Source of the DNA: Actinomycetota bacterium
GTDB lineage: Bacteria > Actinomycetota > Actinomycetes > Propionibacteriales > Propionibacteriaceae
NCBI GenBank assembly: GCA_020161795.1
Contig: JAIUOR010000033.1
Location: 112,379 to 176,378, forward strand
DNA: 64,000 nt
Reading direction: 5' to 3'
A program made the translations under genes and the position numbers. Positions 1 through 64,000 of the stretch are shown here, one piece after another; the stretch's first letter is position 1, and every line of letters begins with the position of its first letter. The notes below the pieces were generated by a model. It ran no database searches, was not told the DNA's origin, and saw nothing but the letters and a program-made list of their open reading frames with translations.

Positions 1-1888
<1,888 letters not shown>

Positions 1889-2190
1889 GGTGAACCCCTA
1901 CTTCGCGGCAGATTTTCCCTGTCAATGTAGTGCGGCAAGGGGGTTCGCGCTGGCAGTTGGGGAAACTTCTATCCGGGCGCTGACAAGGTGATTTATGTAA
2001 CACGTCAGGTGCGTAATCCGTGTGCACCGGTGCACGACGGCTCGCTTTCCGCCCGCCCCGTTCGAGGTGGCCGTGGGGATCCGATGCCCCTAACAAGGGG
2101 GGAATTGCGCGCCTCACGAAGCACCGCGGGCCGGGCTCGATAGACTGCGGCTGCGCCCTGGAGGGCGGATCGAGTCGATCGGGGGATGCC
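1889..2190. other. Divergent intergenic region with 14-bp palindrome
   Basis: About 300 nt separate the flavoprotein gene (minus strand) from the hydrolase gene (plus strand), so both promoters should lie here. A perfect palindrome GTGCACCGGTGCAC occupies 2022-2035 and could be an operator. No convincing small gene is visible. An ORF reading through the region from 2020 is only the upstream extension of the hydrolase frame. Confidence 0.4.
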
Positions 2191-3192
2191 ATGTCGCAGC
2201 CGTCCTACCGCGGGTTCCGGCGTTGGCTGCCGATCTCCCCGCCGCCCCAGACGCGGCCGCGGCCGGCCGCCGATCGCGCGGCGGCGCTGGCGCGGTTCGA
2301 GGAACTCTGCGCGACCGACGACGCGCGGGTGGGCGAGGCCACCCGCACCCGGCTGTTCGAGCCGTCCGGCGAGGCGCTGGCCACGATCGTCGCCTGGCAC
2401 GGCTTCACCAACGCGCCGAGCCAGTTCGTGGCGGTGGCGGGCGCCCTCGCGGAGCAGGGCTACCGCGTCCTGGTGCCCCGGCAGCCCTACCAGGGCTTCA
2501 CCGATGTGCTCAACCGATCGCTGGCCGAACTCACCACGCAGGATCTCATCGACCATGTCGACACCTGCGTCGACATCGCCGCCGGCTTCGGCGACCCGGT
2601 GTGGGTCGTCGGCCTGTCCGCCGGCGGGGTGCTGGCAGCCTGGGCGGCCGCCACGCGGGGCGAGGTGCAGCGGGCCATCCTGCTGGCGCCGCTGGTGGCG
2701 CCGAAGGGCGTCCCGATGCCCGTGGTGCGGATGCTGGTGAAGTTCCCCCGGATCGTGCCCGGGTTCTACTACTGGTGGGATCCGCGGGTGAAGGAGAACC
2801 TCGGCCACAGTCCGCACGCCTACCCGGGCTTCCCGGTGCCCGGCCTGATGCCCTACCTGCACCTCTCCGAAGCGATGTTCGACGCCACCGTCGAGGCGCG
2901 GCATCAGCTGACCCGGGTGGTGCTGGTCTCCAACCCTGGGGATTTCGCCATCCGCCGCGATGCCGCTCGCAGCTTCGCCACCAGCATCTTCGCCGGTCAT
3001 GCCGACTACTACGGCGAGGCGACCGTCGACGGCGACCTCGGGTGGTGGCACGACTTCGTCGATCCCTGGTCGCCGCACCGCGGCACCACCGAGCAGGTCG
3101 TGGCGGTGCTGCTGGCCGGCTTCGGGGTGGACGACCCGACGGCCGGCGGTGTCCTCGTCCCGCCCCTGCTGCAGCGTCAGCCCGGCGGCTGA
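2191..3192 (+). CDS. Alpha/beta hydrolase family protein
   Basis: The 333-residue soluble protein has the alpha/beta-hydrolase core. WHGF near residue 71 fits the oxyanion-hole region, and VGLSAGGV near residue 140 carries the nucleophile elbow G-x-S-x-G. No signal peptide is visible. The ATG at 2191 was chosen because a GGGGGA-rich Shine-Dalgarno stretch lies just upstream and the homologous-looking part starts there. The substrate is unknown. The gene stands alone or is read into the protease gene 32 nt downstream. Confidence 0.72.
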   Translation: MSQPSYRGFRRWLPISPPPQTRPRPAADRAAALARFEELCATDDARVGEATRTRLFEPSGEALATIVAWHGFTNAPSQFVAVAGALAEQGYRVLVPRQPYQGFTDVLNRSLAELTTQDLIDHVDTCVDIAAGFGDPVWVVGLSAGGVLAAWAAATRGEVQRAILLAPLVAPKGVPMPVVRMLVKFPRIVPGFYYWWDPRVKENLGHSPHAYPGFPVPGLMPYLHLSEAMFDATVEARHQLTRVVLVSNPGDFAIRRDAARSFATSIFAGHADYYGEATVDGDLGWWHDFVDPWSPHRGTTEQVVAVLLAGFGVDDPTAGGVLVPPLLQRQPGG

Positions 3193-3224
3193 GCTTCCCG
3201 GTCGTTCCACCCAAAGGAGGGTTC

Positions 3225-4763
3225 ATGAACACGAAGGTCTGGCTGGCCGGGCTCAGCCTGGGTGCGCTGCTGGCAGGGTGCGCGGTGACTCCGCCGTACG
3301 ACACGACGCCTCCGCCCGATCCCACCCCTCCGGCGGGTACTCTGCCCGATCCGGCCACGCCGCTGGGGCTGGACGAGCTGGCCGCCTTCGGCGGCGTCGC
3401 GATGCTGGTGGCCGGCTCCAACTGCACCGGAACCCTGATCGACACCGGGGTGCCTTCCGGCCCCGCGTACGTCCTGACGAACGGGCACTGCGTCGGCGAT
3501 GTCGGCCGTTCCAGGCAGGTGACGACGCTCGATGAGGAGTGGTGGGGCGAAGCACAGTTCTTCCGCGCGGCCGGCAACCTCGACAACACCTATTCCGCCG
3601 AGGTGGTGCAACTCGCCTACTCGACGATGCGGCATACCGACACCGCCATCGTGCGGCTCGCCCCGACGCTCGGCGAACTCCAGGCACAGGGGGTGCGCGC
3701 GGTGCGGATCGCCGCCGCCGAGCCCGCTGAAGGAGCGCAGGTGGTGAACATCGGTGTGCCGGTGCAGAATCTCGATGAGGACGACTGGGTGCTGCGAGAG
3801 GGTCGCTGCTCACTCGGTGCCCAGCACTCCCTCCTGGAGTTCGGCTGGCTCTGGCAAGGCGCCTGGAGCAACGACTGCCCGGGCATCATCCAGGGCTCGA
3901 GCGGCTCACCGCTGTTCGAGGTCGACGACTCCGGCCCGGTGCAGATCGTCGGCATGATCAACACCACCTCGTCGGGGATCGACCCTGCCGCGGGCGGGGA
4001 CTGCTGGATCAACCGGCCGTGCCAGGTGACCCCCGATGAGGTCACGATGGTCCCTGACACCGCCTACGCCCAATCGGTGGCGGGCATCGGCCGGTGCTTC
4101 GATACGGCAACCGGGGTGTTCGCGACCGGTGGGGAGTGCCCGCTGCCGGTCTCCGATGTCTGGGCGGAGGAGGGCGGCGGCTGGTTCCGCGGCGGCGACG
4201 AACCCGACAGCGCCGGTCGCATGCCGCAGGTGCGGCTGGTCGGCCGCGAGGCGGGCACGGTGCGCACCGCCCTCGTCCCGCTCGGGGACGGCACCGCCTG
4301 CCAGGCGCCGGAGACCTACGCGGGCTCAGAGCCCCAGTCGCTACCGGAAGCTGGGGAGCACCCCTGGGATTCCTCGATCGGCCTCACGTTGTCGGTCGAT
4401 CTACCCGTCACCGAGGGCCACTACCTGCTGTGCGCGGTGCGCGGCGATGCCTACGCAGCCGCCGCGGGCGTGCACTTCGCCGTCGATCGGACGCCGCCGC
4501 TGCAGCCGGCCGGTGCGGAGGTTGAACGTCTCGACGGGGCAGTGATGGTGCGGCCGTTCCTCGATCCGCCCGAGCTGACCTCCGTCCGCTTCACGTGGGG
4601 GCCGCAGGGCCAGGTCGACTGCGAGGACACCTCCGCGTTCCAGGAGTTCTTCATGGTTCCGCTCACCCTGATGGCCGACGAGTTGCCGGCGACGTACTGC
4701 ATCTACGGAATGGATGCGGCCGGCAACCGCACCGCGGTGGAGCAGATCGAGATCCCGGCCTAG
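3225..4763 (+). CDS. Secreted lipoprotein with trypsin-like serine protease domain
   Basis: The 512-residue protein starts at an ATG behind an AAAGGAGGG ribosome site. A signal peptide ends in the lipobox LLAGC (Cys near residue 19), followed by a Thr/Pro-rich stretch. A chymotrypsin-fold protease domain follows. The His is in TNGHC (about residue 87), a probable Asp in HTDTAIVRL (about 138) and the Ser in GSSGSPLF (about 227). Paired cysteines suggest disulfides. The C-terminal ~200 residues are beta-rich and may form Ig-like domains. It is expected to be membrane-anchored outside the cell. Substrate and physiological role cannot be read from the sequence. Confidence 0.78.
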   Translation: MNTKVWLAGLSLGALLAGCAVTPPYDTTPPPDPTPPAGTLPDPATPLGLDELAAFGGVAMLVAGSNCTGTLIDTGVPSGPAYVLTNGHCVGDVGRSRQVTTLDEEWWGEAQFFRAAGNLDNTYSAEVVQLAYSTMRHTDTAIVRLAPTLGELQAQGVRAVRIAAAEPAEGAQVVNIGVPVQNLDEDDWVLREGRCSLGAQHSLLEFGWLWQGAWSNDCPGIIQGSSGSPLFEVDDSGPVQIVGMINTTSSGIDPAAGGDCWINRPCQVTPDEVTMVPDTAYAQSVAGIGRCFDTATGVFATGGECPLPVSDVWAEEGGGWFRGGDEPDSAGRMPQVRLVGREAGTVRTALVPLGDGTACQAPETYAGSEPQSLPEAGEHPWDSSIGLTLSVDLPVTEGHYLLCAVRGDAYAAAAGVHFAVDRTPPLQPAGAEVERLDGAVMVRPFLDPPELTSVRFTWGPQGQVDCEDTSAFQEFFMVPLTLMADELPATYCIYGMDAAGNRTAVEQIEIPA

Positions 4764-4785
4764 CCGGCCGGTTCGCCGGCGGCTA
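4761..4785. terminator. Bidirectional hairpin between convergent genes
   Basis: A stem of TAGCC/GGCTA and GCCGG/CCGGC with one bulged G closes on a TTCG tetraloop. The hairpin covers the stop codons of both converging genes (TAG at 4761 on the plus strand, TAG at 4785 on the minus strand). There is no T-run, as is usual in high-GC actinobacteria. Its role as a terminator is inferred from position. Confidence 0.55.
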
Positions 4786-6180
4786 TTCCGCCACCCAGAG
4801 CGGGTGGCCGCCGGGAACGGCGAAGAGCGATTCGCCGGTGCCCAGGTCGATCACCGCGGTCACCGAGTGGTCGGTGGCGCCGGAGGTCAGATCGTCCACC
4901 GGGGCTGAGACGTCGAGAATCTCCGTCCAGGCGTACTGGCCGTTGCTCGACACCCCGCTCTCGAGCAGCCTGCCGAGCTCGGGGGAGACGGTCGCGACGG
5001 TCGAGGTGGTGCCGTCCCGGGTGTGTTCCAGCCGCGACGTGATGCGCGCCACGTCGTCGGCGTAGCTGACATCGTCGAACTGCTGCACCCACTCGGCCGG
5101 GGTGATCATGGTGCGGTTGCCGGCCAGGACATCGGTGTCGCCGGCGTCTCCCGGCGACGGCAGCGCCGTCGTCTTGCCGGAACCGAGGTCGAGCATCGAC
5201 TCGTCCGCCCCGCTCAGCACGACCAGGGTGGTGGTGCCCGGGAGGAAGCCGAGCAGCCGGTCGTGGCTGCCGAGCGGCGCCAGCGTCGAGCCCGGGTCGA
5301 CCCCGGTCAGGAAGACCTGTCCGGAATCGTCCTGCAGCACCAGCGACCGCGTGCCGGGAATGAACGCCCAGTCGGTCACCCGCAGTTCGCCGCCGTCAGC
5401 CGCCGCGATCTCGCGGGGATCCTGCGCCAGGTCGGTCATGTCCTGCAGGAACAGGGTGTTGTCGTAGAACCGCTCGCCCTCGGCGTCCTCGCCGGTCACC
5501 GTGTAGCCCACCAGGCCCTGCTCGGGCGAGCCGCCGAGCAGGCCGACCGCGGCGCCGGCGGGGGTCGCCAGGGTGGCGAGTTCGGAATCCGGGCCGGCGG
5601 AGACGACCAGCCTGGATTCCAGATCGCCCTCGCGGGCGATCGCCACCACCATGTCGGCGACGACGGTGTAGGCCTCGATACCGGGGGTGGCCAGGACGGT
5701 CACGGGATCGCCGCCCGGCTCGGTGCGCACCACCCGGTCGTCGGCGCCGAAGGCCCATGGCCCGCGGCTCAGCAGCGAATAGACGGCGTAGCCGGGCGTC
5801 GTGAACGAGTAGGTCCAGTCGGCGTGGATGCCGGTATGCCGGCTGCGGAGGCCGGTGACGGTGACGGTGTAGTCGGTCGCGTAGGCCAACGGGCGGGTGA
5901 GCCGGACGATCACCTGGGCATCGCGGGATTCGACGGTGAAGTCGGCCGCGGGGGTGATCGACACCTGGTCGGCGGTCACGGCGTCCAGTGGTTGCCGTCC
6001 GCGCAGCACCAGTTGCTGGCCGCCGGCCGCCACCGCCCGCTCGACGGCCAGTGTCGCGTCGACGAGATCGGGCCCGCGCCGCGCCCCCATCACGCCGAGG
6101 ATGCCCGCGACGAGGGCGAGCGCTCCGGCCAGACCGAACGCGAGCGTCCAGAAGCCGCGGGCGCTGGAATCAGTAGTCAT
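4783..6180 (-). CDS. Unknown membrane-anchored protein, third gene of the permease operon
   Basis: The 465-residue protein has one N-terminal membrane helix (about residues 10-31) and then a long extracytoplasmic part. Residues about 40-130 look like a bacterial Ig-like domain (pattern YATDYTVTVTGLRSR...YSFTTPG). The remainder is Asp/Gly-rich with repeated beta-strand patterns that could form a propeller. I do not recognise a named family. It overlaps the TIGR03943 gene by 11 nt, so it is translated in the same operon. A role in the same envelope or metal process is inference. Confidence 0.6.
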   Translation of the reverse strand: MTTDSSARGFWTLAFGLAGALALVAGILGVMGARRGPDLVDATLAVERAVAAGGQQLVLRGRQPLDAVTADQVSITPAADFTVESRDAQVIVRLTRPLAYATDYTVTVTGLRSRHTGIHADWTYSFTTPGYAVYSLLSRGPWAFGADDRVVRTEPGGDPVTVLATPGIEAYTVVADMVVAIAREGDLESRLVVSAGPDSELATLATPAGAAVGLLGGSPEQGLVGYTVTGEDAEGERFYDNTLFLQDMTDLAQDPREIAAADGGELRVTDWAFIPGTRSLVLQDDSGQVFLTGVDPGSTLAPLGSHDRLLGFLPGTTTLVVLSGADESMLDLGSGKTTALPSPGDAGDTDVLAGNRTMITPAEWVQQFDDVSYADDVARITSRLEHTRDGTTSTVATVSPELGRLLESGVSSNGQYAWTEILDVSAPVDDLTSGATDHSVTAVIDLGTGESLFAVPGGHPLWVAE

Positions 6181-6946
6181 AGGGCTGCGCCGGCCGTTCG
6201 ATGGAATCGATCGAGGACGGCTTCAACACCACGCCGCCGGTGGTGCTCGCCTCGGAGGTGACCAGCGTCCCGGTGACCTCCAGCCAGCCGTCCACCGGGT
6301 GGCTGTCGGCCCACGCCGGCGACGTGACCGGGATGCCGACCGGTTGGGCGTCCACGGTGCAGCAGGTCACCACGAACCGCGCCAGATAGAACACGTCAGG
6401 GTTGCCGTCGGGGGCCGGGGTGACGAACCCGGAGAGGGTGATCTGCTGACCGGCGTAGGTGACCGCTGTGGCGGGGTGGGAGAGCAGCGCCGCCCAGTCG
6501 CGCAGCTGGAAGGTGGCCGGATCGGCGCCGACCAGCTGCGCATCGGCCTCGATCGAGGAGTTCAGGTCACGCTGCTCGACGGTCGTGGTGGTGAGGGTGG
6601 CCGGTGGCAGTACCAGCAGCCCGACCACCAGCGCGAGCGCGGCCAGCACCCCGCCGCTGCCCTGCAGCCGGCCGCGCCAGCCGGTCGGCGCCGGGTGGTC
6701 GTGGTCGTCGCCGGGCTCGGCGATCGCATGGGCCGCGATGGTGGCGACCAGGCCGAGCCCGACCAGGATCGCGGTGAAGGTGAAGTAACGCGGGTGGATG
6801 TAGAGGCCGAGCTGGCCGGTGGCGGCCAGCCAGAGCGTGGCGATGCTGCCGGTCAGCGCCAGCAGCAGGCCGGTCGAGGGCCAGGGGGAGCGTCGGATGG
6901 GCTGGCCGGAGGCGTCCGCGTGCTGGGGATGTCGTTCAGAGGACAA
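6170..6946 (-). CDS. TIGR03943/DUF1980 family membrane protein (YcgQ-like)
   Basis: The 258-residue protein has two N-terminal membrane helices (about residues 23-42 and 53-72), one near residue 100, and a C-terminal extracytoplasmic domain. That domain carries the family's sequence ITLSGFV...FYLARFVVTCCTVDAQPVGIPV and ends in a DGWLEVTGT segment. The two adjacent cysteines are typical of this family. Family members are always encoded beside a YraQ/YcgR-type permease, as here (11-nt overlap with the upstream permease). The transported substrate is not established. The location beside znuABC suggests metal handling. Confidence 0.8.
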   Translation of the reverse strand: MSSERHPQHADASGQPIRRSPWPSTGLLLALTGSIATLWLAATGQLGLYIHPRYFTFTAILVGLGLVATIAAHAIAEPGDDHDHPAPTGWRGRLQGSGGVLAALALVVGLLVLPPATLTTTTVEQRDLNSSIEADAQLVGADPATFQLRDWAALLSHPATAVTYAGQQITLSGFVTPAPDGNPDVFYLARFVVTCCTVDAQPVGIPVTSPAWADSHPVDGWLEVTGTLVTSEASTTGGVVLKPSSIDSIERPAQPYDY

Positions 6947-7970
6947 GGTTCAACCCCATTCCGAGCACGAGGACGCAGAGCGCGACCAGAGTGGCGATCA
7001 GCGCGAGCGCGCGGGTGGTGAAGGTGGTGCGAAGCAGCGCGAGCATCTTGATGTCGATCATCGCGCCGAAGACCAGGAAGGCCACGATTCCGCCCGGCAT
7101 GAAGGTGGCCGAGAAGGACAGGATGAAGAAGGCGTCCACGTTCGAGCAGACCGAGACGACGAAGGCCAGTGCCATCAGCACCAGCACCGACAGCAGCGGG
7201 TTGCTGCCCAGTTCGACCAGGACGGAGCGCGGGATGCCGACCTGGATGGCACCGGCGATCATCGAGCCGGCCACCAGTGCGGGCAGCATGACGGTGGTCT
7301 CCTCGGCGAACAGCCGTGCCGAACGGATGGTGCGGGTCTGGGGAACGCCCGGTTCGGCGTGGCAGCGGGCCTCGAAGCCGGCGGTGAGCAGCGAGGACGG
7401 ATCGGGGTGGCGGCTGAACAGCCAGCCCAGCAGGTTGGCGATCACGAAGGCGCCGCCGATCCGGGCGACCAGGATGCCGTCCTCCCAGCCGAAGGCCTGA
7501 TAGGTGGTGATGATCGTCACCGGGTTGAGGATGGGCGCGGCCAGCAGGAAGGTGAGCGCGTCCCCGACCCCCAGTCCGCGCATCATCAGGCCGCGGGCCA
7601 GCGGCACGTTGCCGCACTCGCAGACCGGGAACAGCACCCCCAGCACGGAGAGCGCGATTCTGCGGAGGAAGGGATTGCGCGGCAGGTAGCGCTGCCAGAC
7701 CCGATCGGGCACCCAGACCTGCACCAGGATAGAGATCGCGATCCCCAGGAAGACGAAGGGCAGCGACTCGACGAAGACGCTGACCGACAGGGTGACGAAG
7801 TCGCGTCCGGCGTCCGGCAGCCAGGCGGTCCAGGCCGGGTCGGCGACCAGCCGCAGCCCGAGCATCACGGCTGCGAGCGCCAGGATCACCCCTACCCGGA
7901 TCAGCATCGGGCCCCGGCGACCGGGCGCGGGCGCGGTCAACCCCGACGGGCGCGACGCGGTCGACTGCAT
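6936..7970 (-). CDS. Permease of the YraQ/ArsP (UPF0718) family
   Basis: The 344-residue integral membrane protein has about eight hydrophobic helices. It carries the family signature around CECGNVPLARGLMMRG (about residues 120-135), and a second conserved stretch CSNVDAFFILSFSATF (about 275-290) mirrors the first in inverted-repeat fashion. The family includes ArsP-type exporters and many permeases of unknown substrate. It is the first gene of a three-gene overlapping operon with the TIGR03943 protein, matching the widespread YcgR-YcgQ pair. No Zur-type box is visible upstream. Confidence 0.82.
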   Translation of the reverse strand: MQSTASRPSGLTAPAPGRRGPMLIRVGVILALAAVMLGLRLVADPAWTAWLPDAGRDFVTLSVSVFVESLPFVFLGIAISILVQVWVPDRVWQRYLPRNPFLRRIALSVLGVLFPVCECGNVPLARGLMMRGLGVGDALTFLLAAPILNPVTIITTYQAFGWEDGILVARIGGAFVIANLLGWLFSRHPDPSSLLTAGFEARCHAEPGVPQTRTIRSARLFAEETTVMLPALVAGSMIAGAIQVGIPRSVLVELGSNPLLSVLVLMALAFVVSVCSNVDAFFILSFSATFMPGGIVAFLVFGAMIDIKMLALLRTTFTTRALALIATLVALCVLVLGMGLNLVL

Positions 7971-8055
7971 GATCCTGCCTGGGTCGGGGAAGCTGGTGGC
8001 AGTTTAGCTGGCACGGCACTGGCGGCTGGCGAACGCCACTCGGTCGGAGGGGGCA

Positions 8056-8075
8056 CCCGCCGGCAGACCGGCGGG
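8056..8075 (-). terminator. GC hairpin behind the znu operon
   Basis: A perfect 8-bp stem CCCGCCGG/CCGGCGGG with loop CAGA lies between the end of znuB and the start of the permease gene. It fits a terminator for the znu operon, without a T-tract. It abuts and slightly overlaps the 75-nt repeat element at 8073-8148. Confidence 0.4.
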
Positions 8076-8148
8076 AGGATTCGCACCGAACTTGCCCAAA
8101 ATCGGGCCAGGTCGGCGGAATTCGGGCATCCAGAGCGCAGATCCTCCC
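8073..8148. repeat. 75-nt palindromic element, family 2, copy 1
   Basis: The element is bounded by GGGAGGAT and ATCCTCCC in inverted orientation. It aligns end to end with the copies at 24709-24783 and 62919-62993. Shared blocks are the TTGC...CAC start, a central CGGAAT...CGGG block, and the GAGCGCA..TCCTC end. It lies in the intergenic space behind znuB. Confidence 0.5.
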
Positions 8149-8163
8149 GCGCCCCTGGCGTCA

Positions 8164-9153
8164 TCAGTGCTCGTAGTAGTGGTCGCCATGGGCCGCGTGG
8201 CGGTGCCCGTCGTGGACGTAGTCGATGTGACCGGCATGCTCGACGGCCACGTGCTCGCAGCCGGGGCCGTGGACGTGCGGGTGGTCTTCGGTGACCTGCT
8301 CGGGGAGTGGCTCGTCGTCCGGCGATCCCACCTCGATCGGGCGGTCCGGGCGTCCCTGCAGCAGGCGGGAGACCGGCCAACTGGCGGCGAACAGCAGGAT
8401 CGCGATCACCACGATCAGCGCGCCGGGAGCGGTGTTGAGGTAGTACGAGCCGATCGTCCCGGAGACCGCTGCCGTCGCGCCCAGCCCCATGGAGACGAAC
8501 AGCCCGGCCCGGAAGCCGGTGGCCAGCTGGGTTCCGGTCGCCACCGGAACCACCATCAGCGCGCTCACCAGCAACAGGCCGACGGTGCGCATCGAGACGG
8601 TGACGGTGATCGCGGCCAGCGCCACCACGAGGATGTTCAGCCACCGGGTGGGCAGCCCGATGGTGCGGGCGAAGGGCTCGTCCGCCGAGACCGCGAAGAG
8701 CTGGGGCATCAGCCCGATGGCGACCAGCAGCACGACCGCTCCCAGCACGGCGATCGCCCAGAGGTCGGCGGCGCCCACCGTGAGCAGGGAGCCGAACAGG
8801 TAGCCGGCTAGCGCTCCCGCGCCCTGACCGGCGAAGGCGGCCAGCAGCAGGCCGCCGGCCAGGCCGCCGTAGAAGATGATCGCCAGCCCGACGTCGCCAT
8901 GGGCACGGCCGGATTCGCGCAGCAACTCGATGCCCACCGCGCCGATCACGCAGACCGCGATCGCCAGCGGCAGTGGAGCGGCTCCGGTCAGCATCGCCAG
9001 GCCTACGCCGGCCACCGCCAGGTGGCCCAGGCCGTCGCCGAGCAGGCTGAGCCGGCGCTGCACGATGTAGGTGCCGATGGCCGGCGCGGTGACGCCGGTG
9101 ATGACGGCGGCCAGCAGCGCTCGTTGCATGAATTCCAGGGCGAGCCAGTCCAT
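8164..9153 (-). CDS. znuB: Zinc/manganese-type ABC permease with His-rich C-terminal tail
   Basis: The 329-residue protein is an ABC-3 family permease with about eight helices. It opens with MDWLALEFMQRALLAAVITG and contains the RRLSLLGDGLGHLAVAGVGL block of ZnuB/TroC permeases. Its ATG overlaps the znuC stop by one base (TGATG), which sets the start. After the last helix, about 40 cytoplasmic residues are packed with histidines and match the separate 49-residue peptide encoded at 11127-11276 at 24 of 37 positions, including CxH and HDGHRHA motifs. Ordinary ZnuB proteins lack such a tail, so this looks like a fusion of a zinc-binding module to the permease. Confidence 0.88.
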   Translation of the reverse strand: MDWLALEFMQRALLAAVITGVTAPAIGTYIVQRRLSLLGDGLGHLAVAGVGLAMLTGAAPLPLAIAVCVIGAVGIELLRESGRAHGDVGLAIIFYGGLAGGLLLAAFAGQGAGALAGYLFGSLLTVGAADLWAIAVLGAVVLLVAIGLMPQLFAVSADEPFARTIGLPTRWLNILVVALAAITVTVSMRTVGLLLVSALMVVPVATGTQLATGFRAGLFVSMGLGATAAVSGTIGSYYLNTAPGALIVVIAILLFAASWPVSRLLQGRPDRPIEVGSPDDEPLPEQVTEDHPHVHGPGCEHVAVEHAGHIDYVHDGHRHAAHGDHYYEH

Positions 9154-9929
9154 CACAGCGCCTCCAGCCCGGTCTGGTGGGGACGGGGACGGTTGGCGGC
9201 CAACTCGCTGATCTCGTGGCCCCCGTGGTGGTGGGAGGGATCGGGGGTGTGCGGCACCACCCGTCCGTCCTGCACGAAGATGGTGCGGTCGATCACCTCG
9301 GCGAAGGGACCGAGTTCGTGCAGCACCATCACGACCGTGACGCCGTCGGCGATGAGCCGGCGGGCGACATCGGCGAGCAGTTGCTGGGTGACGTGGTCGA
9401 CCCCGGCCAGCGGTTCGTCCCAGAGCATCAGCTGGGCGCCCGAGGCCAGTGCCCGGGCGATCAGGACGCGTTGCTGCTGACCGCCGGAGAGCCGGACGAA
9501 CCGGTGCCGGGCCCGCTCGGTCAGGTCGACCGCGGCCAGGGCGTCGGCGATCGCCTGCTTGTCGGCGGCGGATTCGGGCCAGAACGCGCGGCGATGGCCC
9601 AGGCGCCCGCTGGCGACCACCTCGCGGGCGGTGGCCTGCTGCACCAGGATGCCGCTGCGCTGGGGCACGTAGCCGAGCTTGTTCCAATCCCGGAAGTCCT
9701 CCAGCCGGGTGCCGAAGAGCTCGACCTCGCCGCGATGCGGGACGAGGCCGAGCAGGGCACGCATCAGGGTGGTCTTGCCGGAGCCGTTGTTGCCCAGGAT
9801 GGCGACCGCCTCGCCCTGGGTGATCGCCAGGTCGACGTCGCGGACGATCGGGACGCCGCCCAGCAGCACGCCGAGGCCGGCGGCAGAGATCGCCGCCGGC
9901 CCCGGTGCCTGCTCAGAGGTCAGCCGCAC
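9153..9929 (-). CDS. znuC: Zinc ABC transporter ATP-binding protein
   Basis: The 258-residue ATPase has Walker A GNNGSGKTT, signature LSGGQQQR and Walker B LMLWDEPLAGVD. The C-terminal end is rich in histidines (SHHHGGHEISE). It lies between znuA (10-nt overlap) and znuB (1-base overlap) and powers zinc import with them. Zinc rather than manganese is assigned from the Zur-type box in front of znuA. Confidence 0.88.
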   Translation of the reverse strand: MRLTSEQAPGPAAISAAGLGVLLGGVPIVRDVDLAITQGEAVAILGNNGSGKTTLMRALLGLVPHRGEVELFGTRLEDFRDWNKLGYVPQRSGILVQQATAREVVASGRLGHRRAFWPESAADKQAIADALAAVDLTERARHRFVRLSGGQQQRVLIARALASGAQLMLWDEPLAGVDHVTQQLLADVARRLIADGVTVVMVLHELGPFAEVIDRTIFVQDGRVVPHTPDPSHHHGGHEISELAANRPRPHQTGLEAL

Positions 9930-10936
9930 TGGTTGGCTGTCCGCAGGGAAGCCAGGTTGGAGCGCATCACCTCAAGGTAGTCGTTTCCGCGGGATTCCGG
10001 GGTCAGTCCCTCCAGCGGATCCAGCACGTCGGTCTTCAGCCCCAGGTCTCCGGCGATCGATTCCGACACCACCGGGGAGACCAGGGTCTCGAAGAAGATC
10101 GTGGTCACGCCCTCGGCCTTGGCGATCTCGTGCACTTCGGCGATCCGCGCGGCGGTCGGCTCCACGTCCGGCTCGACGCCGCGGATGCCGACCTGCTCCA
10201 GGTCGTAGCGGTGGGCGAGGTAGCCGAAGGCGGCGTGCGAGGTGATGAAGGCGTGGATCTGGCAGTTGGCCAGGCCGGCCTTGAACTCGCCGTCCAGGAC
10301 TCCGAGGTCGTTGAGCAGGAGGTCGGTGTTGACCTTCAGGGTCTCGGCCGCCTCGGGGCGGGCGTCGATCAGGGCATCGCGGACGTGCTCGGCGACCGTG
10401 GCCAGGTTGGTCGGGTCGAGCCAGGTGTGGGGGTCGAGCCCGCCCTCCTCGTGCTCGTCCTCGTGGGCCTCTTCGTCGTGATCGCCGTCCTCGTCATGGC
10501 CGGCTTCCTCCCCGTGACCGTGGCCGTCGTCGACCGTGGCCGGGATGAGCTTCAGGAAGGAGGCGGCGTCCACCGTCCGCTGTGCGTTGGCCTGGGCCAG
10601 CGCGGCGTCGACGGCGGGCTGGAAGCCCTCCTGGAAGACGACCAGATCGGCTGAGGAGAGCAGGGCCACCTGCTGTGGCGCCAGTTCGAGATCGTGGGGT
10701 TCGGCGCCCGGGGCGGTCAGGTTCTCGACCGTGACCAGGTCCCCGCCCACGCGCTCGGCGACGAACTGGAAGGGGTAGAAGGCCACCGCCACCGAGAGTT
10801 GCTCGGTCTGGGCGGCGCCCGGGGTGCTGGCCCCCGGCGAGGTGGGAGTCCCGGCTGGGGTGGAACAGGCCGCCAGTGAGGTCAGAGCGAAGGCGGCGCC
10901 CACCAGGAAGGCAGCAGGACGAGCAGAAAATGTCAT
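9920..10936 (-). CDS. znuA: Zinc ABC transporter substrate-binding lipoprotein
   Basis: The 338-residue protein belongs to the ZnuA/TroA cluster A-1 binding proteins. It has a signal peptide with lipobox SLAAC. An acidic/His-rich loop (repeated GHGH, HDE, EDEH units, about residues 125-160) lies before the conserved DPHTWLDP block. His residues at SHAAFGYLAHRY and the FFETLVSPVV region complete the metal site. The reading frame extends seven codons further up to 10957, but those codons lie inside the Zur box and have no ribosome site, so the ATG at 10936 (MTFSARP) is the better start. Confidence 0.9.
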   Translation of the reverse strand: MTFSARPAAFLVGAAFALTSLAACSTPAGTPTSPGASTPGAAQTEQLSVAVAFYPFQFVAERVGGDLVTVENLTAPGAEPHDLELAPQQVALLSSADLVVFQEGFQPAVDAALAQANAQRTVDAASFLKLIPATVDDGHGHGEEAGHDEDGDHDEEAHEDEHEEGGLDPHTWLDPTNLATVAEHVRDALIDARPEAAETLKVNTDLLLNDLGVLDGEFKAGLANCQIHAFITSHAAFGYLAHRYDLEQVGIRGVEPDVEPTAARIAEVHEIAKAEGVTTIFFETLVSPVVSESIAGDLGLKTDVLDPLEGLTPESRGNDYLEVMRSNLASLRTANQCG

Positions 10937-10950
10937 GGTAATCATTCTCA
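10936..10950 (-). promoter_or_regulatory. Zur box in front of znuA
   Basis: Read on the minus strand the site is TGAGAATGATTACCA, matching TGAnAATnATTnTCA at 14 of 15 positions or better. A TATGAG -10-like hexamer overlaps it, and the transcript would begin close to the chosen znuA ATG. Binding of zinc-loaded Zur here would block transcription. Confidence 0.78.
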
Positions 10951-10957
10951 TACTCAT

Positions 10958-10982
10958 CGGACGGAGGTGTCAAAGCCGTCCG
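10958..10982 (-). terminator. Hairpin between the smtB unit and the znuA promoter
   Basis: A 7-bp stem CGGACGG/CCGTCCG with an 11-nt loop sits about 145 nt behind the His-rich peptide gene and just before the znuA Zur box. It could insulate the znu operon from the smtB transcript. No T-run is present. Confidence 0.35.
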
Positions 10983-11126
10983 CAGGACGAAATGGTCCGG
11001 CTCGTGCAAGGCGTACTCGGGCGTACGTCGCCCCTTGGTTGCCGACTGAGTCCGGTGGTCAGCTCGCCGACCGGGACTGCCCGGCGGTTCGGGTTTCGGC
11101 AGACTCAGCCGGCGAGGCGGTGACTT

Positions 11127-11276
11127 CTAGTGCTCGTCGTAGCGGTCGGTGTGCACGGCATGCCGGTGGCCGTCGTGCAGGTAGTCGACGTGATCGCCGT
11201 GCTGAACCGCCTCGTGGCCGCAGCCGTCGCCGTGGGTGTGCTCGGCCGGGGTGTGCTCGGCGTGGGGGTCGGTCAT
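11127..11276 (-). CDS. His-rich 49-residue zinc-binding peptide
   Basis: The peptide starts MTDPHAEHTPAEHTHGDGC and ends HTDRYDEH. It has 12 His and one Cys in 49 residues, no signal peptide and no membrane segment. A GAAGGGAA ribosome site precedes the ATG, and it lies 11 nt behind the ArsR gene, so it is in the same operon. Its residues 13-49 match the tail of the nearby ZnuB permease at 24 of 37 positions. Short proteins of this kind are often labelled 'zinc transporter permease' in databases by similarity to that tail. A role as an intracellular zinc buffer or donor is inference. Confidence 0.8.
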   Translation of the reverse strand: MTDPHAEHTPAEHTHGDGCGHEAVQHGDHVDYLHDGHRHAVHTDRYDEH

Positions 11277-11287
11277 GGGAGTTCCCT

Positions 11288-11602
11288 TCAGGGTGCGGCC
11301 CCGGGATCCGGTGCCGCTGATTCATTGACATGGACGAGCGCGTCGGAGATGACGTGGCTGACATGCTGGTCGGCCAGCCGGTACGCCACCTCCTTGCCGC
11401 TGCGGACGGCGGTGACCAGCCCGCTCTGCCGCAGCGTTCGCAGGTGCTGGGAAACCAGCGGTTGGGACATCTCGGTGGCCTCCACCAGGGCGCCGACCGT
11501 ACGGGAACCGGAGCCGAGCAGAAGCAGGATCTGGAGCCGGGATTCGCTGCCGAGCACGCGGAAGAGTTGCGCGGCCTCGACCAGCCCCGGTTCGGTATCC
11601 AT
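11288..11602 (-). CDS. smtB: ArsR/SmtB-family zinc-responsive repressor
   Basis: The 104-residue winged-helix protein has the DNA-recognition helix MSQPLVSQHLRTLRQSGLV. The C-terminal helix carries D78, H80, H91 and E94, exactly the D-x-H-(10)-H-x-x-E spacing of the alpha-5 zinc site of SmtB. Zinc binding releases such repressors from DNA. The ATG at 11602 was chosen over an upstream start at 11689, because the longer reading would run through the operator at 11619-11649. It is co-transcribed with the His-rich peptide. The same operator lies in front of zur, so this regulator probably controls zur as well. Confidence 0.85.
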   Translation of the reverse strand: MDTEPGLVEAAQLFRVLGSESRLQILLLLGSGSRTVGALVEATEMSQPLVSQHLRTLRQSGLVTAVRSGKEVAYRLADQHVSHVISDALVHVNESAAPDPGAAP

Positions 11603-11618
11603 GCGAGCAGTCAACCAC

Positions 11619-11649
11619 ACATATAAACACATTGCGATATGTCTATGGA
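11619..11649. promoter_or_regulatory. Operator shared by smtB and zur, copy 1
   Basis: This 31-bp site lies 17 nt in front of the smtB-like gene. It contains CATAT-N12-ATATG and is 28/31 identical to the site at 30631-30661 in front of zur. The two copies point in opposite directions relative to their genes, as expected for a protein-binding palindrome rather than a promoter. Binding by the SmtB-like protein is inferred. Confidence 0.75.
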
Positions 11650-11684
11650 TCGATGTCCCTCTCGTCCCGTCCCCCGATCTCCCG

Positions 11685-11759
11685 CGCACAAACCGGGTGA
11701 TTCCGGGCCTCTGAGTGGACTATCCAGGCAGGGCGGCCAGATTGCCCGGTTTCTGCGGG
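11685..11759 (+). repeat. 75-nt palindromic element, family 1, copy 1
   Basis: The ends GCACAAACCGGGTGA and TTGCCCGGTTTCTGCGG are imperfect inverted repeats, and the centre holds ACTATCCAG. It matches copies at 25615-25692, 47673-47747, 48444-48518 and 49476-49550. It lies between the smtB operator and the end of the oxidoreductase-methyltransferase gene. Confidence 0.8.
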
Positions 11760-11794
11760 TGGGGCAGCCGGGAGTCGGGCGGGCGGGGGTGGGA

Positions 11795-13345
11795 TCAGTC
11801 AGTCCGCCGTAGCAGGACGACGCCGTCCTCAAGGGTTGCGGGCTCGCCATCCGGCGAGGTGACCTCCCGCGTCCGCTCCTCGGCGACCCTCACCTCCCAG
11901 AGGTCGGAGTCGAGGCCCAGGGCGGCCGCCTCCTCGGCCGCCGCCAGGAAGCGGTGGGAGTGGGCGTGCACCCACGGCGGTGGGGCGGCATGGGTGAGGA
12001 TCAGCAGATGTCCGCCCGGCGCGACCCAGCCGGCCGCGCGTCGCAGGATTTCCGAGCGGGTGGCGGTTGCCGAGGAGTGCAGGAAGCTCGCCGTCACCAG
12101 GTCGTAGAGCTGCGAGGTGTCGAAGGTGGCGGCGTCAGCGGCGAGGAAGTGCGCGCGATCGGCCAGCCCGGCCGCGCGGGCCGCCTCGCTGCCGCGGGCG
12201 GCGGCGGTCGCCGAGACGTCGACGCCGGTGGCCTGCCAGCCATGGCTCGCGAGCCAGATCACGTCCCCGCCCTCGCCGCAGCCCAGGTCGAGGGCGGTGC
12301 CCGGCTCGAGCTCGGCGGCGACCTCGGCCAGCACCTGGTTCACCCGCCCCGACCAGACCTGGTCGGCGGTGGCGTAGCGCTCCTCCCAGAACTCCGGGGT
12401 GGCGATCTCGGGCCACCCGCCGCCGGCGACGGCCTGGTCGAACTCCTCGGCGACCAGGGCGGCGTTCGCCATCGCGCCGGCCATCGAGGCCGCTCCGATC
12501 GAGACCGGCACGTTGGCGCCCGGGTCGACGACGTTGCCCGCTCCCCAGACCCGCGGGTGACTGGTGCGTCCAGTCGCGTCGACTGCGATGAAGCTTCCCC
12601 AGGGGGTGTCCTTGCGCTCCAGGTGGAGGGAGTCGAGGAAGCCGTCGTGGGGACGCGGGGTGCCGGCTGTGAAGATCGCGTCGAGTTCGACGGTGGCGCC
12701 GTCGGCGGTACGGACGCCGGTGAGCCGGCCCGCCTCGCCCAGCACCTCGGTGACGGGGGACGTGACGAGGACGACCCCGCGCGAGCGCAGCCGGAGAGCG
12801 GCCTCGGGCGTGAGCTCGCCCAGGCCGGCGGTGAAGAGAACCACCCGGTCGCTCCATTGCCGCACCAGCTCGGCCTGGTGAAGCCTCATCGGCGAGGTGG
12901 CGAGCACGCCGAGCCGCTGGTCGCGGACCTCCCAGCCGTGGCAGTAGGGGCAGTGCAACACCCCGGTGCCCCAGCGTTCGGCCAGCCCGGGGACGGCTGG
13001 GAGCTCATCGGTGATGCCGGTGGCCGCGACGAGGGCCTGGGCGCGGGCGGTGCCGCCGCCGGCCAGGGTGACGAGCAGCCCGTCCGGCACGTCCTCGGCC
13101 CGGACGATGGTGTCCTCGGCGAACTCGACTCCGTAGCCGGCGGCCTCCTGGCGGCCGCGACGCAGCAGCTCGGTGGGGTCCGTCCCCTCGTTGCCCAGGA
13201 CGCCATGCATGTGCGCGGCGAACCTGTTGCGTGGGCTTCCCGCGTCCACCACCAGTACCCGGCGGCGGGCGCGTCCCAGCATGAGCGCCGCCGACAACCC
13301 GGCCGCGCCGCCGCCGGCCACCACCACATCCCATTGTTCGTGCAT
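11795..13345 (-). CDS. Thioredoxin reductase-like oxidoreductase fused to SAM methyltransferase
   Basis: The 516-residue protein joins two enzymes. Residues 1-310 are a thioredoxin reductase-like flavoprotein, with VVVAGGGAAGLSAAL at the N-terminus, the CPYCHGWE motif (redox pair C-x-x-C near residue 132) and the late FAD block VWGAGNVVDPGANV. Residues about 325-515 are a class I methyltransferase with ALDLGCGEGGDVIWLA as motif I and ATGVDVS as motif II. Such fusions are known from other actinobacteria, but the substrate is not. An XRE-cupin regulator is transcribed divergently from the shared 97-nt intergenic space and is the likely controller. Confidence 0.82.
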   Translation of the reverse strand: MHEQWDVVVAGGGAAGLSAALMLGRARRRVLVVDAGSPRNRFAAHMHGVLGNEGTDPTELLRRGRQEAAGYGVEFAEDTIVRAEDVPDGLLVTLAGGGTARAQALVAATGITDELPAVPGLAERWGTGVLHCPYCHGWEVRDQRLGVLATSPMRLHQAELVRQWSDRVVLFTAGLGELTPEAALRLRSRGVVLVTSPVTEVLGEAGRLTGVRTADGATVELDAIFTAGTPRPHDGFLDSLHLERKDTPWGSFIAVDATGRTSHPRVWGAGNVVDPGANVPVSIGAASMAGAMANAALVAEEFDQAVAGGGWPEIATPEFWEERYATADQVWSGRVNQVLAEVAAELEPGTALDLGCGEGGDVIWLASHGWQATGVDVSATAAARGSEAARAAGLADRAHFLAADAATFDTSQLYDLVTASFLHSSATATRSEILRRAAGWVAPGGHLLILTHAAPPPWVHAHSHRFLAAAEEAAALGLDSDLWEVRVAEERTREVTSPDGEPATLEDGVVLLRRTD

Positions 13346-13375
13346 GGGAACACCTCAGTGCCATGATGGAGTGAA

Positions 13376-13407
13376 TGGCAAGCTGGCTTGCGGAATTGGC
13401 AAGCTGG
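13376..13407. promoter_or_regulatory. Probable operator of the XRE-cupin regulator
   Basis: A palindrome GCAAGC-TG-GCTTGC lies at 13378-13391. The half-site with its flank (TGGCAAGCTGG) is repeated directly at 13376 and 13397, 21 bp apart, which is two helical turns. The site lies between the divergent oxidoreductase-methyltransferase and XRE genes, so it may serve both. Confidence 0.55.
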
Positions 13408-13442
13408 GGCCCTTGCGGGGGCGAAGGATGGCGGGAGGGGAC

Positions 13443-14003
13443 ATGGAGGAGTTGGAACGGATCGGCCCGCGGCTGCGGGCGGCGCGGCAGGAGCGCGGCT
13501 GGACCCTCGACGACCTGGCCGCCCGGGCCCGGATCTCGGCCAGCACGCTCTCGCGGCTGGAGTCCGGCAAACGGCAGGCCAGCCTGGAGTTGCTGGTGCC
13601 GATCACCCGGCTGCTGGGCATTCGGCTGGACGACCTGGTGCGTCCGGAATCGCCCGACCCCAGGGTTCGGCGTCCCGTGATCCGCCGGGACGAGCTGCTG
13701 ATCCAGCCGCTGGCGCCCGAGGGAGCGCCGATCCACACCTACAAGATCACCTACCCACCGGTGCGGCGCCCGCCCGAACTCCGTGTGCACGAGGGCTACG
13801 AGTGGATCTACGTGCTCACCGGCAAGCTCCGGCTGCGGCTGGGCGAGCGCGACCTGGTGCTGACCCGCGGTGAGGCGGCCGAGTTCGACACCCGGACGCC
13901 GCACAGCATGTCCGCGGTGGGCTCCCGGCCGGCTCAGGTGCTGAGCATCTTCAACGACGATGGCATCCGGATGCACATCCACACCGACGGCAGCGCTGGT
14001 TAG
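13443..14003 (+). CDS. XRE-family regulator with cupin sensor domain
   Basis: The 186-residue protein has an N-terminal helix-turn-helix (LDDLAARARISASTLSRLESGKRQ) and a C-terminal cupin barrel (about residues 110-180, HEGYEWIYVLTGKLRLRLGE...FDTRTPHS). Regulators with this layout often control small-molecule or redox genes next to them. The ATG at 13443 is chosen because GGGAGGGG lies directly upstream. An in-frame ATG at 13428 is possible but its ribosome site is too close. The stop is 12 nt before the YeiH gene, so the two may be co-transcribed. Confidence 0.8.
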   Translation: MEELERIGPRLRAARQERGWTLDDLAARARISASTLSRLESGKRQASLELLVPITRLLGIRLDDLVRPESPDPRVRRPVIRRDELLIQPLAPEGAPIHTYKITYPPVRRPPELRVHEGYEWIYVLTGKLRLRLGERDLVLTRGEAAEFDTRTPHSMSAVGSRPAQVLSIFNDDGIRMHIHTDGSAG

Positions 14004-14014
14004 GCTGGACGATC

Positions 14015-15052
14015 GTGACCGATGCCAGGACGACCGATTCCGCCCCCACTGCTGCTGCCCGGCCCGCGACCTGGCCCGGCCTGCTGCTGGCGGTCGGCTG
14101 CGCTGCGGCGGCGATGGGGATCAGGCAACTCGCACCCACTGTCAGCCCGCTGCTGAGCGCGATCCTGCTCGGCGCCGTGCTGGCGAATCTGGCCAGCCTG
14201 CGCGGCGGTCTGCCGGGGGTGCTCGCCCCGGGCCTCGCGGTGGCCTCGCGCCGGCTGCTGCGGCTCGGCGTGGTGCTGCTCGGGCTGCAACTGGGGATCG
14301 GTGAGGTGCTCGCACTGGGCTGGCCGGTGGTCGTCGGCGTGGTGGCGATCGTCGGCCTCACCATGGCGGGGACGCTCGGCGCCGGCCGGTTGCTGGGCGT
14401 CGGGCAGGATCAGAGCCTGCTGATCGCCAGCGGCTTCTCGATCTGCGGGGCGGCCGCGGTGGCCGGCGTGGAGGGCGTCCTGCCCCGACGCAGGCCGGAG
14501 GAGACCGCGGCGGCGGTCGCCCTCGTCGTCCTCTTCGGAACCGCGATGATCGCGGTGATGCCCGCGCTGACCGGAGCCCTCGGACTCGACCAGCACCTGG
14601 CCGGCATCTGGGTCGGCGGTGCCACCCACGAAGTCGCGCAGGTGGTCGCGGCAGCCGGGATCATCGGCCCGGCCGCGCTGAGCTCCGCGGTGGTCGTCAA
14701 GCTCGCGCGGGTGCTGCTGCTGGCCCCGGTGCTGGTGGTGATCTCCTGGCAGCAGCGGGGCGCGGCCGCCGGCGAGGGCCGGACCTTGCCGCCGCTCGTC
14801 CCGCTGTTCGTGGCCGGCTTCGCCGCGATGGTGGCGATCCGGAGTCTCGGGGTGGTGCCCGATCAGGTGCTGGCGGTGGCACAGGTGGTACAGAGCTGGC
14901 TGCTGGCCGCGGCGATGTTCGCCCTCGGCACCTCCGTGCACTGGCAGGTCGTCCGCCGCACCGGTGGACGACCCGTGCTGCTGGCCGCGATCGCGACCGG
15001 AATCGCGATTGCGATAGCCGGCCTGGTCACCTGGCTGGCGAGCGCCGCCTGA
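14015..15052 (+). CDS. YeiH-family (UPF0324) putative sulfate exporter
   Basis: The 345-residue membrane protein starts at a GTG and shows about ten hydrophobic segments. It carries the family patterns RRLLRLGVVLLGLQL, SGFSICGAAAVAGVEGV and THEVAQVVAAAG. Family members are predicted inner-membrane transporters and some are linked to sulfate or sulfite export. The first ~25 residues are Ala/Thr/Pro-rich and not conserved. It probably belongs with the XRE-cupin gene 12 nt upstream. Confidence 0.8.
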   Translation: MTDARTTDSAPTAAARPATWPGLLLAVGCAAAAMGIRQLAPTVSPLLSAILLGAVLANLASLRGGLPGVLAPGLAVASRRLLRLGVVLLGLQLGIGEVLALGWPVVVGVVAIVGLTMAGTLGAGRLLGVGQDQSLLIASGFSICGAAAVAGVEGVLPRRRPEETAAAVALVVLFGTAMIAVMPALTGALGLDQHLAGIWVGGATHEVAQVVAAAGIIGPAALSSAVVVKLARVLLLAPVLVVISWQQRGAAAGEGRTLPPLVPLFVAGFAAMVAIRSLGVVPDQVLAVAQVVQSWLLAAAMFALGTSVHWQVVRRTGGRPVLLAAIATGIAIAIAGLVTWLASAA

Positions 15053-15084
15053 CCCGACCTCGCCGACATGCCGGACCAACCCGG

Positions 15085-15102
15085 TCGAGGGCCAGCCCTC
15101 GA
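15085..15102. terminator. Hairpin between yeiH-like gene and rpmE2
   Basis: A perfect 7-bp stem TCGAGGG/CCCTCGA with loop CCAG lies in the 105-nt gap between convergent genes. It can serve both strands. It has no T-run. Confidence 0.45.
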
Positions 15103-15157
15103 TGGTCAAGTGGGCGGGCTGGTGGGATGGGCGAGCTACGGCTCGATCAGGCCGCGC

Positions 15158-15418
15158 TCACTCCTTCTCCTTGTCGGTGCGGGAGTAGCGCCGGCGGAAC
15201 TTCTCGACCTGGCCCGCGGTGTCGACCACCCGGGAGGTGCCGGTCCAGAACGGGTGGCTGGCGGCGGAGATCTCGACGTCGATCACCGGGTAGGTCCGGC
15301 CGTCGGTCCACTCGACGGTGCGCGTGGAGGTGGCGGTCGAACGGGTCAGGAAGGCCAGGTCGGCCGAGCGATCGCGGAAGACCACCGGCCGGTACTCGGG
15401 GTGGATGCCCTGCTTCAT
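15158..15418 (-). CDS. rpmE2: Ribosomal protein bL31 type B (zinc-free)
   Basis: The 86-residue protein [16 protein letters not shown]... has the type B features: [25 protein letters not shown] and no cysteines, so it cannot hold the zinc of the standard L31. It is the last gene of the rpmB-rpmG-rpsN-rpmE2 unit. Type B copies replace zinc-binding L31 when zinc is scarce and so free zinc for other proteins. Confidence 0.93.
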
Positions 15419-15422
15419 CGCG

Positions 15423-15728
15423 TCACCAACTCGACTTCACGATGCCGGGCAGTTCGCCGCGGTGGGCCAGCTCCCGCAACCGGATCCGGGAGAGCCCGAA
15501 TTGACGGACGAAGGCCCGCGGACGGCCGTCCACCGCATCCCGGTTGCGCAGCCGCACCGGGCTCGCGTCGCGGGGCAGCCGGTGCAGCGCGGCCATGGCG
15601 GCCTCGCGTTCCTCCGCCGACAGCCGGGGGTCGACCGAGCGGCGCTTCAGCTCCGCGTGCACGGCCGCGTATCGGGCGACGATCTGGCGTCGCTTCGCGT
15701 CCTTGGCGACGTTGCTCTTCTTGGCCAT
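15423..15728 (-). CDS. rpsN: Ribosomal protein uS14, zinc-free form
   Basis: The 101-residue protein begins [20 protein letters not shown] and ends [20 protein letters not shown]. This is the long uS14 form without the C-x-x-C pairs of the zinc-binding short form. The ATG overlaps the rpmG stop by one base (TGATG). It is part of the zinc-starvation ribosomal set. Confidence 0.93.
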
Positions 15729-15898
15729 CAGCGGGCCTCCTTGAATTCGACGTGACGGCGGACGATCGGGTCGTACTTCCGCAGCACCATCCGCTCCGGA
15801 TCGTTGCGCCGGTTCTTGCGGGTGACGTAGGTGTAGCCCGTGCCGGCGGTGGAGCGAAGCTTGATCACGGGCCGCAGTTCGGTGCGTTTGGTGGCCAC
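15728..15898 (-). CDS. rpmG: Ribosomal protein bL33, zinc-free form
   Basis: The 56-residue protein begins (M)[20 protein letters not shown] and ends [12 protein letters not shown]. It has no cysteine, unlike the zinc-binding bL33. It starts at a GTG that overlaps the TAG stop of rpmB (TAGTG) and ends in a one-base overlap with rpsN, so translation of the three genes is coupled. Confidence 0.92.
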
Positions 15899-16134
15899 TA
15901 GAACTGCTCCCCACGCGCCTGGAGGCGCCGCACCACCGCATCGATGCCGAGCCGGTCGATGGTGTGGATGCCGCGGGTGGACACCGTGAGGGTCACGTAC
16001 CTGCCCAACGAGGGCGCCCAGTAGCGCTTGCGCTGAAGGTTGGGATTCCAGCGCCGGCGGGTGCGGCGGTGCGAGTGGGAGACATTGTTCCCGAATCCGG
16101 TGGTGGTGCCGAGAACCTGGCAGCGCTTGTGCAT
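15898..16134 (-). CDS. rpmB: Ribosomal protein bL28, alternative form
   Basis: The 78-residue protein has the L28 core [20 protein letters not shown] and [13 protein letters not shown]. It has a single cysteine (Cys5), so the four-cysteine zinc site of some L28 proteins is absent. It is the first gene of the four-gene zinc-free unit. The -10-like TATATT lies only about 8 nt before the ATG, so the message is probably leaderless or nearly so. Confidence 0.92.
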
Positions 16135-16153
16135 TGTCCGAGAATATAGAGAT

Positions 16154-16168
16154 TGAGAATCATTCGCA
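16154..16168. promoter_or_regulatory. Zur box in front of rpmB
   Basis: The site TGAGAATCATTCGCA matches TGAnAATnATTnTCA with one mismatch. It lies 20-34 nt before the rpmB start, overlapping the -35/-10 region. Zur control of zinc-free ribosomal protein genes is well established in actinobacteria. Confidence 0.82.
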
Positions 16169-16508
16169 ACAATGGTTGGGCCGGATTCTCTTGACCCGGG
16201 GGCGAGCTGTCCCTGGTGGGCCGGTTGGATCGGCCTGGCCCGAGGTGAGCCGTCCTGGGGCTGGGCTGTGCTGAGGCGGACCGTTCTGGATCGAGCCTTC
16301 TCAGGGCCGTCCCTTGGCTTGATCTGCGTCGGGTCGATCCGTTCGGGAGCGGGCCTTGCTGCCCGACCGCCCCCTCTCGATCGGGGCTGGCGCCGGGATC
16401 GCAGGTTCGCGAGGGTGGTGGGGGGTGTGGCGAGCCCCGGACGAGGGTTGTCGGGATCGCGTCGCGCGGGGTCCGCGGCGGGCGCCCGGTTCGTCGGCGG
16501 CCCGCTCC

Positions 16509-16539
16509 GGGGTCGCGTCGCGCGAGTGGGCGCGACCCC
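16509..16539 (-). terminator. Hairpin downstream of HU
   Basis: A perfect 9-bp stem GGGGTCGCG/CGCGACCCC with a 13-nt loop lies about 75 nt behind the HU stop codon. It is a candidate terminator, without a T-run. Confidence 0.4.
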
Positions 16540-16611
16540 ACGTCCGAAAGGCCTGGGTGACCGTCCGGTGCCAGGTCGAATGACGCCGTCGGCTCCGGTC
16601 GGCCGTCCGGG

Positions 16612-16890
16612 TCAGGCTTCGGCGACGCGCTGACGGAAGCCCGCGGCCGGCTTGAAGGCGGGGGCCAGGCTGGCGGGGATCTCCATGGACGCCCCGGTCC
16701 GCGGGTTGCGGCCGGTACGCGCTGCGCGCGAGCGTCGCTCGAAGGTTCCGAAGCCGGCCAGGGTGACGCTCTCGCCACGGGCGACGGCGGCGGCGATCGC
16801 CTCGAGGGCGGCGGCCAGTGCCTGATCGGCATCGTAGGTGCGGAGGCCGGACGCCGAGGCTACCGCTTCAACGAGTTGGGATCGGTTCAT
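16612..16890 (-). CDS. HU-family DNA-binding protein
   Basis: The 92-residue protein begins MNRSQLVEAVASASGLRTYD and carries the HU core GFGTFERRSRAARTGRNPRTG and IPASLAPAFKPAAGFRQRV. It is a small histone-like protein that bends and compacts DNA. It lacks the long Lys/Ala-rich tail of mycobacterial HupB. An AGGAGC ribosome site precedes the ATG. A Zur-like palindrome 26 nt upstream is unexpected for HU and suggests this copy may be a condition-specific paralogue. Confidence 0.88.
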   Translation of the reverse strand: MNRSQLVEAVASASGLRTYDADQALAAALEAIAAAVARGESVTLAGFGTFERRSRAARTGRNPRTGASMEIPASLAPAFKPAAGFRQRVAEA

Positions 16891-16915
16891 GGTGTGCTCC
16901 TGTCCTGATATCTAA

Positions 16916-16930
16916 TGAGTATTGTTATCA
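16916..16930. promoter_or_regulatory. Candidate weak Zur box in front of HU
   Basis: TGAGTATTGTTATCA matches TGAnAATnATTnTCA at all but two fixed positions. It lies just upstream of a TTAGAT -10-like hexamer on the minus strand and so would block the HU promoter. Confidence 0.5.
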
Positions 16931-17225
16931 TCATTCCTGGGATTCGTCACCCAGCCCCCACTTCCTGGACGCGGGGCGACGGATGTGGTGGCGCTCGAGA
17001 TCTTCGCTGCGCGCGACCCACGCCGCTGTGCCTCGCGACGCCACCGAGGTTCGGGCCGGTTGCCGTGAGCTGCGCCGGCTCGGAGGCGAAGGCCGGCCAC
17101 GGGTTGGGGGTCGCGAGCCGGGGGTGGCGTGGGCGGAGGGGCCGAGTCGGCGGGGTTTCGGGGCGCGGAACCCGGCTGGCTGTGGCCGATGTGACACCCG
17201 CCCGCGGCCGGGGTAACATAAATAA

Positions 17226-17240
17226 TGAGAATGGTTATCA
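17226..17240. promoter_or_regulatory. Zur box in front of the anchored-repeat operon
   Basis: TGAGAATGGTTATCA matches the palindrome with one mismatch. It starts 30 nt before the first ATG and is followed at once by an AAGGAAGG ribosome site, so it overlaps the promoter and start-point region. It links the whole five-gene operon to zinc. Confidence 0.78.
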
Positions 17241-17255
17241 AAAAGGAAGGCGATC

Positions 17256-20200
17256 ATGCTCCGGCTCCGAGTCCTGTCGATCCTGCTCGCCGCGGGCCTG
17301 CTCCTCGGCCCCGTGGGTGCGCCGCTGATCGCGTCGGCGGAGGAGCCGGTGCCCAGCCCGGTTGTGAGCGAGGCGACCTCGCCGAGCCCCGAACCGGAAG
17401 CGACCGCTGAACCGGCTCCGAGCCCTAGCGCGGCGCCGGCACCCGAGGCGACATCGGATCCGCATGGGCCGACGCCGGAGCCGGCGGAAGGCGACCAGAC
17501 AGGGCACGACGCGAGCTCAACCGAGTCGCCGGTCCGTGAGCCGAGCGCACCGGCGGAGCCCACCGTGAGCGTGGAGACGCCGTCCGCCGAGCCGTCCGAA
17601 GCGCCCTCGCTGCCCGGTCCGGAGGCCGACCCCTCCGAGCTGCCGACGCCGGATTCGACGAAGACGCGCCGGAGCCTGGCCCGAGCGGTGGTGGGCGAGG
17701 TGGGCAGCGGTGTGCGTTCGCGAGTGCTCACCAAGGGCCACATCGATCTGTTCGAGGTCACCTGGAACGGCGGGCTCAGGCTGAGCGTGAAGGACGACAC
17801 CAACCTGTACTCCGCCGGTTCGCAATACCGAAGCCCGGCCGATGTCACGATCTGGGTCGACACCGGCGGCTCGACGCTGCAGGTGCCGGCCGCCCCGGGC
17901 TATGGCTTCCTCGGCAACCCCGGCGACACCATCTACCACCTACCGCTGAGCCAGGATCCAGAACTGCCGTGGCCGGGGTGGAGCACCGAACGTCTGCTGG
18001 GTACGCTCCCGTCCGAGACCCAGCTGCCCAACTCCGCCGACGCCGTCCGGTTGGCCGTGGAGGTGACCGGCCCGGGAGAGGTGTTCAGCTGGATGACCGG
18101 GGGTTTCGGCACGGTGACCAACCGGTACGTCGATACCGTCGATCCGGCCCCCGACGTGATCCCGATCAGCCGCAATGCCCACGTCCACACCGCCTGGGCG
18201 TTCACCCGGCCGGGCGACTACTACCTCTCGGTGACCCCGACGGCGACCACGACCGGCGGCGACCTCCTGACCGGCGACACCGCCGTCTATCACGTGCGGA
18301 TCGCCCCGATCGCCGGCGCCGCCCCCACCGCGACCAGCACTCCCACCATCAGCGGGGACGCCACGGTGGCGAGCACGCTGACGCTGGCTCCCGGCGACTG
18401 GCATCCCATGCCCCACCAGGTGAGCCAGCAGTGGCTGCGGGACGGGCAGCCCATCGCGGGAGCCACCGGGCGCAGCTACACCACCACGCAGGCCGACGAC
18501 GGACGCACGGTCAGCGCCCGCGTGACGGCCGCGATCAGTACCGCCTCCCGGACGGTGCCGGCCGCGGGCATCGCGATCGGCGCGACGACGGCACCGTCCC
18601 CCACTCCCACTCCCACGACGACCCCGAGCCCGAGGCCGAAGCCAACTCCCACCTCGGCTCCGACCGCCACCCCGAAGCCAACCCCGAGGCCTACCGCCAC
18701 GCCCACCCCGAGACCCAGCCCGACTCCCTCCTCGAGCGGACCGCGCTGGAAGGTGGCGAACGGGACGCGCACCGAATCCGGCGCCGCCATCCTCAATCTG
18801 GGGCATGTGGATGTCGCCTCCCTGCTGTCCGGGAAGAAGCTGGTCACCAGGGTGAAGGACACCACCGAATCCTCCGTCCCGGTCTGGCGGGAGCCGGAGC
18901 AGACCGTGCTGCAGGTGCTGCCGAACTCACGGGTCAGCATCCCGGCCGACGACGCCTATCGCTTCCTCGGAAAGCCCGGTGCCGCCAGCTGGCTGCTCCC
19001 CGAGACCCAGGACGCAGCGCTGTTGTGGCCGGGCTGGTCGACCGAGGAGATCGCCACCGACGCCACCCGGACCACCTTCGACTGGACCCTGACGGGGGTC
19101 GACGGCCCCGGCGAGTTCGCCCTCTTCACCAGCGGTGGCTTCGGCGTGCCGCAGGTGCACTTCAACACCCGGGACGGCCTGCCCGACACGATGCCGATCG
19201 ACAGGCGGGTGCACGTCCATGGCTCCTGGGCGTTCAGCGCCGAGGGCACCTACTGCCTGGCGTTCACCCGCGCCACGACCCTGGCCGGCGGCACGCGGGT
19301 GAGCGATGACTTCACCCTGGCGATGGCGGTCGGTGACGTCGAGGTCCGCAAGGTCGATCCGTCCCGCTGTGCCGAGCCTGCTCCCGGGAAACCCAGCACG
19401 ACGCCAGCCCCCGACCCGTCGCCCACCGCCACAGCCACCCCGACCCCGGACCCGAAGCCCACCAAGCAGGCCAGTAAGGCCGCCAACCGGAAGTGCGTCT
19501 CCGGCGCGACGATCCTCTCGGCCGGCCACATCGACTACGCCTCGCGGATCGTGGGCGGCAGGCTGCAGTCGCTGATCGGCGACGACACCGGCGGCAAGAA
19601 GGTGTACCGGGAACCCTCCGGGGTCATCCTCTGGTTGAAGCCCTCGGCCCAGGTCACCCTGCCGTCCGGCTACGGCCGGATCGGCAAGGCGGGGGCGAAG
19701 ATCTGGCAGGTGCCCCAGACCCAGGTTCGGGATCTGATCTGGCTGGGCTGGAACACCGAGTTGCTCAATGCCGGCAACGCCAAGGGCGCGGTGACCTGGC
19801 GCCTCGACTCGGTGCGCGGGCCGAGTTCGGTCAAGGTCTACCTCTCCGGCTCCTTCGGCGGGGTCTCCACCATGGTGCTGAAGGGTGCCGGGTCGAGCTA
19901 CCAGATCCCGCTGGGAGTTCACGCCCACGCCAACTGGGCGTTCAGCAAGCAGGGCGTCTATCGCCTGAAGATGACGCAGACCGTCACCCTCGCCAACGGC
20001 AAGCGCTCCTCGGATACCGAGACCCTGACCATCGCCGTGGGCGATGTCGACCCGGCCTCCGCAGGCTCCGGCTCGGGCTGCGGCACGGTGTCCCAGGCGA
20101 AGGCCTCCGGCGTCGATACGACGACGGACGCGGCGACGGAACTGAAATCGGCCGAGCAGGCCGAGGCCGAAGCGGCCGAGAACGCCGATCAGGCGCCCGT

Positions 20201-20390
20201 CCGAGGCCAGCCCGGGCAACCGGGTGGGCGCGGACCTCGTCCGGTGACCGCGGACGATCCGGCTGCCGAGGGAGGGGAGCCCCGGACGAGTTCGGTGCCG
20301 ATGCTGCTCTCCGTACTGGGCGGTCTGCTGCTGGCCGGCGCGGCCGGAACCGGCGGCCTGTGGCTGGGACGACGCCAGGGCAGCGCGTGA
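17256..20390 (+). CDS. Surface protein with three choice-of-anchor M domains, membrane-anchored
   Basis: The 1044-residue protein has a signal peptide (residues 1-29), then a Pro/Ser/Glu-rich stalk. Three CAM (TIGR03769-type) domains lie near residues 155-350, 505-705 and 745-930. Each shows GHID/GHVD, YxFLGxPG, WPGW or WLGW, GPG, and H-x-H-x-x-WAF-x-x-PG-x-Y. An Ig-like domain (about 355-445) and Pro/Thr linkers lie between them. The C-terminus is a membrane helix (about 1008-1030) with a short basic tail and no LPxTG. Repeated His and aromatic residues make metal or ligand binding possible. Function is unknown. The Zur box and downstream metal-type transporter point to zinc uptake. Confidence 0.85.
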   Translation: MLRLRVLSILLAAGLLLGPVGAPLIASAEEPVPSPVVSEATSPSPEPEATAEPAPSPSAAPAPEATSDPHGPTPEPAEGDQTGHDASSTESPVREPSAPAEPTVSVETPSAEPSEAPSLPGPEADPSELPTPDSTKTRRSLARAVVGEVGSGVRSRVLTKGHIDLFEVTWNGGLRLSVKDDTNLYSAGSQYRSPADVTIWVDTGGSTLQVPAAPGYGFLGNPGDTIYHLPLSQDPELPWPGWSTERLLGTLPSETQLPNSADAVRLAVEVTGPGEVFSWMTGGFGTVTNRYVDTVDPAPDVIPISRNAHVHTAWAFTRPGDYYLSVTPTATTTGGDLLTGDTAVYHVRIAPIAGAAPTATSTPTISGDATVASTLTLAPGDWHPMPHQVSQQWLRDGQPIAGATGRSYTTTQADDGRTVSARVTAAISTASRTVPAAGIAIGATTAPSPTPTPTTTPSPRPKPTPTSAPTATPKPTPRPTATPTPRPSPTPSSSGPRWKVANGTRTESGAAILNLGHVDVASLLSGKKLVTRVKDTTESSVPVWREPEQTVLQVLPNSRVSIPADDAYRFLGKPGAASWLLPETQDAALLWPGWSTEEIATDATRTTFDWTLTGVDGPGEFALFTSGGFGVPQVHFNTRDGLPDTMPIDRRVHVHGSWAFSAEGTYCLAFTRATTLAGGTRVSDDFTLAMAVGDVEVRKVDPSRCAEPAPGKPSTTPAPDPSPTATATPTPDPKPTKQASKAANRKCVSGATILSAGHIDYASRIVGGRLQSLIGDDTGGKKVYREPSGVILWLKPSAQVTLPSGYGRIGKAGAKIWQVPQTQVRDLIWLGWNTELLNAGNAKGAVTWRLDSVRGPSSVKVYLSGSFGGVSTMVLKGAGSSYQIPLGVHAHANWAFSKQGVYRLKMTQTVTLANGKRSSDTETLTIAVGDVDPASAGSGSGCGTVSQAKASGVDTTTDAATELKSAEQAEAEAAENADQAPVRGQPGQPGGRGPRPVTADDPAAEGGEPRTSSVPMLLSVLGGLLLAGAAGTGGLWLGRRQGSA

Positions 20391-22018
20391 GCGGGGGACG
20401 GAGCGCCGACGCCCGGGGGAGCGGTCGAGCCGTCCCCGGGCCGCGCTCCTCCGGGGGGCGTCTGGTGGCAGCCGCCCTGGCCGGCGGACTGCTGCTCTCC
20501 GGATGTGCGGCGAAGCCCGCCCTGGTCGCCCAGAGCGAGCGGCCTCAGGTGGTCACCACCACCGGGCTGCTGCGCGACCTGGCGCAGCAGGTGGGCGGTG
20601 AGCGGGTGTCCGTGGTGTCGCTGATCCCGGATTCCGCCGACCCGCACACCTACGAGCCGACGCTGCGGGACGCCCGCAACGTGGTGTACGCCGACGTCGC
20701 CTTCAGCAACTACGCGCTGCTGGAGGAACACAACGTCATCAAGACCCTGGACGCCAACCTGCGCGACGAGGCGGTCAGCGTCTCGCTGGTGGAGGAATCG
20801 GTGAAGTACGCCGCCGAGCTCATCCCGCTGGTCGAGAACGTCAACCTCGACACCATCTGGCTGGGCCTGCGGGCCCACGGCGACGGACGCGCTCACGGTG
20901 CCACCCGGACCTCCGAGGTGCTGCTGTCGGTGGTGGACGCCACCGGGCCGGGCAACGTCTACGCCTACCTCACCGGCACCTTCGGCGACACCGATGTCTA
21001 CTTCGACTCTTCCGACGGGTTCGACGCCGCCACCGGCTACCGGGACGACACCATGAGTATCCCCGCCGACGCCCACACCCACCTCTCCTGGGCGTTCAGT
21101 GCCCCAGGCGTCTACACGCTCGCCATGCGCGCCCGGCTGCAGGCGGACGACACCTCCCGTCCGGTCCCGCTGGGAGAGGCCACCTTCACCTTCGCGGTCG
21201 GCGTGAACCCCGCCGAGGCCGGCGTCCCGGACGCGGTGGTGCTCGACCGGGGCCACGCCGACCTGACCGCGAACCTGGACACCCGCTCGCTCGAGGTGCG
21301 CTACGACCCCGAGGGCGGCGGCGCGCACAGCCAGCAGGCGCTGCGTCCCGACCAGGTGGTGATCGACGTCCCGGCCAAGTCGCTGGACGAGGTGCCGGCC
21401 GGACGCCAGTTCGGCTTCCTCGGCAAGCCGGGGACCCAGGTGTACCAGCTCGCCCAGGCGGTGCTCGGCAAGCACGTCCACGGCGAGCTCGACCCGCACC
21501 TGTGGCAGAACGTGCGCAACGCGATGGCCTACGTCCAGCTGATCCGCGACACCCTGGTGGCCGCCGACCCGGCCGGAGCGGCCGAGTACCGCCGGAACAC
21601 CAGTGCCTACCTGACCGAACTCGAGGTGCTCGACGACTACGTCCGCGACACCCTGGCCGCGATCCCGCCGGGCAACCGCTACCTGGTCACCACCCACGAC
21701 GCCTTCGGCTACCTGGCCAAGGCCTACCACCTCCAGGTCGCCGGCTTCGTGACGCCCAACCCGGCCGCCGAGCCGTCCCTGGCCGATCGCCGCAAGCTCA
21801 CCGAGACCCTGCGCAGCCTGCGGCTCCCGGCGGTCTTCCTGGAGCCCAACCTGGCAGCCCGCTCCTCCACCCTCACTGAGGTGGCCGCCGAGCAGGGGGT
21901 CGCGGTCTGCCCGATCTACGGCGACACCTTCGACTCCCAAGTCACCAGCTACGCCCAGTTGATGCGCTTCAACGCCGACTCGCTGCGCGACTGCCTGGGC
22001 ACCCGAACCCCGAAATGA
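20387..22018 (+). CDS. Metal-type substrate-binding lipoprotein with inserted, permuted CAM domain
   Basis: This 543-residue lipoprotein starts at a GTG overlapping the previous stop by 4 nt and has lipobox LLSGC (Cys40). The ZnuA-like N-lobe (VVTTTGLLRDLAQQVGG, SADPHTYEP) runs to about residue 150. The ZnuA-like C-lobe resumes at GELDPHLWQNV (about 366) and continues through TTHDAFGYLAKAY to EPNLAARSS. Between the lobes is one CAM domain in swapped order: the WLG...GPGNVYAY...HTHLSWAF half comes first and the GHADL...FGFLGKPG half second. The family is known from anchored-repeat ABC systems (TIGR03772-type). Ligand unknown, zinc inferred. Confidence 0.87.
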   Translation: MSGGRSADARGSGRAVPGPRSSGGRLVAAALAGGLLLSGCAAKPALVAQSERPQVVTTTGLLRDLAQQVGGERVSVVSLIPDSADPHTYEPTLRDARNVVYADVAFSNYALLEEHNVIKTLDANLRDEAVSVSLVEESVKYAAELIPLVENVNLDTIWLGLRAHGDGRAHGATRTSEVLLSVVDATGPGNVYAYLTGTFGDTDVYFDSSDGFDAATGYRDDTMSIPADAHTHLSWAFSAPGVYTLAMRARLQADDTSRPVPLGEATFTFAVGVNPAEAGVPDAVVLDRGHADLTANLDTRSLEVRYDPEGGGAHSQQALRPDQVVIDVPAKSLDEVPAGRQFGFLGKPGTQVYQLAQAVLGKHVHGELDPHLWQNVRNAMAYVQLIRDTLVAADPAGAAEYRRNTSAYLTELEVLDDYVRDTLAAIPPGNRYLVTTHDAFGYLAKAYHLQVAGFVTPNPAAEPSLADRRKLTETLRSLRLPAVFLEPNLAARSSTLTEVAAEQGVAVCPIYGDTFDSQVTSYAQLMRFNADSLRDCLGTRTPK

Positions 22019-22034
22019 CAACGAGAGACGCCTG

Positions 22035-22988
22035 ATGAGAGAGATCCGAACCCTCCGCCGCGCCGGCTGGATCGCGGTGGCCGCGCTGGGCCTGAGCCTG
22101 CTTTCCGTCCCCGCTCACGCCGAGACCGAACCGCCGGAGGACCCCAACCTGCAGCAGTCGGTCTCCGCCGGCCAGGAGATCGTCACCGGTGCCAAGGTGC
22201 TGGACGCGGGCCACGTCGACATGGGCCCGAAGTTCGACGACGGACGGTGGACGCTGCTGGTCCACGACGACGCGGCCAAGGCCTCCGCCGACGCGACCAG
22301 CGTGTGGCGCTACCCGGACCAGACCGTGATGCACGTACGGGACCAGTCCAAGCTCGTCATCCCGGACGACCCCGCCTACGAGTTCCTCGGCGCCGCGCCC
22401 GGCAGCGAGGTCTGGGTGGTGCCGCAGACCCAGAACCCCGAGGTGGTCTGGCTGGGCTGGAACACCCAGGATCCCGACGTGATGGTGGCCATCGACCGCG
22501 GTGTCACGCTCTCGCTGAGCGGCGTCCAGGGGCCGGGTGAGGTGACGGTCTACCTGCAGTCCGGCAGCTTCGGCGAGCCGCAACTGCTGTGGGATTCGCG
22601 GGTCGAGGGCAGCCAGCCGATCTGGGTGGACGTCAACACCCACACCCACGCCAACTGGGTGTTCACCGCGCCCGGGGTCTACCTGATGCGGCTCACCGCC
22701 GAGGCCGACCTGGTCGCCGGCGGCACCGCCGGCGACACCCAGCTGCTCCGGTTCGCCGTCGGCACCGCGACCTCCACTGAGGAGGCGCTGGCCGCGGTCT
22801 GGGAGGGGGAGCCCATGCCGGAGGCCTCCGCCCCGGTTGTCTCGCCAGTCGCGCCCGAGGCCGGGCCCGATCAGGATCCGCTGGTGGCCGGGTTCGTCCT
22901 GGTGCTGGTACGCGGCAACCGCGCCCGGGCGCAGGTACTGGACGCCCGCGTCAAGGACGGCGCGGACGAGGGGAGAGACGATGGCTGA
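22035..22988 (+). CDS. Secreted single choice-of-anchor M domain protein
   Basis: The 317-residue protein has a signal peptide ending near AHAET (about residue 30). One complete CAM domain spans about 52-245 (AGHVDMG, YEFLGAAPGSEVW, VVWLGWNTQ, GPGEV, HTHANWVFTAPGVYL). An Ala/Pro/Glu-rich tail ends in a short hydrophobic patch with basic residues, too short for a sure membrane anchor. It overlaps the ATPase gene by 8 nt. It presumably works with the binding lipoprotein and the three-domain surface protein. Function unknown. Confidence 0.83.
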   Translation: MREIRTLRRAGWIAVAALGLSLLSVPAHAETEPPEDPNLQQSVSAGQEIVTGAKVLDAGHVDMGPKFDDGRWTLLVHDDAAKASADATSVWRYPDQTVMHVRDQSKLVIPDDPAYEFLGAAPGSEVWVVPQTQNPEVVWLGWNTQDPDVMVAIDRGVTLSLSGVQGPGEVTVYLQSGSFGEPQLLWDSRVEGSQPIWVDVNTHTHANWVFTAPGVYLMRLTAEADLVAGGTAGDTQLLRFAVGTATSTEEALAAVWEGEPMPEASAPVVSPVAPEAGPDQDPLVAGFVLVLVRGNRARAQVLDARVKDGADEGRDDG

Positions 22989-23787
22989 GCTCGGAACGGT
23001 GGCGGAACTTGTCGAAGCCTCGTCGCCGACCGCCGCCGCCTCAGCTGCGCTGGAGGTGCGGGAGGTCTTCGTCGAGCTCGGCGGGAGGCCGGTGCTGGAG
23101 CACGCCAATCTGACCATCGACCACGGTGAACTGGTCGGGCTGATCGGGCCCAACGGCGCCGGCAAGACCACCCTGCTGCGCACCATCCTGGGCGTCCAGC
23201 GCGCGGTGGGCGGTGAGGTGACGGTCGAGGGGAGGCCCGCCCGTCCCGGCCGCACTCCGATCGGCTACGTGCCCCAACGGCACGAGTTCGCCTGGGAGTT
23301 CCCGATCTCGATGGCGGACACCGTGATGACCGGCCTCACCCGGCAACTCGGGCTGCTCCGCCACCCTCGCGAGCGGCACTGGCTGGCGGTCGCCGACGCC
23401 CTCGACCGGGTGCGGATGACCCACCTCGCCAAGCGCCCGATCGGCCAGCTCTCCGGCGGCCAGCGGCAGCGGGTACTGGTGGCCCGGGCGCTCGCGCTGC
23501 GCCCGGCCGTCCTGTTGCTGGACGAGCCGTTCACCGGCCTCGACATGCCCGCCCAGGAGTTGCTGTCGGAACTCTTTACCGACCTCGCGCGGGAGGGACG
23601 CGCGGTGCTGATGGCCACCCACGACCTGGCCAGCGCGCTCTACACCTGCGACCGGATCGCGCTGCTGAATCGCACCGTGGTCGCGACCGGCGCGCCGTCC
23701 GTCCTGGCCGCGGACACCGCGGTGTGGAGCGACACCTTCGGCGTCGGCGAGAACTCGGCCCTGCTCCGCATCCTGAAGGCCGCCTGA
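22981..23787 (+). CDS. Anchored-repeat-type ABC transporter ATP-binding protein
   Basis: The 268-residue ATPase has Walker A GPNGAGKTT, signature LSGGQRQR and Walker B VLLLDEPFTGLD. It is close to ZnuC/TroB-type metal ATPases, with about 30 extra N-terminal residues. The ATG at 22981 overlaps the previous gene. With the permease and the CAM-containing binding protein it forms a complete importer. Confidence 0.88.
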   Translation: MAELGTVAELVEASSPTAAASAALEVREVFVELGGRPVLEHANLTIDHGELVGLIGPNGAGKTTLLRTILGVQRAVGGEVTVEGRPARPGRTPIGYVPQRHEFAWEFPISMADTVMTGLTRQLGLLRHPRERHWLAVADALDRVRMTHLAKRPIGQLSGGQRQRVLVARALALRPAVLLLDEPFTGLDMPAQELLSELFTDLAREGRAVLMATHDLASALYTCDRIALLNRTVVATGAPSVLAADTAVWSDTFGVGENSALLRILKAA

Positions 23788-24680
23788 TGAGTCCGCTCGA
23801 CTTTCTCGCCAACCTGCTCAACCCCGACCTGGCCTTCCTGCCCAAGGCGCTGGCGGTCGCGGTGATGTCGTCGGTGGTGTGTGGCGTGGTCGGCAGCTTC
23901 GTGGTGCTGCGCGGCATGGCGTTCATCGGGGACGCGGTCGCACACGCGGTCTTTCCTGGCCTGGCGGTCGCCTTCGTCGTCTCCGGCAACCTGGTGCTCG
24001 GCGGGACCATCGCCGGCGTGCTGACGGCGATCCTGGTGGCCGTGTTCTCCCAGAACCGGCGGCTGAAGGAGGACTCGATCATCGGCGTCTTCTTCGTGGC
24101 CGCCTTCGCGCTGGGCATCGTGGTGATCTCGTCGGCCCCGGGCTATGCCGGCAGCCTGCAGCAGTTCCTGTTCGGTTCGATCACCGGCATCCCCGACTCC
24201 GACCTCTGGGTGGTGGGGATCACCAGCCTGCTGGTGCTGGCCGTGGTGTTCGGCCTGCACAAGGAGTTCGTCACCATCAGCCTCGACCGGGAATCGGCCC
24301 GCGCCCTCGGGGTGCCGGTGTTCGGGCTCGATCTGACGCTCTACATCCTGGTCACGCTGGCGGTGGTGATCAGCGTCCAGACCATCGGGAACATCCTGGT
24401 GCTCGCCCTACTGGTCACCCCGGCCGCCACCGCCCGGCTGCTCACCGACCGGCTCGGCGTGATGATGGCTCTGGCGCCCGCGATCGGCGCGCTGTCGGCG
24501 CTGGTCGGGCTGTACGTCTCCTGGTCGTGGGATCTGCCCACCGGCGGGACGGTCGTGCTGGTGCTCACCGCCGCCTTCCTGCTGGGCTGGACGCTGGGCC
24601 CGCGCCACGGCCTGTTCTCCCGCAACCGTCAGCGTGCCGCCCGCGCCGCTTCGACTCATGCCGGTGGGGTGCCTGCGTGA
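23787..24680 (+). CDS. Anchored-repeat-type ABC transporter permease
   Basis: The 297-residue ABC-3 family permease has about eight helices and the motif LRGMAFIGDAVAHAVFPGLAVAF near residue 45. The ATG overlaps the ATPase stop by one base (TGATG). An in-frame extension upstream to 23724 is not supported. It is the membrane part of the second metal-type importer in this region and a distant paralogue of znuB, but it lacks the His-rich tail. Confidence 0.88.
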   Translation: MSPLDFLANLLNPDLAFLPKALAVAVMSSVVCGVVGSFVVLRGMAFIGDAVAHAVFPGLAVAFVVSGNLVLGGTIAGVLTAILVAVFSQNRRLKEDSIIGVFFVAAFALGIVVISSAPGYAGSLQQFLFGSITGIPDSDLWVVGITSLLVLAVVFGLHKEFVTISLDRESARALGVPVFGLDLTLYILVTLAVVISVQTIGNILVLALLVTPAATARLLTDRLGVMMALAPAIGALSALVGLYVSWSWDLPTGGTVVLVLTAAFLLGWTLGPRHGLFSRNRQRAARAASTHAGGVPA

Positions 24681-24708
24681 GAAGTCAGACGCAGCCAGCC
24701 CGCGCTGG

Positions 24709-24783
24709 GACGAATTGCACCCGATTTGCTCATCCGGCCCTGTTCTCGCCCGGAATCGGGAGTCTGGAGCGCATTTCCTCTCA
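24709..24783. repeat. 75-nt palindromic element, family 2, copy 2
   Basis: Imperfect ends GACGAATTGCAC and GCGCATTTCCTC face each other, and an inner pair CCCGATT/AATCGGG adds a second stem. It fills most of the gap behind the permease gene and matches the other two family members along its length. Confidence 0.55.
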
Positions 24784-24840
24784 GCGCCCGACCTGGCCAC
24801 TGTCATACCGCCGAAGGCGGGGATCTCCGGGAGGCCGCTC

Positions 24841-25611
24841 ATGACGACGCGCAGCCAGTTGCTGAGGCTCGCCCTGGTCGGGGCCCTGATGCTGGGCGGG
24901 CTGGGCAGCCTCCTCGCGGGCGTGCTCCTCTCCTCAGCTACCGAACCGATGCCCGTGTCGTCCACTGCGCCGGCCCACGAGATCCCGTCGGTCGGCACGA
25001 GCCCGGTGAGGGAAGCGTCGCCGTCGGTGCCGGCGGCGCGCGGCGTGGCCGAGCTGGCGGACCCGGCGTGGGTGACGCGGGTCGCCAAGGCCGGACGCAT
25101 CCCGGAGCGAGCGCTGGCCGCCTACGCCGGTGCCGCCATAGCGGTGCGCGAAAGCCACCCCGGCTGCGGCCTGGGCTGGAACACGCTGGCCGCGATCGGC
25201 CTGGTCGAATCCGAGCACGGCAGCATCGACGGCTCCGCGATCGGCCCGGACGGCGTCGCCGCGCCACCGATCGTCGGGGTCGCCCTCGACGGGAAGGGAG
25301 TCGCCGCCATCCGCGACACCGACCGCGGCGAACTGGACGGCGACACCACCTGGGATCGCGCCGTCGGCCCCATGCAGTTCATCCCGGCCACCTGGGCAGC
25401 CGCCGCCCGTGACGGCAACCTCGACGGCGTCACCGACGTCCAGAACATCGACGACGCCGCGCTGGCCGCAGCCGTCCATCTCTGCGGGGTGGGCAGCGAC
25501 CTGACAGTGGGCGAGAACTGGATCGCCGCGATCGCCGCCTACAACGACGACGCGACCTACAACAACCGTGTCGCCGAGGCCGCCACTCGCTACGCCCGCC
25601 TGGAGGGGTAG
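24841..25611 (+). CDS. Secreted lytic transglycosylase-like protein
   Basis: The 256-residue protein has an N-terminal membrane segment or signal (residues about 10-32). A soluble-lytic-transglycosylase-like domain holds GLVESEHG (the Glu is the likely catalytic residue), AVGPMQFIPATW and NWIAAIAAYN. It is expected to cut peptidoglycan glycan strands outside the membrane. The ATG at 24841 is the first codon after the repeat element. A longer in-frame ORF from 24634 would include the repeat and is rejected. Confidence 0.82.
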   Translation: MTTRSQLLRLALVGALMLGGLGSLLAGVLLSSATEPMPVSSTAPAHEIPSVGTSPVREASPSVPAARGVAELADPAWVTRVAKAGRIPERALAAYAGAAIAVRESHPGCGLGWNTLAAIGLVESEHGSIDGSAIGPDGVAAPPIVGVALDGKGVAAIRDTDRGELDGDTTWDRAVGPMQFIPATWAAAARDGNLDGVTDVQNIDDAALAAAVHLCGVGSDLTVGENWIAAIAAYNDDATYNNRVAEAATRYARLEG

Positions 25612-25926
25612 GCACCGCACAAACCGGGCGATCCAGGCCGCCTGCGTGCACTATCCATCCCGCTGATCACCGGATCTGCCCGGTTTGTGCGGGCCGCGGC
25701 GAGGGTGGGCGCCGGAGTGGGAATGCCCCGAATGTCGGCCGATCCTGCTGGCTTTCCTCTCCGGGCTGGGTTCGCAGTGGCCGTGACGCCGGCGTGGATT
25801 GGCGCTCCCGCCCGCGTTCCGCCGGCGCCCAGGGCTGAGACCCACGAGTGGAGCGCGCGGTCACGGGGCATACTCCACAAGACGAGCTGAGACTCGCCGG
25901 GGCTTCACGCCACGGCTTTGAAACCG
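25612..25926. other. Intergenic region behind the transglycosylase gene
   Basis: The first 80 nt are the family 1 repeat. The remaining ~230 nt hold a probable promoter (CATACT near 25870) for the next gene. I see no further gene. Confidence 0.45.
25615..25692 (+). repeat. 75-nt palindromic element, family 1, copy 2
   Basis: CCGCACAAACCGGGCGA and TGCCCGGTTTGTGCGG form a long terminal inverted repeat around a central CACTATCCAT. It lies directly behind the transglycosylase stop codon and could also act as a terminator. Confidence 0.82.
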
Positions 25927-26319
25927 ATGGAAGCGGGGCAGGCGTTGACCAACGTCACGAGATTGACCTTCATTGCCGGCGGAGTACTGGTGGCGGTGGG
26001 CGTGATCGCCTACATCGCCTCGGGCGCGGTCAGCCTGACCGCGTTGATCCCGAGCGGGCTGGGTGTCTTGCTCCTGGTCGCCGCGGCGATCGCCCGCAAT
26101 CCGAAGCTGCGCCGGCATTCGATGCACGTGGCCATGCTCGTGGCGCTGGTGGGGATCATCGCGACCCTCACGAACACGCTCCGGCTGGGCGAGGTGTTCG
26201 CCGGTACCGCCGAGCGGCCCTGGGCCGTGATCGCCAGCGCGCTCACCTGCGTGACACTACTGGTCTACCTGGGCTTCGGGATCGCGAGCTTCGTCCAGGC
26301 CCGCAGGAGCCGGGCCTAG
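25927..26319 (+). CDS. Small four-helix membrane protein of unknown function
   Basis: The 130-residue protein has four hydrophobic segments near residues 13-33, 38-58, 68-86 and 99-123, and a basic C-terminus. No family is recognised. The frame opens at a TTG at 25918, and the ATG at 25927 is preferred. The last 63 nt overlap the end of the convergent DUF916 gene. Confidence 0.55.
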   Translation: MEAGQALTNVTRLTFIAGGVLVAVGVIAYIASGAVSLTALIPSGLGVLLLVAAAIARNPKLRRHSMHVAMLVALVGIIATLTNTLRLGEVFAGTAERPWAVIASALTCVTLLVYLGFGIASFVQARRSRA

Positions 26320-27282
26320 GGCTCCCGCGCGGCTCAGGCGGCGACGGCGCCAGACCAGCACGCTCAGGCCGACCAGCACCAGCGCGCCGGCGGGCAGCGC
26401 CCAGGGCGCTGCCCAGACCAGGACAGTGCGTCGCTCGAAGGCCACCTCCGCGGTGATCTCCTGGCCCAGCGACTCCACCCGCGGCAACTCCAGGGTGACC
26501 CAGAGTGGGCCGAGCGGGGGGACGTCGGCGAGGGTGGTGGTGCGGGCGAGCGAGCCGCCGGGCAGCAGCTCGTCCAGCTCGGTCAGCGGCCGCGTCGCGG
26601 TCCAGAGGTCGAACAGGGAGCCCACCCGCAGCTGGGCGCTGGGGACCAGGCGGATGTTACCCGTGTTGCGAAGGCCGGTGTCGACGGTCACGGTTCCCGG
26701 TGTGACCAGGACGGGGGACGCGGCGAAGCCGGCGTCCAGCCGGTCGGCATCCAGGGCGGCCGCGATCGGACCGACCACCCGGACGTAGGCCCTGGTTCCC
26801 ACCCGGTACTGCACGTCGGGGCCGTCGGTGGCGGCGGCGGTGCTCACCGCCACGATGCCGCCGGCGTGGTCGCCGGGCTCGGCATCGGGCGGCAGGCTGA
26901 GGCTGAACCCCACGACGATCTCGTCGCGGGCGGGCACGCGAACCTCGGTGACGTCGAGCCGGAGCCAGGCCCCGACCCGGCTGGAGATCTCGTCCGGGGC
27001 GAGTAGTTCGAAGGCGTTGTCGGCGGTCTGCCGGGCGTCCAGGGCGGCCAGTTCCACGGTGATCGGCTCAGATCCGAGATTGCGGACGACCACCTGGTCG
27101 CGCTGCTCGGTGCCGGGCTCGACCAGGTACTCCAGGCGGCTGCGTCCGTCCGGGCCGCTGGCGTCCGCCGGGCTCACCGACCAGGTCAGCCGGTCGGTGT
27201 CGTCGGCGACCGCGGGGGTGACGACGCCGCCCAGGAACAGCAGGAACAGGCAGGTGGCGGCCAGCCGGCGCAGGTGGGTCAT
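26257..27282 (-). CDS. DUF916-like WxL-interacting surface protein
   Basis: The 341-residue protein has a signal peptide ending at AVADD (about residue 27). Two Ig-like domains follow. The first contains VVRNLGSEPITVELAALDARQ and VPARDEIVVGFSLSLPPDAEPGDHAGGIV, the typical DUF916 pattern. A membrane helix (about 292-312) and a basic cytoplasmic tail end the protein. In firmicutes DUF916 proteins bind WxL-domain proteins and peptidoglycan. The gene just upstream encodes a CAM protein with a WxL-like C-terminus, so a membrane-bound partner role is likely. Confidence 0.75.
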   Translation of the reverse strand: MTHLRRLAATCLFLLFLGGVVTPAVADDTDRLTWSVSPADASGPDGRSRLEYLVEPGTEQRDQVVVRNLGSEPITVELAALDARQTADNAFELLAPDEISSRVGAWLRLDVTEVRVPARDEIVVGFSLSLPPDAEPGDHAGGIVAVSTAAATDGPDVQYRVGTRAYVRVVGPIAAALDADRLDAGFAASPVLVTPGTVTVDTGLRNTGNIRLVPSAQLRVGSLFDLWTATRPLTELDELLPGGSLARTTTLADVPPLGPLWVTLELPRVESLGQEITAEVAFERRTVLVWAAPWALPAGALVLVGLSVLVWRRRRLSRAGALGPAPAGLDEARDPEAQVDQ

Positions 27283-27301
27283 GGGGATCCTCGGACGAGT
27301 G

Positions 27302-27334
27302 GGGTGCCGGCCGGAAGGAAACCGGCCGGCACCC
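27302..27334 (-). terminator. 13-bp hairpin between the CAM/WxL gene and the DUF916 gene
   Basis: A perfect 13-bp stem GGGTGCCGGCCGG/CCGGCCGGCACCC with loop AAGGAAA fills the 69-nt gap. It is the strongest simple hairpin I found. It could act as a partial terminator that lowers expression of the downstream DUF916 gene, or as an mRNA 3' stabiliser. Confidence 0.65.
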
Positions 27335-27351
27335 GTGGTGGATGGGATCGG

Positions 27352-28857
27352 TCAGATGACCGTGATCAGCACCAGGCCGCGGTAGGTACCCGGCGAGGTG
27401 GTGGTCGGAGCCTCGATCCGCAGATCGGCCCCGAGCACCGCGGTGCCCGTGCCGGCGCCCGCCGGCGCCGAGCCGAGGGCGTTCCAGCCCGAGATCCCGT
27501 TGCCGGCGGCGAAGCCCGGCGCGACCGCGTCACCGGCGGTGACCGTCTGGCCGTCGCTCGCCGAGACGACCTTCGGCGTCCAGCCGAGGTACTTGCCCGC
27601 CAGTTGGGCGCCATCCACGGTCACCAGACCGCGCACCCGGCCGTTGGCCGTCCAGCCCGGGGCGCCCGAACGGGTGTCGGTCACCGTGATGCCGGTGATC
27701 GAACCCTGGGACACGTAGCGATCCGCGGCGCCGTTCAGGGTCAGGTCACTCAGGGTGCTCGACTTCCCCTCGTCGGAGACGCTGATCGTCAGCGCCCCCT
27801 GCTCGACGGGCAGCGCGACCTCCAGTTCCGGGCCGAAGCCGGGGGTGTTGCCGTGGTCGTCCACCACGATGGCGGCCGGCTCGGTCTCGGCGATCACCTG
27901 GGGATCGTGGTCATAGAGCACCGCCTTGACCTGCATGTCCTTGGTCACCACGAAGCCGTAGCTCTCGGTGAGGGCGCCGTTCACCACGACCCACGGCAGA
28001 TCCTCCGAGCCGCGCGCGAACCAGTGGAAGTGGTCCGAGACCGGGGCCGGCGACTGCACGGCGGTCAGGGTGGCGACCCCGCCGGCGTGGTAGTGGGCGG
28101 CAACCCCGCTGAGGCTCAGCGTGGTGTCACCCGGCTCCGGTTCGGGTTCGGGTTCCGGCTCTGGCTCCGGTTCCGGCTCCTCGAGCGGCTCCACCACGAA
28201 GGTGTAGGTCGCGGTGTTGCTGGTCGAGGTCAGCTCGCCGTTCTTGCTGGTGGCCTTCGCCTGGGCGGTCAGGGTGTAGGTGCCCGGCTCGGTGAAGCCC
28301 CAGTTGGCGTGCACGTGCGCCAGGTAGGTCTGGTGGATGGTGCCAGGGATCTTCCAACTGTCGTTGAGCAGCTTGACGGGCTCACCGAAGGGATCCGTCG
28401 CCCACAGGAAGACCTCGCCTGGGCCGTCGACGGAACTGATGGTGATGTCGACGCCGGCGTCCATCCCGTAGGCGGAGGCCAGGCCCATGCTGTCCCAGCC
28501 GGGCCAGATCAGGTCGGGATTCTGGGTCATCGACAGGAACCACATGGTGGTCGGGGTGCCCGGCGGCAGGTAGAAGGCCGGCAGGTTGTCCCGGTGGGCC
28601 GCCTTCTTCACGAACAACTCCACCGATTCCGGCGCGCGCATCACGTGCGAGCCGGTGACGTCCTCCTTGAGATTCAGCCGGATGGTGTTGTCGTCGTTGA
28701 GGGCCACGTTGAAGGCATCGATATGCCCGGTGGTGAACTGGATCGGTTCGTCCAGGTCGGCGGCGTGCGCCGCCGTCGCGGCGAACGGTGCGGTCACCAC
28801 GGCGACGGCCAGAGCCGCCAGCGTGGCGAGCGCCGTTCTCGGTTTCGTGAGGGTCAT
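27352..28857 (-). CDS. Choice-of-anchor M surface protein with C-terminal WxL-like domain
   Basis: The 501-residue protein has a signal peptide ending at AHAAD and one CAM domain (about residues 40-225: TTGHIDAFNV, LIWPGWDS, GPGEVFLW, AHVHANWGFTEPGTYTL). An (EP)n linker and a His-containing Ig-like segment follow. The C-terminal ~160 residues resemble a WxL domain (VTDTRSGAPGWTA, LGWTPKV, AVLGADLRIEAPTTTSPGTY). The start at 28857 follows an AAAGGAC ribosome site; an upstream start at 28947 has no signal. A Zur box lies upstream and a DUF916 partner downstream. Confidence 0.8.
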   Translation of the reverse strand: MTLTKPRTALATLAALAVAVVTAPFAATAAHAADLDEPIQFTTGHIDAFNVALNDDNTIRLNLKEDVTGSHVMRAPESVELFVKKAAHRDNLPAFYLPPGTPTTMWFLSMTQNPDLIWPGWDSMGLASAYGMDAGVDITISSVDGPGEVFLWATDPFGEPVKLLNDSWKIPGTIHQTYLAHVHANWGFTEPGTYTLTAQAKATSKNGELTSTSNTATYTFVVEPLEEPEPEPEPEPEPEPEPGDTTLSLSGVAAHYHAGGVATLTAVQSPAPVSDHFHWFARGSEDLPWVVVNGALTESYGFVVTKDMQVKAVLYDHDPQVIAETEPAAIVVDDHGNTPGFGPELEVALPVEQGALTISVSDEGKSSTLSDLTLNGAADRYVSQGSITGITVTDTRSGAPGWTANGRVRGLVTVDGAQLAGKYLGWTPKVVSASDGQTVTAGDAVAPGFAAGNGISGWNALGSAPAGAGTGTAVLGADLRIEAPTTTSPGTYRGLVLITVI

Positions 28858-28950
28858 GCCTGTCCTTTCATAAGGGGACCGCGGGCGGGTGTGTGCCGGC
28901 GTCCACCCGCCCGCGTACAGTGCGCAGGAGCAGCGCACCTCTGACATTAA

Positions 28951-28965
28951 TGAAAATGATTATCA
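28951..28965. promoter_or_regulatory. Zur box in front of the CAM/WxL gene
   Basis: TGAAAATGATTATCA is a full match to TGAnAATnATTnTCA and the best copy in the window. It lies about 95 nt before the chosen start, which leaves room for a 5' leader. Confidence 0.83.
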
Positions 28966-29073
28966 ATTGCAACCAAGGGAGCAATATGGCGTGCGCCGGC
29001 GTACGCCGCTGTTGACCGATGGTCGTGTCCGCCGCCAGCGGGGTGGGGCGGACGGGAAGGGCGCGGGCGTGAT

Positions 29074-29099
29074 CTCCGAGCGCGGCTGGACGCTCGGAG
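29074..29099 (-). terminator. Hairpin behind the CobW-like gene
   Basis: A perfect 9-bp stem CTCCGAGCG/CGCTCGGAG with an 8-nt loop begins 15 nt after the stop of the CobW-like gene. There is no T-run. Confidence 0.5.
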
Positions 29100-29113
29100 C
29101 GGGCCTGCCGACG

Positions 29114-30253
29114 TTACGGGCTGGGCGTGTCGGTGCGCAGCATCAGCGGCAGCGATGCGGCCGCGATGGGCCCGAGCCAGGGCTCGAATCCGTCCTCGTC
29201 CACCCGCCAGCGAGCGCCGCTCTCGGCTAGCTCGGCGTCGGTGAGCAGGCACCGGTGAAACCGCACCGCGAGCTGGTTGACCTGTTCGGAGCTCCAGTCA
29301 CCGGTGATCACGAGCCGGGTGAAGGGGCTCTCGTCGTCCCAGCAGTCGACCACGCCGATGGTGAGGTGGCCGCCGCTACCCTCCCAGGCGCAGACCTCGT
29401 GGGGCCGGGAGGCGAGCCAGAAGCAGCCGCGGGAGCGGTGCCGTCCACTGCCCATCGCCTCGATCTCCGCCATGAAGCGCTCCGGGTGGAAGGGCCGCTC
29501 GGAGACCAGGTCGAGCTGCCAGACCTGCCGGCCGGTGAGCGGGGCCAGTGGCTCGCGCCGGACGGTCGCGGTCCAGGCCTCGCTGCGCGCGGTGTCGTGC
29601 CCCGTGGTCAGCAGCTCGGCGGCGCTCGGCCCGAAGAGGCCGGTGTGGATCCCGGCGCCCGGCCGGGCGAGGGCGGCCAGCAGCTCGGACGCGGTCTGGT
29701 CGGCGCCGTCCACGCAGATCAGGGCGTCGGCGTACTCCAGTTGGCCGGCGAGGACCTCGCCGACGCCGCGGTCGTCGTCGGGCACCGACTCGGCCCCGAT
29801 GTCGGTGAGGCCGGCGCCGCCCAGCAGGTCCTCGGTGAGGCTGCTGCCGCGTAGCGCGGCGATCACCGTGGCCACCTTCACCGCCCGGCGCAGTCTCCGG
29901 CTGTCGGCGATCATCCGGCACAGGTGCCGCGCCTCGGCCGACAGCGGGAGGTGCACGATGATCGACTCCCAGCGGCGCTGGGCGGCGAGTCGTTCGATGG
30001 TGGGCAGGATGTCCTCGCGCAGGGCGCAGCCCACGCACAGGTGATCGAGGTCGACGACCTCCTCTTCGATCACGCCGCCGGCGTCGCTGACGGTTCGGGT
30101 GAGGGTGACCGCCGCGGGGTCGATGTGGTGACGGACGACGACTGCTCGCGGCAGATCCCACTGCAGCCCGACGGTGACGGCGGCCATGGAGGGAGCGTGG
30201 ACGCCGGTCACGACGATCAGCGGAATCGGGGTGGGGCGGAACTGGCGGGCCAC
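29114..30253 (-). CDS. CobW/COG0523-like protein without a P-loop
   Basis: The 379-residue protein starts at a GTG. It keeps several CobW-family features: the N-terminal strand LIVVTGVH, the cysteine motif region CVGCALREDI (in place of C-x-C-C) and a C-terminal CobW domain (about residues 245-345, SERPFHPERFM...RSRGCFWLASRP). The GKT of Walker A is missing (GVHAPSMAA), so GTP hydrolysis in the usual way is doubtful. Similar degenerate, Zur-controlled proteins exist in other actinobacteria. A zinc-chaperone role under zinc starvation is inferred from the Zur box upstream. Confidence 0.75.
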   Translation of the reverse strand: MARQFRPTPIPLIVVTGVHAPSMAAVTVGLQWDLPRAVVVRHHIDPAAVTLTRTVSDAGGVIEEEVVDLDHLCVGCALREDILPTIERLAAQRRWESIIVHLPLSAEARHLCRMIADSRRLRRAVKVATVIAALRGSSLTEDLLGGAGLTDIGAESVPDDDRGVGEVLAGQLEYADALICVDGADQTASELLAALARPGAGIHTGLFGPSAAELLTTGHDTARSEAWTATVRREPLAPLTGRQVWQLDLVSERPFHPERFMAEIEAMGSGRHRSRGCFWLASRPHEVCAWEGSGGHLTIGVVDCWDDESPFTRLVITGDWSSEQVNQLAVRFHRCLLTDAELAESGARWRVDEDGFEPWLGPIAAASLPLMLRTDTPSP

Positions 30254-30274
30254 GAGGTCCCCTAGTACTCTAAA

Positions 30275-30289
30275 TAAGAATCATTTTCA
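30275..30289. promoter_or_regulatory. Zur box in front of the CobW-like gene
   Basis: TAAGAATCATTTTCA (reverse TGAAAATGATTCTTA) matches the palindrome with one mismatch. It lies 22 nt before the CobW-like GTG and 25 nt before a possible small ORF on the plus strand, so it could control both. Confidence 0.78.
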
Positions 30290-30313
30290 GTTAGGGTAGC
30301 AGGAGGTGCTCTG

Positions 30314-30499
30314 ATGGAGCACGTGGTTCCCGATCCTCGACGTGAGGCACCGCCGCGATCGAGCCATCCGGCCAGGCCGGATCATGTCGCCGAGTCGGGC
30401 TGGGAGGGCCTCTGGTCGGGCCGCAGTCTGGCCAGGGCCGAGCACCGCCGTCGGTCGAGAGCCGGCGCCGACTGGGACTGGTGCCGGGGGATTAGGTGA
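30314..30499 (+). CDS. Possible small ORF behind the Zur box
   Basis: The 61-residue frame starts MEHVVPDPRREAP and is preceded by a perfect AGGAGGT ribosome site 6 nt before the ATG, and by the Zur box 25 nt upstream. The product is rich in Arg, Pro and Ser and resembles nothing I know. It could be a genuine small zinc-starvation protein, a remnant of a lost gene, or chance. The initiation signals are the only support. Confidence 0.35.
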   Translation: MEHVVPDPRREAPPRSSHPARPDHVAESGWEGLWSGRSLARAEHRRRSRAGADWDWCRGIR

Positions 30500-30630
30500 T
30501 CCGGAGGGCGACCGGGTTGGGTTGCTCGGTTTGGGTGCTGTCGGGGTTCTTCGCCTCGCGCCGGATCTAGCTGGCTATGTCCTGTTTGCTCGCCAGCTCG
30601 ACGTTCCGGGACGCGGTCCGCGCCCGCAAT

Positions 30631-30661
30631 ACATATAAACAGATTGCAATATGACTATGGA
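30631..30661. promoter_or_regulatory. Operator shared by smtB and zur, copy 2
   Basis: The site contains CATAT-N12-ATATG and matches the smtB operator at 28 of 31 positions. It lies 43 nt in front of the zur ATG, next to a GATATAGAT -10-like stretch. It suggests that zur is repressed by the SmtB-like protein when zinc is low. Confidence 0.75.
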
Positions 30662-30704
30662 AGTGATATAGATTCCCGGTAACCAGTAGCTGAGGGGAGC
30701 GACC

Positions 30705-31103
30705 ATGGTGGGCACCGCGCCGGCAACCCGCCGCACCGCGCAGAAGGAGGCGGTCTGGCAGGCCCTGGAGAGTTCTCCCGGCTTCGTCTCCGCTCAGGAT
30801 CTGCACCAGCAGCTGGTGGCGGCCGGAGCTTCGGTCGGGCTGGCGACGGTCTACCGGCAGCTGGCGGCGCTCGCCGCCGAGGGCCGGGCGGACACCATCC
30901 CCGATGCCGGTGGCCTGCTCTACCGCGTGTGCGCTCCGGGCGGCCATCACCATCATCTGGTCTGCGAATCGTGCGGCAGGGCCGTGGAGATCCAGCCTCC
31001 GCTGGAGGATTGGATCCGCCAGACCGCCCAGGACAGCGGCTACACCATCACGCGCCACGTACTGGAGGTCTTCGGCACCTGCCCGCAGTGCGCCGCCCGG
31101 TAG
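30705..31103 (+). CDS. zur: Zinc uptake regulator, Fur family
   Basis: The 132-residue protein has an N-terminal winged helix (LATVYRQLAALAAEG recognition region) and a Fur dimerisation domain. GGHHHHLVCESCG carries Cys87 and Cys90, and CPQC carries Cys126 and Cys129; together they form the structural zinc site. H81-H84 and Cys76 are candidates for the sensing site. Zur rather than Fur is assigned because all the boxed operons nearby are zinc functions. No Zur box precedes it, only the smtB-type operator. Confidence 0.87.
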   Translation: MVGTAPATRRTAQKEAVWQALESSPGFVSAQDLHQQLVAAGASVGLATVYRQLAALAAEGRADTIPDAGGLLYRVCAPGGHHHHLVCESCGRAVEIQPPLEDWIRQTAQDSGYTITRHVLEVFGTCPQCAAR

Positions 31104-31124
31104 CCGCCGACTCCGCCAGAGGCC

Positions 31125-34100
31125 CTACGCCGTGGTGAGATCGACCACCCGGTCGCAGCGGGTGACCAGAGCAGGATCATGGGTGATCACCAGCACCGGG
31201 CGGCCGGCGCTGGTGGCCCAGAGATCGTCGACCAGCGCCGTGGCGGTCGCTGAGTCGAGGTGCTCGGTGGGTTCGTCCAGCACCAGCACCTGATAGTCGC
31301 CCACCAGGATGCGGGCCAGCGCCACGCGCCGGGCTTCGCCGCCGGAGAGGGTGGTGCCCGCCTCGCCGACGATCCGGGATGGATCCAGGTCGAGCCCGGC
31401 CCTGGCCAGCGCGTCGGCGACCTGCTCAGGGGTGGCATCGCGGTTGCCGATCCGGACGTTCTCGTCGATCGTGGTGGTGAAGATGTGGGCATCCTGGGCC
31501 AGGTAGCCCACCCGTCCGGCGACGGCGACCTCCCCGGACACCGGTGGAATCAGCCCGAGCACGGTGGCGGCGACGGTGGTCTTGCCGATGCCGCTGGGGC
31601 CCACCAGGGCAACCTTCTCGCCGGGTGCGACCCGTAGATCGAGGTCCGCCACCACGGGTTGGTTGCCCGGCCAGCCGGCGGTCAGCCCGGTGAGGGTGAG
31701 CGACGGGCGATCGACGTGGCCGCCGGTGTCGGTGCGGTCGCCGGCCCCGACCGGTGGGGCGTCCAGAACCTCGCTGACCCGGTCGAGAGCCGCCCGCGCC
31801 CGGGTGTGGGTCTGGGCGGAGGCGATCAGGTTGGCCAGGGCCTCGTGGAGCGCGAGCGGCGTCAGCACCAGCACGGCCAACATCACCGGGGCCAGCGTGC
31901 CTGAGGCCACCTGCTGGCCGCCGATCACCAGGGCACCGATCACGGCCGCGCCCGCCGCCAGCACCTGGGTTCCGCCGGCGATGCCGCGGACGACGGCCGA
32001 ACGCTCCGCGGCCGAGCGCAGCTTCCGGTCGATCGTCTCGAATCGGGTCAGCCAGGTGCCGTCTGCGCCGTAGGCGATCAGATCGGGTGCCGTGCGGGCG
32101 ATGGCGTGGGCGGATTCCGCCAATTGTCCGCGCAGCGGCAGCATGGCCGCGTCAGCCCGGGTGGAGGCGCGACGGGCCAGGGCGGGGACGACCAGCCCCG
32201 CCAGCGCGGAGGTGGCCAGCAACACGAGCGCGGCGCCCGGCGAGAGAATGCCGAGCACGCCAGCCGTCGCCAGGAGCACCAGCGAGGCCGAGGCGAACGG
32301 GAGCCAGACCCGCACCACCAGATCCTGGATCGCCTCGACATCGGCGATGACCCGGGTCAGCAGGTCGCCCCGGCGCCGGCCGAGCAGGGTGGTACGGGCC
32401 AGCGTGGTGTAGGTCTCCAGCCGCAGCGCCGACTGCAGTCGCAGCGCGACATCGTGCCCCGCGAGGCGTTCGGCGTAGCGGAAGGCGCCGCGTCCGATGC
32501 CGAAGGCCCGCACGGCGGTGGCCGGGGCGTACAGCGAGAGGACGGGCGGCAGCTCCGCCGCTCGCGAGAGCAGCCATGCCGAGACCGCCATCAGCGCCAC
32601 CGACGACCCGGTCGCCAGGAAGGCCAACCCCCCGGCGAGGGTGAGTCGCTTCCTGGATCCGGGAACGGCCGCGAACACCCGGCGGAGCAGCGATGCCTTG
32701 GAGGGCTCGGGGGAGACCACCGCCTCCGCGGGGAAGGCGGTGGTGGCTGCGGGGATGACGGCGTGGGTTGCCGGGGTGGCGCGCGCGGACGCGGAGCTGG
32801 GGACGGCGGTTGGGGACGGGTTCGCGGTCACCTCGCCGTCCGCGATGGGGGTGGATGCCTCGTGCGGGGTGGCCGGCCGGGGGGCGAGCAGGGTGATCAC
32901 CCGGTCGGCCTCGGCGAGGACGGCCGGACGGTGGCTCACCACCAGGGCGGCGACCCGGAGGCGGCGCAGGGTGGTCAGCAGCTCGGCCTCGGTGCCGGCG
33001 TCCAGGCCGGCGGTCGGCTCGTCCAGCACCAGCAGCCGGGCCCGACCCAGGGTGACGCGCAACAGCGCCCTGGCCACGGCGATGCGCCGGCGCTCGCCGG
33101 CGGAGACGCCTTCGGCCTCGTCTCCCACCAGGTGGTCGAGAGCGATCGAGGCTCCGCCGGCCAGGTCGAGGGCATCGCGGACGGCCAGGTCGGTGGCGTC
33201 GGGGAAGCCCAGCCGGACGTTGTCGGCCACCGTCCCGGGGATCAGGCCGGGCTGTTGGCCCACCCAGGCGACCGGGCCGGCCACGCTGACGCTCCCGGCG
33301 GTCGGGGTGAGGAAGCCCATCGCCGCGTTGAGCAGGGTGGTCTTGCCACAGCCGCTCGCGCCGGCCAGCGCGACCACCTCGCCCCGGTGGACCTCGAAGG
33401 AGGTGGGCAGCAGCGCCGGGCTCTGCGTGCCTGGGTAGGTGTGGGAGAGGCCGCGAACGGTGAGGACGGCGGCGCCCGACGAACCTCCGCGACGCCCATC
33501 CGTGGCGTGAGGATCAGCACCCCCGTGCGACGTCGTGGCGAGCGCTGCACCGGCGTCGATCAGGTCGAAGGCCGCGTCGGCGGCGGCGATGCCGTCGGCG
33601 GCATCGTGGTAGTGGACGCCGACCTGGCGGACGGGGAGGTAGGCCTCGGGGGCGAGGATCAGCACGAACAGGGCGGTGGCCAGGTCGAGGTCGCCGTAGA
33701 GCACACGGAAGCCGACCGTCACCGCGATCACCGCCACCGACAGGGTCGCCAGCAACTCCAGCACGAGCGCGGACAGGAAGGAGACGCGCAGCGTCCGCAT
33801 CGTCTCGCCGCGGTGGGCGGTCTCGCTGCGCCGCAGGCCCTCGGCCTGGGCCTTCGCCCGTCCGAAGACCTGCAGGGTCGGCAGCCCGGCGATCAGGTCG
33901 GCGAAGTGGCCGGCCAGCCGGGTCTGGGTGGCCCAGCGTCGCCTGGTGAGCTTCTCGGTGGTCCAGCCGACCAGGGCCATGAACACCGGGATCAGCGGCA
34001 GCGTGAGCGCCACGATCAGCGCCGAGGTGAGGTCGGCGCCCAGGATCGCCACCCCGACCACCAGCGGCACGGTCACTGCCAGCGCGAGCTGCGGCAGGTA

Positions 34101-34496
34101 CTTGGAGAAGTAACCGTCCAGGGCGTCCAATCCCTGCGTGACCAGGGTGATCAGGCCGGCCGTGCTGCCCGGCGCATCGACCGGACGGGCCAGCCGGGCG
34201 GTCATCAGGTCGCGCCGCAGCTGCGACTTCACCGCGGCCGCTGCCCGGTGTCCCAGCCACTCGCCGGCCCAGGTCAGCACTGCTTTCGCGCCGAACACCG
34301 CCGCCAGCCCGCCGACCGCCCACGCCAACGTCCGCAGGCCGCCAGTGCCGACGATGTCCGCCACCGACTGGGAGATCAGCCAGGCCTGACCGAGGGTGGC
34401 GACCGCGGTCAGGCTGCCGACCGCGACGCCGGCGGCCAGGTAGATCCTGGTCGCGCGCGCCCGCCGCAGCAGGCGGGGGTCGATCGGACCTGCCAT
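31125..34496 (-). CDS. cydDC: Fused thiol/heme ABC exporter CydDC
   Basis: The 1123-residue polypeptide joins two complete ABC exporter halves. The CydD half has GASGCGKTTLLN and VLDEPTAGLD, the CydC half GPSGIGKTTVAA, LSGGEARR and VLDEPTEHLD. They are joined by an Ala/Thr/Pro-rich linker near residues 540-590. CydDC supports cytochrome bd assembly and exports thiols. The ATG at 34496 has a GAGGAGA ribosome site; the earlier frame opening at 34547 lies within a palindromic repeat. It is the third gene of the cydA-cydB-cydDC unit. Fusion of the two subunits is known in other actinobacteria. Confidence 0.9.
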   Translation of the reverse strand: MAGPIDPRLLRRARATRIYLAAGVAVGSLTAVATLGQAWLISQSVADIVGTGGLRTLAWAVGGLAAVFGAKAVLTWAGEWLGHRAAAAVKSQLRRDLMTARLARPVDAPGSTAGLITLVTQGLDALDGYFSKYLPQLALAVTVPLVVGVAILGADLTSALIVALTLPLIPVFMALVGWTTEKLTRRRWATQTRLAGHFADLIAGLPTLQVFGRAKAQAEGLRRSETAHRGETMRTLRVSFLSALVLELLATLSVAVIAVTVGFRVLYGDLDLATALFVLILAPEAYLPVRQVGVHYHDAADGIAAADAAFDLIDAGAALATTSHGGADPHATDGRRGGSSGAAVLTVRGLSHTYPGTQSPALLPTSFEVHRGEVVALAGASGCGKTTLLNAAMGFLTPTAGSVSVAGPVAWVGQQPGLIPGTVADNVRLGFPDATDLAVRDALDLAGGASIALDHLVGDEAEGVSAGERRRIAVARALLRVTLGRARLLVLDEPTAGLDAGTEAELLTTLRRLRVAALVVSHRPAVLAEADRVITLLAPRPATPHEASTPIADGEVTANPSPTAVPSSASARATPATHAVIPAATTAFPAEAVVSPEPSKASLLRRVFAAVPGSRKRLTLAGGLAFLATGSSVALMAVSAWLLSRAAELPPVLSLYAPATAVRAFGIGRGAFRYAERLAGHDVALRLQSALRLETYTTLARTTLLGRRRGDLLTRVIADVEAIQDLVVRVWLPFASASLVLLATAGVLGILSPGAALVLLATSALAGLVVPALARRASTRADAAMLPLRGQLAESAHAIARTAPDLIAYGADGTWLTRFETIDRKLRSAAERSAVVRGIAGGTQVLAAGAAVIGALVIGGQQVASGTLAPVMLAVLVLTPLALHEALANLIASAQTHTRARAALDRVSEVLDAPPVGAGDRTDTGGHVDRPSLTLTGLTAGWPGNQPVVADLDLRVAPGEKVALVGPSGIGKTTVAATVLGLIPPVSGEVAVAGRVGYLAQDAHIFTTTIDENVRIGNRDATPEQVADALARAGLDLDPSRIVGEAGTTLSGGEARRVALARILVGDYQVLVLDEPTEHLDSATATALVDDLWATSAGRPVLVITHDPALVTRCDRVVDLTTA

Positions 34497-34516
34497 CAGG
34501 TGGGTCTCCTCATGCA

Positions 34517-34564
34517 GGACAGGGGACGGTTCTCCGTCCCGGGACAAGGAACCGTCCCCTGTCC
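34517..34564. repeat. 48-nt complex palindrome between cydB and cydDC
   Basis: Two 16-bp arms (GGACAGGGGACGGTTC and its exact reverse complement) enclose an inner palindrome GTCCCGGGAC. An alternative 7-bp hairpin GGGACGG/CCGTCCC is also possible. The GGGACGGTTC core is of the kind found in dispersed palindromic repeats. Inside the operon it could reduce or process the cydDC part of the transcript. Confidence 0.7.
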
Positions 34565-34574
34565 CGCTGACACG

Positions 34575-35651
<1,077 letters not shown>

Positions 35652-35661
35652 CGCGATCTCC

Positions 35662-37182
35662 TCAGTAGGCGAAGCTCAGCGGAGCGTCGTCGTCGGTGAT
35701 GACTTCTGGCTCGACCACATCAGGTAGTCCGAGCTTGATGTACTTCAGCAGCAGCCGCACCTCGACCACGGCCAGCGCTCCGTAGATCAGCGTGAACAGC
35801 ACCATGGTGGTGCCCATCTCGAAGGCGCTCACCCCCGGTGAGACGCCGGACGCGGTGGTCAGCACGCCGTTGACCAGGAAGGGCTGGCGCCCCATCTCGG
35901 TGAAGATCCAGCCGAAGGAGTTGGCGAACAGCGGTGACAGTGGGGCGGCGAGCATCAGGCCGGTCCACCACCAGGACTGCTTGGGCAGCCGTCCTTTGCG
36001 CAGCATGAACAGGGTCAGCGCCGCGATCCCCATGCCCAGGAAGCCCAAGCCCATCATCAGCCGGAAGGTCCAGTAGGTGACCGGGATGTTCGGCACCCAG
36101 TCGTTGACGCCCAGGGCGTCCAGCCGGGGGCGGGCGTTCACCTGCAGCGGGTTGTCCGGGTCCTGGATGCGGCCGGCGGTGAACTCGTCGCGCAGGTCGT
36201 TGATGCCCTCGACCTTGCCGTCCCAGGTACCGGTGGCCAGGAAGGAGAGCAGGCAGGGAACCTTGGGTGCCGACCAGACTTCGCGGCTGCCATCCAGGCT
36301 GCCGATGGTCAGAATGGAGAAGTCGGCGCAGGAACCGTCCCCGCCCTCGCTCACCCAGAGCGCCTCGGCGGCGGCCATCTTCATCGGCTGCACCTCGGTC
36401 ATGATCTTGCCCTGGATGTCGCCGGTGACGATGATGCCGACGCTGGCCACCAGCAGCACCCAGGCGCCGAACTTGGTGGCGAAGCGGTGGGCGCCCAGAT
36501 CCTCGACCTGCCGGGCGCTCAGCTCACCGGCCTGCTGGGCGGTGCGCAGCTTCGACAGGTGCCAGCCGCTGATGCCCATCACGAAGCCGCCGGCCACCAT
36601 GTATGCGGCGAACAGCACGTGCGGCAGGGTGACCAGTGCCACCGGATTGGTCAGGACGGCGCCCAGGCTGGCCATCTCGGCGCGGTCGGTGGCGGGGTTG
36701 AACACCGCGCCCACCGGGTTCTGCATCCAGGAGTTGGCGGCCAGGATGAAGATCGCCGACAGCATCGTCCCGATCGCGGCCAGCCAGATGCACATCAGGT
36801 GCAGCTTCTTGGGCAGCCGGTCCCAGCCGAAGATCCACAGGCCCAGGAAGACCGACTCCAGGAAGAACGCCAGCAGCGCCTCCAGCGCCAGCGGGGCGCC
36901 GAAGATGTCGCCGACGAAGCGGGAGTACTCGCTCCAGTTCATCCCGAACTGGAACTCCTGCACGATGCCGGTGACCACGCCCATCGCGAAGTTGATCAGG
37001 AACAGCTTCCCGAAGAACTTGGTCAGCCGCAGATAGCGGACATTGCCGGTGCGGTTCCAGATGGTTTGCAGGATCGCGACCAGCATGGAGAGGGCGATCG
37101 TGATCGGCACGAAGAAGTAGTGGTAGACGGTGGTAATCCCGAACTGCCACCTGGCTAGGGTTTCCGGTGTCACACCCGGCAT
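35662..37182 (-). CDS. cydA: Cytochrome bd quinol oxidase subunit I
   Basis: The 506-residue protein has the heme-ligand region RWQFGITTVYHYFFVP (His21), the WMQNPVGAVF block, a LPHVLFAAYMVAGG ligand helix and the GRQPFLVNG motif near heme b558. The hydrophilic Q-loop is of the short type. The start codon lies 3 nt from a BlaI-type operator, and a GTG three codons further in could be an alternative leaderless start. Confidence 0.95.
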   Translation of the reverse strand: MPGVTPETLARWQFGITTVYHYFFVPITIALSMLVAILQTIWNRTGNVRYLRLTKFFGKLFLINFAMGVVTGIVQEFQFGMNWSEYSRFVGDIFGAPLALEALLAFFLESVFLGLWIFGWDRLPKKLHLMCIWLAAIGTMLSAIFILAANSWMQNPVGAVFNPATDRAEMASLGAVLTNPVALVTLPHVLFAAYMVAGGFVMGISGWHLSKLRTAQQAGELSARQVEDLGAHRFATKFGAWVLLVASVGIIVTGDIQGKIMTEVQPMKMAAAEALWVSEGGDGSCADFSILTIGSLDGSREVWSAPKVPCLLSFLATGTWDGKVEGINDLRDEFTAGRIQDPDNPLQVNARPRLDALGVNDWVPNIPVTYWTFRLMMGLGFLGMGIAALTLFMLRKGRLPKQSWWWTGLMLAAPLSPLFANSFGWIFTEMGRQPFLVNGVLTTASGVSPGVSAFEMGTTMVLFTLIYGALAVVEVRLLLKYIKLGLPDVVEPEVITDDDAPLSFAY

Positions 37183-37184
37183 CC

Positions 37185-37201
37185 TACTATCGCGTGTCGT
37201 A
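37185..37201. promoter_or_regulatory. BlaI-type operator 1, next to cydA
   Basis: TACTATCGCGTGTCGTA has the form TACTA-N5-TGTCGTA and is matched by the second site at 37254. It lies at the cydA start codon, over its probable promoter. It resembles the TAC-type half-sites bound by BlaI/MecI regulators. Confidence 0.6.
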
Positions 37202-37253
37202 GTTCGGTGGGTGATGAGATCCGAAACCCCGGGTCAAGTCGACCCGGTGGCTC

Positions 37254-37270
37254 TACTACGTGATGTCGTA
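37254..37270. promoter_or_regulatory. BlaI-type operator 2, next to the BlaI-like gene
   Basis: TACTACGTGATGTCGTA repeats the TACTA-N5-TGTCGTA pattern 69 bp from site 1. It lies 30 nt before the BlaI-like ATG, so the regulator probably represses itself as well as cydABDC. Confidence 0.6.
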
Positions 37271-37299
37271 TTCTGGGTGACCTGCCCTATCATGGCCCA

Positions 37300-37608
37300 A
37301 TGCCGGTATTGGGCGAGCTCGAGAACGCCGTGATGGAGATCCTGTGGGTCCATCGCGAGCCCATGCCGGTGCGCGATGTCCACGAGCTGCTCGCCCGGCG
37401 GCGGGATCTGGCCTACACGACGGTGATGACAGTGCTCGACCGGTTGAGCAAGAAGGGCATCGCCAACCGTGAGCTCCAGGGCCGGGCCTGGTTGTACAGC
37501 CCGGCGCGGACCCGGGTCGAGCTCGTCACCGCGGAAGTGCAGGATCTGCTGGCCTGGCTGTCGCCCGAGGAACGCGCCCGCGTCCTGGCCGAACTCGACC
37601 GGATCTAG
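37300..37608 (+). CDS. BlaI/MecI/CopY-family repressor
   Basis: The 102-residue winged-helix protein begins MPVLGELENAVMEILW and carries PVRDVHELLARRRDLAYTTVMTVLDRLSKKG, the typical DNA-binding domain. It has only a short dimerisation part and no BlaR1-type sensor gene beside it. Divergent placement and the two shared operators indicate control of the cytochrome bd operon. The inducing signal is unknown. Confidence 0.83.
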   Translation: MPVLGELENAVMEILWVHREPMPVRDVHELLARRRDLAYTTVMTVLDRLSKKGIANRELQGRAWLYSPARTRVELVTAEVQDLLAWLSPEERARVLAELDRI

Positions 37609-37718
37609 ACGCGCCCAACAGGCGGCCGGCTGCGGCGTCCTTTCCTGATCCACGTCTTCCGGAGACCTGATTCGTCCCCGCGGGGGATCGCTCCTGGGAG
37701 TCGCGGGCCGGCACCGGC

Positions 37719-37749
37719 TTGACCTTGTCACTGTGACAGGGTTTCTACT
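37719..37749 (+). promoter_or_regulatory. MerR-type promoter with 19-bp spacer
   Basis: TTGACC (37719-37724) and TCTACT (37744-37749) are separated by 19 bp. The spacer region holds the near-perfect palindrome CCTTGTCAC-T-GTGACAGGG. This overlong spacer with a central dyad is the hallmark of MerR-activated promoters. It lies in front of the HEAT/MerR operon, so it is probably autoregulatory. Confidence 0.65.
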
Positions 37750-37769
37750 GGTGTGCGGAGGTGGTCACC

Positions 37770-38450
37770 ATGACCCGGCACGAACCCGATCGATCGCGCG
37801 TGCAGCGCGCGCTGACGTCCGACGACCCGTCGACCCGCCTGCAGGCCGCCCTCTTCGCGGGCACCCATCCCGGCATCCTGCCGGCTGAGGTGCTGATCGA
37901 GCGTTGCGCGGTCGAACCGGACTTCTTCGCCCGCGACACGCTGAGCTGGGCGCTGACCCGGTACGACCGCGCCGTCACCCTCGACCGGCTGCTGGCCGAG
38001 TTGGGCTCGGCCATTCCGCAGGCTCGGAGCCAGGCCCTGCACACGCTCTCCAAGATCGGCGACAAGCGGGCCTGGGGCGCGGTGGCCGGCTTCGTGCGGG
38101 ATCCGGACGACGAGATCGCCCGTGCCGCCTGGCGCGCGGCGGCGGCGCTCGTCCCGGATGGCGAGCAGGGTCGGCTGGCGGGCTCACTGGTCACCCAGCT
38201 CGGCCGCGGGAGCTCCGATCTCCAGCGGAGCCTCAGCCGTGCCCTCGTCGCCCTCGGCGCGGCCGCCGAACCGGCCGTCGCGGGGGCGAGGAATCACCGC
38301 GACCAGCGGGTGCGGGCTCACGCGATCGCCACCGAACGGCTCCTGCGGGATCCCGACGAGCAATTCGCCGCCGCCCTGGCGGAGGCCAACCGGATCCTCG
38401 CGCTGCGCGGTGCGCCAACCGTTCCGGAGGCCGCCGATGCTGATCGGTGA
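37770..38450 (+). CDS. HEAT-repeat protein
   Basis: The 226-residue soluble protein consists of repeated paired helices of the HEAT/PBS-lyase type (DPSTRLQAALFAG, QARSQALHTLSKIGD, DDEIARAAWRAAAAL, SDLQRSLSRALVALG, DQRVRAHAIATERLL). It has no catalytic motif. The ATG at 37770 sits 7 nt behind GGAGGT. It overlaps the MerR-HEAT gene by 14 nt and probably binds it or shares a ligand with it. Confidence 0.72.
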   Translation: MTRHEPDRSRVQRALTSDDPSTRLQAALFAGTHPGILPAEVLIERCAVEPDFFARDTLSWALTRYDRAVTLDRLLAELGSAIPQARSQALHTLSKIGDKRAWGAVAGFVRDPDDEIARAAWRAAAALVPDGEQGRLAGSLVTQLGRGSSDLQRSLSRALVALGAAAEPAVAGARNHRDQRVRAHAIATERLLRDPDEQFAAALAEANRILALRGAPTVPEAADADR

Positions 38451-39447
38451 GCTCGCCGAGCGCTGCGGGATCAGCGCGCGGATGCTGCGCCACTACGACC
38501 GGATCGGGCTGGTCTCCCCGACCGACCGCACCGCGGGCGGGTACCGGGAGTACTCTCCCGAGGACGTCCGCCGGCTGTTCCACGTGGAGGGACTGCGGTC
38601 CCTCGGCCTGAGCCTGCACGAGATCTCCGAGGTACTCGCCGATCTCTCCTTCGATCCGGCGGCGATGGTCGAGGATCTCATCTCGCGCACGCGGGAACGG
38701 CTGCGGCAGGACGAGGAACTCCTCGGCCGGCTGGCGCAGGTGCGAGCCAGCGACGCCACCGCATGGTCGGACGTGCTGCGCACGATCGGGCTGCTCCGTG
38801 GGCTCCACGCAGAAGACCCTTCGGCGCGGCTGCGGTTCGCGCTCTCCCATGCCGGCGAGCTCACCGCCGACGCCGCCACGCTCGCCGAGGCGGCGCTGAA
38901 CGAGGCCGATCCCCAGGTCGCCGGCGCGCTCTACTGGGCACTCGCGCGGACCGGCGATCGCGCCCTTCCCGTGCTGGCGGACGCCCTGGAGTCGCCCGAC
39001 GCCGACCGGCGGCGACACGCCGCCACCGCGCTGGCGAAGCTCGGCTCTCCCCAGGCGACGGCCGTGCTGGCGGGGGCCTTTCGCAGCGCGGATCCGCTCG
39101 TCGCCGCCCGTGCCACGCTCGCACGCGGCCGGCTGGGGAAGATGGACGCCGTGCCGGGGCTGGTCGCCCTGGTCGTTGAAGGACGAGACGACGTCGAGGC
39201 TACGGACGTACTCGGCCAACTCGCCGGCGAGCCCTCCCGAGCGGACGAGATCGCCGCAGCCATCGCCGGCGAGGTGCCGGGCGCGACTGCCGAAGCTCGG
39301 CAGCGTCTGGCGACCGCGCTCAGGGAACTCCCGGGCTCGCTGGCCGAGTCGATCCTGTCCACCCTGGCCACCGATGCCGACCACGGCGTCTCGGTCACCG
39401 CTTCCTTCCTGCTCCGCGAGCGCCGATCGTCCACCGGCAACGGGTAG
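38437..39447 (+). CDS. MerR-family regulator with C-terminal HEAT repeats
   Basis: The 336-residue protein starts with a MerR domain (LIGELAERCGISARMLRHYDRIGLV, residues about 2-70) and a coiled coil (ISRTRERLRQDEELLGRL). About 210 residues of HEAT-like repeats follow (LRFALSHAG..., ADRRRHAATALAKLGS, DPLVAARATLARGRLG). Ordinary MerR proteins end in a short effector domain, so a HEAT solenoid as sensor is unusual. Its likely target is the MerR-type promoter at 37719. The effector is unknown. Confidence 0.78.
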   Translation: MLIGELAERCGISARMLRHYDRIGLVSPTDRTAGGYREYSPEDVRRLFHVEGLRSLGLSLHEISEVLADLSFDPAAMVEDLISRTRERLRQDEELLGRLAQVRASDATAWSDVLRTIGLLRGLHAEDPSARLRFALSHAGELTADAATLAEAALNEADPQVAGALYWALARTGDRALPVLADALESPDADRRRHAATALAKLGSPQATAVLAGAFRSADPLVAARATLARGRLGKMDAVPGLVALVVEGRDDVEATDVLGQLAGEPSRADEIAAAIAGEVPGATAEARQRLATALRELPGSLAESILSTLATDADHGVSVTASFLLRERRSSTGNG

Positions 39448-39604
39448 GACGAACCGGTTGTCCTGGTGCGTCCTGCTGGCGGAACCCGCCGGATCGTACG
39501 GCGCCGCCGCGGTCATGCCCGCCGGGCCACCCTGGCCGGTCCGCCCTCGCGGCGAGCACAATACCCAGCAGGTCGTCACGGTCGGTGAAGCTGAGGAGAA
39601 CGCC

Positions 39605-40165
39605 ATGGAGTGGTACACGCCGTTCATCACGATGGACATCGGATTGCTCGAGAAGGTGCTGCGGACGATCGTGGTCTACCTGGCGATCGCCATCCTGTTG
39701 CGGGTCGCCGGCCGTCGGCTGATGGCGCAGATGAACTCTCTGGATCTGGTGGTCGTGCTGCTGCTGAGCAACGTCGTGCAGAACGCCATCATCGGCCCGG
39801 ACAACTCCGTGCTCGGCGCGCTGATCGGCGCCGTGGTGCTGATCGGGTTCGATCTGCTGCTGGATCTGCTGACCCAGCGCAGCCGCTGGCTGCGCCACCT
39901 GCTGGAGGGCCGTTCGATCACCCTGGTGCGAGAAGGGCATGCCGACCGGGCCGCGCTGCGGAGGGTCGGGATCCGGGATCGGGAACTCGCCCTGGCGCTG
40001 AGCCGGCAGGGCGTCGACAAGGTCTCCCAGGTGCAGGCGGCCAGCCTGGAACCAGCCGGCGACCTGCTGATCGATCTTCTGCCCGGCGAACGTCCGGCCT
40101 CCCGCGACGACCTGGCTGCCGCGGTGGCCGAGTTGAAGGCCCTGATCGCCCAGGGCCGCGGATGA
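39605..40165 (+). CDS. DUF421 (YetF-like) membrane protein
   Basis: The 186-residue protein has three N-terminal helices (about residues 18-82) with RVAGRRLMAQMNSLDLVVVLLLSNVVQNAII. A cytoplasmic DUF421 domain follows (ITLVREGHADRAALRRVGI). The ATG at 39605 follows GAGGAG by 7 nt. DUF421 proteins are widespread and their function is not settled. Confidence 0.8.
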   Translation: MEWYTPFITMDIGLLEKVLRTIVVYLAIAILLRVAGRRLMAQMNSLDLVVVLLLSNVVQNAIIGPDNSVLGALIGAVVLIGFDLLLDLLTQRSRWLRHLLEGRSITLVREGHADRAALRRVGIRDRELALALSRQGVDKVSQVQAASLEPAGDLLIDLLPGERPASRDDLAAAVAELKALIAQGRG

Positions 40166-40198
40166 CTTCACCGCCACTTTCTGCGATATGACGACTCT

Positions 40199-40217
40199 GG
40201 CCGACAGGGCGTCGGCC
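40199..40217. terminator. Hairpin between DUF421 and YhfC-like genes
   Basis: A perfect 7-bp stem GGCCGAC/GTCGGCC with loop AGGGC lies between the two convergent stop codons and can serve both strands. Confidence 0.5.
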
Positions 40218-40224
40218 AACGCCA

Positions 40225-41058
40225 CTACGTGGCGACGAGCGATGGTGGGTTCGCGGCGTCGGGCTGTGAGAACCAGCGGCGTGCGGCCATGATGCCGAAC
40301 CACAGCGCCACCGCGATCACTGCGAGCAGGAACTCGACCAGCAGCGCCGGCCAGCCGGCGGACAGGCCCAGCACGGCCAGCAGGTTGAACGATCCGTGCA
40401 GGGCCACCGCTACCAGCCAGGCGATCAGCTTGCGGCCGTGGACGACCCCGGCCAGCACGATGACCGAGCAGGCCACGTGCAGGCTGATCGCGCTCAACCG
40501 CTCGGCACCCGCGAGCAGGAACGCCGATGGCGCGGTCGTGGTCAGGGCGTCGAACACCTGGGTCGCGGCCTCGGCCGGGAGTTGGGCGGCGATGGTGGGC
40601 CACTGGCCGATGTTGATCAGCGCCGCCATCACGAGGTTGTTGACCATGGCGAGGCCGACGAGCGCGATCGCTTCGATGCCGCCGTGACCGAAGCCGAAGG
40701 TCACCCCGTCGATCCAGCGGTGGAACGCCTTCAGCAGCAACAGCATCATCACCAGTCGCCCGGTCTCCTCGAAGAGGCCGGCGGTGTAGCTGGCGACCGG
40801 CCCGGACAGCAGGAAGTCCGAGACGTCCGGTCCCAGGCTGGGGACCACCAGGGTCATCAGCGGGATCCGGGTCAGCAGCTGGGAGACGATGAACGCCAGC
40901 GCCCCGGCCAGGAAAGCCCGCCACATCCCGGGCCACCGCCGTCCGCCTTCGGCATTGCGACGGGTGGCGATCCAGGCGAACGCGCCCAGGGGCACCGCCA
41001 CGCACACCAGGAGGACGGCTGCCATGGCGGTTATCGAGAGCGGGGAGACCACGAACAC
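40225..41058 (-). CDS. YhfC-family glutamic-type intramembrane protease
   Basis: The 277-residue membrane protein has about eight helices. It carries the motifs LFEETGR, GFGHGGIEA, SLHVACSV and LHGSFNLL, whose Glu and His residues lie in membrane segments as in the PrsW/YhfC protease-like families. Substrate unknown. It stands between convergent DUF421 and the exporter genes. Confidence 0.75.
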   Translation of the reverse strand: MFVVSPLSITAMAAVLLVCVAVPLGAFAWIATRRNAEGGRRWPGMWRAFLAGALAFIVSQLLTRIPLMTLVVPSLGPDVSDFLLSGPVASYTAGLFEETGRLVMMLLLLKAFHRWIDGVTFGFGHGGIEAIALVGLAMVNNLVMAALINIGQWPTIAAQLPAEAATQVFDALTTTAPSAFLLAGAERLSAISLHVACSVIVLAGVVHGRKLIAWLVAVALHGSFNLLAVLGLSAGWPALLVEFLLAVIAVALWFGIMAARRWFSQPDAANPPSLVAT

Positions 41059-41102
41059 ACCCTATCCACGGGCCCGGGTCTGCGTCGGGCCGGCCACCCA
41101 GG

Positions 41103-43187
41103 TCAGGCCACCTGCTCCTCGGGCGGTGTCTCGGCGTTCGGATCCTCGGTGAGGGCGGCGGCGAACTGGGCCTGGTAGAGCCGGTAGTAGTGGCCGTGGG
41201 CGGCCAGCAGTTCGTCGTGGGTTCCCTGCTCGACGATCGCGCCGTGCCGCATCACCAGGATGACGTCCGCGTCGCGGATCGTGGAGAGCCGGTGGGCGAT
41301 CACGAACGACGTCCGATCGGCCCGCAGCTTCTTCATCGCCCGCTGGACGAGCAACTCGGTGCGGGTGTCGACCGAACTGGTCGCCTCGTCCAGGATCAGC
41401 AGCGACGGCTCGGAGAGGAAGGCCCGGGCGATCGTGATCAGCTGCTTCTCGCCGGCCGACAGGTTGGACGCCTCCTCGTCGATCACCGTGTCGTAGCCGT
41501 CCGGCAGCGAGTGGACGAACCGGTCGACGTAGGCCGCCTTGGCCGCGGCCAGGATCTCCGCCTCGGTCGCGCCCTCCTTGCCGTAGGCGATGTTGTCCCG
41601 GATCGTGCCGCCGAACAGCCAGGTGTCCTGCAACACCATGCCGATGTGGCCGCGCAGTTCTCGCCGCGGGACGACCGAGATGTCGACCCCGTCCAGCGTG
41701 ATCCGTCCTGATTGCAGGTCGTAGAACCGCAGGATGAGGTTCACCAGGGTGGTCTTGCCGGCACCGGTCGGGCCGACGATCGCGACTGTCGAGCCCGGCT
41801 CGGCGACCAGCGACAGGCCGGTGATCAGGGGCTTCGCCGGGTCGTAGCTGAAGTCGACGTCCTCGAACGCCACCCGTCCGCCGTTGACGACCAGCGTGCC
41901 GTCGGCGTCCGCCGGCTCCTCCTCGGCGTCCAGCACCTCGAAGACCCGCTCGGCCGAGGCGACGCCCGACTGCAGCAGGTTGGCCATCGACGCCAGCTGG
42001 GTGATCGGCTGGGTGAACATCCGGGAGTACTGGATGAACGCCTGCACGGCGCCCAGGCCCAGCGTGCCGGCAGCCACCTGCAGGCCGCCCACCACGGCGA
42101 TGACGACGTAGTTGAGGTTCCCGACGAAGAACATCACCGGCATGATGATCCCGGAGATGAATTGGGCACCGAAGGAGGCGTCGAAGAGCTCCTCGTTCTT
42201 GGCCTTGAACTGGCTCAACGTCTCCCGCTGGCGTCCGAAGACGGTCACCAGGTCGTGGCCGGTGTAGGTCTCCTCGATCTGGGAGTTGAGCTCACCGGTC
42301 GACTTCCAGGTCTTGGCGAAGAGCCGCTGCGACCGCTTGCCGATCACCATGGTGATGCCCATCGCGATCGGGATCGTGACCAGCGCCACCACCGCCAGCA
42401 GCGGTGAGACCCAGAACATCATGAACAGCACGCCGAGCAGCAGGAAGATGTTCGACAGCACCTGCGACAGGGTCTGCTGCAGCGACTGGGCGACGTTGTC
42501 GACGTCGTTGGTCACCCGGCTGAGCAGTTCGCCGCGGGGCTGGTTGTCGAAGTACTTCAGCGGCAGCCGGCCGATCTTGGACGAGACCTGCTCGCGCATC
42601 CGGTAGACCGAGCGCTGCACGACGCCGTTGATCAGCAGGCCGGAGCCCCAGCTCAGCAACGCGGCGGCGAGGTACAGCCCCAGCGCGAGCGCCAGCACCC
42701 GGGCGACGGCGGCGAAGTCGACGCCAGTGCCCTTCACGACGTGACCGGTGAAGATCAGGTCGGTGGCCTGGCCCAGGATCATCGGGCCCACCGACGAGCC
42801 GAGGGTGGAGACGATGATCATCGCGATCACCAGCCAGATCTTCGGCAGCTCCGGGCCGAGATTGCCCAGCAGCCGGCGCAGCGAGGGGCCGAAGCTGATG
42901 GCCTTCTCGCCCGACCCCACGCCGCCCATCGGGCCGTGGCCGGGTCCCCTGCCCATGCCCTGCTGCGGGCCGTACTTGGGGCGGGCGTTGGCCTTGGCGG
43001 GCGGGGTGGCTGGCGCGGCCGTGTCCCCGGCGTCCTGAGTCATGGTGGGCTCGGTCATCCCGGGGTCCCCGCGAAGTTGTTCGGGGGAGCGCAGCGGAGG
43101 AGAAGAACTTTGTGGGGTGGTCATCCCGGGGTCCCCGCGAAGTTGTTCGGGGGAGCGCGGCGGAGGAGAACTTTGTGGGGTGGTCAT
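41103..43187 (-). CDS. ABC exporter subunit (catalytically complete half)
   Basis: The 694-residue half-transporter has six helices (about residues 110-400) and an ATPase domain with GPTGAGKTTL, LSAGEKQL and LILDEATSSVD, so the catalytic Glu is present. Residues 1-43 are two tandem copies of a 21/22-residue unit (MTTPQSS...SPEQLRGDPG). The ATG at 43187 overlaps the upstream stop (ATGA), which supports use of the long form despite in-frame ATGs at 43124 and 43058. With the next gene it forms a heterodimer for drug or lipid export. Confidence 0.85.
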   Translation of the reverse strand: MTTPQSSPPPRSPEQLRGDPGMTTPQSSSPPLRSPEQLRGDPGMTEPTMTQDAGDTAAPATPPAKANARPKYGPQQGMGRGPGHGPMGGVGSGEKAISFGPSLRRLLGNLGPELPKIWLVIAMIIVSTLGSSVGPMILGQATDLIFTGHVVKGTGVDFAAVARVLALALGLYLAAALLSWGSGLLINGVVQRSVYRMREQVSSKIGRLPLKYFDNQPRGELLSRVTNDVDNVAQSLQQTLSQVLSNIFLLLGVLFMMFWVSPLLAVVALVTIPIAMGITMVIGKRSQRLFAKTWKSTGELNSQIEETYTGHDLVTVFGRQRETLSQFKAKNEELFDASFGAQFISGIIMPVMFFVGNLNYVVIAVVGGLQVAAGTLGLGAVQAFIQYSRMFTQPITQLASMANLLQSGVASAERVFEVLDAEEEPADADGTLVVNGGRVAFEDVDFSYDPAKPLITGLSLVAEPGSTVAIVGPTGAGKTTLVNLILRFYDLQSGRITLDGVDISVVPRRELRGHIGMVLQDTWLFGGTIRDNIAYGKEGATEAEILAAAKAAYVDRFVHSLPDGYDTVIDEEASNLSAGEKQLITIARAFLSEPSLLILDEATSSVDTRTELLVQRAMKKLRADRTSFVIAHRLSTIRDADVILVMRHGAIVEQGTHDELLAAHGHYYRLYQAQFAAALTEDPNAETPPEEQVA
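43059..43187 (-). repeat. Tandem duplication at the 5' end of an ABC exporter gene
   Basis: Units of 66 and 63 nt, each starting at an ATG, are nearly identical and differ mainly by one 3-nt insertion and few substitutions. They add 43 residues to the exporter N-terminus and keep the frame. Confidence 0.85.
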
Positions 43188-44917
43188 GCCGCCACCTCCT
43201 CGGCCTTGAATTGGCTCTCGACGATCTCGGCGTAGGTCGGGCAGGTTCTCAGCACTTGCTCGTGAGTGCCCAGGCCGACGATCCGGCCGTCCTCCAGCAC
43301 GATGATCTGGTGGGCGGTGCGGATCGTCGAGACCCGCTGCGCCACCACGATCACCGCCGCGTCCGCCGTCTCGGGGGCCAGTGCCGCCCGCAGCGCGGCG
43401 TCGGTGGCGACGTCCAGGGCAGAGAACGAGTCGTCGAACACGTAGATCTCCGGACGCCGCACCAGCGCCCGCGCGATCGCGAGCCGCTGCCGCTGTCCGC
43501 CCGACACATTCGTGCCGCCCTGGGCGATCGGTGAGTCGAGACCGTCAGGCATCCGCTCGACGAACTTCCTCGCCTGGGCGATGTCGAGCGCCCGCCAGAG
43601 TTCGGCGTCGGTGGCGTCGGGCTTGCCCAGCCGCAGGTTGCTGGCCACCGTCCCGCTGAACAGGTAGGGCTTCTGCGGCACCAGGCCGATCCGCCCCCAC
43701 AGCAGGTCGGGATCGAGCTCGCGGACGTCCACCCCGTCCACCAGCACGGCGCCACCGGTGACGTCGAACAGCCGGGGGATGAGGTTGACCAGGGTGGTCT
43801 TGCCGGCTCCGGTGGAGCCGATGATCGCCGTGGTCTGCCCGCGGCGGGCGGTGAAGCTGATCCGATCCAGGACGGGCGTCTCGGCGCCGGGATAGGCGAA
43901 GGTGACCTCGTCGAAGTTGACCTCGCCGTGGCGGCTGAGGGTGGTGACGCCCTGCTCGGGCGGAACCACCGACGAACGGGTGTCCAGCACCTCGTTGATC
44001 CGGCCGGCGGAGACCTGCGCCCGCGGCGCGATCATCAGCATCATCGTCGCCATCAGCACGCTGAACAGGATCTGCATCAGGTAGGCCAGATAGGCGGTGA
44101 GCTGACCCACCTGCAGGTGGCCCTCGACCACCCGCTGCGCACCGAACCACAGCACCGAGATCTGCGAGAGGTTCATGATCAGCATGACGATCGGGAACAT
44201 CGTCATCATGTAGCGGCCGGCCTGGGTGGCGGTGCTGGCCAGATCGTGATTGGCCTTGTCGAAGCGCGCCGCCTCAGTGGGCTCGCGGACGAAGGCGCGG
44301 ATCACCCGCAGGCCCGCGATCTGCTCGCGCAGCACCCGGTTCAGGGCGTCCACCCGCTGCTGCATGACCCGGAACAGCGGGGTCATGTGGGTGACCAGCC
44401 AACCGATCAGGATGCCCAGCAGGATGACCGCCACCAGGATGATCCAGCTCAGCCCGACATCCTCGCGCAGCGCCATGAAGACGCCGCCCACGGCGGTGAG
44501 CGGGGCCGAGACGAGCATGACCGCGGTCATCAGCACGAGCTGCTGCACCTGCTGGACGTCGTTGGTGTTGCGGGTGATCAGGCTCGGCGCACCGAACTTG
44601 TTCACCTCCCGGGCCGAGAAGGTGAGCGCCCGGGAGAAGATCGCGTTGCGGACGTCGCGTCCGAAGCTCATGGAGGTGCGGGCGCCGAACCAGGTGGCGC
44701 CGATCTGGGCGGCGACCTGGGCCAGGCTGACGGCGAGCATCACCGCGCCCAACTGCCAGATCACGGCGGTGTTGCCGGTGGCGACGCCCTCGTCGATGAT
44801 CCGCGCGTTCAGCGTGGGCAGGAAGAGCGAGGCGATCGACTGGGTCAATTGCAGGACGATCACGCCGACCAGCAGCCAGGTGTAGGGCCGCAGGTAGCGG
44901 ATGAGCAGACGGGTCAT
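43184..44917 (-). CDS. ABC exporter subunit (degenerate-site half)
   Basis: The 577-residue half-transporter has six helices and an ATPase domain with GSTGAGKTTLVN, VSGGQRQR and Walker B VFDDSFSALD. There Asp replaces the catalytic Glu. Such a degenerate partner is typical of heterodimeric exporters of the BmrCD type. It starts by ATGA overlap with the TetR gene and is followed by the complete half. Confidence 0.85.
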   Translation of the reverse strand: MTRLLIRYLRPYTWLLVGVIVLQLTQSIASLFLPTLNARIIDEGVATGNTAVIWQLGAVMLAVSLAQVAAQIGATWFGARTSMSFGRDVRNAIFSRALTFSAREVNKFGAPSLITRNTNDVQQVQQLVLMTAVMLVSAPLTAVGGVFMALREDVGLSWIILVAVILLGILIGWLVTHMTPLFRVMQQRVDALNRVLREQIAGLRVIRAFVREPTEAARFDKANHDLASTATQAGRYMMTMFPIVMLIMNLSQISVLWFGAQRVVEGHLQVGQLTAYLAYLMQILFSVLMATMMLMIAPRAQVSAGRINEVLDTRSSVVPPEQGVTTLSRHGEVNFDEVTFAYPGAETPVLDRISFTARRGQTTAIIGSTGAGKTTLVNLIPRLFDVTGGAVLVDGVDVRELDPDLLWGRIGLVPQKPYLFSGTVASNLRLGKPDATDAELWRALDIAQARKFVERMPDGLDSPIAQGGTNVSGGQRQRLAIARALVRRPEIYVFDDSFSALDVATDAALRAALAPETADAAVIVVAQRVSTIRTAHQIIVLEDGRIVGLGTHEQVLRTCPTYAEIVESQFKAEEVAA

Positions 44918-45516
44918 GGGGTTCCTTGGGCGATCCCGTGGAGGACGACGTGAGCGACGTCGGCCGGCTCGGAGAGCGAATCGGTGTCGGTGAAATGGAA
45001 GGTGGAGGCGAAGGCCATCGCCTGGAGCACTCGGGCCGCGGTCGGGGGCGGGACGGCGAGCTGGGCGGCGTGCTCCTCCAGGCTGTGGGCGACGGCGTCG
45101 ACGAGACGCTGCTGACGCTCATGACTGAACGGCTTGGGCGGATGGCCGGGCGGCGCGCCGCCCGGGGGTCCCGTGGCCGGACGGTGGAAGACCGCCATCG
45201 CCAGCGCCCGGGTGCGGCGGATCTCCTGCTGCAGGATCTGCAGGATCGTGACCACGCATTCGGTGAGATCCTGGTTCCGCGGCAATTCGGCGAGCAGGGC
45301 GACCGCTGGCTCGGCCTGGAGGGCTTCCAGGGCGGCCGCGGCGATCAGTTCCTGCTTGGATTCGAAGACCCGGAACAGGGTGCCTTCGGCCACCCCTGCC
45401 GCCTCGGCCAGCTGCCGGGTGGTGAGCGCGGTGCCGTGCTCCAGCAGCAGCGGCTGGACGGCGTCGATGATCGCCCGGCGACGAACGTCCGGGGGCATGG
45501 CGGTGGCGCGACTCAC
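44914..45516 (-). CDS. TetR-family repressor of the ABC exporter
   Basis: The ~200-residue protein has an N-terminal helix-turn-helix (LTTRQLAEAAGVAEGTLFRVFESKQELI) and a variable ligand domain. The frame opens at 45540 inside the operator. A GTG at 45516 lies 7 nt behind a TACACT -10, so a leaderless message from that GTG is the most likely, with ATG 45498 as an alternative. It is the first gene of the tetR-exporter operon and probably represses it until the exported compound binds. Confidence 0.8.
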   Translation of the reverse strand: MSRATAMPPDVRRRAIIDAVQPLLLEHGTALTTRQLAEAAGVAEGTLFRVFESKQELIAAAALEALQAEPAVALLAELPRNQDLTECVVTILQILQQEIRRTRALAMAVFHRPATGPPGGAPPGHPPKPFSHERQQRLVDAVAHSLEEHAAQLAVPPPTAARVLQAMAFASTFHFTDTDSLSEPADVAHVVLHGIAQGTP

Positions 45517-45529
45517 GGATGCAGTGTAG

Positions 45530-45547
45530 TGAGTGAGCACTCACTCA
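45530..45547. promoter_or_regulatory. TetR operator
   Basis: TGAGTGAGCACTCACTCA is a perfect 18-bp inverted repeat just upstream of the -10 of the TetR gene. The form matches operators of many TetR-type exporter regulators. Confidence 0.75.
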
Positions 45548-45648
45548 CCAACTGGGTAAGGGTGCGTACCTGTCCCTGATCGATCCCGGCCGTTGTCGCG
45601 GGTCGTCCGCGCCGGCCCGGGATCCGGGTTCGGGGTTACGCTCGGGGG

Positions 45649-47634
45649 GTGCTGCCTGAGAATCTCGATCGTCTCTTCTCCGTGTCGCGTCCGGCCGTCC
45701 ATCCGGACGGGTGGGCCGTGGTCTCCGCGGTTCGCCCGGACTTCGCCGCCGATGCCTACGTCGGGCAGTTGTGGCGGGTCCCGCTGGACGGCGGCTCGCC
45801 CCGGCGGATCACCCGGGGATTCCGCGATACCGCACCGCGGCTCTCGCCGGACGGTCGGCTGATCGGTTTCCTGCGGGCGACCGCCGACGGCCCGTCGCAG
45901 TTGGCGGTCGTGCCGGCGGCGGGCGGCGAGCCGATGGTGATCACGGACCGGAAGCTGGGGGTGGCCGAGTTCGCCTTCACCCCGGACTCCTCGCGCGTCG
46001 TGTTCACCGCCGCGGTGCCGGACGAGGGGCGCTACGGCACCTGGGAGGGCGTCCCGGCCGCAGCCGAGGATGCCCGCCACATCACCACCTTGTCGTTCCA
46101 GTACAACGGCCGCGGCTACACCGCCGACCAGCGCACCCACGTCTTCGTCGTCGACCTGCCCGACCCGCGTGACGAGCCGCCGGTGGTGCCGGTGGGGCGT
46201 GCCGCCAAGGCGCAGGAGAGCGCCGGGGCCAAGGCCTCGCTGGTGCCGGAGGCGCGCCAGCTCACCGAGGGTGACTTCGACCATCGCGAGCCGGTGGTCG
46301 CAGCGGGGTCGGTGATCGTGGTCTCGGCCCGCCACGAGGGACGGGGCGCCGACCTGCGGGCCGATCTCTACCGGATCGATCTGGCCACCGGCGACGCTAC
46401 GCTGCTCACCGATCCGGAGGCGATCGGCGCGAAGCTGGCCGCCGGTTCACCGGTGGTGCTGTGGGACGACCTGTGGTTCCGGGCCGTCGACCTCGGCCCG
46501 ACCGGGCGCGACCACGTCGCCACCAACGCGGCGGTCTGGCGCATGCCCGTCGACGGCGGCCCGGCCGTTCGGCTCACCGAACCGGCCGAACTCGACTTCG
46601 CCCACCTGGAGGCCGACCCGACCGACGGCATCGTCCTGGCCGTGCTGGCCGAACGCGGGGTGGGGGTGCCGGTCCGGTTCGCCCCGGACGGCAACTGGGC
46701 GCGCCTGGATGTGCCCCGCGGCGCGTCCGTGAACGAGCTCGCTGGTGCCGGCGGTCACGCGGTCGCCGCGGTGTCGACCCCGGCCAGCCCGGGTGAGGCG
46801 GCGGTGGTCGGCGCGGAGTCCCGCCTGCTGACCGACTTCGCCGCCCGGCTGTGCGAGGTCGCCGCCCCCGTCCCCACTCGGGAGCTGATCGCCACCAGCC
46901 CGGACGGCACACCGGTGCACGGCTGGGTCGTGGCGCCCCAGGGCGACGGCCCGCACCCGGTGCTGCTGAACATCCATGGCGGCCCGTTCGCCGCCTACGG
47001 CCCGGCCTTCTTCGACGAGGCACAGGTCTATGCCGCCGCCGGCTACGCGGTCGTGATGTGCAACCCGCGTGGGTCGGCCGGGTACGGGGAGGCCCACGGT
47101 GCGGCCATCCGGGGAGCCTTCGGCGACCGCGACATGGTGGACGTGCTGGCCTTCCTCGACCATGCGCTGGCCACCGTCCCCGGCCTGGACCCGGCGCGAG
47201 TCGGGGTGATGGGCGGCTCGTACGGCGGCTACCTCACCGCCTGGATCATCGCCCACGAGCACCGGTTCGCCGCGGCGATCGTGGAGCGCGGCTACCTCGA
47301 CCCGCGCTCCTTCGTGGGCTCGTCGGACATCGGCTGGTTCTTCGCCCACTCCTACAACACCGACGACCCCGCCACGATGGACGCCCAGTCACCCACCCTG
47401 CTGGCCGGCCAGGTCACCACGCCCACCCTGGTCATCCACTCCGAACAGGATCTGCGCTGCCCGCTCGCCCAGGCCTTCCGGTACTACACCGAGCTCAAGC
47501 TGGCCGGGGTCGACGCCGAACTGCTGGTCTTCCCCGGCGAGAACCACGAACTCTCCCGCTCTGGCCGCCCCTGGCATCGCCGGCAGCGCTTCGACGCCAT
47601 CCTGGAATGGTGGCAGCGTCACTTGCCGGTGTGA
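45649..47634 (+). CDS. S9-family serine peptidase (acylaminoacyl-peptidase type)
   Basis: The 661-residue cytosolic protein starts at a GTG. It has an N-terminal beta-propeller (about residues 10-400) and a C-terminal alpha/beta-hydrolase domain with MGGSYGGYLTAW (nucleophile Ser), HSEQDLRCP (Asp) and FPGENHELSR (His). The family cleaves short or acylated peptides. It is not clearly linked to its neighbours. Confidence 0.87.
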   Translation: MLPENLDRLFSVSRPAVHPDGWAVVSAVRPDFAADAYVGQLWRVPLDGGSPRRITRGFRDTAPRLSPDGRLIGFLRATADGPSQLAVVPAAGGEPMVITDRKLGVAEFAFTPDSSRVVFTAAVPDEGRYGTWEGVPAAAEDARHITTLSFQYNGRGYTADQRTHVFVVDLPDPRDEPPVVPVGRAAKAQESAGAKASLVPEARQLTEGDFDHREPVVAAGSVIVVSARHEGRGADLRADLYRIDLATGDATLLTDPEAIGAKLAAGSPVVLWDDLWFRAVDLGPTGRDHVATNAAVWRMPVDGGPAVRLTEPAELDFAHLEADPTDGIVLAVLAERGVGVPVRFAPDGNWARLDVPRGASVNELAGAGGHAVAAVSTPASPGEAAVVGAESRLLTDFAARLCEVAAPVPTRELIATSPDGTPVHGWVVAPQGDGPHPVLLNIHGGPFAAYGPAFFDEAQVYAAAGYAVVMCNPRGSAGYGEAHGAAIRGAFGDRDMVDVLAFLDHALATVPGLDPARVGVMGGSYGGYLTAWIIAHEHRFAAAIVERGYLDPRSFVGSSDIGWFFAHSYNTDDPATMDAQSPTLLAGQVTTPTLVIHSEQDLRCPLAQAFRYYTELKLAGVDAELLVFPGENHELSRSGRPWHRRQRFDAILEWWQRHLPV

Positions 47635-47672
47635 GTCGCCGCCTGTCGGTCTGTCACCCCAACCGTGTTGTT

Positions 47673-47747
47673 CCGCAGAAACCGGGCAGATCAGCCTCAG
47701 TGCCCGCACTATCCAGCCGGACGGGCTCAACTGCCCGGTTTCTGCGG
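47673..47747 (+). repeat. 75-nt palindromic element, family 1, copy 3
   Basis: CCGCAGAAACCGGGCAG and CTGCCCGGTTTCTGCGG form a 17-bp perfect terminal inverted repeat around a central CACTATCCAG. This is the most symmetric copy. It lies between the convergent peptidase and ASCH genes. Confidence 0.87.
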
Positions 47748-47772
47748 GGATTGAGTTTAGGAAGAGGTGAGC

Positions 47773-48363
47773 TCAGCTCCGTCCGCGTCGCGTCCGGGCG
47801 AGGTAGGCCAGCCCGCGAGGGCTCAACTCGTAGCCGATTTCATGACTGATGGTCAGGCCGAGGTTCTTCAGCTTGCGGACATCGATCTTGAACGGGTCTC
47901 GCTGTCGGCCCAGCTCGGCCGCCAGGTCGGGTGCGCGCACCCGCGGCCGGCGGCCGATCAGCGCGAGAGTGGCCATCGTCCACGGGCCGTGGCTGCTGGC
48001 GTGGTCGAGTCTTTCCAGCCGGGTGTCGATCGCCGCCACGTCGTCCTCGGTCAGCGCATCGTCGGTGCGCAGCGCGATCCGCGGGTCCTCGCCCGCCCAG
48101 CTCAGCCGGATCCGGTAGGTCGGCCAGTTGGCCTCGCCGCCCAGTCTCCGGCGAACCGAGTCGGCGTCGGGATGGCCGGCCGCGGCCGCCTCCTCGTCGG
48201 TGATCCGTAGCGGGTCGACCGAATCGATCGCCTCCACCTCCATCACGCCGACTGCGGTGCGGAACCGCGAGCCGGGCCGGACATCCGGTCGTCGCCAGCG
48301 GCGGAAGGCGAGCGTCACGCGTCCCTCCCGGATGCCCTGGGCAACCTTCGGCGGCAGCAGCAT
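47773..48363 (-). CDS. ASCH-domain protein with winged-helix C-terminus
   Basis: The 196-residue protein begins MLLPPKVAQGIREGRVTLAFRR, an ASCH-like (PUA-related) fold expected to bind RNA or nucleotides. A C-terminal winged helix (VRAPDLAAELGRQRDPFKIDVRKLKNLGLTIS) follows. The start at 48363 was chosen because the upstream extension of the frame crosses a 75-nt repeat. It is flanked on both sides by family 1 repeats. Function unknown. Confidence 0.6.
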   Translation of the reverse strand: MLLPPKVAQGIREGRVTLAFRRWRRPDVRPGSRFRTAVGVMEVEAIDSVDPLRITDEEAAAAGHPDADSVRRRLGGEANWPTYRIRLSWAGEDPRIALRTDDALTEDDVAAIDTRLERLDHASSHGPWTMATLALIGRRPRVRAPDLAAELGRQRDPFKIDVRKLKNLGLTISHEIGYELSPRGLAYLARTRRGRS

Positions 48364-48443
48364 CTGGACATTGTGACCGGAACACCGCAGGTCTGGCGAT
48401 GGGATTCGGCCCCGATGCGGTGACCTGGCTATGGGGATTTCAC

Positions 48444-48518
48444 TACAGAAACCGGGTAAAAACAGCCTCTCCGGCCGGATAGTGCCGGCACGAAGGCTGT
48501 TCTGCCCGGCTTCTGCGG
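48444..48518 (-). repeat. 75-nt palindromic element, family 1, copy 4 (reversed)
   Basis: TACAGAAACCGGGTA and CTGCCCGGCTTCTGCGG are the ends. The central CACTATCC motif is on the minus strand, so this copy is inverted relative to copies 1-3. It lies between the ASCH and DUF559-like genes. Confidence 0.78.
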
Positions 48519-48551
48519 GACGGCGGACCGGACAGGTTGGCAACGGATCGA

Positions 48552-49385
48552 TCAGGCGGCTCGAGGTCGAGGCCTCAGGTGGGCCTCGGAGCGGATGAGC
48601 AGGCGGAGCTCCTTGAGCACCGCGTCCCACTCGTGGACGATCTGGTGGTAGGTGAACCGCAGCACGAGCCGGCCGCGAGCCACGAGGACGAGGTCGCGCC
48701 GGCGGTCGGTCTGGTAGGTGCTCTCGCCGGTGTGGTGCGCGCGGCTGTCGACTTCGATGACCAGGCGTTTTCCGACCAGGAGGTCGACCCGTCCCACGTC
48801 CTCGATGAAGACCTGACTGCGAACCTTGACGCCAAGCCGGCGCAGTCGGAATCTCACCATCGACTCGGTTCCCGATTCAGCTCTGTGGTCGGCTTCCGCC
48901 ACCAGCCTGCGCACCCGGACCGCGCAGCCGGACAGAATGCTCGCGAGTTGGTCGCGCCTGAGCAGGCGCAGGTTGAGGATGGAATCCAGAACCACGACGA
49001 TCCCTTCGCCGTTCAGACACCGGACCGCGGCAAGGAGGGCGGTCGCCAGGGGATCGACCGCGACGGTCGGGGCGGAACGGATGGGGAGTGGGCAGACGTG
49101 GACGTCGGCGGGAAGCGCCGACTTGGCCTGGTGGTGCTCGGACATGCGGATGTGCAGCTGTCCGGTCGGGGGCACCCACACTCCGTGGTGCCGCAACGCG
49201 GAGAGGCACGACAGGGCTCCGCCGAGGCGCACGGCTCGTAGGACGTCCGATCCGGCGCTGGGATCGGCATACCAGCCCCGCCGGACCCGGCGGATGTGCC
49301 CGGCCAACTGGAGTTGCTCGATCTCGGCCCTGCCGAGCCCCGTCCGCAGGAGGTCGGCGTATCGCGTCACGCCGTAGGGGAACAT
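48552..49385 (-). CDS. AbiEi/DUF559-like protein with nuclease-fold domain
   Basis: The 277-residue protein has an N-terminal winged helix (ADLLRTGLGRAEIEQLQLAGHIRRVRRGWY) as in AbiEi-type antitoxins. The C-terminal DUF559/Vsr-like domain has RVDLLVGKRLVIEVDSRAHH followed by RRRDLVLVARGRLVLRFTYHQI. The Asp and Glu of a PD-(D/E)xK-like core are visible. Such proteins are very common in actinobacteria in variable regions, with unclear function. The start at 49385 was chosen because the upstream frame crosses another repeat. Confidence 0.68.
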   Translation of the reverse strand: MFPYGVTRYADLLRTGLGRAEIEQLQLAGHIRRVRRGWYADPSAGSDVLRAVRLGGALSCLSALRHHGVWVPPTGQLHIRMSEHHQAKSALPADVHVCPLPIRSAPTVAVDPLATALLAAVRCLNGEGIVVVLDSILNLRLLRRDQLASILSGCAVRVRRLVAEADHRAESGTESMVRFRLRRLGVKVRSQVFIEDVGRVDLLVGKRLVIEVDSRAHHTGESTYQTDRRRDLVLVARGRLVLRFTYHQIVHEWDAVLKELRLLIRSEAHLRPRPRAA

Positions 49386-49475
49386 CACACCCCGAATCCT
49401 TGGCAAGCGGATCCCCGGTGTGCCGGGCGATCTGGGATCTGTGGATAGCGCCGCTGTTGTCCACAGGTCGGTTAG

Positions 49476-49550
49476 CCGCGGAAACCGGGCAAGAGGGCCT
49501 TCCTGCCTGGATAACGCGGGGATCGTGGCCAGATTGCCCGGATTCTGCGG
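49476..49550 (-). repeat. 75-nt palindromic element, family 1, copy 5 (reversed)
   Basis: CCGCGGAAACCGGGCA and TTGCCCGGATTCTGCGG are the ends, and the central TTATCCAG motif is on the minus strand. It lies in the divergent gap between the DUF559-like gene and lysS. Confidence 0.8.
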
Positions 49551-49614
49551 AGGGGAGGTGAGGAGTAGGCGGCCCGGATCGGAGGGGGAGGGAGGCAGCC
49601 GATAACCTACTGCC

Positions 49615-51129
49615 GTGACTGAGCCGACGCCGATGAACCCCGACCTTTCCGAGCAGGAGCAGGTGCGGCACGACAAGCGTGCCCGGTTGCTCGGCGAGGG
49701 GACGGCGCCGTACCCGATCTCGGTGCCACGCACTCACACCGCAGCGCAGGTGCACGAGCAGTGGGGCCACCTTGAGGCCGGGGACGAGACCGCGGACGTG
49801 GTGAGCGTCAGCGGACGGGTGGTCTTCATCCGCAACACCGGCAAGCTCTGCTTCGCCACCATCCAGGACGGGTTCACGCTCACCGAATCCGGTACCCGCC
49901 TGCAGGTCATGATCTCGCTGGCCGAGGTGGGCGAGGAGTCTCTGGCCGCCTGGAAGGCGGACGTCGATCTGGGCGACTTCGTCTCGGTGACCGGCCGGGT
50001 CATCTCCTCCAAGCGTGGCGAGCTCTCCGTGCTGGCTACCGGTTGGGTGCTGGCCTCCAAGGCGCTGCGTCCGCTGCCCACCCTGCACAAGGAACTCGGC
50101 GAGGAGACCAGGGTGCGGCAGCGCTACGCCGACCTGGTGGCTCGCCCCGAGGCCCGCGACATGGTGCGCACCCGGGCGCTGGTCACCCACGCCATCCGCG
50201 AGGTGCTGCACGCCGAGGGCTACATCGAGCTGGAGACCCCGGTGCTGCAGTTGGTGCACGGTGGGGCCGCGGCCCGTCCGTTCCGTACCCACCTGAACGC
50301 CTTCGACATCGACATGACGCTGCGGATCGCGCTGGAGCTGTACCTCAAGCGGGCGATGGTCGGCGGGGCCGACCGGGTCTACGAGATCGGACGGATCTTC
50401 CGCAACGAGGGCATCGACTCCAGCCACTCGGCGGAGTTCACCATGCTGGAGGCCTACCAGGCCTGGGGCGACCAGACCTCGATCGCGCTGATGACCCAGC
50501 GGCTGATCCAGCACGCCGCCGACACCGCGCTCGGCACCCGCACCGTCGTCACCCCGGCCGGTGAGATCGACCTGGGTGGGGAGTGGGCCTGGAAGCCGGT
50601 CTACCCGACGCTCTCCGAGGCCCTCGGCGAGGAGATCACCCCCGCCACCGACGCAGCCCGCCTGCGCGCCATCGCCGACGCCCGGGGCATCGAGTACGAC
50701 CCCGCCTGGGTCGCGCAGAAGCTGGTGATGGAACTCTTCGGCGAGATCGTCGAGCCCACCCTGCTGCAGCCCACCTTCGTCTGCGACTACCCGCCGATCG
50801 CCCAGCCGCTGGCCCGCCAGCACCGCAGCGACCCCGACCTGATCGAGGCCTGGGATCTGATCATCGGCGGCGTCGAACGCGGCACCGGCTTCTCCGAACT
50901 GATCGACCCGGTGATCCAGCGCGAGCGGCTGGTCGCGCAATCGCTGAAGGCCGCCGCCGGCGACCCCGAGGCCATGCAGCTGGACGAGGACTTCCTGGCG
51001 GCGCTGGAGTTCGGCGCCCCGCCGATGGGCGGCATGGGGCTGGGGATCGACCGGCTGATGATGCTGCTCACCGGCGCGGGGATCCGGGAGACGATCCTGT
51101 TCCCGCTGCTCAAGCCGCTGGGCCAGTAG
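49615..51129 (+). CDS. lysS: Lysyl-tRNA synthetase, class II
   Basis: The 504-residue enzyme starts at a GTG. It has an OB-fold anticodon domain (VSVSGRVVFIRNTGKLCFATIQDG) and a class II catalytic domain with RYADLV, motif 2 YEIGRIFRNEG and motif 3 GMGLGIDRLMMLL. It charges tRNA-Lys. The gene is monocistronic, followed by a hairpin. Confidence 0.95.
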   Translation: MTEPTPMNPDLSEQEQVRHDKRARLLGEGTAPYPISVPRTHTAAQVHEQWGHLEAGDETADVVSVSGRVVFIRNTGKLCFATIQDGFTLTESGTRLQVMISLAEVGEESLAAWKADVDLGDFVSVTGRVISSKRGELSVLATGWVLASKALRPLPTLHKELGEETRVRQRYADLVARPEARDMVRTRALVTHAIREVLHAEGYIELETPVLQLVHGGAAARPFRTHLNAFDIDMTLRIALELYLKRAMVGGADRVYEIGRIFRNEGIDSSHSAEFTMLEAYQAWGDQTSIALMTQRLIQHAADTALGTRTVVTPAGEIDLGGEWAWKPVYPTLSEALGEEITPATDAARLRAIADARGIEYDPAWVAQKLVMELFGEIVEPTLLQPTFVCDYPPIAQPLARQHRSDPDLIEAWDLIIGGVERGTGFSELIDPVIQRERLVAQSLKAAAGDPEAMQLDEDFLAALEFGAPPMGGMGLGIDRLMMLLTGAGIRETILFPLLKPLGQ

Positions 51130-51185
51130 GGCCCATCCCGCTCGGGGCCCCACGCGACGAGCTGGTCGCCAAGCGGTTCTGACCA

Positions 51186-51212
51186 AGGTTCCGCGGCTCA
51201 ACGCCGGAACCT
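51186..51212 (+). terminator. Hairpin behind lysS
   Basis: An 8-bp stem AGGTTCCG/CGGAACCT with an 11-nt loop lies 57 nt behind the lysS stop. It is a candidate terminator without a T-run. Confidence 0.45.
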
Positions 51213-51291
51213 GGCAGAGCGCGCGTCAGCGGTCCGAGGAACGGAGCAGATGGAACCAAGGGAGGGCGGCCCGAGGGTCGTCGCCCAGGGG

Positions 51292-51591
51292 CTACTTCCA
51301 GAAGGTGGCCAGGATGAAGGCGCCGGCCAGTGCCACCATGCCGATCACCACGTTCCAGATTCCCTCGATGTCGGACATCACCGGGACGGCGATGCCGACC
51401 GCGGTGGTGATGTAGTACACCACCAGCCACAGCACGCCGAGCAGACCGAGCGTGATGAAGGCCGGCAGAACCCACTGGCGGCTTCCGGGAGCGACGGCCT
51501 TCTGCTGCTTGGCGCGTTCGGCGGCACGCTCGTCCTTGGCGGTCTGCTTCTTCTTGTCAGCAGCGGCCTTGCGGACCTTCGACTCAGGCAC
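51292..51591 (-). CDS. crgA: Cell division protein CrgA
   Basis: The 99-residue protein begins MPESKVRKAAADKKKQTAKD with a basic N-terminal part. Two membrane helices (about residues 42-62 and 77-97) surround the VPVMSDIEGIWNVVIGM stretch typical of CrgA. CrgA recruits FtsZ-ring and wall-synthesis proteins in actinobacteria. It lies 75 nt from the divergent DUF881 gene, as is common in this phylum. Confidence 0.88.
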   Translation of the reverse strand: MPESKVRKAAADKKKQTAKDERAAERAKQQKAVAPGSRQWVLPAFITLGLLGVLWLVVYYITTAVGIAVPVMSDIEGIWNVVIGMVALAGAFILATFWK

Positions 51592-51665
51592 CCGTCACTC
51601 CTTGCACGTCACTTGTGAACGGACCAAGGATACCGGGTCTCGGGCCCGCGACGTAGGGTGGCTGC

Positions 51666-52424
51666 GTGACGTGGTGGACGAGAGCCCGGGCCCGGTTCCG
51701 GCGTGCTCGGCGGCACCATGTCGGTGGCCGGTCCGCCTGGCAGGTCGCCACCTTCGTCACCTGCCTGCTGGCCGGCCTGATGCTGGCCACCGGCGCCGCC
51801 TCGTCGGCCGGTGGCGATCTTCGTCCCAACCGGGATCTGACCGATCTGCTGCGCGCGGAGTCGGCGCGCAATGCCGAACTCGCGCACACCGTGGCCGACC
51901 TGCGCGCCGAGGTGGACCGGCTCGCCCAGGTGACCTCGGCGGAGGATCCGTTCGCGCCGCAGCTGGCCGAGCTCTCCGAGCAGGCCGGCCTGACCGCCGT
52001 GAGCGGCCCCGGAGTGACGGTGCGGCTGTCGGACGCGCCGCTCAGCGTGAAGCCGGCCGGCGTCGCCGACGAGCTGCTGATCGTCCATCAGCAGGACATC
52101 CAGGCCGTGGTGAACGCGCTGTGGCGAGGTGGGGCCGAGGCGATGACCCTCCAGGGCCAGCGGGTGACGGTGCTCACCGGCATCAAGTGTGTGGGCAACA
52201 CCGTGCTGCTGGACGGCGTCCCCTACGCCCCGCCGTACGTGATCACCGCCATCGGCGACGCCGAGCGCCTCGAGCAGGCGCTGGCCGGCTCGGAATCGCT
52301 GCGGGTCTATCGGGAGTACGCCACCGCCTACCGGCTGGGCTACGAGCAGTGGCGGGAGCCCGAGGTGACGCTGCCGGGGTTCGCTGGTGTCCTGGATCTG
52401 GAGCGTGCCGGCGTCGAGCGCTGA
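51666..52424 (+). CDS. DUF881 family membrane-anchored protein
   Basis: The 252-residue protein starts at a GTG. One membrane helix (about residues 26-45) is followed by a coiled coil (about 60-90) and the DUF881 domain (GPGVTVRLSDAP, VHQQDIQAVVNALWRGGAEAMTLQGQRV, GNTVLLDGVPYAPPYVITAIGD). It is usually found between crgA and the amidotransferase gene in actinobacteria, exactly as here. A role in cell-envelope division functions is likely but unproven. Confidence 0.85.
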   Translation: MTWWTRARARFRRARRHHVGGRSAWQVATFVTCLLAGLMLATGAASSAGGDLRPNRDLTDLLRAESARNAELAHTVADLRAEVDRLAQVTSAEDPFAPQLAELSEQAGLTAVSGPGVTVRLSDAPLSVKPAGVADELLIVHQQDIQAVVNALWRGGAEAMTLQGQRVTVLTGIKCVGNTVLLDGVPYAPPYVITAIGDAERLEQALAGSESLRVYREYATAYRLGYEQWREPEVTLPGFAGVLDLERAGVER

Positions 52425-52443
52425 GCAGGCGAGAATGGGACGC

Positions 52444-53076
52444 ATGGCGCGCATCCTCGTGATCGACAACTACGACTCATTCGTCTACAACCTGGTGCAA
52501 TACCTGGCGCAGCTCGGAGCCGAGGTCGAGACCTGGCGCAATGACGACCCGCGGTTCGACTCCGAGGGCTGGGAGGAGGCCTTCGACGGCATCCTGGTCT
52601 CGCCCGGTCCCGGTACTCCGGAGGCCGCCGGCGTCTGCGTCCGGGTGATCCGCAGCCACAGCGGACGGGTGCCGATCTTCGGGGTGTGCCTGGGGTTGCA
52701 GTCGATCGCGGTCGCCTTCGGTGGCACCGTCGCGCGGGCTCCCGAGTTGCTGCACGGCAAGACCTCGCTGGTGCACCACGACGGCCGCGGCGTCTTCGCC
52801 GGCCTGCCGGAACCGATCACGGCCACGCGCTACCACTCGCTAGCGCTCGATCCCGCAACCGTGCCCGACGTCCTGGAGGTCACCGCGCGCACCGACTCCG
52901 GCGTCATCATGGGCCTGCGGCACCGCAGCCTGGCGGTGGAGAGCGTGCAGTTCCACCCCGAGTCGGTGCTCACCGAGGGCGGCTACCAGATGCTCGCCAA
53001 TTGGCTGGCGGTCTGCGGGGACGCGGGCGCACCGCGCCGTGCCGCCGGGCTGAGCCCGCTGATGAGCACCGTCTGA
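52444..53076 (+). CDS. Anthranilate/aminodeoxychorismate synthase glutamine amidotransferase
   Basis: The 210-residue class I amidotransferase begins MARILVIDNYDSFVYNLVQ. It has GVCLGLQSI (nucleophile Cys) and VQFHPESVLTEGG (His and Glu). It supplies ammonia to anthranilate synthase or aminodeoxychorismate synthase (TrpG/PabA). No component I is nearby, so the choice is open. The start at 52444 leaves the in-frame upstream part out. Confidence 0.88.
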   Translation: MARILVIDNYDSFVYNLVQYLAQLGAEVETWRNDDPRFDSEGWEEAFDGILVSPGPGTPEAAGVCVRVIRSHSGRVPIFGVCLGLQSIAVAFGGTVARAPELLHGKTSLVHHDGRGVFAGLPEPITATRYHSLALDPATVPDVLEVTARTDSGVIMGLRHRSLAVESVQFHPESVLTEGGYQMLANWLAVCGDAGAPRRAAGLSPLMSTV

Positions 53077-53112
53077 GCCGGCGTCAGCTCGCCGGAGCCA
53101 GCGGGCGAACGG

Positions 53113-55068
<1,956 letters not shown>

Positions 55069-55210
55069 CGGCTCATCCTTTCCGCCCGCCGCCGTGATCC
55101 GGGGCAGGGTTCACCGTCCATTGTGACGGACGTTCCTGAAGTTGGCCCAAGAACACCCGCCGACAGCGGGGGCTGGGAGGGCCTCGATACCGCTCGTGAC
55201 CAGCGGTTCC

Positions 55211-56629
55211 TCATCGCACCGCCTCGATCACGGCCCGCGCGATCGGCGCCGCCAGGGTGCCGCCGGCGATATCTGTGGCCGGGATCTGGGCGTCCTCGAT
55301 GAAGACGCAGACAGCCAGGTCGACCTCGTCGGCGAAGGCGGTGAACCAGGCGTAGGGACGCCGGTTCTCGTCCGGCACCGCGGTACCGGTCTTGCCGCCG
55401 ACGGTGAGGCCGGAGATCTGGGCCCGCCGGCCGGTGCCTTTCTCGACGACCGACACCATCATGTCGTGCAACTGGTCGGCCACGGTCTCGCTGACGGCCG
55501 TGGAGTGCTGGCGGGGCAGCGTCTGGCTGATCACCGAGAGGTTGGCCGACACCACCCGTTCCACCAGGTAGGGCTCCATCACCACGCCGCCGTTGGCGAC
55601 CGCCGCTGCCACCATGGCCATCTGCAGCGGGCTGGCAGCGACGTCGAAGGCGCCGATCGCGCTCATCGCGGTCTGCGCGTCGTCCGGCTCCTCCGGGAAG
55701 AGGCTGGCGGCCGAGCCGATCTCGTCCACGAAGGTGTCGCCGAACCCGAACCGCTCGGCCTGGGCGCGCAGCACGTCGGCGCCGAGTTCGGCGCCCAGCC
55801 GGGCGAAGCCGGGGTTGCAGGAGACCTCCAGGGCGTGGGTGAGCGTGATCTGGTCGCCGCCGCAGCGGCCACTGATCGTCACCGTCGAGCCCGGCAGGTC
55901 GAAGGCGGTGGCGTCGATCTCGGTGTCCGGATCAATGCCGGATTCGAGCGCCGCGGCGGCGGTGATCAGCTTGAAGGTCGAGCCCGGCGGGTAGATCTCG
56001 CGGGTGGCCCGGTTGGCCATCGGCCGGTCGGGGTCGTCGGTGAGCTTCTCCCACGCCTTCTGGGAGTCCTTCAGGTCGTGGGTGGCGAGCTGGTTGGGAT
56101 CGTAGCTGGGGCTGGAGACCAGGGCGCGGATCGCGCCGGTCTTGGTGTCGATGGCGACGACGGCACCCTTGCGTCCGTTCAGGCCGTACCACGCCGCGCG
56201 CTGGGCGCGGGCGTCGATCGTCGTCTCCACCGTGCCGCCCCGCGGGGTCTCGCCGGTGAGCAGGTTGACCAGCCGATCCAGGAACTGGGAGTCGTCGACG
56301 CCGGTCAGCTGATCGGAGAAGGAACGCTCCAGCCCGGACGCCACGAAGACGTAGCTGTAGTAGCCGGTGATCGGCGCGTAGAGCTTGCCGGAGGGGTAGC
56401 TGCGCTGGAACTTGTAGCGATCCTTGACCGGCTCGGACTTGGCGATCGGTGAGTTGCCCACCATGATCGGGCCGCGGTCCTGCGCGAACCGGGCATCGCC
56501 GGTGCGGCGGTTCTCCGCGCGGTTGTTGAGGTCGTCGGTGCGGAACAGGTAGCCGGCTGTGATGTTGAGCATCAGAGCGGTGAAGATCGCCATGGCGGCG
56601 ATCGCCACGCGGCGGATCGGGCCGTTCAC
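55211..56629 (-). CDS. pbpA: Penicillin-binding protein 2-type transpeptidase PbpA
   Basis: The 472-residue protein has an N-terminal membrane helix and a transpeptidase domain with PGSTFKL (S-x-x-K), VSCNPGF (S-x-N) and GGKTGTA (K-T-G). It crosslinks peptidoglycan during elongation with the RodA-type polymerase, whose gene overlaps its start by 4 nt. Confidence 0.94.
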   Translation of the reverse strand: MNGPIRRVAIAAMAIFTALMLNITAGYLFRTDDLNNRAENRRTGDARFAQDRGPIMVGNSPIAKSEPVKDRYKFQRSYPSGKLYAPITGYYSYVFVASGLERSFSDQLTGVDDSQFLDRLVNLLTGETPRGGTVETTIDARAQRAAWYGLNGRKGAVVAIDTKTGAIRALVSSPSYDPNQLATHDLKDSQKAWEKLTDDPDRPMANRATREIYPPGSTFKLITAAAALESGIDPDTEIDATAFDLPGSTVTISGRCGGDQITLTHALEVSCNPGFARLGAELGADVLRAQAERFGFGDTFVDEIGSAASLFPEEPDDAQTAMSAIGAFDVAASPLQMAMVAAAVANGGVVMEPYLVERVVSANLSVISQTLPRQHSTAVSETVADQLHDMMVSVVEKGTGRRAQISGLTVGGKTGTAVPDENRRPYAWFTAFADEVDLAVCVFIEDAQIPATDIAGGTLAAPIARAVIEAVR

Positions 56630-58176
56630 GATTCACCTCGGAAGATGGATTCGGTCAGTTCGTCCCGCGGCGGCGAGACCGCGGGGGTGACGACGGTGGC
56701 CTCATCGGTGTCGGGCCGTTCGGTGACGATCGTCGCCTCGTCGGAGGCCGCCGGCTTCGCCACGGGCTCCGGGGACGGGGATGGAGCCGCGGCCGGATCC
56801 GCCGCCGGCGTCTTCACCACGATCGTGGCCTCCTCGGCCAGCGAGGCGACCGGGCCGGCCGGCGCCGGCTCCAGGGCCGGTCGGCGGACCTGGTGGGTGA
56901 GGATCATCAGCAGCCCGAACAGCATCCAGTTGGCCACCAGCGAGGAGCCGCCCTGCGACATGAACGGGGTGGTGAGGCCGGTCAGCGGGAGCAGCCGGGT
57001 GACGCCGCCGATGATGGCGAACACCTGGATGGCGAAGACGAAGGAGACCCCGGCCGCCAGCAGCTTGCCGAACGGATCCCGCGCGCCGAGCGCGGCGCGC
57101 ATGCCGCGGGCGACGATCAGCCCGTAGATCAACACCACGGCGGTCAGCCCGACCAGCCCGAGTTCCTCGCCGATCGCGGCCGAGACGAAGTCGGTCTTCG
57201 CCAGGGGGGTGAGGTTGGGCCGTCCCAGCCCCCACCCGGTTCCGAACAGCCCGCCCCAGGCGAAGCCGAACTGGGCCTGGATCACCTGGTAGTTGCGATC
57301 GAAGTTGGAGAACGGGTCGAGCCAGCCCGAGACGCGCGCCTGCACATGCCCGAAGACCAGGAAGGCCGCGTAGGCCCCGGCGGTGAAGAGGGTGGCGCCG
57401 ATGATCGGCCAGCCCGGCCGCTCGGTGGCGATGTAGAGCATGGTCACGAACAGGCCGAAGAACAGCAGGGCGGTGCCGAGATCCTTCTGGAAGACCAGGA
57501 CGGCCATGCTGGCCAGCCACATCACCAGGATCGGCCCGAGGTCGCGCGGCCGGGGCAGCACGATCCGGCCGAGCTTGCCGCCGGCCAGCGCCAGGACGTC
57601 CTTCTTCTCCACCAGGTAGGCGGCGAAGGCGACCGACAGCACGATCTTGGCCAGCTCGGCGGGCTGGAAGCTGTAGGGGCCGATCTCGATCCAGATCCGG
57701 GCGCCGTTGTTCTCCTTGCCCAGGCCGGGCACCAGCGGCAGCAGCAGGAGGATCAGGCCGACCAGGAACAGCAGGTAGGGGTAGGCGTTGAGCACGCGGT
57801 GGTCGCGCAGCAGGACGATCACCGCGCAGAAGGCGACGATCGCCACCGCCGTCCAGGTCAGCTGCAGCTCGGCGGAGTACATCCGGGTCTCGCCGCCGAG
57901 GTCGAGCCGGTGGATCATGGCCAACCCGAGCCCGTTGAGCAGCACGACCATGGGCAGGATCAGCGGATCGGCGTAGGGCAGCCGCCACCGGACGACGCCG
58001 TGCGCGAGGCCGACGATCGCCACCGCGATCCCAATGGTCAACGGCCAGCCCTCGGGCAGCTCGCCATCGGTGTTGAGGTGGATCAGGAAGTAGCCGCCGA
58101 GCGCGATCGCCAGTGCCAGCAGCAGCATGAACAGCTCGGCACCTCGTCGCTTGCGATAGACGACGACGTCCGACAT
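56626..58176 (-). CDS. rodA: FtsW/RodA/SpoVE-family glycan polymerase
   Basis: The 516-residue membrane protein has about ten helices and the SEDS signatures FQPAELAKI, MLYIATERPGW and GLTTPFMSQGGSS. A cytoplasmic C-terminal tail of ~100 residues rich in Ala, Pro and Thr-containing EATIV repeats could be phosphorylated by PknB and read by the FHA proteins. The ATG at 58176 lies one base from the pstP stop. Confidence 0.93.
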   Translation of the reverse strand: MSDVVVYRKRRGAELFMLLLALAIALGGYFLIHLNTDGELPEGWPLTIGIAVAIVGLAHGVVRWRLPYADPLILPMVVLLNGLGLAMIHRLDLGGETRMYSAELQLTWTAVAIVAFCAVIVLLRDHRVLNAYPYLLFLVGLILLLLPLVPGLGKENNGARIWIEIGPYSFQPAELAKIVLSVAFAAYLVEKKDVLALAGGKLGRIVLPRPRDLGPILVMWLASMAVLVFQKDLGTALLFFGLFVTMLYIATERPGWPIIGATLFTAGAYAAFLVFGHVQARVSGWLDPFSNFDRNYQVIQAQFGFAWGGLFGTGWGLGRPNLTPLAKTDFVSAAIGEELGLVGLTAVVLIYGLIVARGMRAALGARDPFGKLLAAGVSFVFAIQVFAIIGGVTRLLPLTGLTTPFMSQGGSSLVANWMLFGLLMILTHQVRRPALEPAPAGPVASLAEEATIVVKTPAADPAAAPSPSPEPVAKPAASDEATIVTERPDTDEATVVTPAVSPPRDELTESIFRGES

Positions 58177-58177
58177 G

Positions 58178-59578
58178 TCAGCACTCCTCCGGCGCGGGAG
58201 GCGGCAGCGGGGCCGCGGTCGGGGAGGGCGAGGTAGGCCGAGGGCTGATGGCGGGCGACTCACTGGGTGAGCTGGGGTCGGGTTTCGCTGACTGGGTGGT
58301 GTCCGGTGTGGCGGGCGTCGTGCTGACCGTCGGCGCCGGGCTCTGCGTGGCGCGCGCCCGGACCTCGCGTTGGGCGATGCACTCGCGGGCCTTCACCCGC
58401 AGCCCGCCCACGATGGTGCGGGCGGCCTCCAGCGATTCGGCGCGGATCGTCGCCCGCACCTGCTCCTGGTAGTAGGGCGGCAGGTCGTCCAGCCGGGTGT
58501 TGTCGGCCTCGACCAGGCTGGAGAGCGGCAGGTTCCAGATAGCGTCGGGAACCCCGCGGAAGATCGCGACGGTGGCTTCCTCGGGCCCGACGTAGTACCG
58601 CTGCTGGGTGTAGGAGTACCACAGCCCCAGACCGCCGCCGATCAGGCCGAGGGTGAGGACGACCGCGATGGTCACCTTCAGCCAGGCGGCGACCCGGCCC
58701 TTGGTGGTGGGCGAGTACCGCGCCCGCTCGGCCAGAACCGCCGGATCCTCGACCAGGGCCTCCTCGCCGGCGAGCGTCGGCAGCTGCATGGTGGTGGTGT
58801 CGAAGGGTGCGTCCAGATCGAGGGACGAGGCGGCGCCCAGCACCTGGGTGGCGCCCTCGGGCTCACCCTCGACGATGTCGGCCAGCACGATGGTGATGTT
58901 GTCCTGGCCGCCGGTGGCGTGCGCGAGGGCGATCAGACGCTCCATGACCTCGTCGAGCTCACCGTCGAGCTCGGCTTGGATGGTGGCGTCGGTGACCATG
59001 CCGCACAGCCCGTCGGAGCAGATCAGCAGGCGGTCGCCGGCGGCCGCGTCGACCAGCTCCAGATCGGGCAGGTGCTGGGGCTGGCCGTTGACCACCCGCA
59101 GGATGAGCGAGCGGTGCGGGTGCTCCAGTGCCTCGGCCTCGGTGATCCGGCCGTCCTCCACCAGGGTCTGCACCCAGGAGTGGTCGCGGCTGAGGCGGGT
59201 GAGGGCGCCGTCGCGGTACCGGTAGGCCCGGGAGTCGCCGATATTGGCCAGGCCGAGCGTGTTCCCGTCGAACATCACCCCGCAGACGGTCGAGCCCATG
59301 CCCTCCAGGGAGCCGTCGGACTTCACCAGCGCGGCGATCTGCGCGGCGGCGTTCGCGATCGCGTCGTCCAGCGCGGTGAGCATGTCCTCGCCGGTGTGGT
59401 CGCCGTCGACCGCGCGCAGTTCCTTGATCGCCACCGCCGAGGCGAGGTCACCGGCGGCGGCGCCCCCCATGCCGTCGGCGACGACCAGCATGGTGGGGGA
59501 GACGTAGGCCGAATCCTGGTTGTTCTTGCGAACCAGGCCGATCTCCGAGTGCGCCAGGTAGCGCAGCGCGAGGGTCAT
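58178..59578 (-). CDS. pstP: PP2C-type Ser/Thr phosphatase PstP
   Basis: The 466-residue protein has a PP2C domain (residues 1-235) with VADGMGGAAAGDLAS, GDSRAYRYRDG, SDGL and GGQDNITIVL. A membrane helix (about 303-323) and an external Pro/Ser/Thr-rich part follow. It dephosphorylates PknB and its targets. It overlaps fhaB by 4 nt. Confidence 0.95.
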   Translation of the reverse strand: MTLALRYLAHSEIGLVRKNNQDSAYVSPTMLVVADGMGGAAAGDLASAVAIKELRAVDGDHTGEDMLTALDDAIANAAAQIAALVKSDGSLEGMGSTVCGVMFDGNTLGLANIGDSRAYRYRDGALTRLSRDHSWVQTLVEDGRITEAEALEHPHRSLILRVVNGQPQHLPDLELVDAAAGDRLLICSDGLCGMVTDATIQAELDGELDEVMERLIALAHATGGQDNITIVLADIVEGEPEGATQVLGAASSLDLDAPFDTTTMQLPTLAGEEALVEDPAVLAERARYSPTTKGRVAAWLKVTIAVVLTLGLIGGGLGLWYSYTQQRYYVGPEEATVAIFRGVPDAIWNLPLSSLVEADNTRLDDLPPYYQEQVRATIRAESLEAARTIVGGLRVKARECIAQREVRARATQSPAPTVSTTPATPDTTQSAKPDPSSPSESPAISPRPTSPSPTAAPLPPPAPEEC

Positions 59579-60054
59579 TTCTCCAGCACCATCTGGGTTC
59601 GCCCGATCCGGACGCCGTCGGTCGGGCCGATCGGGGTGGGTGTGCTGATCCGCTGGTTGTTGACGAAGGTGCCGTTGGTCGAGCCCAGATCCTCCACCTG
59701 GTAGCCCGCCGGGCCGAGGGTGATCCGGGCGTGCCGGGTGGAGACGTAGTCGTCGTCCAGCAACAGCTGGCAGTCCGTGGCGCGACCGATCAGGATCGGC
59801 TGCCCCAGCGGCAGTTCGACCCCGGCCTGCGGCCCGTGGGTGATCTTGAGGATCCTGGGCAGCCGCTTCTCAGCCCGTTTGGAGAGCTTGGGGACGGGGT
59901 CGCCGGCGGCTACGGCGCCGGCCGCGGCGAGTTCGGCCGGGCTGAGCTTTCGTCCGAAGAGATCGGTGCGGATGATGTTGGCCACGAAGAGAATGAACAG
60001 CCACAGCGCGGCCAGGAATGCCAGCTTGAGGGCGAGGACGATCAGCTCAGACAT
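59575..60054 (-). CDS. fhaB: FHA-domain protein FhaB (FipA)
   Basis: The 159-residue protein has one N-terminal membrane helix (MSELIVLALKLAFLAALWLF) and a C-terminal FHA domain (LIGRATDCQLLLDDDYVSTRHARI, EDLGSTNGTFVN) that binds phosphothreonine. It overlaps fhaA by 8 nt and is part of the PknB signalling cluster. Confidence 0.93.
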   Translation of the reverse strand: MSELIVLALKLAFLAALWLFILFVANIIRTDLFGRKLSPAELAAAGAVAAGDPVPKLSKRAEKRLPRILKITHGPQAGVELPLGQPILIGRATDCQLLLDDDYVSTRHARITLGPAGYQVEDLGSTNGTFVNNQRISTPTPIGPTDGVRIGRTQMVLEK

Positions 60055-60763
60055 CGGCCAGGGGTGAGACGATCGACAGGCGGGTGGAGCCGATCTCGAT
60101 CCGGCTGCCGGCGGCCAGGGCGGACTGGCGTACGCGTTGGCCGTCCACCACGATGCCGTTGGTCGAGCCCATGTCCTCGATGGAGAGCTGCTGCTGGCCA
60201 CCGATGCCCTCGACCACGATCCGGGCGTGCACCCGGGAGACCCCGGGATCGTTGATCCGCAGGTCGGCGTCGGTGCCGCGGCCGATCGTCAGCCCGGGCG
60301 GGGTGAGCGGGTGGCGGACGCCGTTGACCTCGACGACCAGGTCGGCCGAGCGGATCTCGGAGGGAGTGGCCGGCTCGGCCTCCACCCCGGCGACGGCCGA
60401 GGAGGTGACGGTGAACCGTCCGATCGGCAGTGACTCGTCCAGCGTGTACTCGATCGTGATCGGGCCGTTGAAGAGGTAACCGTGCTCGGCGGCGTAGCTG
60501 CGCAACTGGGGGACGATCTCGGAGTTGAGCGTCTTGGAGTAGGGCGTGAGCCGCTCGTAGTCGTGGGTGGAAAGCCCGATCCGGAAGTCGTTGGGGACCA
60601 GCTTGCGGGCCCGGTCGAGCAGCTTGGCTTCCCGGTCGAGCTCGCGCTGGAGCCGGGCCGTGATCTCGACGGGCTGCACGTCGCCCTTGAAGGCGCGCGC
60701 AAAAGCACCGCTGACGGCGCCTTCCAATGTGCGCTCAACCCGGTCGAAGACCCCCACGGGCAC
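60047..60763 (-). CDS. fhaA: FHA-domain protein FhaA
   Basis: The 238-residue protein begins MPVGVFDRVERTLEGAVSGAF, the DUF3662 domain (residues about 1-115), and ends in an FHA domain (LTIGRGTDADLRINDPGVSRVHARI, SIEDMGSTNGIVVDG). It is the first gene of the fhaA-fhaB-pstP-rodA-pbpA-pknB operon. In mycobacteria it binds phosphorylated MviN/CwlM partners. Confidence 0.93.
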   Translation of the reverse strand: MPVGVFDRVERTLEGAVSGAFARAFKGDVQPVEITARLQRELDREAKLLDRARKLVPNDFRIGLSTHDYERLTPYSKTLNSEIVPQLRSYAAEHGYLFNGPITIEYTLDESLPIGRFTVTSSAVAGVEAEPATPSEIRSADLVVEVNGVRHPLTPPGLTIGRGTDADLRINDPGVSRVHARIVVEGIGGQQQLSIEDMGSTNGIVVDGQRVRQSALAAGSRIEIGSTRLSIVSPLADV

Positions 60764-60837
60764 CTCCCAGAACTGGTGTACGACGTCCAGCCTATCCAGC
60801 CGCGAAGACCCCAGCGTACTGGGCGCCCCGGTGCCGC

Positions 60838-60863
60838 GAGGCGGGATCGCCGAGAGCCGCCTC
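60838..60863 (-). terminator. Hairpin between treY and fhaA
   Basis: A 7-bp stem GAGGCGG/CCGCCTC with a 12-nt loop lies 28 nt behind the treY stop and 75 nt before the fhaA start. It would separate the two units. Confidence 0.45.
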
Positions 60864-60890
60864 AGGTATCGGCCCGGTTCGTCGCCGGGA

Positions 60891-63419
60891 TCACCCGATC
60901 CGCTCCATCAGGGCCACCGGCCAGCCCGCCAGGTCGGTAGCCGGATGGAAGACCACGCGGTGCTCGCTCCCGGTCAGCAGGTTCCGCCAGCCGCCCGGCG
61001 GAAGCGTGAGACGGTGGGCGGGTTGCCAGCCGCCCCGGGCGGCGCGGAGGCGCGGCAGCCGGGTGGCGATGGTGAGCGCCGCCGGCTCGTCCCCCCGGGC
61101 GAACCCCCAGGCGAACTCGGTGTTCGACTCCAGCGGACGGTACGCGCCCGCGACGAAGGCTTCCGGATGGCGTTTCCGCAGCGCGAGCGCGAGGTGGGTG
61201 AGGGCCAGCTTCTCCCGGTGCAGCCGGTCCGGGACGCGCGCTGTCGGCCGGGCGTCCTCCGCCAGGCCCCCGGGGAGCTCCCCGGAGGCCACCGCCAGCA
61301 GCCGGCGCAGGGCTTCGAAGTCGACGGCCCGCCGGTTGTCGGGATCGGTCAGGCTCAGCCGGACGGTCTCCTGCCCCTGGTAGGTGTCGGCCGTCCCCAG
61401 CGCGGTGAGCTGGACCAGCTTGGTGGCCAGGGTGTTGGTGCGGACCGACTCGCTGGTGAGTTCGCTCCAGCCGTCGAAGGCCTGGCGCACGCCGGGATCG
61501 GCCAGCAGTTCCGGCACCACCCCCGCGGCAGCGGCTTCGGCGCCGTTGTCGGGAGCCACCCACGAGGTCCACAGCTTCTGTTCCCGTCCGGCCTTCACCA
61601 GGTAGGCGGCGATCCGGTCGGGATCGATCGGACCGCCGGGCGTCCAGGTGCCGGCCAGCGTCTGCCACAGGGTCGTCCGGCTCGGCGCCGGAAGGGCGGG
61701 TACCAGCGGAGTGAGGGCGCGCACCAACCCCGCCCACTCCTCGGGGTACTCGCTGATCGCCGCGATCCGGGCCCGGACGTCCTCGCTGCGCTTGGAGTCG
61801 TGGGTGGAGCCCAGCGACATCGTGGCCGGCCAGCCGTCGTTCACCCGCGCCAGCCAGGCGTGGAGCTCATCGGGGGTGAGGCCGAAGGCGTCCGGGTCGC
61901 CACCGACCTCGCAGAGGGTGAGCAGCTGGGTCCACCGGTAGAAGGCGGTGTCCTCGACGCCCTTGGCGACCAGGGCGCCGCTGACCTGCTGGAACCGGAT
62001 GGCGAACTCGTCCGCCTGGGGCCCAGGCGCCTGCCCGCCGGCCAGCGCGTGCAGCCGCTCCAGGGTCGGGAGATCCCGTTCGCCGAGCACGCCGGCGGCG
62101 CGGCGGGCGGCGTCGGCCAGCACCCGAGCATCCGCCGCGGAGGTGGGGTGGCCTGGGCGGACGTAGGCGCGGTAGCGATCCAGCGCCACCAGGAACTCCC
62201 GCAGGCTGCGCTGGACGGCCACCGCGTCCAGGTTGGGATCGAGCAGCAGGGCGAGCCTGGTCAGCCGATCGAGATCGATCGCCAGCGAACCGTCGGCGAT
62301 CAGGCGCTTGGCCTCGGTGGCGACCTCCGGCCAGGTCTGCGCCGGGCGCTCGTCGGTGGTCTGGGCCAGCCGGGTGAGCGGTGTGGCGCCGGCCGGAGAG
62401 ATCTGCACGGCGTCGAACCGCCAGGAGGCCTCGTAGCCGGTGGTGCCGGCCACCGGCCAGGACGGGGGCAACAGCTCGTCTCCGGAGAGGATCTTCTCGG
62501 CCACCACCCACGCGCCCCCGGTGGCCTCACGCAGCTGTTCGAAGTAGGCCTGGGGGTCGGCCAGTCCGTCGGGGTGGTCGACCCGGAAGCCGTCGATGTG
62601 GCCGGCGTGGAACAGCTCCAGCAGCAGGGCGTGGGTGGTGCGGAACACCTCGGGGAGTTCCTGGCGCACCCCGATCAGGGTGACGATGTCGAAGAACCGG
62701 CGGTGGGTGAGCCGGGTGTGGTTCCCCTCCCAGCGCCGTAGGGCGTACCGCTGCGCGGCGGCCGCCTCGGCCAGCGGCAGGCCGGCGGTGTCCGGGGCGA
62801 GCGGGTAGGGCTGGCCGTCCAGGGTGAGGACGCGCTCGCTGCCGCCGTCCGGATGCCGCAGTTCGTCGAAACCCAGCCTGCCGCTCGCGATCAGCGCCGG
62901 GATCGGATCGTCGGGTGGGAGGAATTGCGCGCTGGATGCCTCCGTCGCGGGTGTGGAGGGGGCCGTGGAGCGATCTTGAGCGCAATTCCTCTCAGCCATC
63001 TCGATGTTGGGCAGTACCAGGCGCGCATCCGGCTCGATGTCGAACCAGTCGGCGTAGGGAGACTCGGGCCCGTCCCGCAGCACCGACCACAGCGGCGGAT
63101 TCAGCCACAGCGGCGTCGGAATGGCCATGTGGTTGGGGACGATGTCGACGATCACGCCGAGCCCGAGCGCGTGGGCGGCGGTGGCCAGGGCCTCGAAGCC
63201 CGCGCGTCCGCCCCGCTCCTCCGAGACCCGGGTCGGATCAACCACGTCGTAGCCGTGGGCCGAGCCCGGAACGGATTCCAGGATCGGCGAGAGGTAGAGG
63301 TCGGTGATCCCCAGCTCCACGAGGTAGTCGAGCTGGGCCGCCGCATCGGCGAAGGTGAAGCCGGCGTGCAACTGCAACCGGTAGGTGTTCAGCGGAATCC
63401 GGTGGCCTCGGGTCGGCAT
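60891..63419 (-). CDS. treY: Maltooligosyl trehalose synthase
   Basis: The 842-residue family 13 glycosidase begins MPTRGHRIPLNTYRLQLHAGFTF. It has YDVVDPTRVSEERGG, VDIVPNHMA, GFRVDHPDGLADP (nucleophile Asp) and WVVAEKILSGDELLP. It converts the reducing end of maltodextrins to a trehalosyl group. The start at 63419 follows GGAGGGAG. Residues near 142-167 are encoded by a 75-nt repeat element, an insertion absent from the usual family alignment. The partner treZ is not in the window. Confidence 0.92.
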   Translation of the reverse strand: MPTRGHRIPLNTYRLQLHAGFTFADAAAQLDYLVELGITDLYLSPILESVPGSAHGYDVVDPTRVSEERGGRAGFEALATAAHALGLGVIVDIVPNHMAIPTPLWLNPPLWSVLRDGPESPYADWFDIEPDARLVLPNIEMAERNCAQDRSTAPSTPATEASSAQFLPPDDPIPALIASGRLGFDELRHPDGGSERVLTLDGQPYPLAPDTAGLPLAEAAAAQRYALRRWEGNHTRLTHRRFFDIVTLIGVRQELPEVFRTTHALLLELFHAGHIDGFRVDHPDGLADPQAYFEQLREATGGAWVVAEKILSGDELLPPSWPVAGTTGYEASWRFDAVQISPAGATPLTRLAQTTDERPAQTWPEVATEAKRLIADGSLAIDLDRLTRLALLLDPNLDAVAVQRSLREFLVALDRYRAYVRPGHPTSAADARVLADAARRAAGVLGERDLPTLERLHALAGGQAPGPQADEFAIRFQQVSGALVAKGVEDTAFYRWTQLLTLCEVGGDPDAFGLTPDELHAWLARVNDGWPATMSLGSTHDSKRSEDVRARIAAISEYPEEWAGLVRALTPLVPALPAPSRTTLWQTLAGTWTPGGPIDPDRIAAYLVKAGREQKLWTSWVAPDNGAEAAAAGVVPELLADPGVRQAFDGWSELTSESVRTNTLATKLVQLTALGTADTYQGQETVRLSLTDPDNRRAVDFEALRRLLAVASGELPGGLAEDARPTARVPDRLHREKLALTHLALALRKRHPEAFVAGAYRPLESNTEFAWGFARGDEPAALTIATRLPRLRAARGGWQPAHRLTLPPGGWRNLLTGSEHRVVFHPATDLAGWPVALMERIG
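62919..62993. repeat. 75-nt palindromic element, family 2, copy 3, inside treY
   Basis: A perfect 12-bp terminal inverted repeat GAGGAATTGCGC/GCGCAATTCCTC bounds the element. Its length, 25 codons, keeps the treY frame. It encodes a low-complexity Ala/Ser/Thr/Pro stretch on the treY strand. It is the best-preserved copy of the family. Confidence 0.78.
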
Positions 63420-63513
63420 GGGCTCTCCCTCCAGGGTCGCCGCCAACCTAGCCGGTTTCTCAGTCACGCGTCCGGGATGCTAACCTCTTTCGGCTGGCTC
63501 CTTCGGGAGTCGG

Positions 63514-63596
63514 GCGCGAGTGGCGGAATGGCAGACGCGCACGGTTCAGGTCCGTGTGTCCGAAAGGACGTGGAGGTTCAACTCCTCTCTCGCGCA
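63514..63596 (+). tRNA. tRNA-Leu (anticodon CAG)
   Basis: The 83-nt sequence folds into a class II tRNA. The acceptor stem is GCGCGAG/CTCGCGC, and the D-arm TGGCGGAATGGCAGACGC is typical of leucine tRNAs. The anticodon arm is CACGG-TTCAGGT-CCGTG with CAG at 63547-63549. A long variable arm and a GGTTCAACTCC T-arm follow. The discriminator is A, and CCA is not encoded. Confidence 0.95.
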
Positions 63597-63948
63597 CAAA
63601 AAGTGCCTCTGACTAGGGCAAATAGAACGAAAAGGCGGGAGGCGAAAACCTCTCGCCTTTCCTATGTCCGGGGCGTGTGGCGTGCTGCTGGCAAGGGCGA
63701 ATGCGTCGCTGAGGTCGCCGGCGCTTCCTCTGGCTGGCCGCCAAGTTCCCCACGCGTGGGGGTGTTCCCCACGCATTCCCCACGAGTTCCCCACGCCGTC
63801 AGGGATGGCCTTCGGACCGCGTCCGGGGGCGCCTTCCCGGACCGGTCTCGCTGGGTTAGGGAAACGCTGATCAATGCGCGACCTAGTCGGTCGCCTGGGT
63901 CCGTGTTGTTGCTGCCGATTGCGGGTTTGGCTAGGTAAAATGCTGGCT
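63597..63948. other. Region between tRNA-Leu and the IS5-type transposase gene
   Basis: The region holds a strong hairpin (63631-63660), a short stretch with three or four TTCCCCACG units around a 14-bp palindrome (63748-63761), and the probable left end of an IS5-type element from about 63855. No convincing gene is visible. Confidence 0.5.
63631..63660. terminator. Strong hairpin downstream of tRNA-Leu
   Basis: A 12-bp stem AAAGGCGGGAGG/CCTCTCGCCTTT (one G-T pair) with loop CGAAAA is flanked by A- and T-rich ends. It looks like a bidirectional intrinsic terminator for the tRNA gene. Confidence 0.75.
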
Positions 63949-64000
63949 ATGAGCGAGTCGCAGCCGAGTTTCTCCGAGGTCGAGTACGCCGGACGGCGCC
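63855..64000 (+). mobile_element. Left end of an IS5-type insertion sequence (partial)
   Basis: The TTAGGGAAACGCTGATCAA stretch has the look of IS5-type ends, and a transposase-like reading frame starts about 95 nt inside. The right end lies outside the window, so boundaries and target duplication cannot be confirmed. Confidence 0.55.
63949..64000 (+). CDS. IS5-type transposase, N-terminal fragment
   Basis: The 17 visible residues MSESQPSFSEVEYAGRR match the usual opening of IS5-family transposases in related actinobacteria (F-S-E-V-E-Y-A-x-R-R). A TAAAAT -10-like hexamer lies about 10 nt upstream of the ATG. The gene runs off the window. Confidence 0.6.
   Translation, partial: MSESQPSFSEVEYAGRR

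Follow-up and report, generated by a model that had tools for sequence, protein, structure and literature searches.

Substrate-binding proteins of the TIGR03772 family are typically encoded beside a TIGR03770 permease, a TIGR03771 ATPase and CAM proteins. Circularly permuted domains set within another domain are, to our knowledge, rare, and permuted-domain insertions have been made by engineers as switches. The C. diphtheriae ZnuA of PMC12445094 is taken here to be the TroA/DIP0438 protein of PMC6711530. The accessible text of PMC12445094 describes C. diphtheriae ZnuA, E, F and G and states that in ZnuA the HxD and HxH motifs occur in reverse order, apart from the ZnuA ligands and with a shorter spacer (45 aa) between them; the word stems permut- and insert- are absent from the main text of that article. 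As given in the same portions of PMC12445094, ZnuE and ZnuF bind zinc in thermal shift experiments, His-to-Ala mutants still respond, the His residues are important for growth, and the phenotype of the znuA mutant is weak. In the accessible part of PMC6711530, the gene dip0438 goes under the name of an anchored repeat SBP, and zinc and Zur repress it. AztC requires a D-loop with three His residues to take over zinc from AztD (available sections of PMC7463823), and the engineered protein RG13, in which a permuted beta-lactamase is placed in maltose-binding protein, is under the control of maltose, with zinc acting as an inhibitor (available sections of PMC3375305). A literature search, with subscription papers and database family notes mostly outside its range, yielded no paper naming circular permutation in these proteins; other papers mention them in passing (expression results, a mutation list) and without permut-, the term "circularly permuted" in PMC7701253 refers to an ATP-grasp protein, and the CIRPIN preprint carries no zinc or ABC transporter term.

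Profile analysis of the window, that is the whole 64-kb stretch of DNA under study, was centred on one lipoprotein gene, whose GTG start at 20387 and stop ending at 22018 were read from the sequence (Table 1). Its product matches TIGR03772 over the full length of the profile (1-486) at about 739.6-739.8 bits against a cut-off of 350.45, and its score of 739.6 bits agrees with the original statement that proteins of this type form an already known family. Pfam ZnuA (PF01297) matches the protein in two stretches, and the fold and His/His/His/Asp site of cluster A-I metal SBPs are both recognised. The flexible His-rich D-loop of zinc-type cluster A-I SBPs is missing from its place, where the CAM insert stands and only HVHG is left. 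With 189.8 bits against a cut-off of 350, the protein falls outside AztC (NF040870), and the AztC match breaks at the insert site. The predicted lipid-anchor residue C40 is conserved at a level of at least 90% (A1).

Table 1. Features of the lipoprotein gene and its operon surroundings in the window.
Feature	Position	Strand	Details
Zur-box-like palindrome upstream of operon	17226..17240	+	exact match to TGANAANNNTTNTCA
Surface protein with three tandem ordinary-order CAMs and C-terminal hydrophobic stretch	17256..20390	+	
TIGR03772 substrate-binding lipoprotein, ZnuA fold with permuted CAM insert	20387..22018	+	543 aa
Hydrophobic leader with lipobox-like end LLLSGC	20465..20506	+	predicted lipid-anchor Cys40
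ZnuA fold, first part	20546..20821	+	residues 54-145, ligand H87 in PHTYEP
CAM second half, standing first	20834..21199	+	profile 74-184, residues 150-271: WLG, GPG, HxHxxWxF
HxH motif (H230, H232)	21074..21082	+	228/228 entries
Linker joining former C and N ends of CAM	21200..21238	+	residues 272-284
CAM first half, standing second	21239..21460	+	profile 1-73, residues 285-358: GHxD, FLGxPG
HxD motif (H290, D292)	21254..21262	+	228/228 entries
ZnuA fold, rest	21470..22000	+	residues 362-538, expected ligands H371, H437, D513
HVHG stub (H363, H365) between CAM and DPH	21473..21484	+	H363, H365 in 228/228
Single-CAM protein, ordinary order; ZnuE-like by place and architecture	22035..22988	+	
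ABC ATPase, TIGR03771	22981..23787	+	scanned as 22978-23787
ABC permease, TIGR03770	23724..24680	+	

The original prediction held that the two halves of the CAM domain are swapped in this lipoprotein, and the order of motifs reads as claimed: WLG, GPGNV and HTHLSWAFSAPGVY come first, followed by GHADL, FGFLGKPGTQVYQL and finally DPHLWQ, with the small correction that WLGL replaces the ordinary W-x-GW motif. The lipoprotein passes the CAM (NF038134) cut-off of 55 with 96.4 bits split over two stretches, in which profile positions 74-184 precede positions 1-73; the break lies at 73/74, no profile position is absent, and the linear order of the profile is not kept. A search of the whole genome (67 contigs) with NF038134 gave seven matches, all of them within the window, two being the halves in 20387-22018 and five being near full-length and linear. 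The latter, as had also been predicted, are ordinary one-piece matches running from profile position 1-3 to 183-184, and are located in 17256-20390 (three), 22035-22988 (one) and 27352-28947 on the minus strand (one).

Rotation of the insert was scored with a CAM HMM of 56 sequences, 55 of them drawn from the 119 other relatives listed and one being the single-CAM protein of the window, so that the scores below refer to a model derived from a single CAM subfamily. Unrotated, the insert matched in two pieces of 41.8 and 9.3 bits; rotated at residues 274-282, it gave a single match of 58.9-59.2 bits covering model positions 5-182 of 197, with the optimum near residue 278-279 in the linker at the join. 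Residue-shuffled inserts reached at most 1.8 bits, and the CAM match of the insert is beyond chance. The test was widened to the best 80 of 316 loci found, from named genomes, which together with the window gave 81 inserts (79 distinct): all 81 scored highest when rotated, by more than 5 bits in 78 and by 3.5-4.0 bits in three Lentzea inserts. Among ordinary CAM controls, defined as single matches spanning more than 150 model positions, none of 80 sampled from 313 gained more than 0.7 bits by rotation.

A larger set of 228 entries was assembled from the 81 inserts, 120 database proteins listed and 27 loci from class and phylum searches; it contains 209 distinct cores and counts the window gene twice (WIN, L008). 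Rotation gained more than 5 bits in 224 of the 228 and 3.5-4.0 bits in the three Lentzea entries. The most divergent member, L141, gained 0.1 bits, and its halves are barely recognised (12.8 bits to the CAM HMM); it keeps the His motifs, with HxH ahead of HxD as in the other entries. The same member had the lowest TIGR03772 score in the class search, 487.5 bits. Insert length ranged from 188 to 245 aa across the set. A CAM domain with swapped halves standing alone, outside ZnuA, was found in none of the 263 other CAM-bearing frames of the 80 loci, and none of 1365 matching records of a plasmid collection covered 80% of the lipoprotein.

With reference to the AlphaFold2 models of the lipoprotein and the single-CAM protein, all 16 strands pair off once the insert is rotated, by our reading together with an alignment, and the rotated insert shares 35% identity with the ordinary CAM. 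Agreement in secondary structure is by itself not discriminating: other rotations reach 83%, and scores as high as 157 are still obtained when the rotation is displaced by over 20 residues. One intact CAM fold is predicted, whose new termini lie in the former QTQ loop. At the joints of the insert (135-154 and 360-362) pLDDT is below 50, and 10-residue blocks of the first lobe from 91 to 140 average 46-64, against 76.6 for the whole model.

The rotation tests, the predicted strand order and the tree of CAM domains described below support the predicted circular permutation; the insert was found neither as two unrelated folds nor in the usual linear order, the two outcomes that the prediction had named against itself. 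The swapped architecture is real and conserved. Its novelty is smaller than was first claimed, as the reversal of HxD and HxH has already been stated for C. diphtheriae ZnuA (PMC12445094).

The position of the insert was determined by aligning the insert-free host to the ordinary ZnuA of the window (9920-10957, minus strand). In that alignment the join falls at the His-rich loop of the ordinary ZnuA; H87, H371 and H437 face His residues in it, and D513 faces Leu. The insert ends 13 residues ahead of ligand H371 with the HVHG stub, a possible leftover of the His loop, in between. H87, H371, H437, H230, H232, H290, D292, H363 and H365 occur in every one of the 228 entries, a figure favoured by the selection of the entries (score above 300) with a profile of such proteins. 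D513 is present in 227 of 228, the remaining entry, L111, having a gap. As the selecting profile was built from permuted members, an SBP with an ordinary-order CAM could escape this set. The suggestion that the CAM domain is fixed directly over the metal site is upheld as to place, the insert standing in the D-loop position near H371, and not as to fixation: since the joints have pLDDT below 50, the orientation of the insert over the cleft and the closeness of the two sites are not set by the model.

In a quick tree built from 26 rotated and 99 ordinary CAM domains (125 in all), taken from the window and 25 of the 80 loci, the permuted CAMs were set apart by a branch of SH-aLRT 100 with a stem as long as 1.2 changes per column, which fits a single origin; the tree program warned that a long-branched ordinary domain (L071) joins the permuted CAMs with weak support (61). 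As to how it arose, a segment running from halfway through one CAM repeat to halfway through the following one may have been taken up by the carrier. Between tandem CAM copies, linkers measure 23-265 aa (median 62, 91 pairs). A test for tandem capture, in which each half would derive from a different CAM paralog, spoke neither for nor against it: the broad "other single" profile, also the most diverse one used, was best for one half in 78 of 81 inserts and for the other in 81 of 81. TIGR03772 proteins above cut-off were found in 27 of the 394 class genomes searched (E 1e-60), all of them matched over nearly the whole profile, and in 3 of 396 across the phylum, the own genome being included in both counts. 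Some match at E 0.001 was given by 254 of the 396 phylum genomes, the sub-cut-off matches listed covering the ZnuA part.

The neighbouring permease and ATPase score 451.3 and 336.7 bits to TIGR03770 and TIGR03771, both above cut-off, and CAM proteins flank the lipoprotein gene on both sides. Sites of the TGANAANNNTTNTCA type are, by the Zur-box consensus, taken as putative Zur boxes. The exact sequence occurs in 26 of 80 loci and in 0 of 80 reversed controls, and the window holds six Zur-like sites with at most one mismatch against 0.16 expected. One of these, with one mismatch, lies at 10936-10950 at the start of the ordinary ZnuA-type protein (9920-10957, minus strand), which has a long His/Asp/Glu-rich loop; the genome thus carries the His-loop type as well as the CAM-insert type. 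After that gene comes a ZnuC-like ATPase (9153-9929, by eye), and an ArsR/SmtB-like regulator (11288-11689, minus strand, by eye) lies near these ordinary znu genes. A row of small ribosomal-protein-like frames at 15158-16134 on the minus strand (L28-like, L33-like, S14 and L31-like; by eye except S14, by Pfam) has a one-mismatch site beside it at 16154-16168 and is likely a zinc-free spare set. Another one-mismatch site, at 16916-16930, has no gene clearly attached to it; a minus-strand frame there contains stops. An exact box at 28951-28965 stands just ahead of the start of the ordinary-order CAM protein at 27352-28947 (minus strand). A CobW/ZigA-like GTPase (29114-30253, minus strand) scores 131.6 bits to NF047431, below the cut-off of 375, and has a one-mismatch site at 30275-30289. 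The Fur-family regulator at 30705-31103 (plus strand, Pfam FUR) is, by its neighbourhood, likely Zur.

Taken together, a permuted and complete CAM domain at the D-loop place of a ZnuA-type lipoprotein probably catches zinc and delivers it to the adjacent ZnuA cleft, a reading to which we give somewhat better than even chances. In this reading the wall-bound CAM proteins would act as zinc donors to the permuted CAM pocket, from which zinc would pass the HVHG stub to the ZnuA site (H87, H371, H437, D513) and from there to the permease. By analogy, a single chain would then cover the part played by the D-loop when AztC receives zinc from AztD. Against this reading stand the joints with pLDDT below 50, the weak phenotype of the C. 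diphtheriae znuA mutant and the zinc ligands of the CAM motif, which are unproven: as His-to-Ala ZnuE still shifts with zinc in the accessible text of PMC12445094, HxD/HxH is not a proven zinc site. A more elaborate and tentative proposal, in which we place rather less than even confidence, is a two-site zinc relay within one chain, where the QTQ loop was opened into the D-loop and the HxD/HxH pocket is aimed at the cleft.

Of the other explanations, the one that survives best, although unlikely in our estimate, is that the permuted CAM is a docking module that pairs with the wall and ZnuE-like CAMs and draws them to the transporter, zinc going directly from the pockets of those CAMs to the ZnuA cleft. 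It would be in keeping with a further CAM domain in another frame within the fetched DNA in 80 of 80 loci and a single-CAM frame directly 3' of the SBP gene in 65 of 80, but a purely docking role gives no obvious reason for the full HxH/HxD set that every one of the 228 entries keeps. Still less probable, and indeed rather doubtful, is a lid or conformational switch in which the ZnuA cleft is opened or shut by zinc binding to the CAM, on the pattern of engineered binding proteins that carry a permuted domain; the insertion in the D-loop place shortly before H371 and the precedent of RG13 (available sections of PMC3375305) speak for it, but joints with pLDDT below 50 suit a tethered domain better than tight coupling. 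A reading of the halves as small folds of their own, or as the remains of a decayed CAM with no permuted fold, as the two partial matches of linear profile searches might suggest, is close to refuted by the single near full-length match restored on rotation, the 16 strands corresponding in rotated order and the motif residues invariant in 228 entries.

Overall, the TIGR03772 family and the motif reversal were known, and the whole-domain circular permutation in the D-loop place is what the present analysis newly adds. The published reversal of HxD/HxH in ZnuA is explained as a circular permutation of the whole domain, a natural permuted inserted domain conserved across the gathered family members, and a wall-to-membrane zinc path in Gram-positive actinobacteria is made testable. 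If true, the relay would stand as an internal equivalent of the AztD chaperone and as nature's parallel to engineered permuted-domain insertions.

In comparison with TIGR03772 (anch_rpt_subst, anchored repeat ABC transporter substrate-binding protein), the lipoprotein is a full-length member in which no difference was found, the permuted insert being seen in every member gathered, L141 with its 0.1-bit gain on rotation not being counted either way. For C. diphtheriae ZnuA, the accessible text of PMC12445094 gives the reversed motif only, whereas here a whole permuted domain occupies the D-loop place. Likeness to the NF038134 CAMs (ZnuE, ZnuF, ZnuG and CmrA type) lies in the corresponding predicted strands and in HxD and HxH; unlike them, the lipoprotein has its segments swapped, its ends at the QTQ loop and its CAM inside another domain. 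And where AztC and ordinary ZnuA carry a flexible His-rich D-loop, the lipoprotein carries a domain and the HVHG stub.
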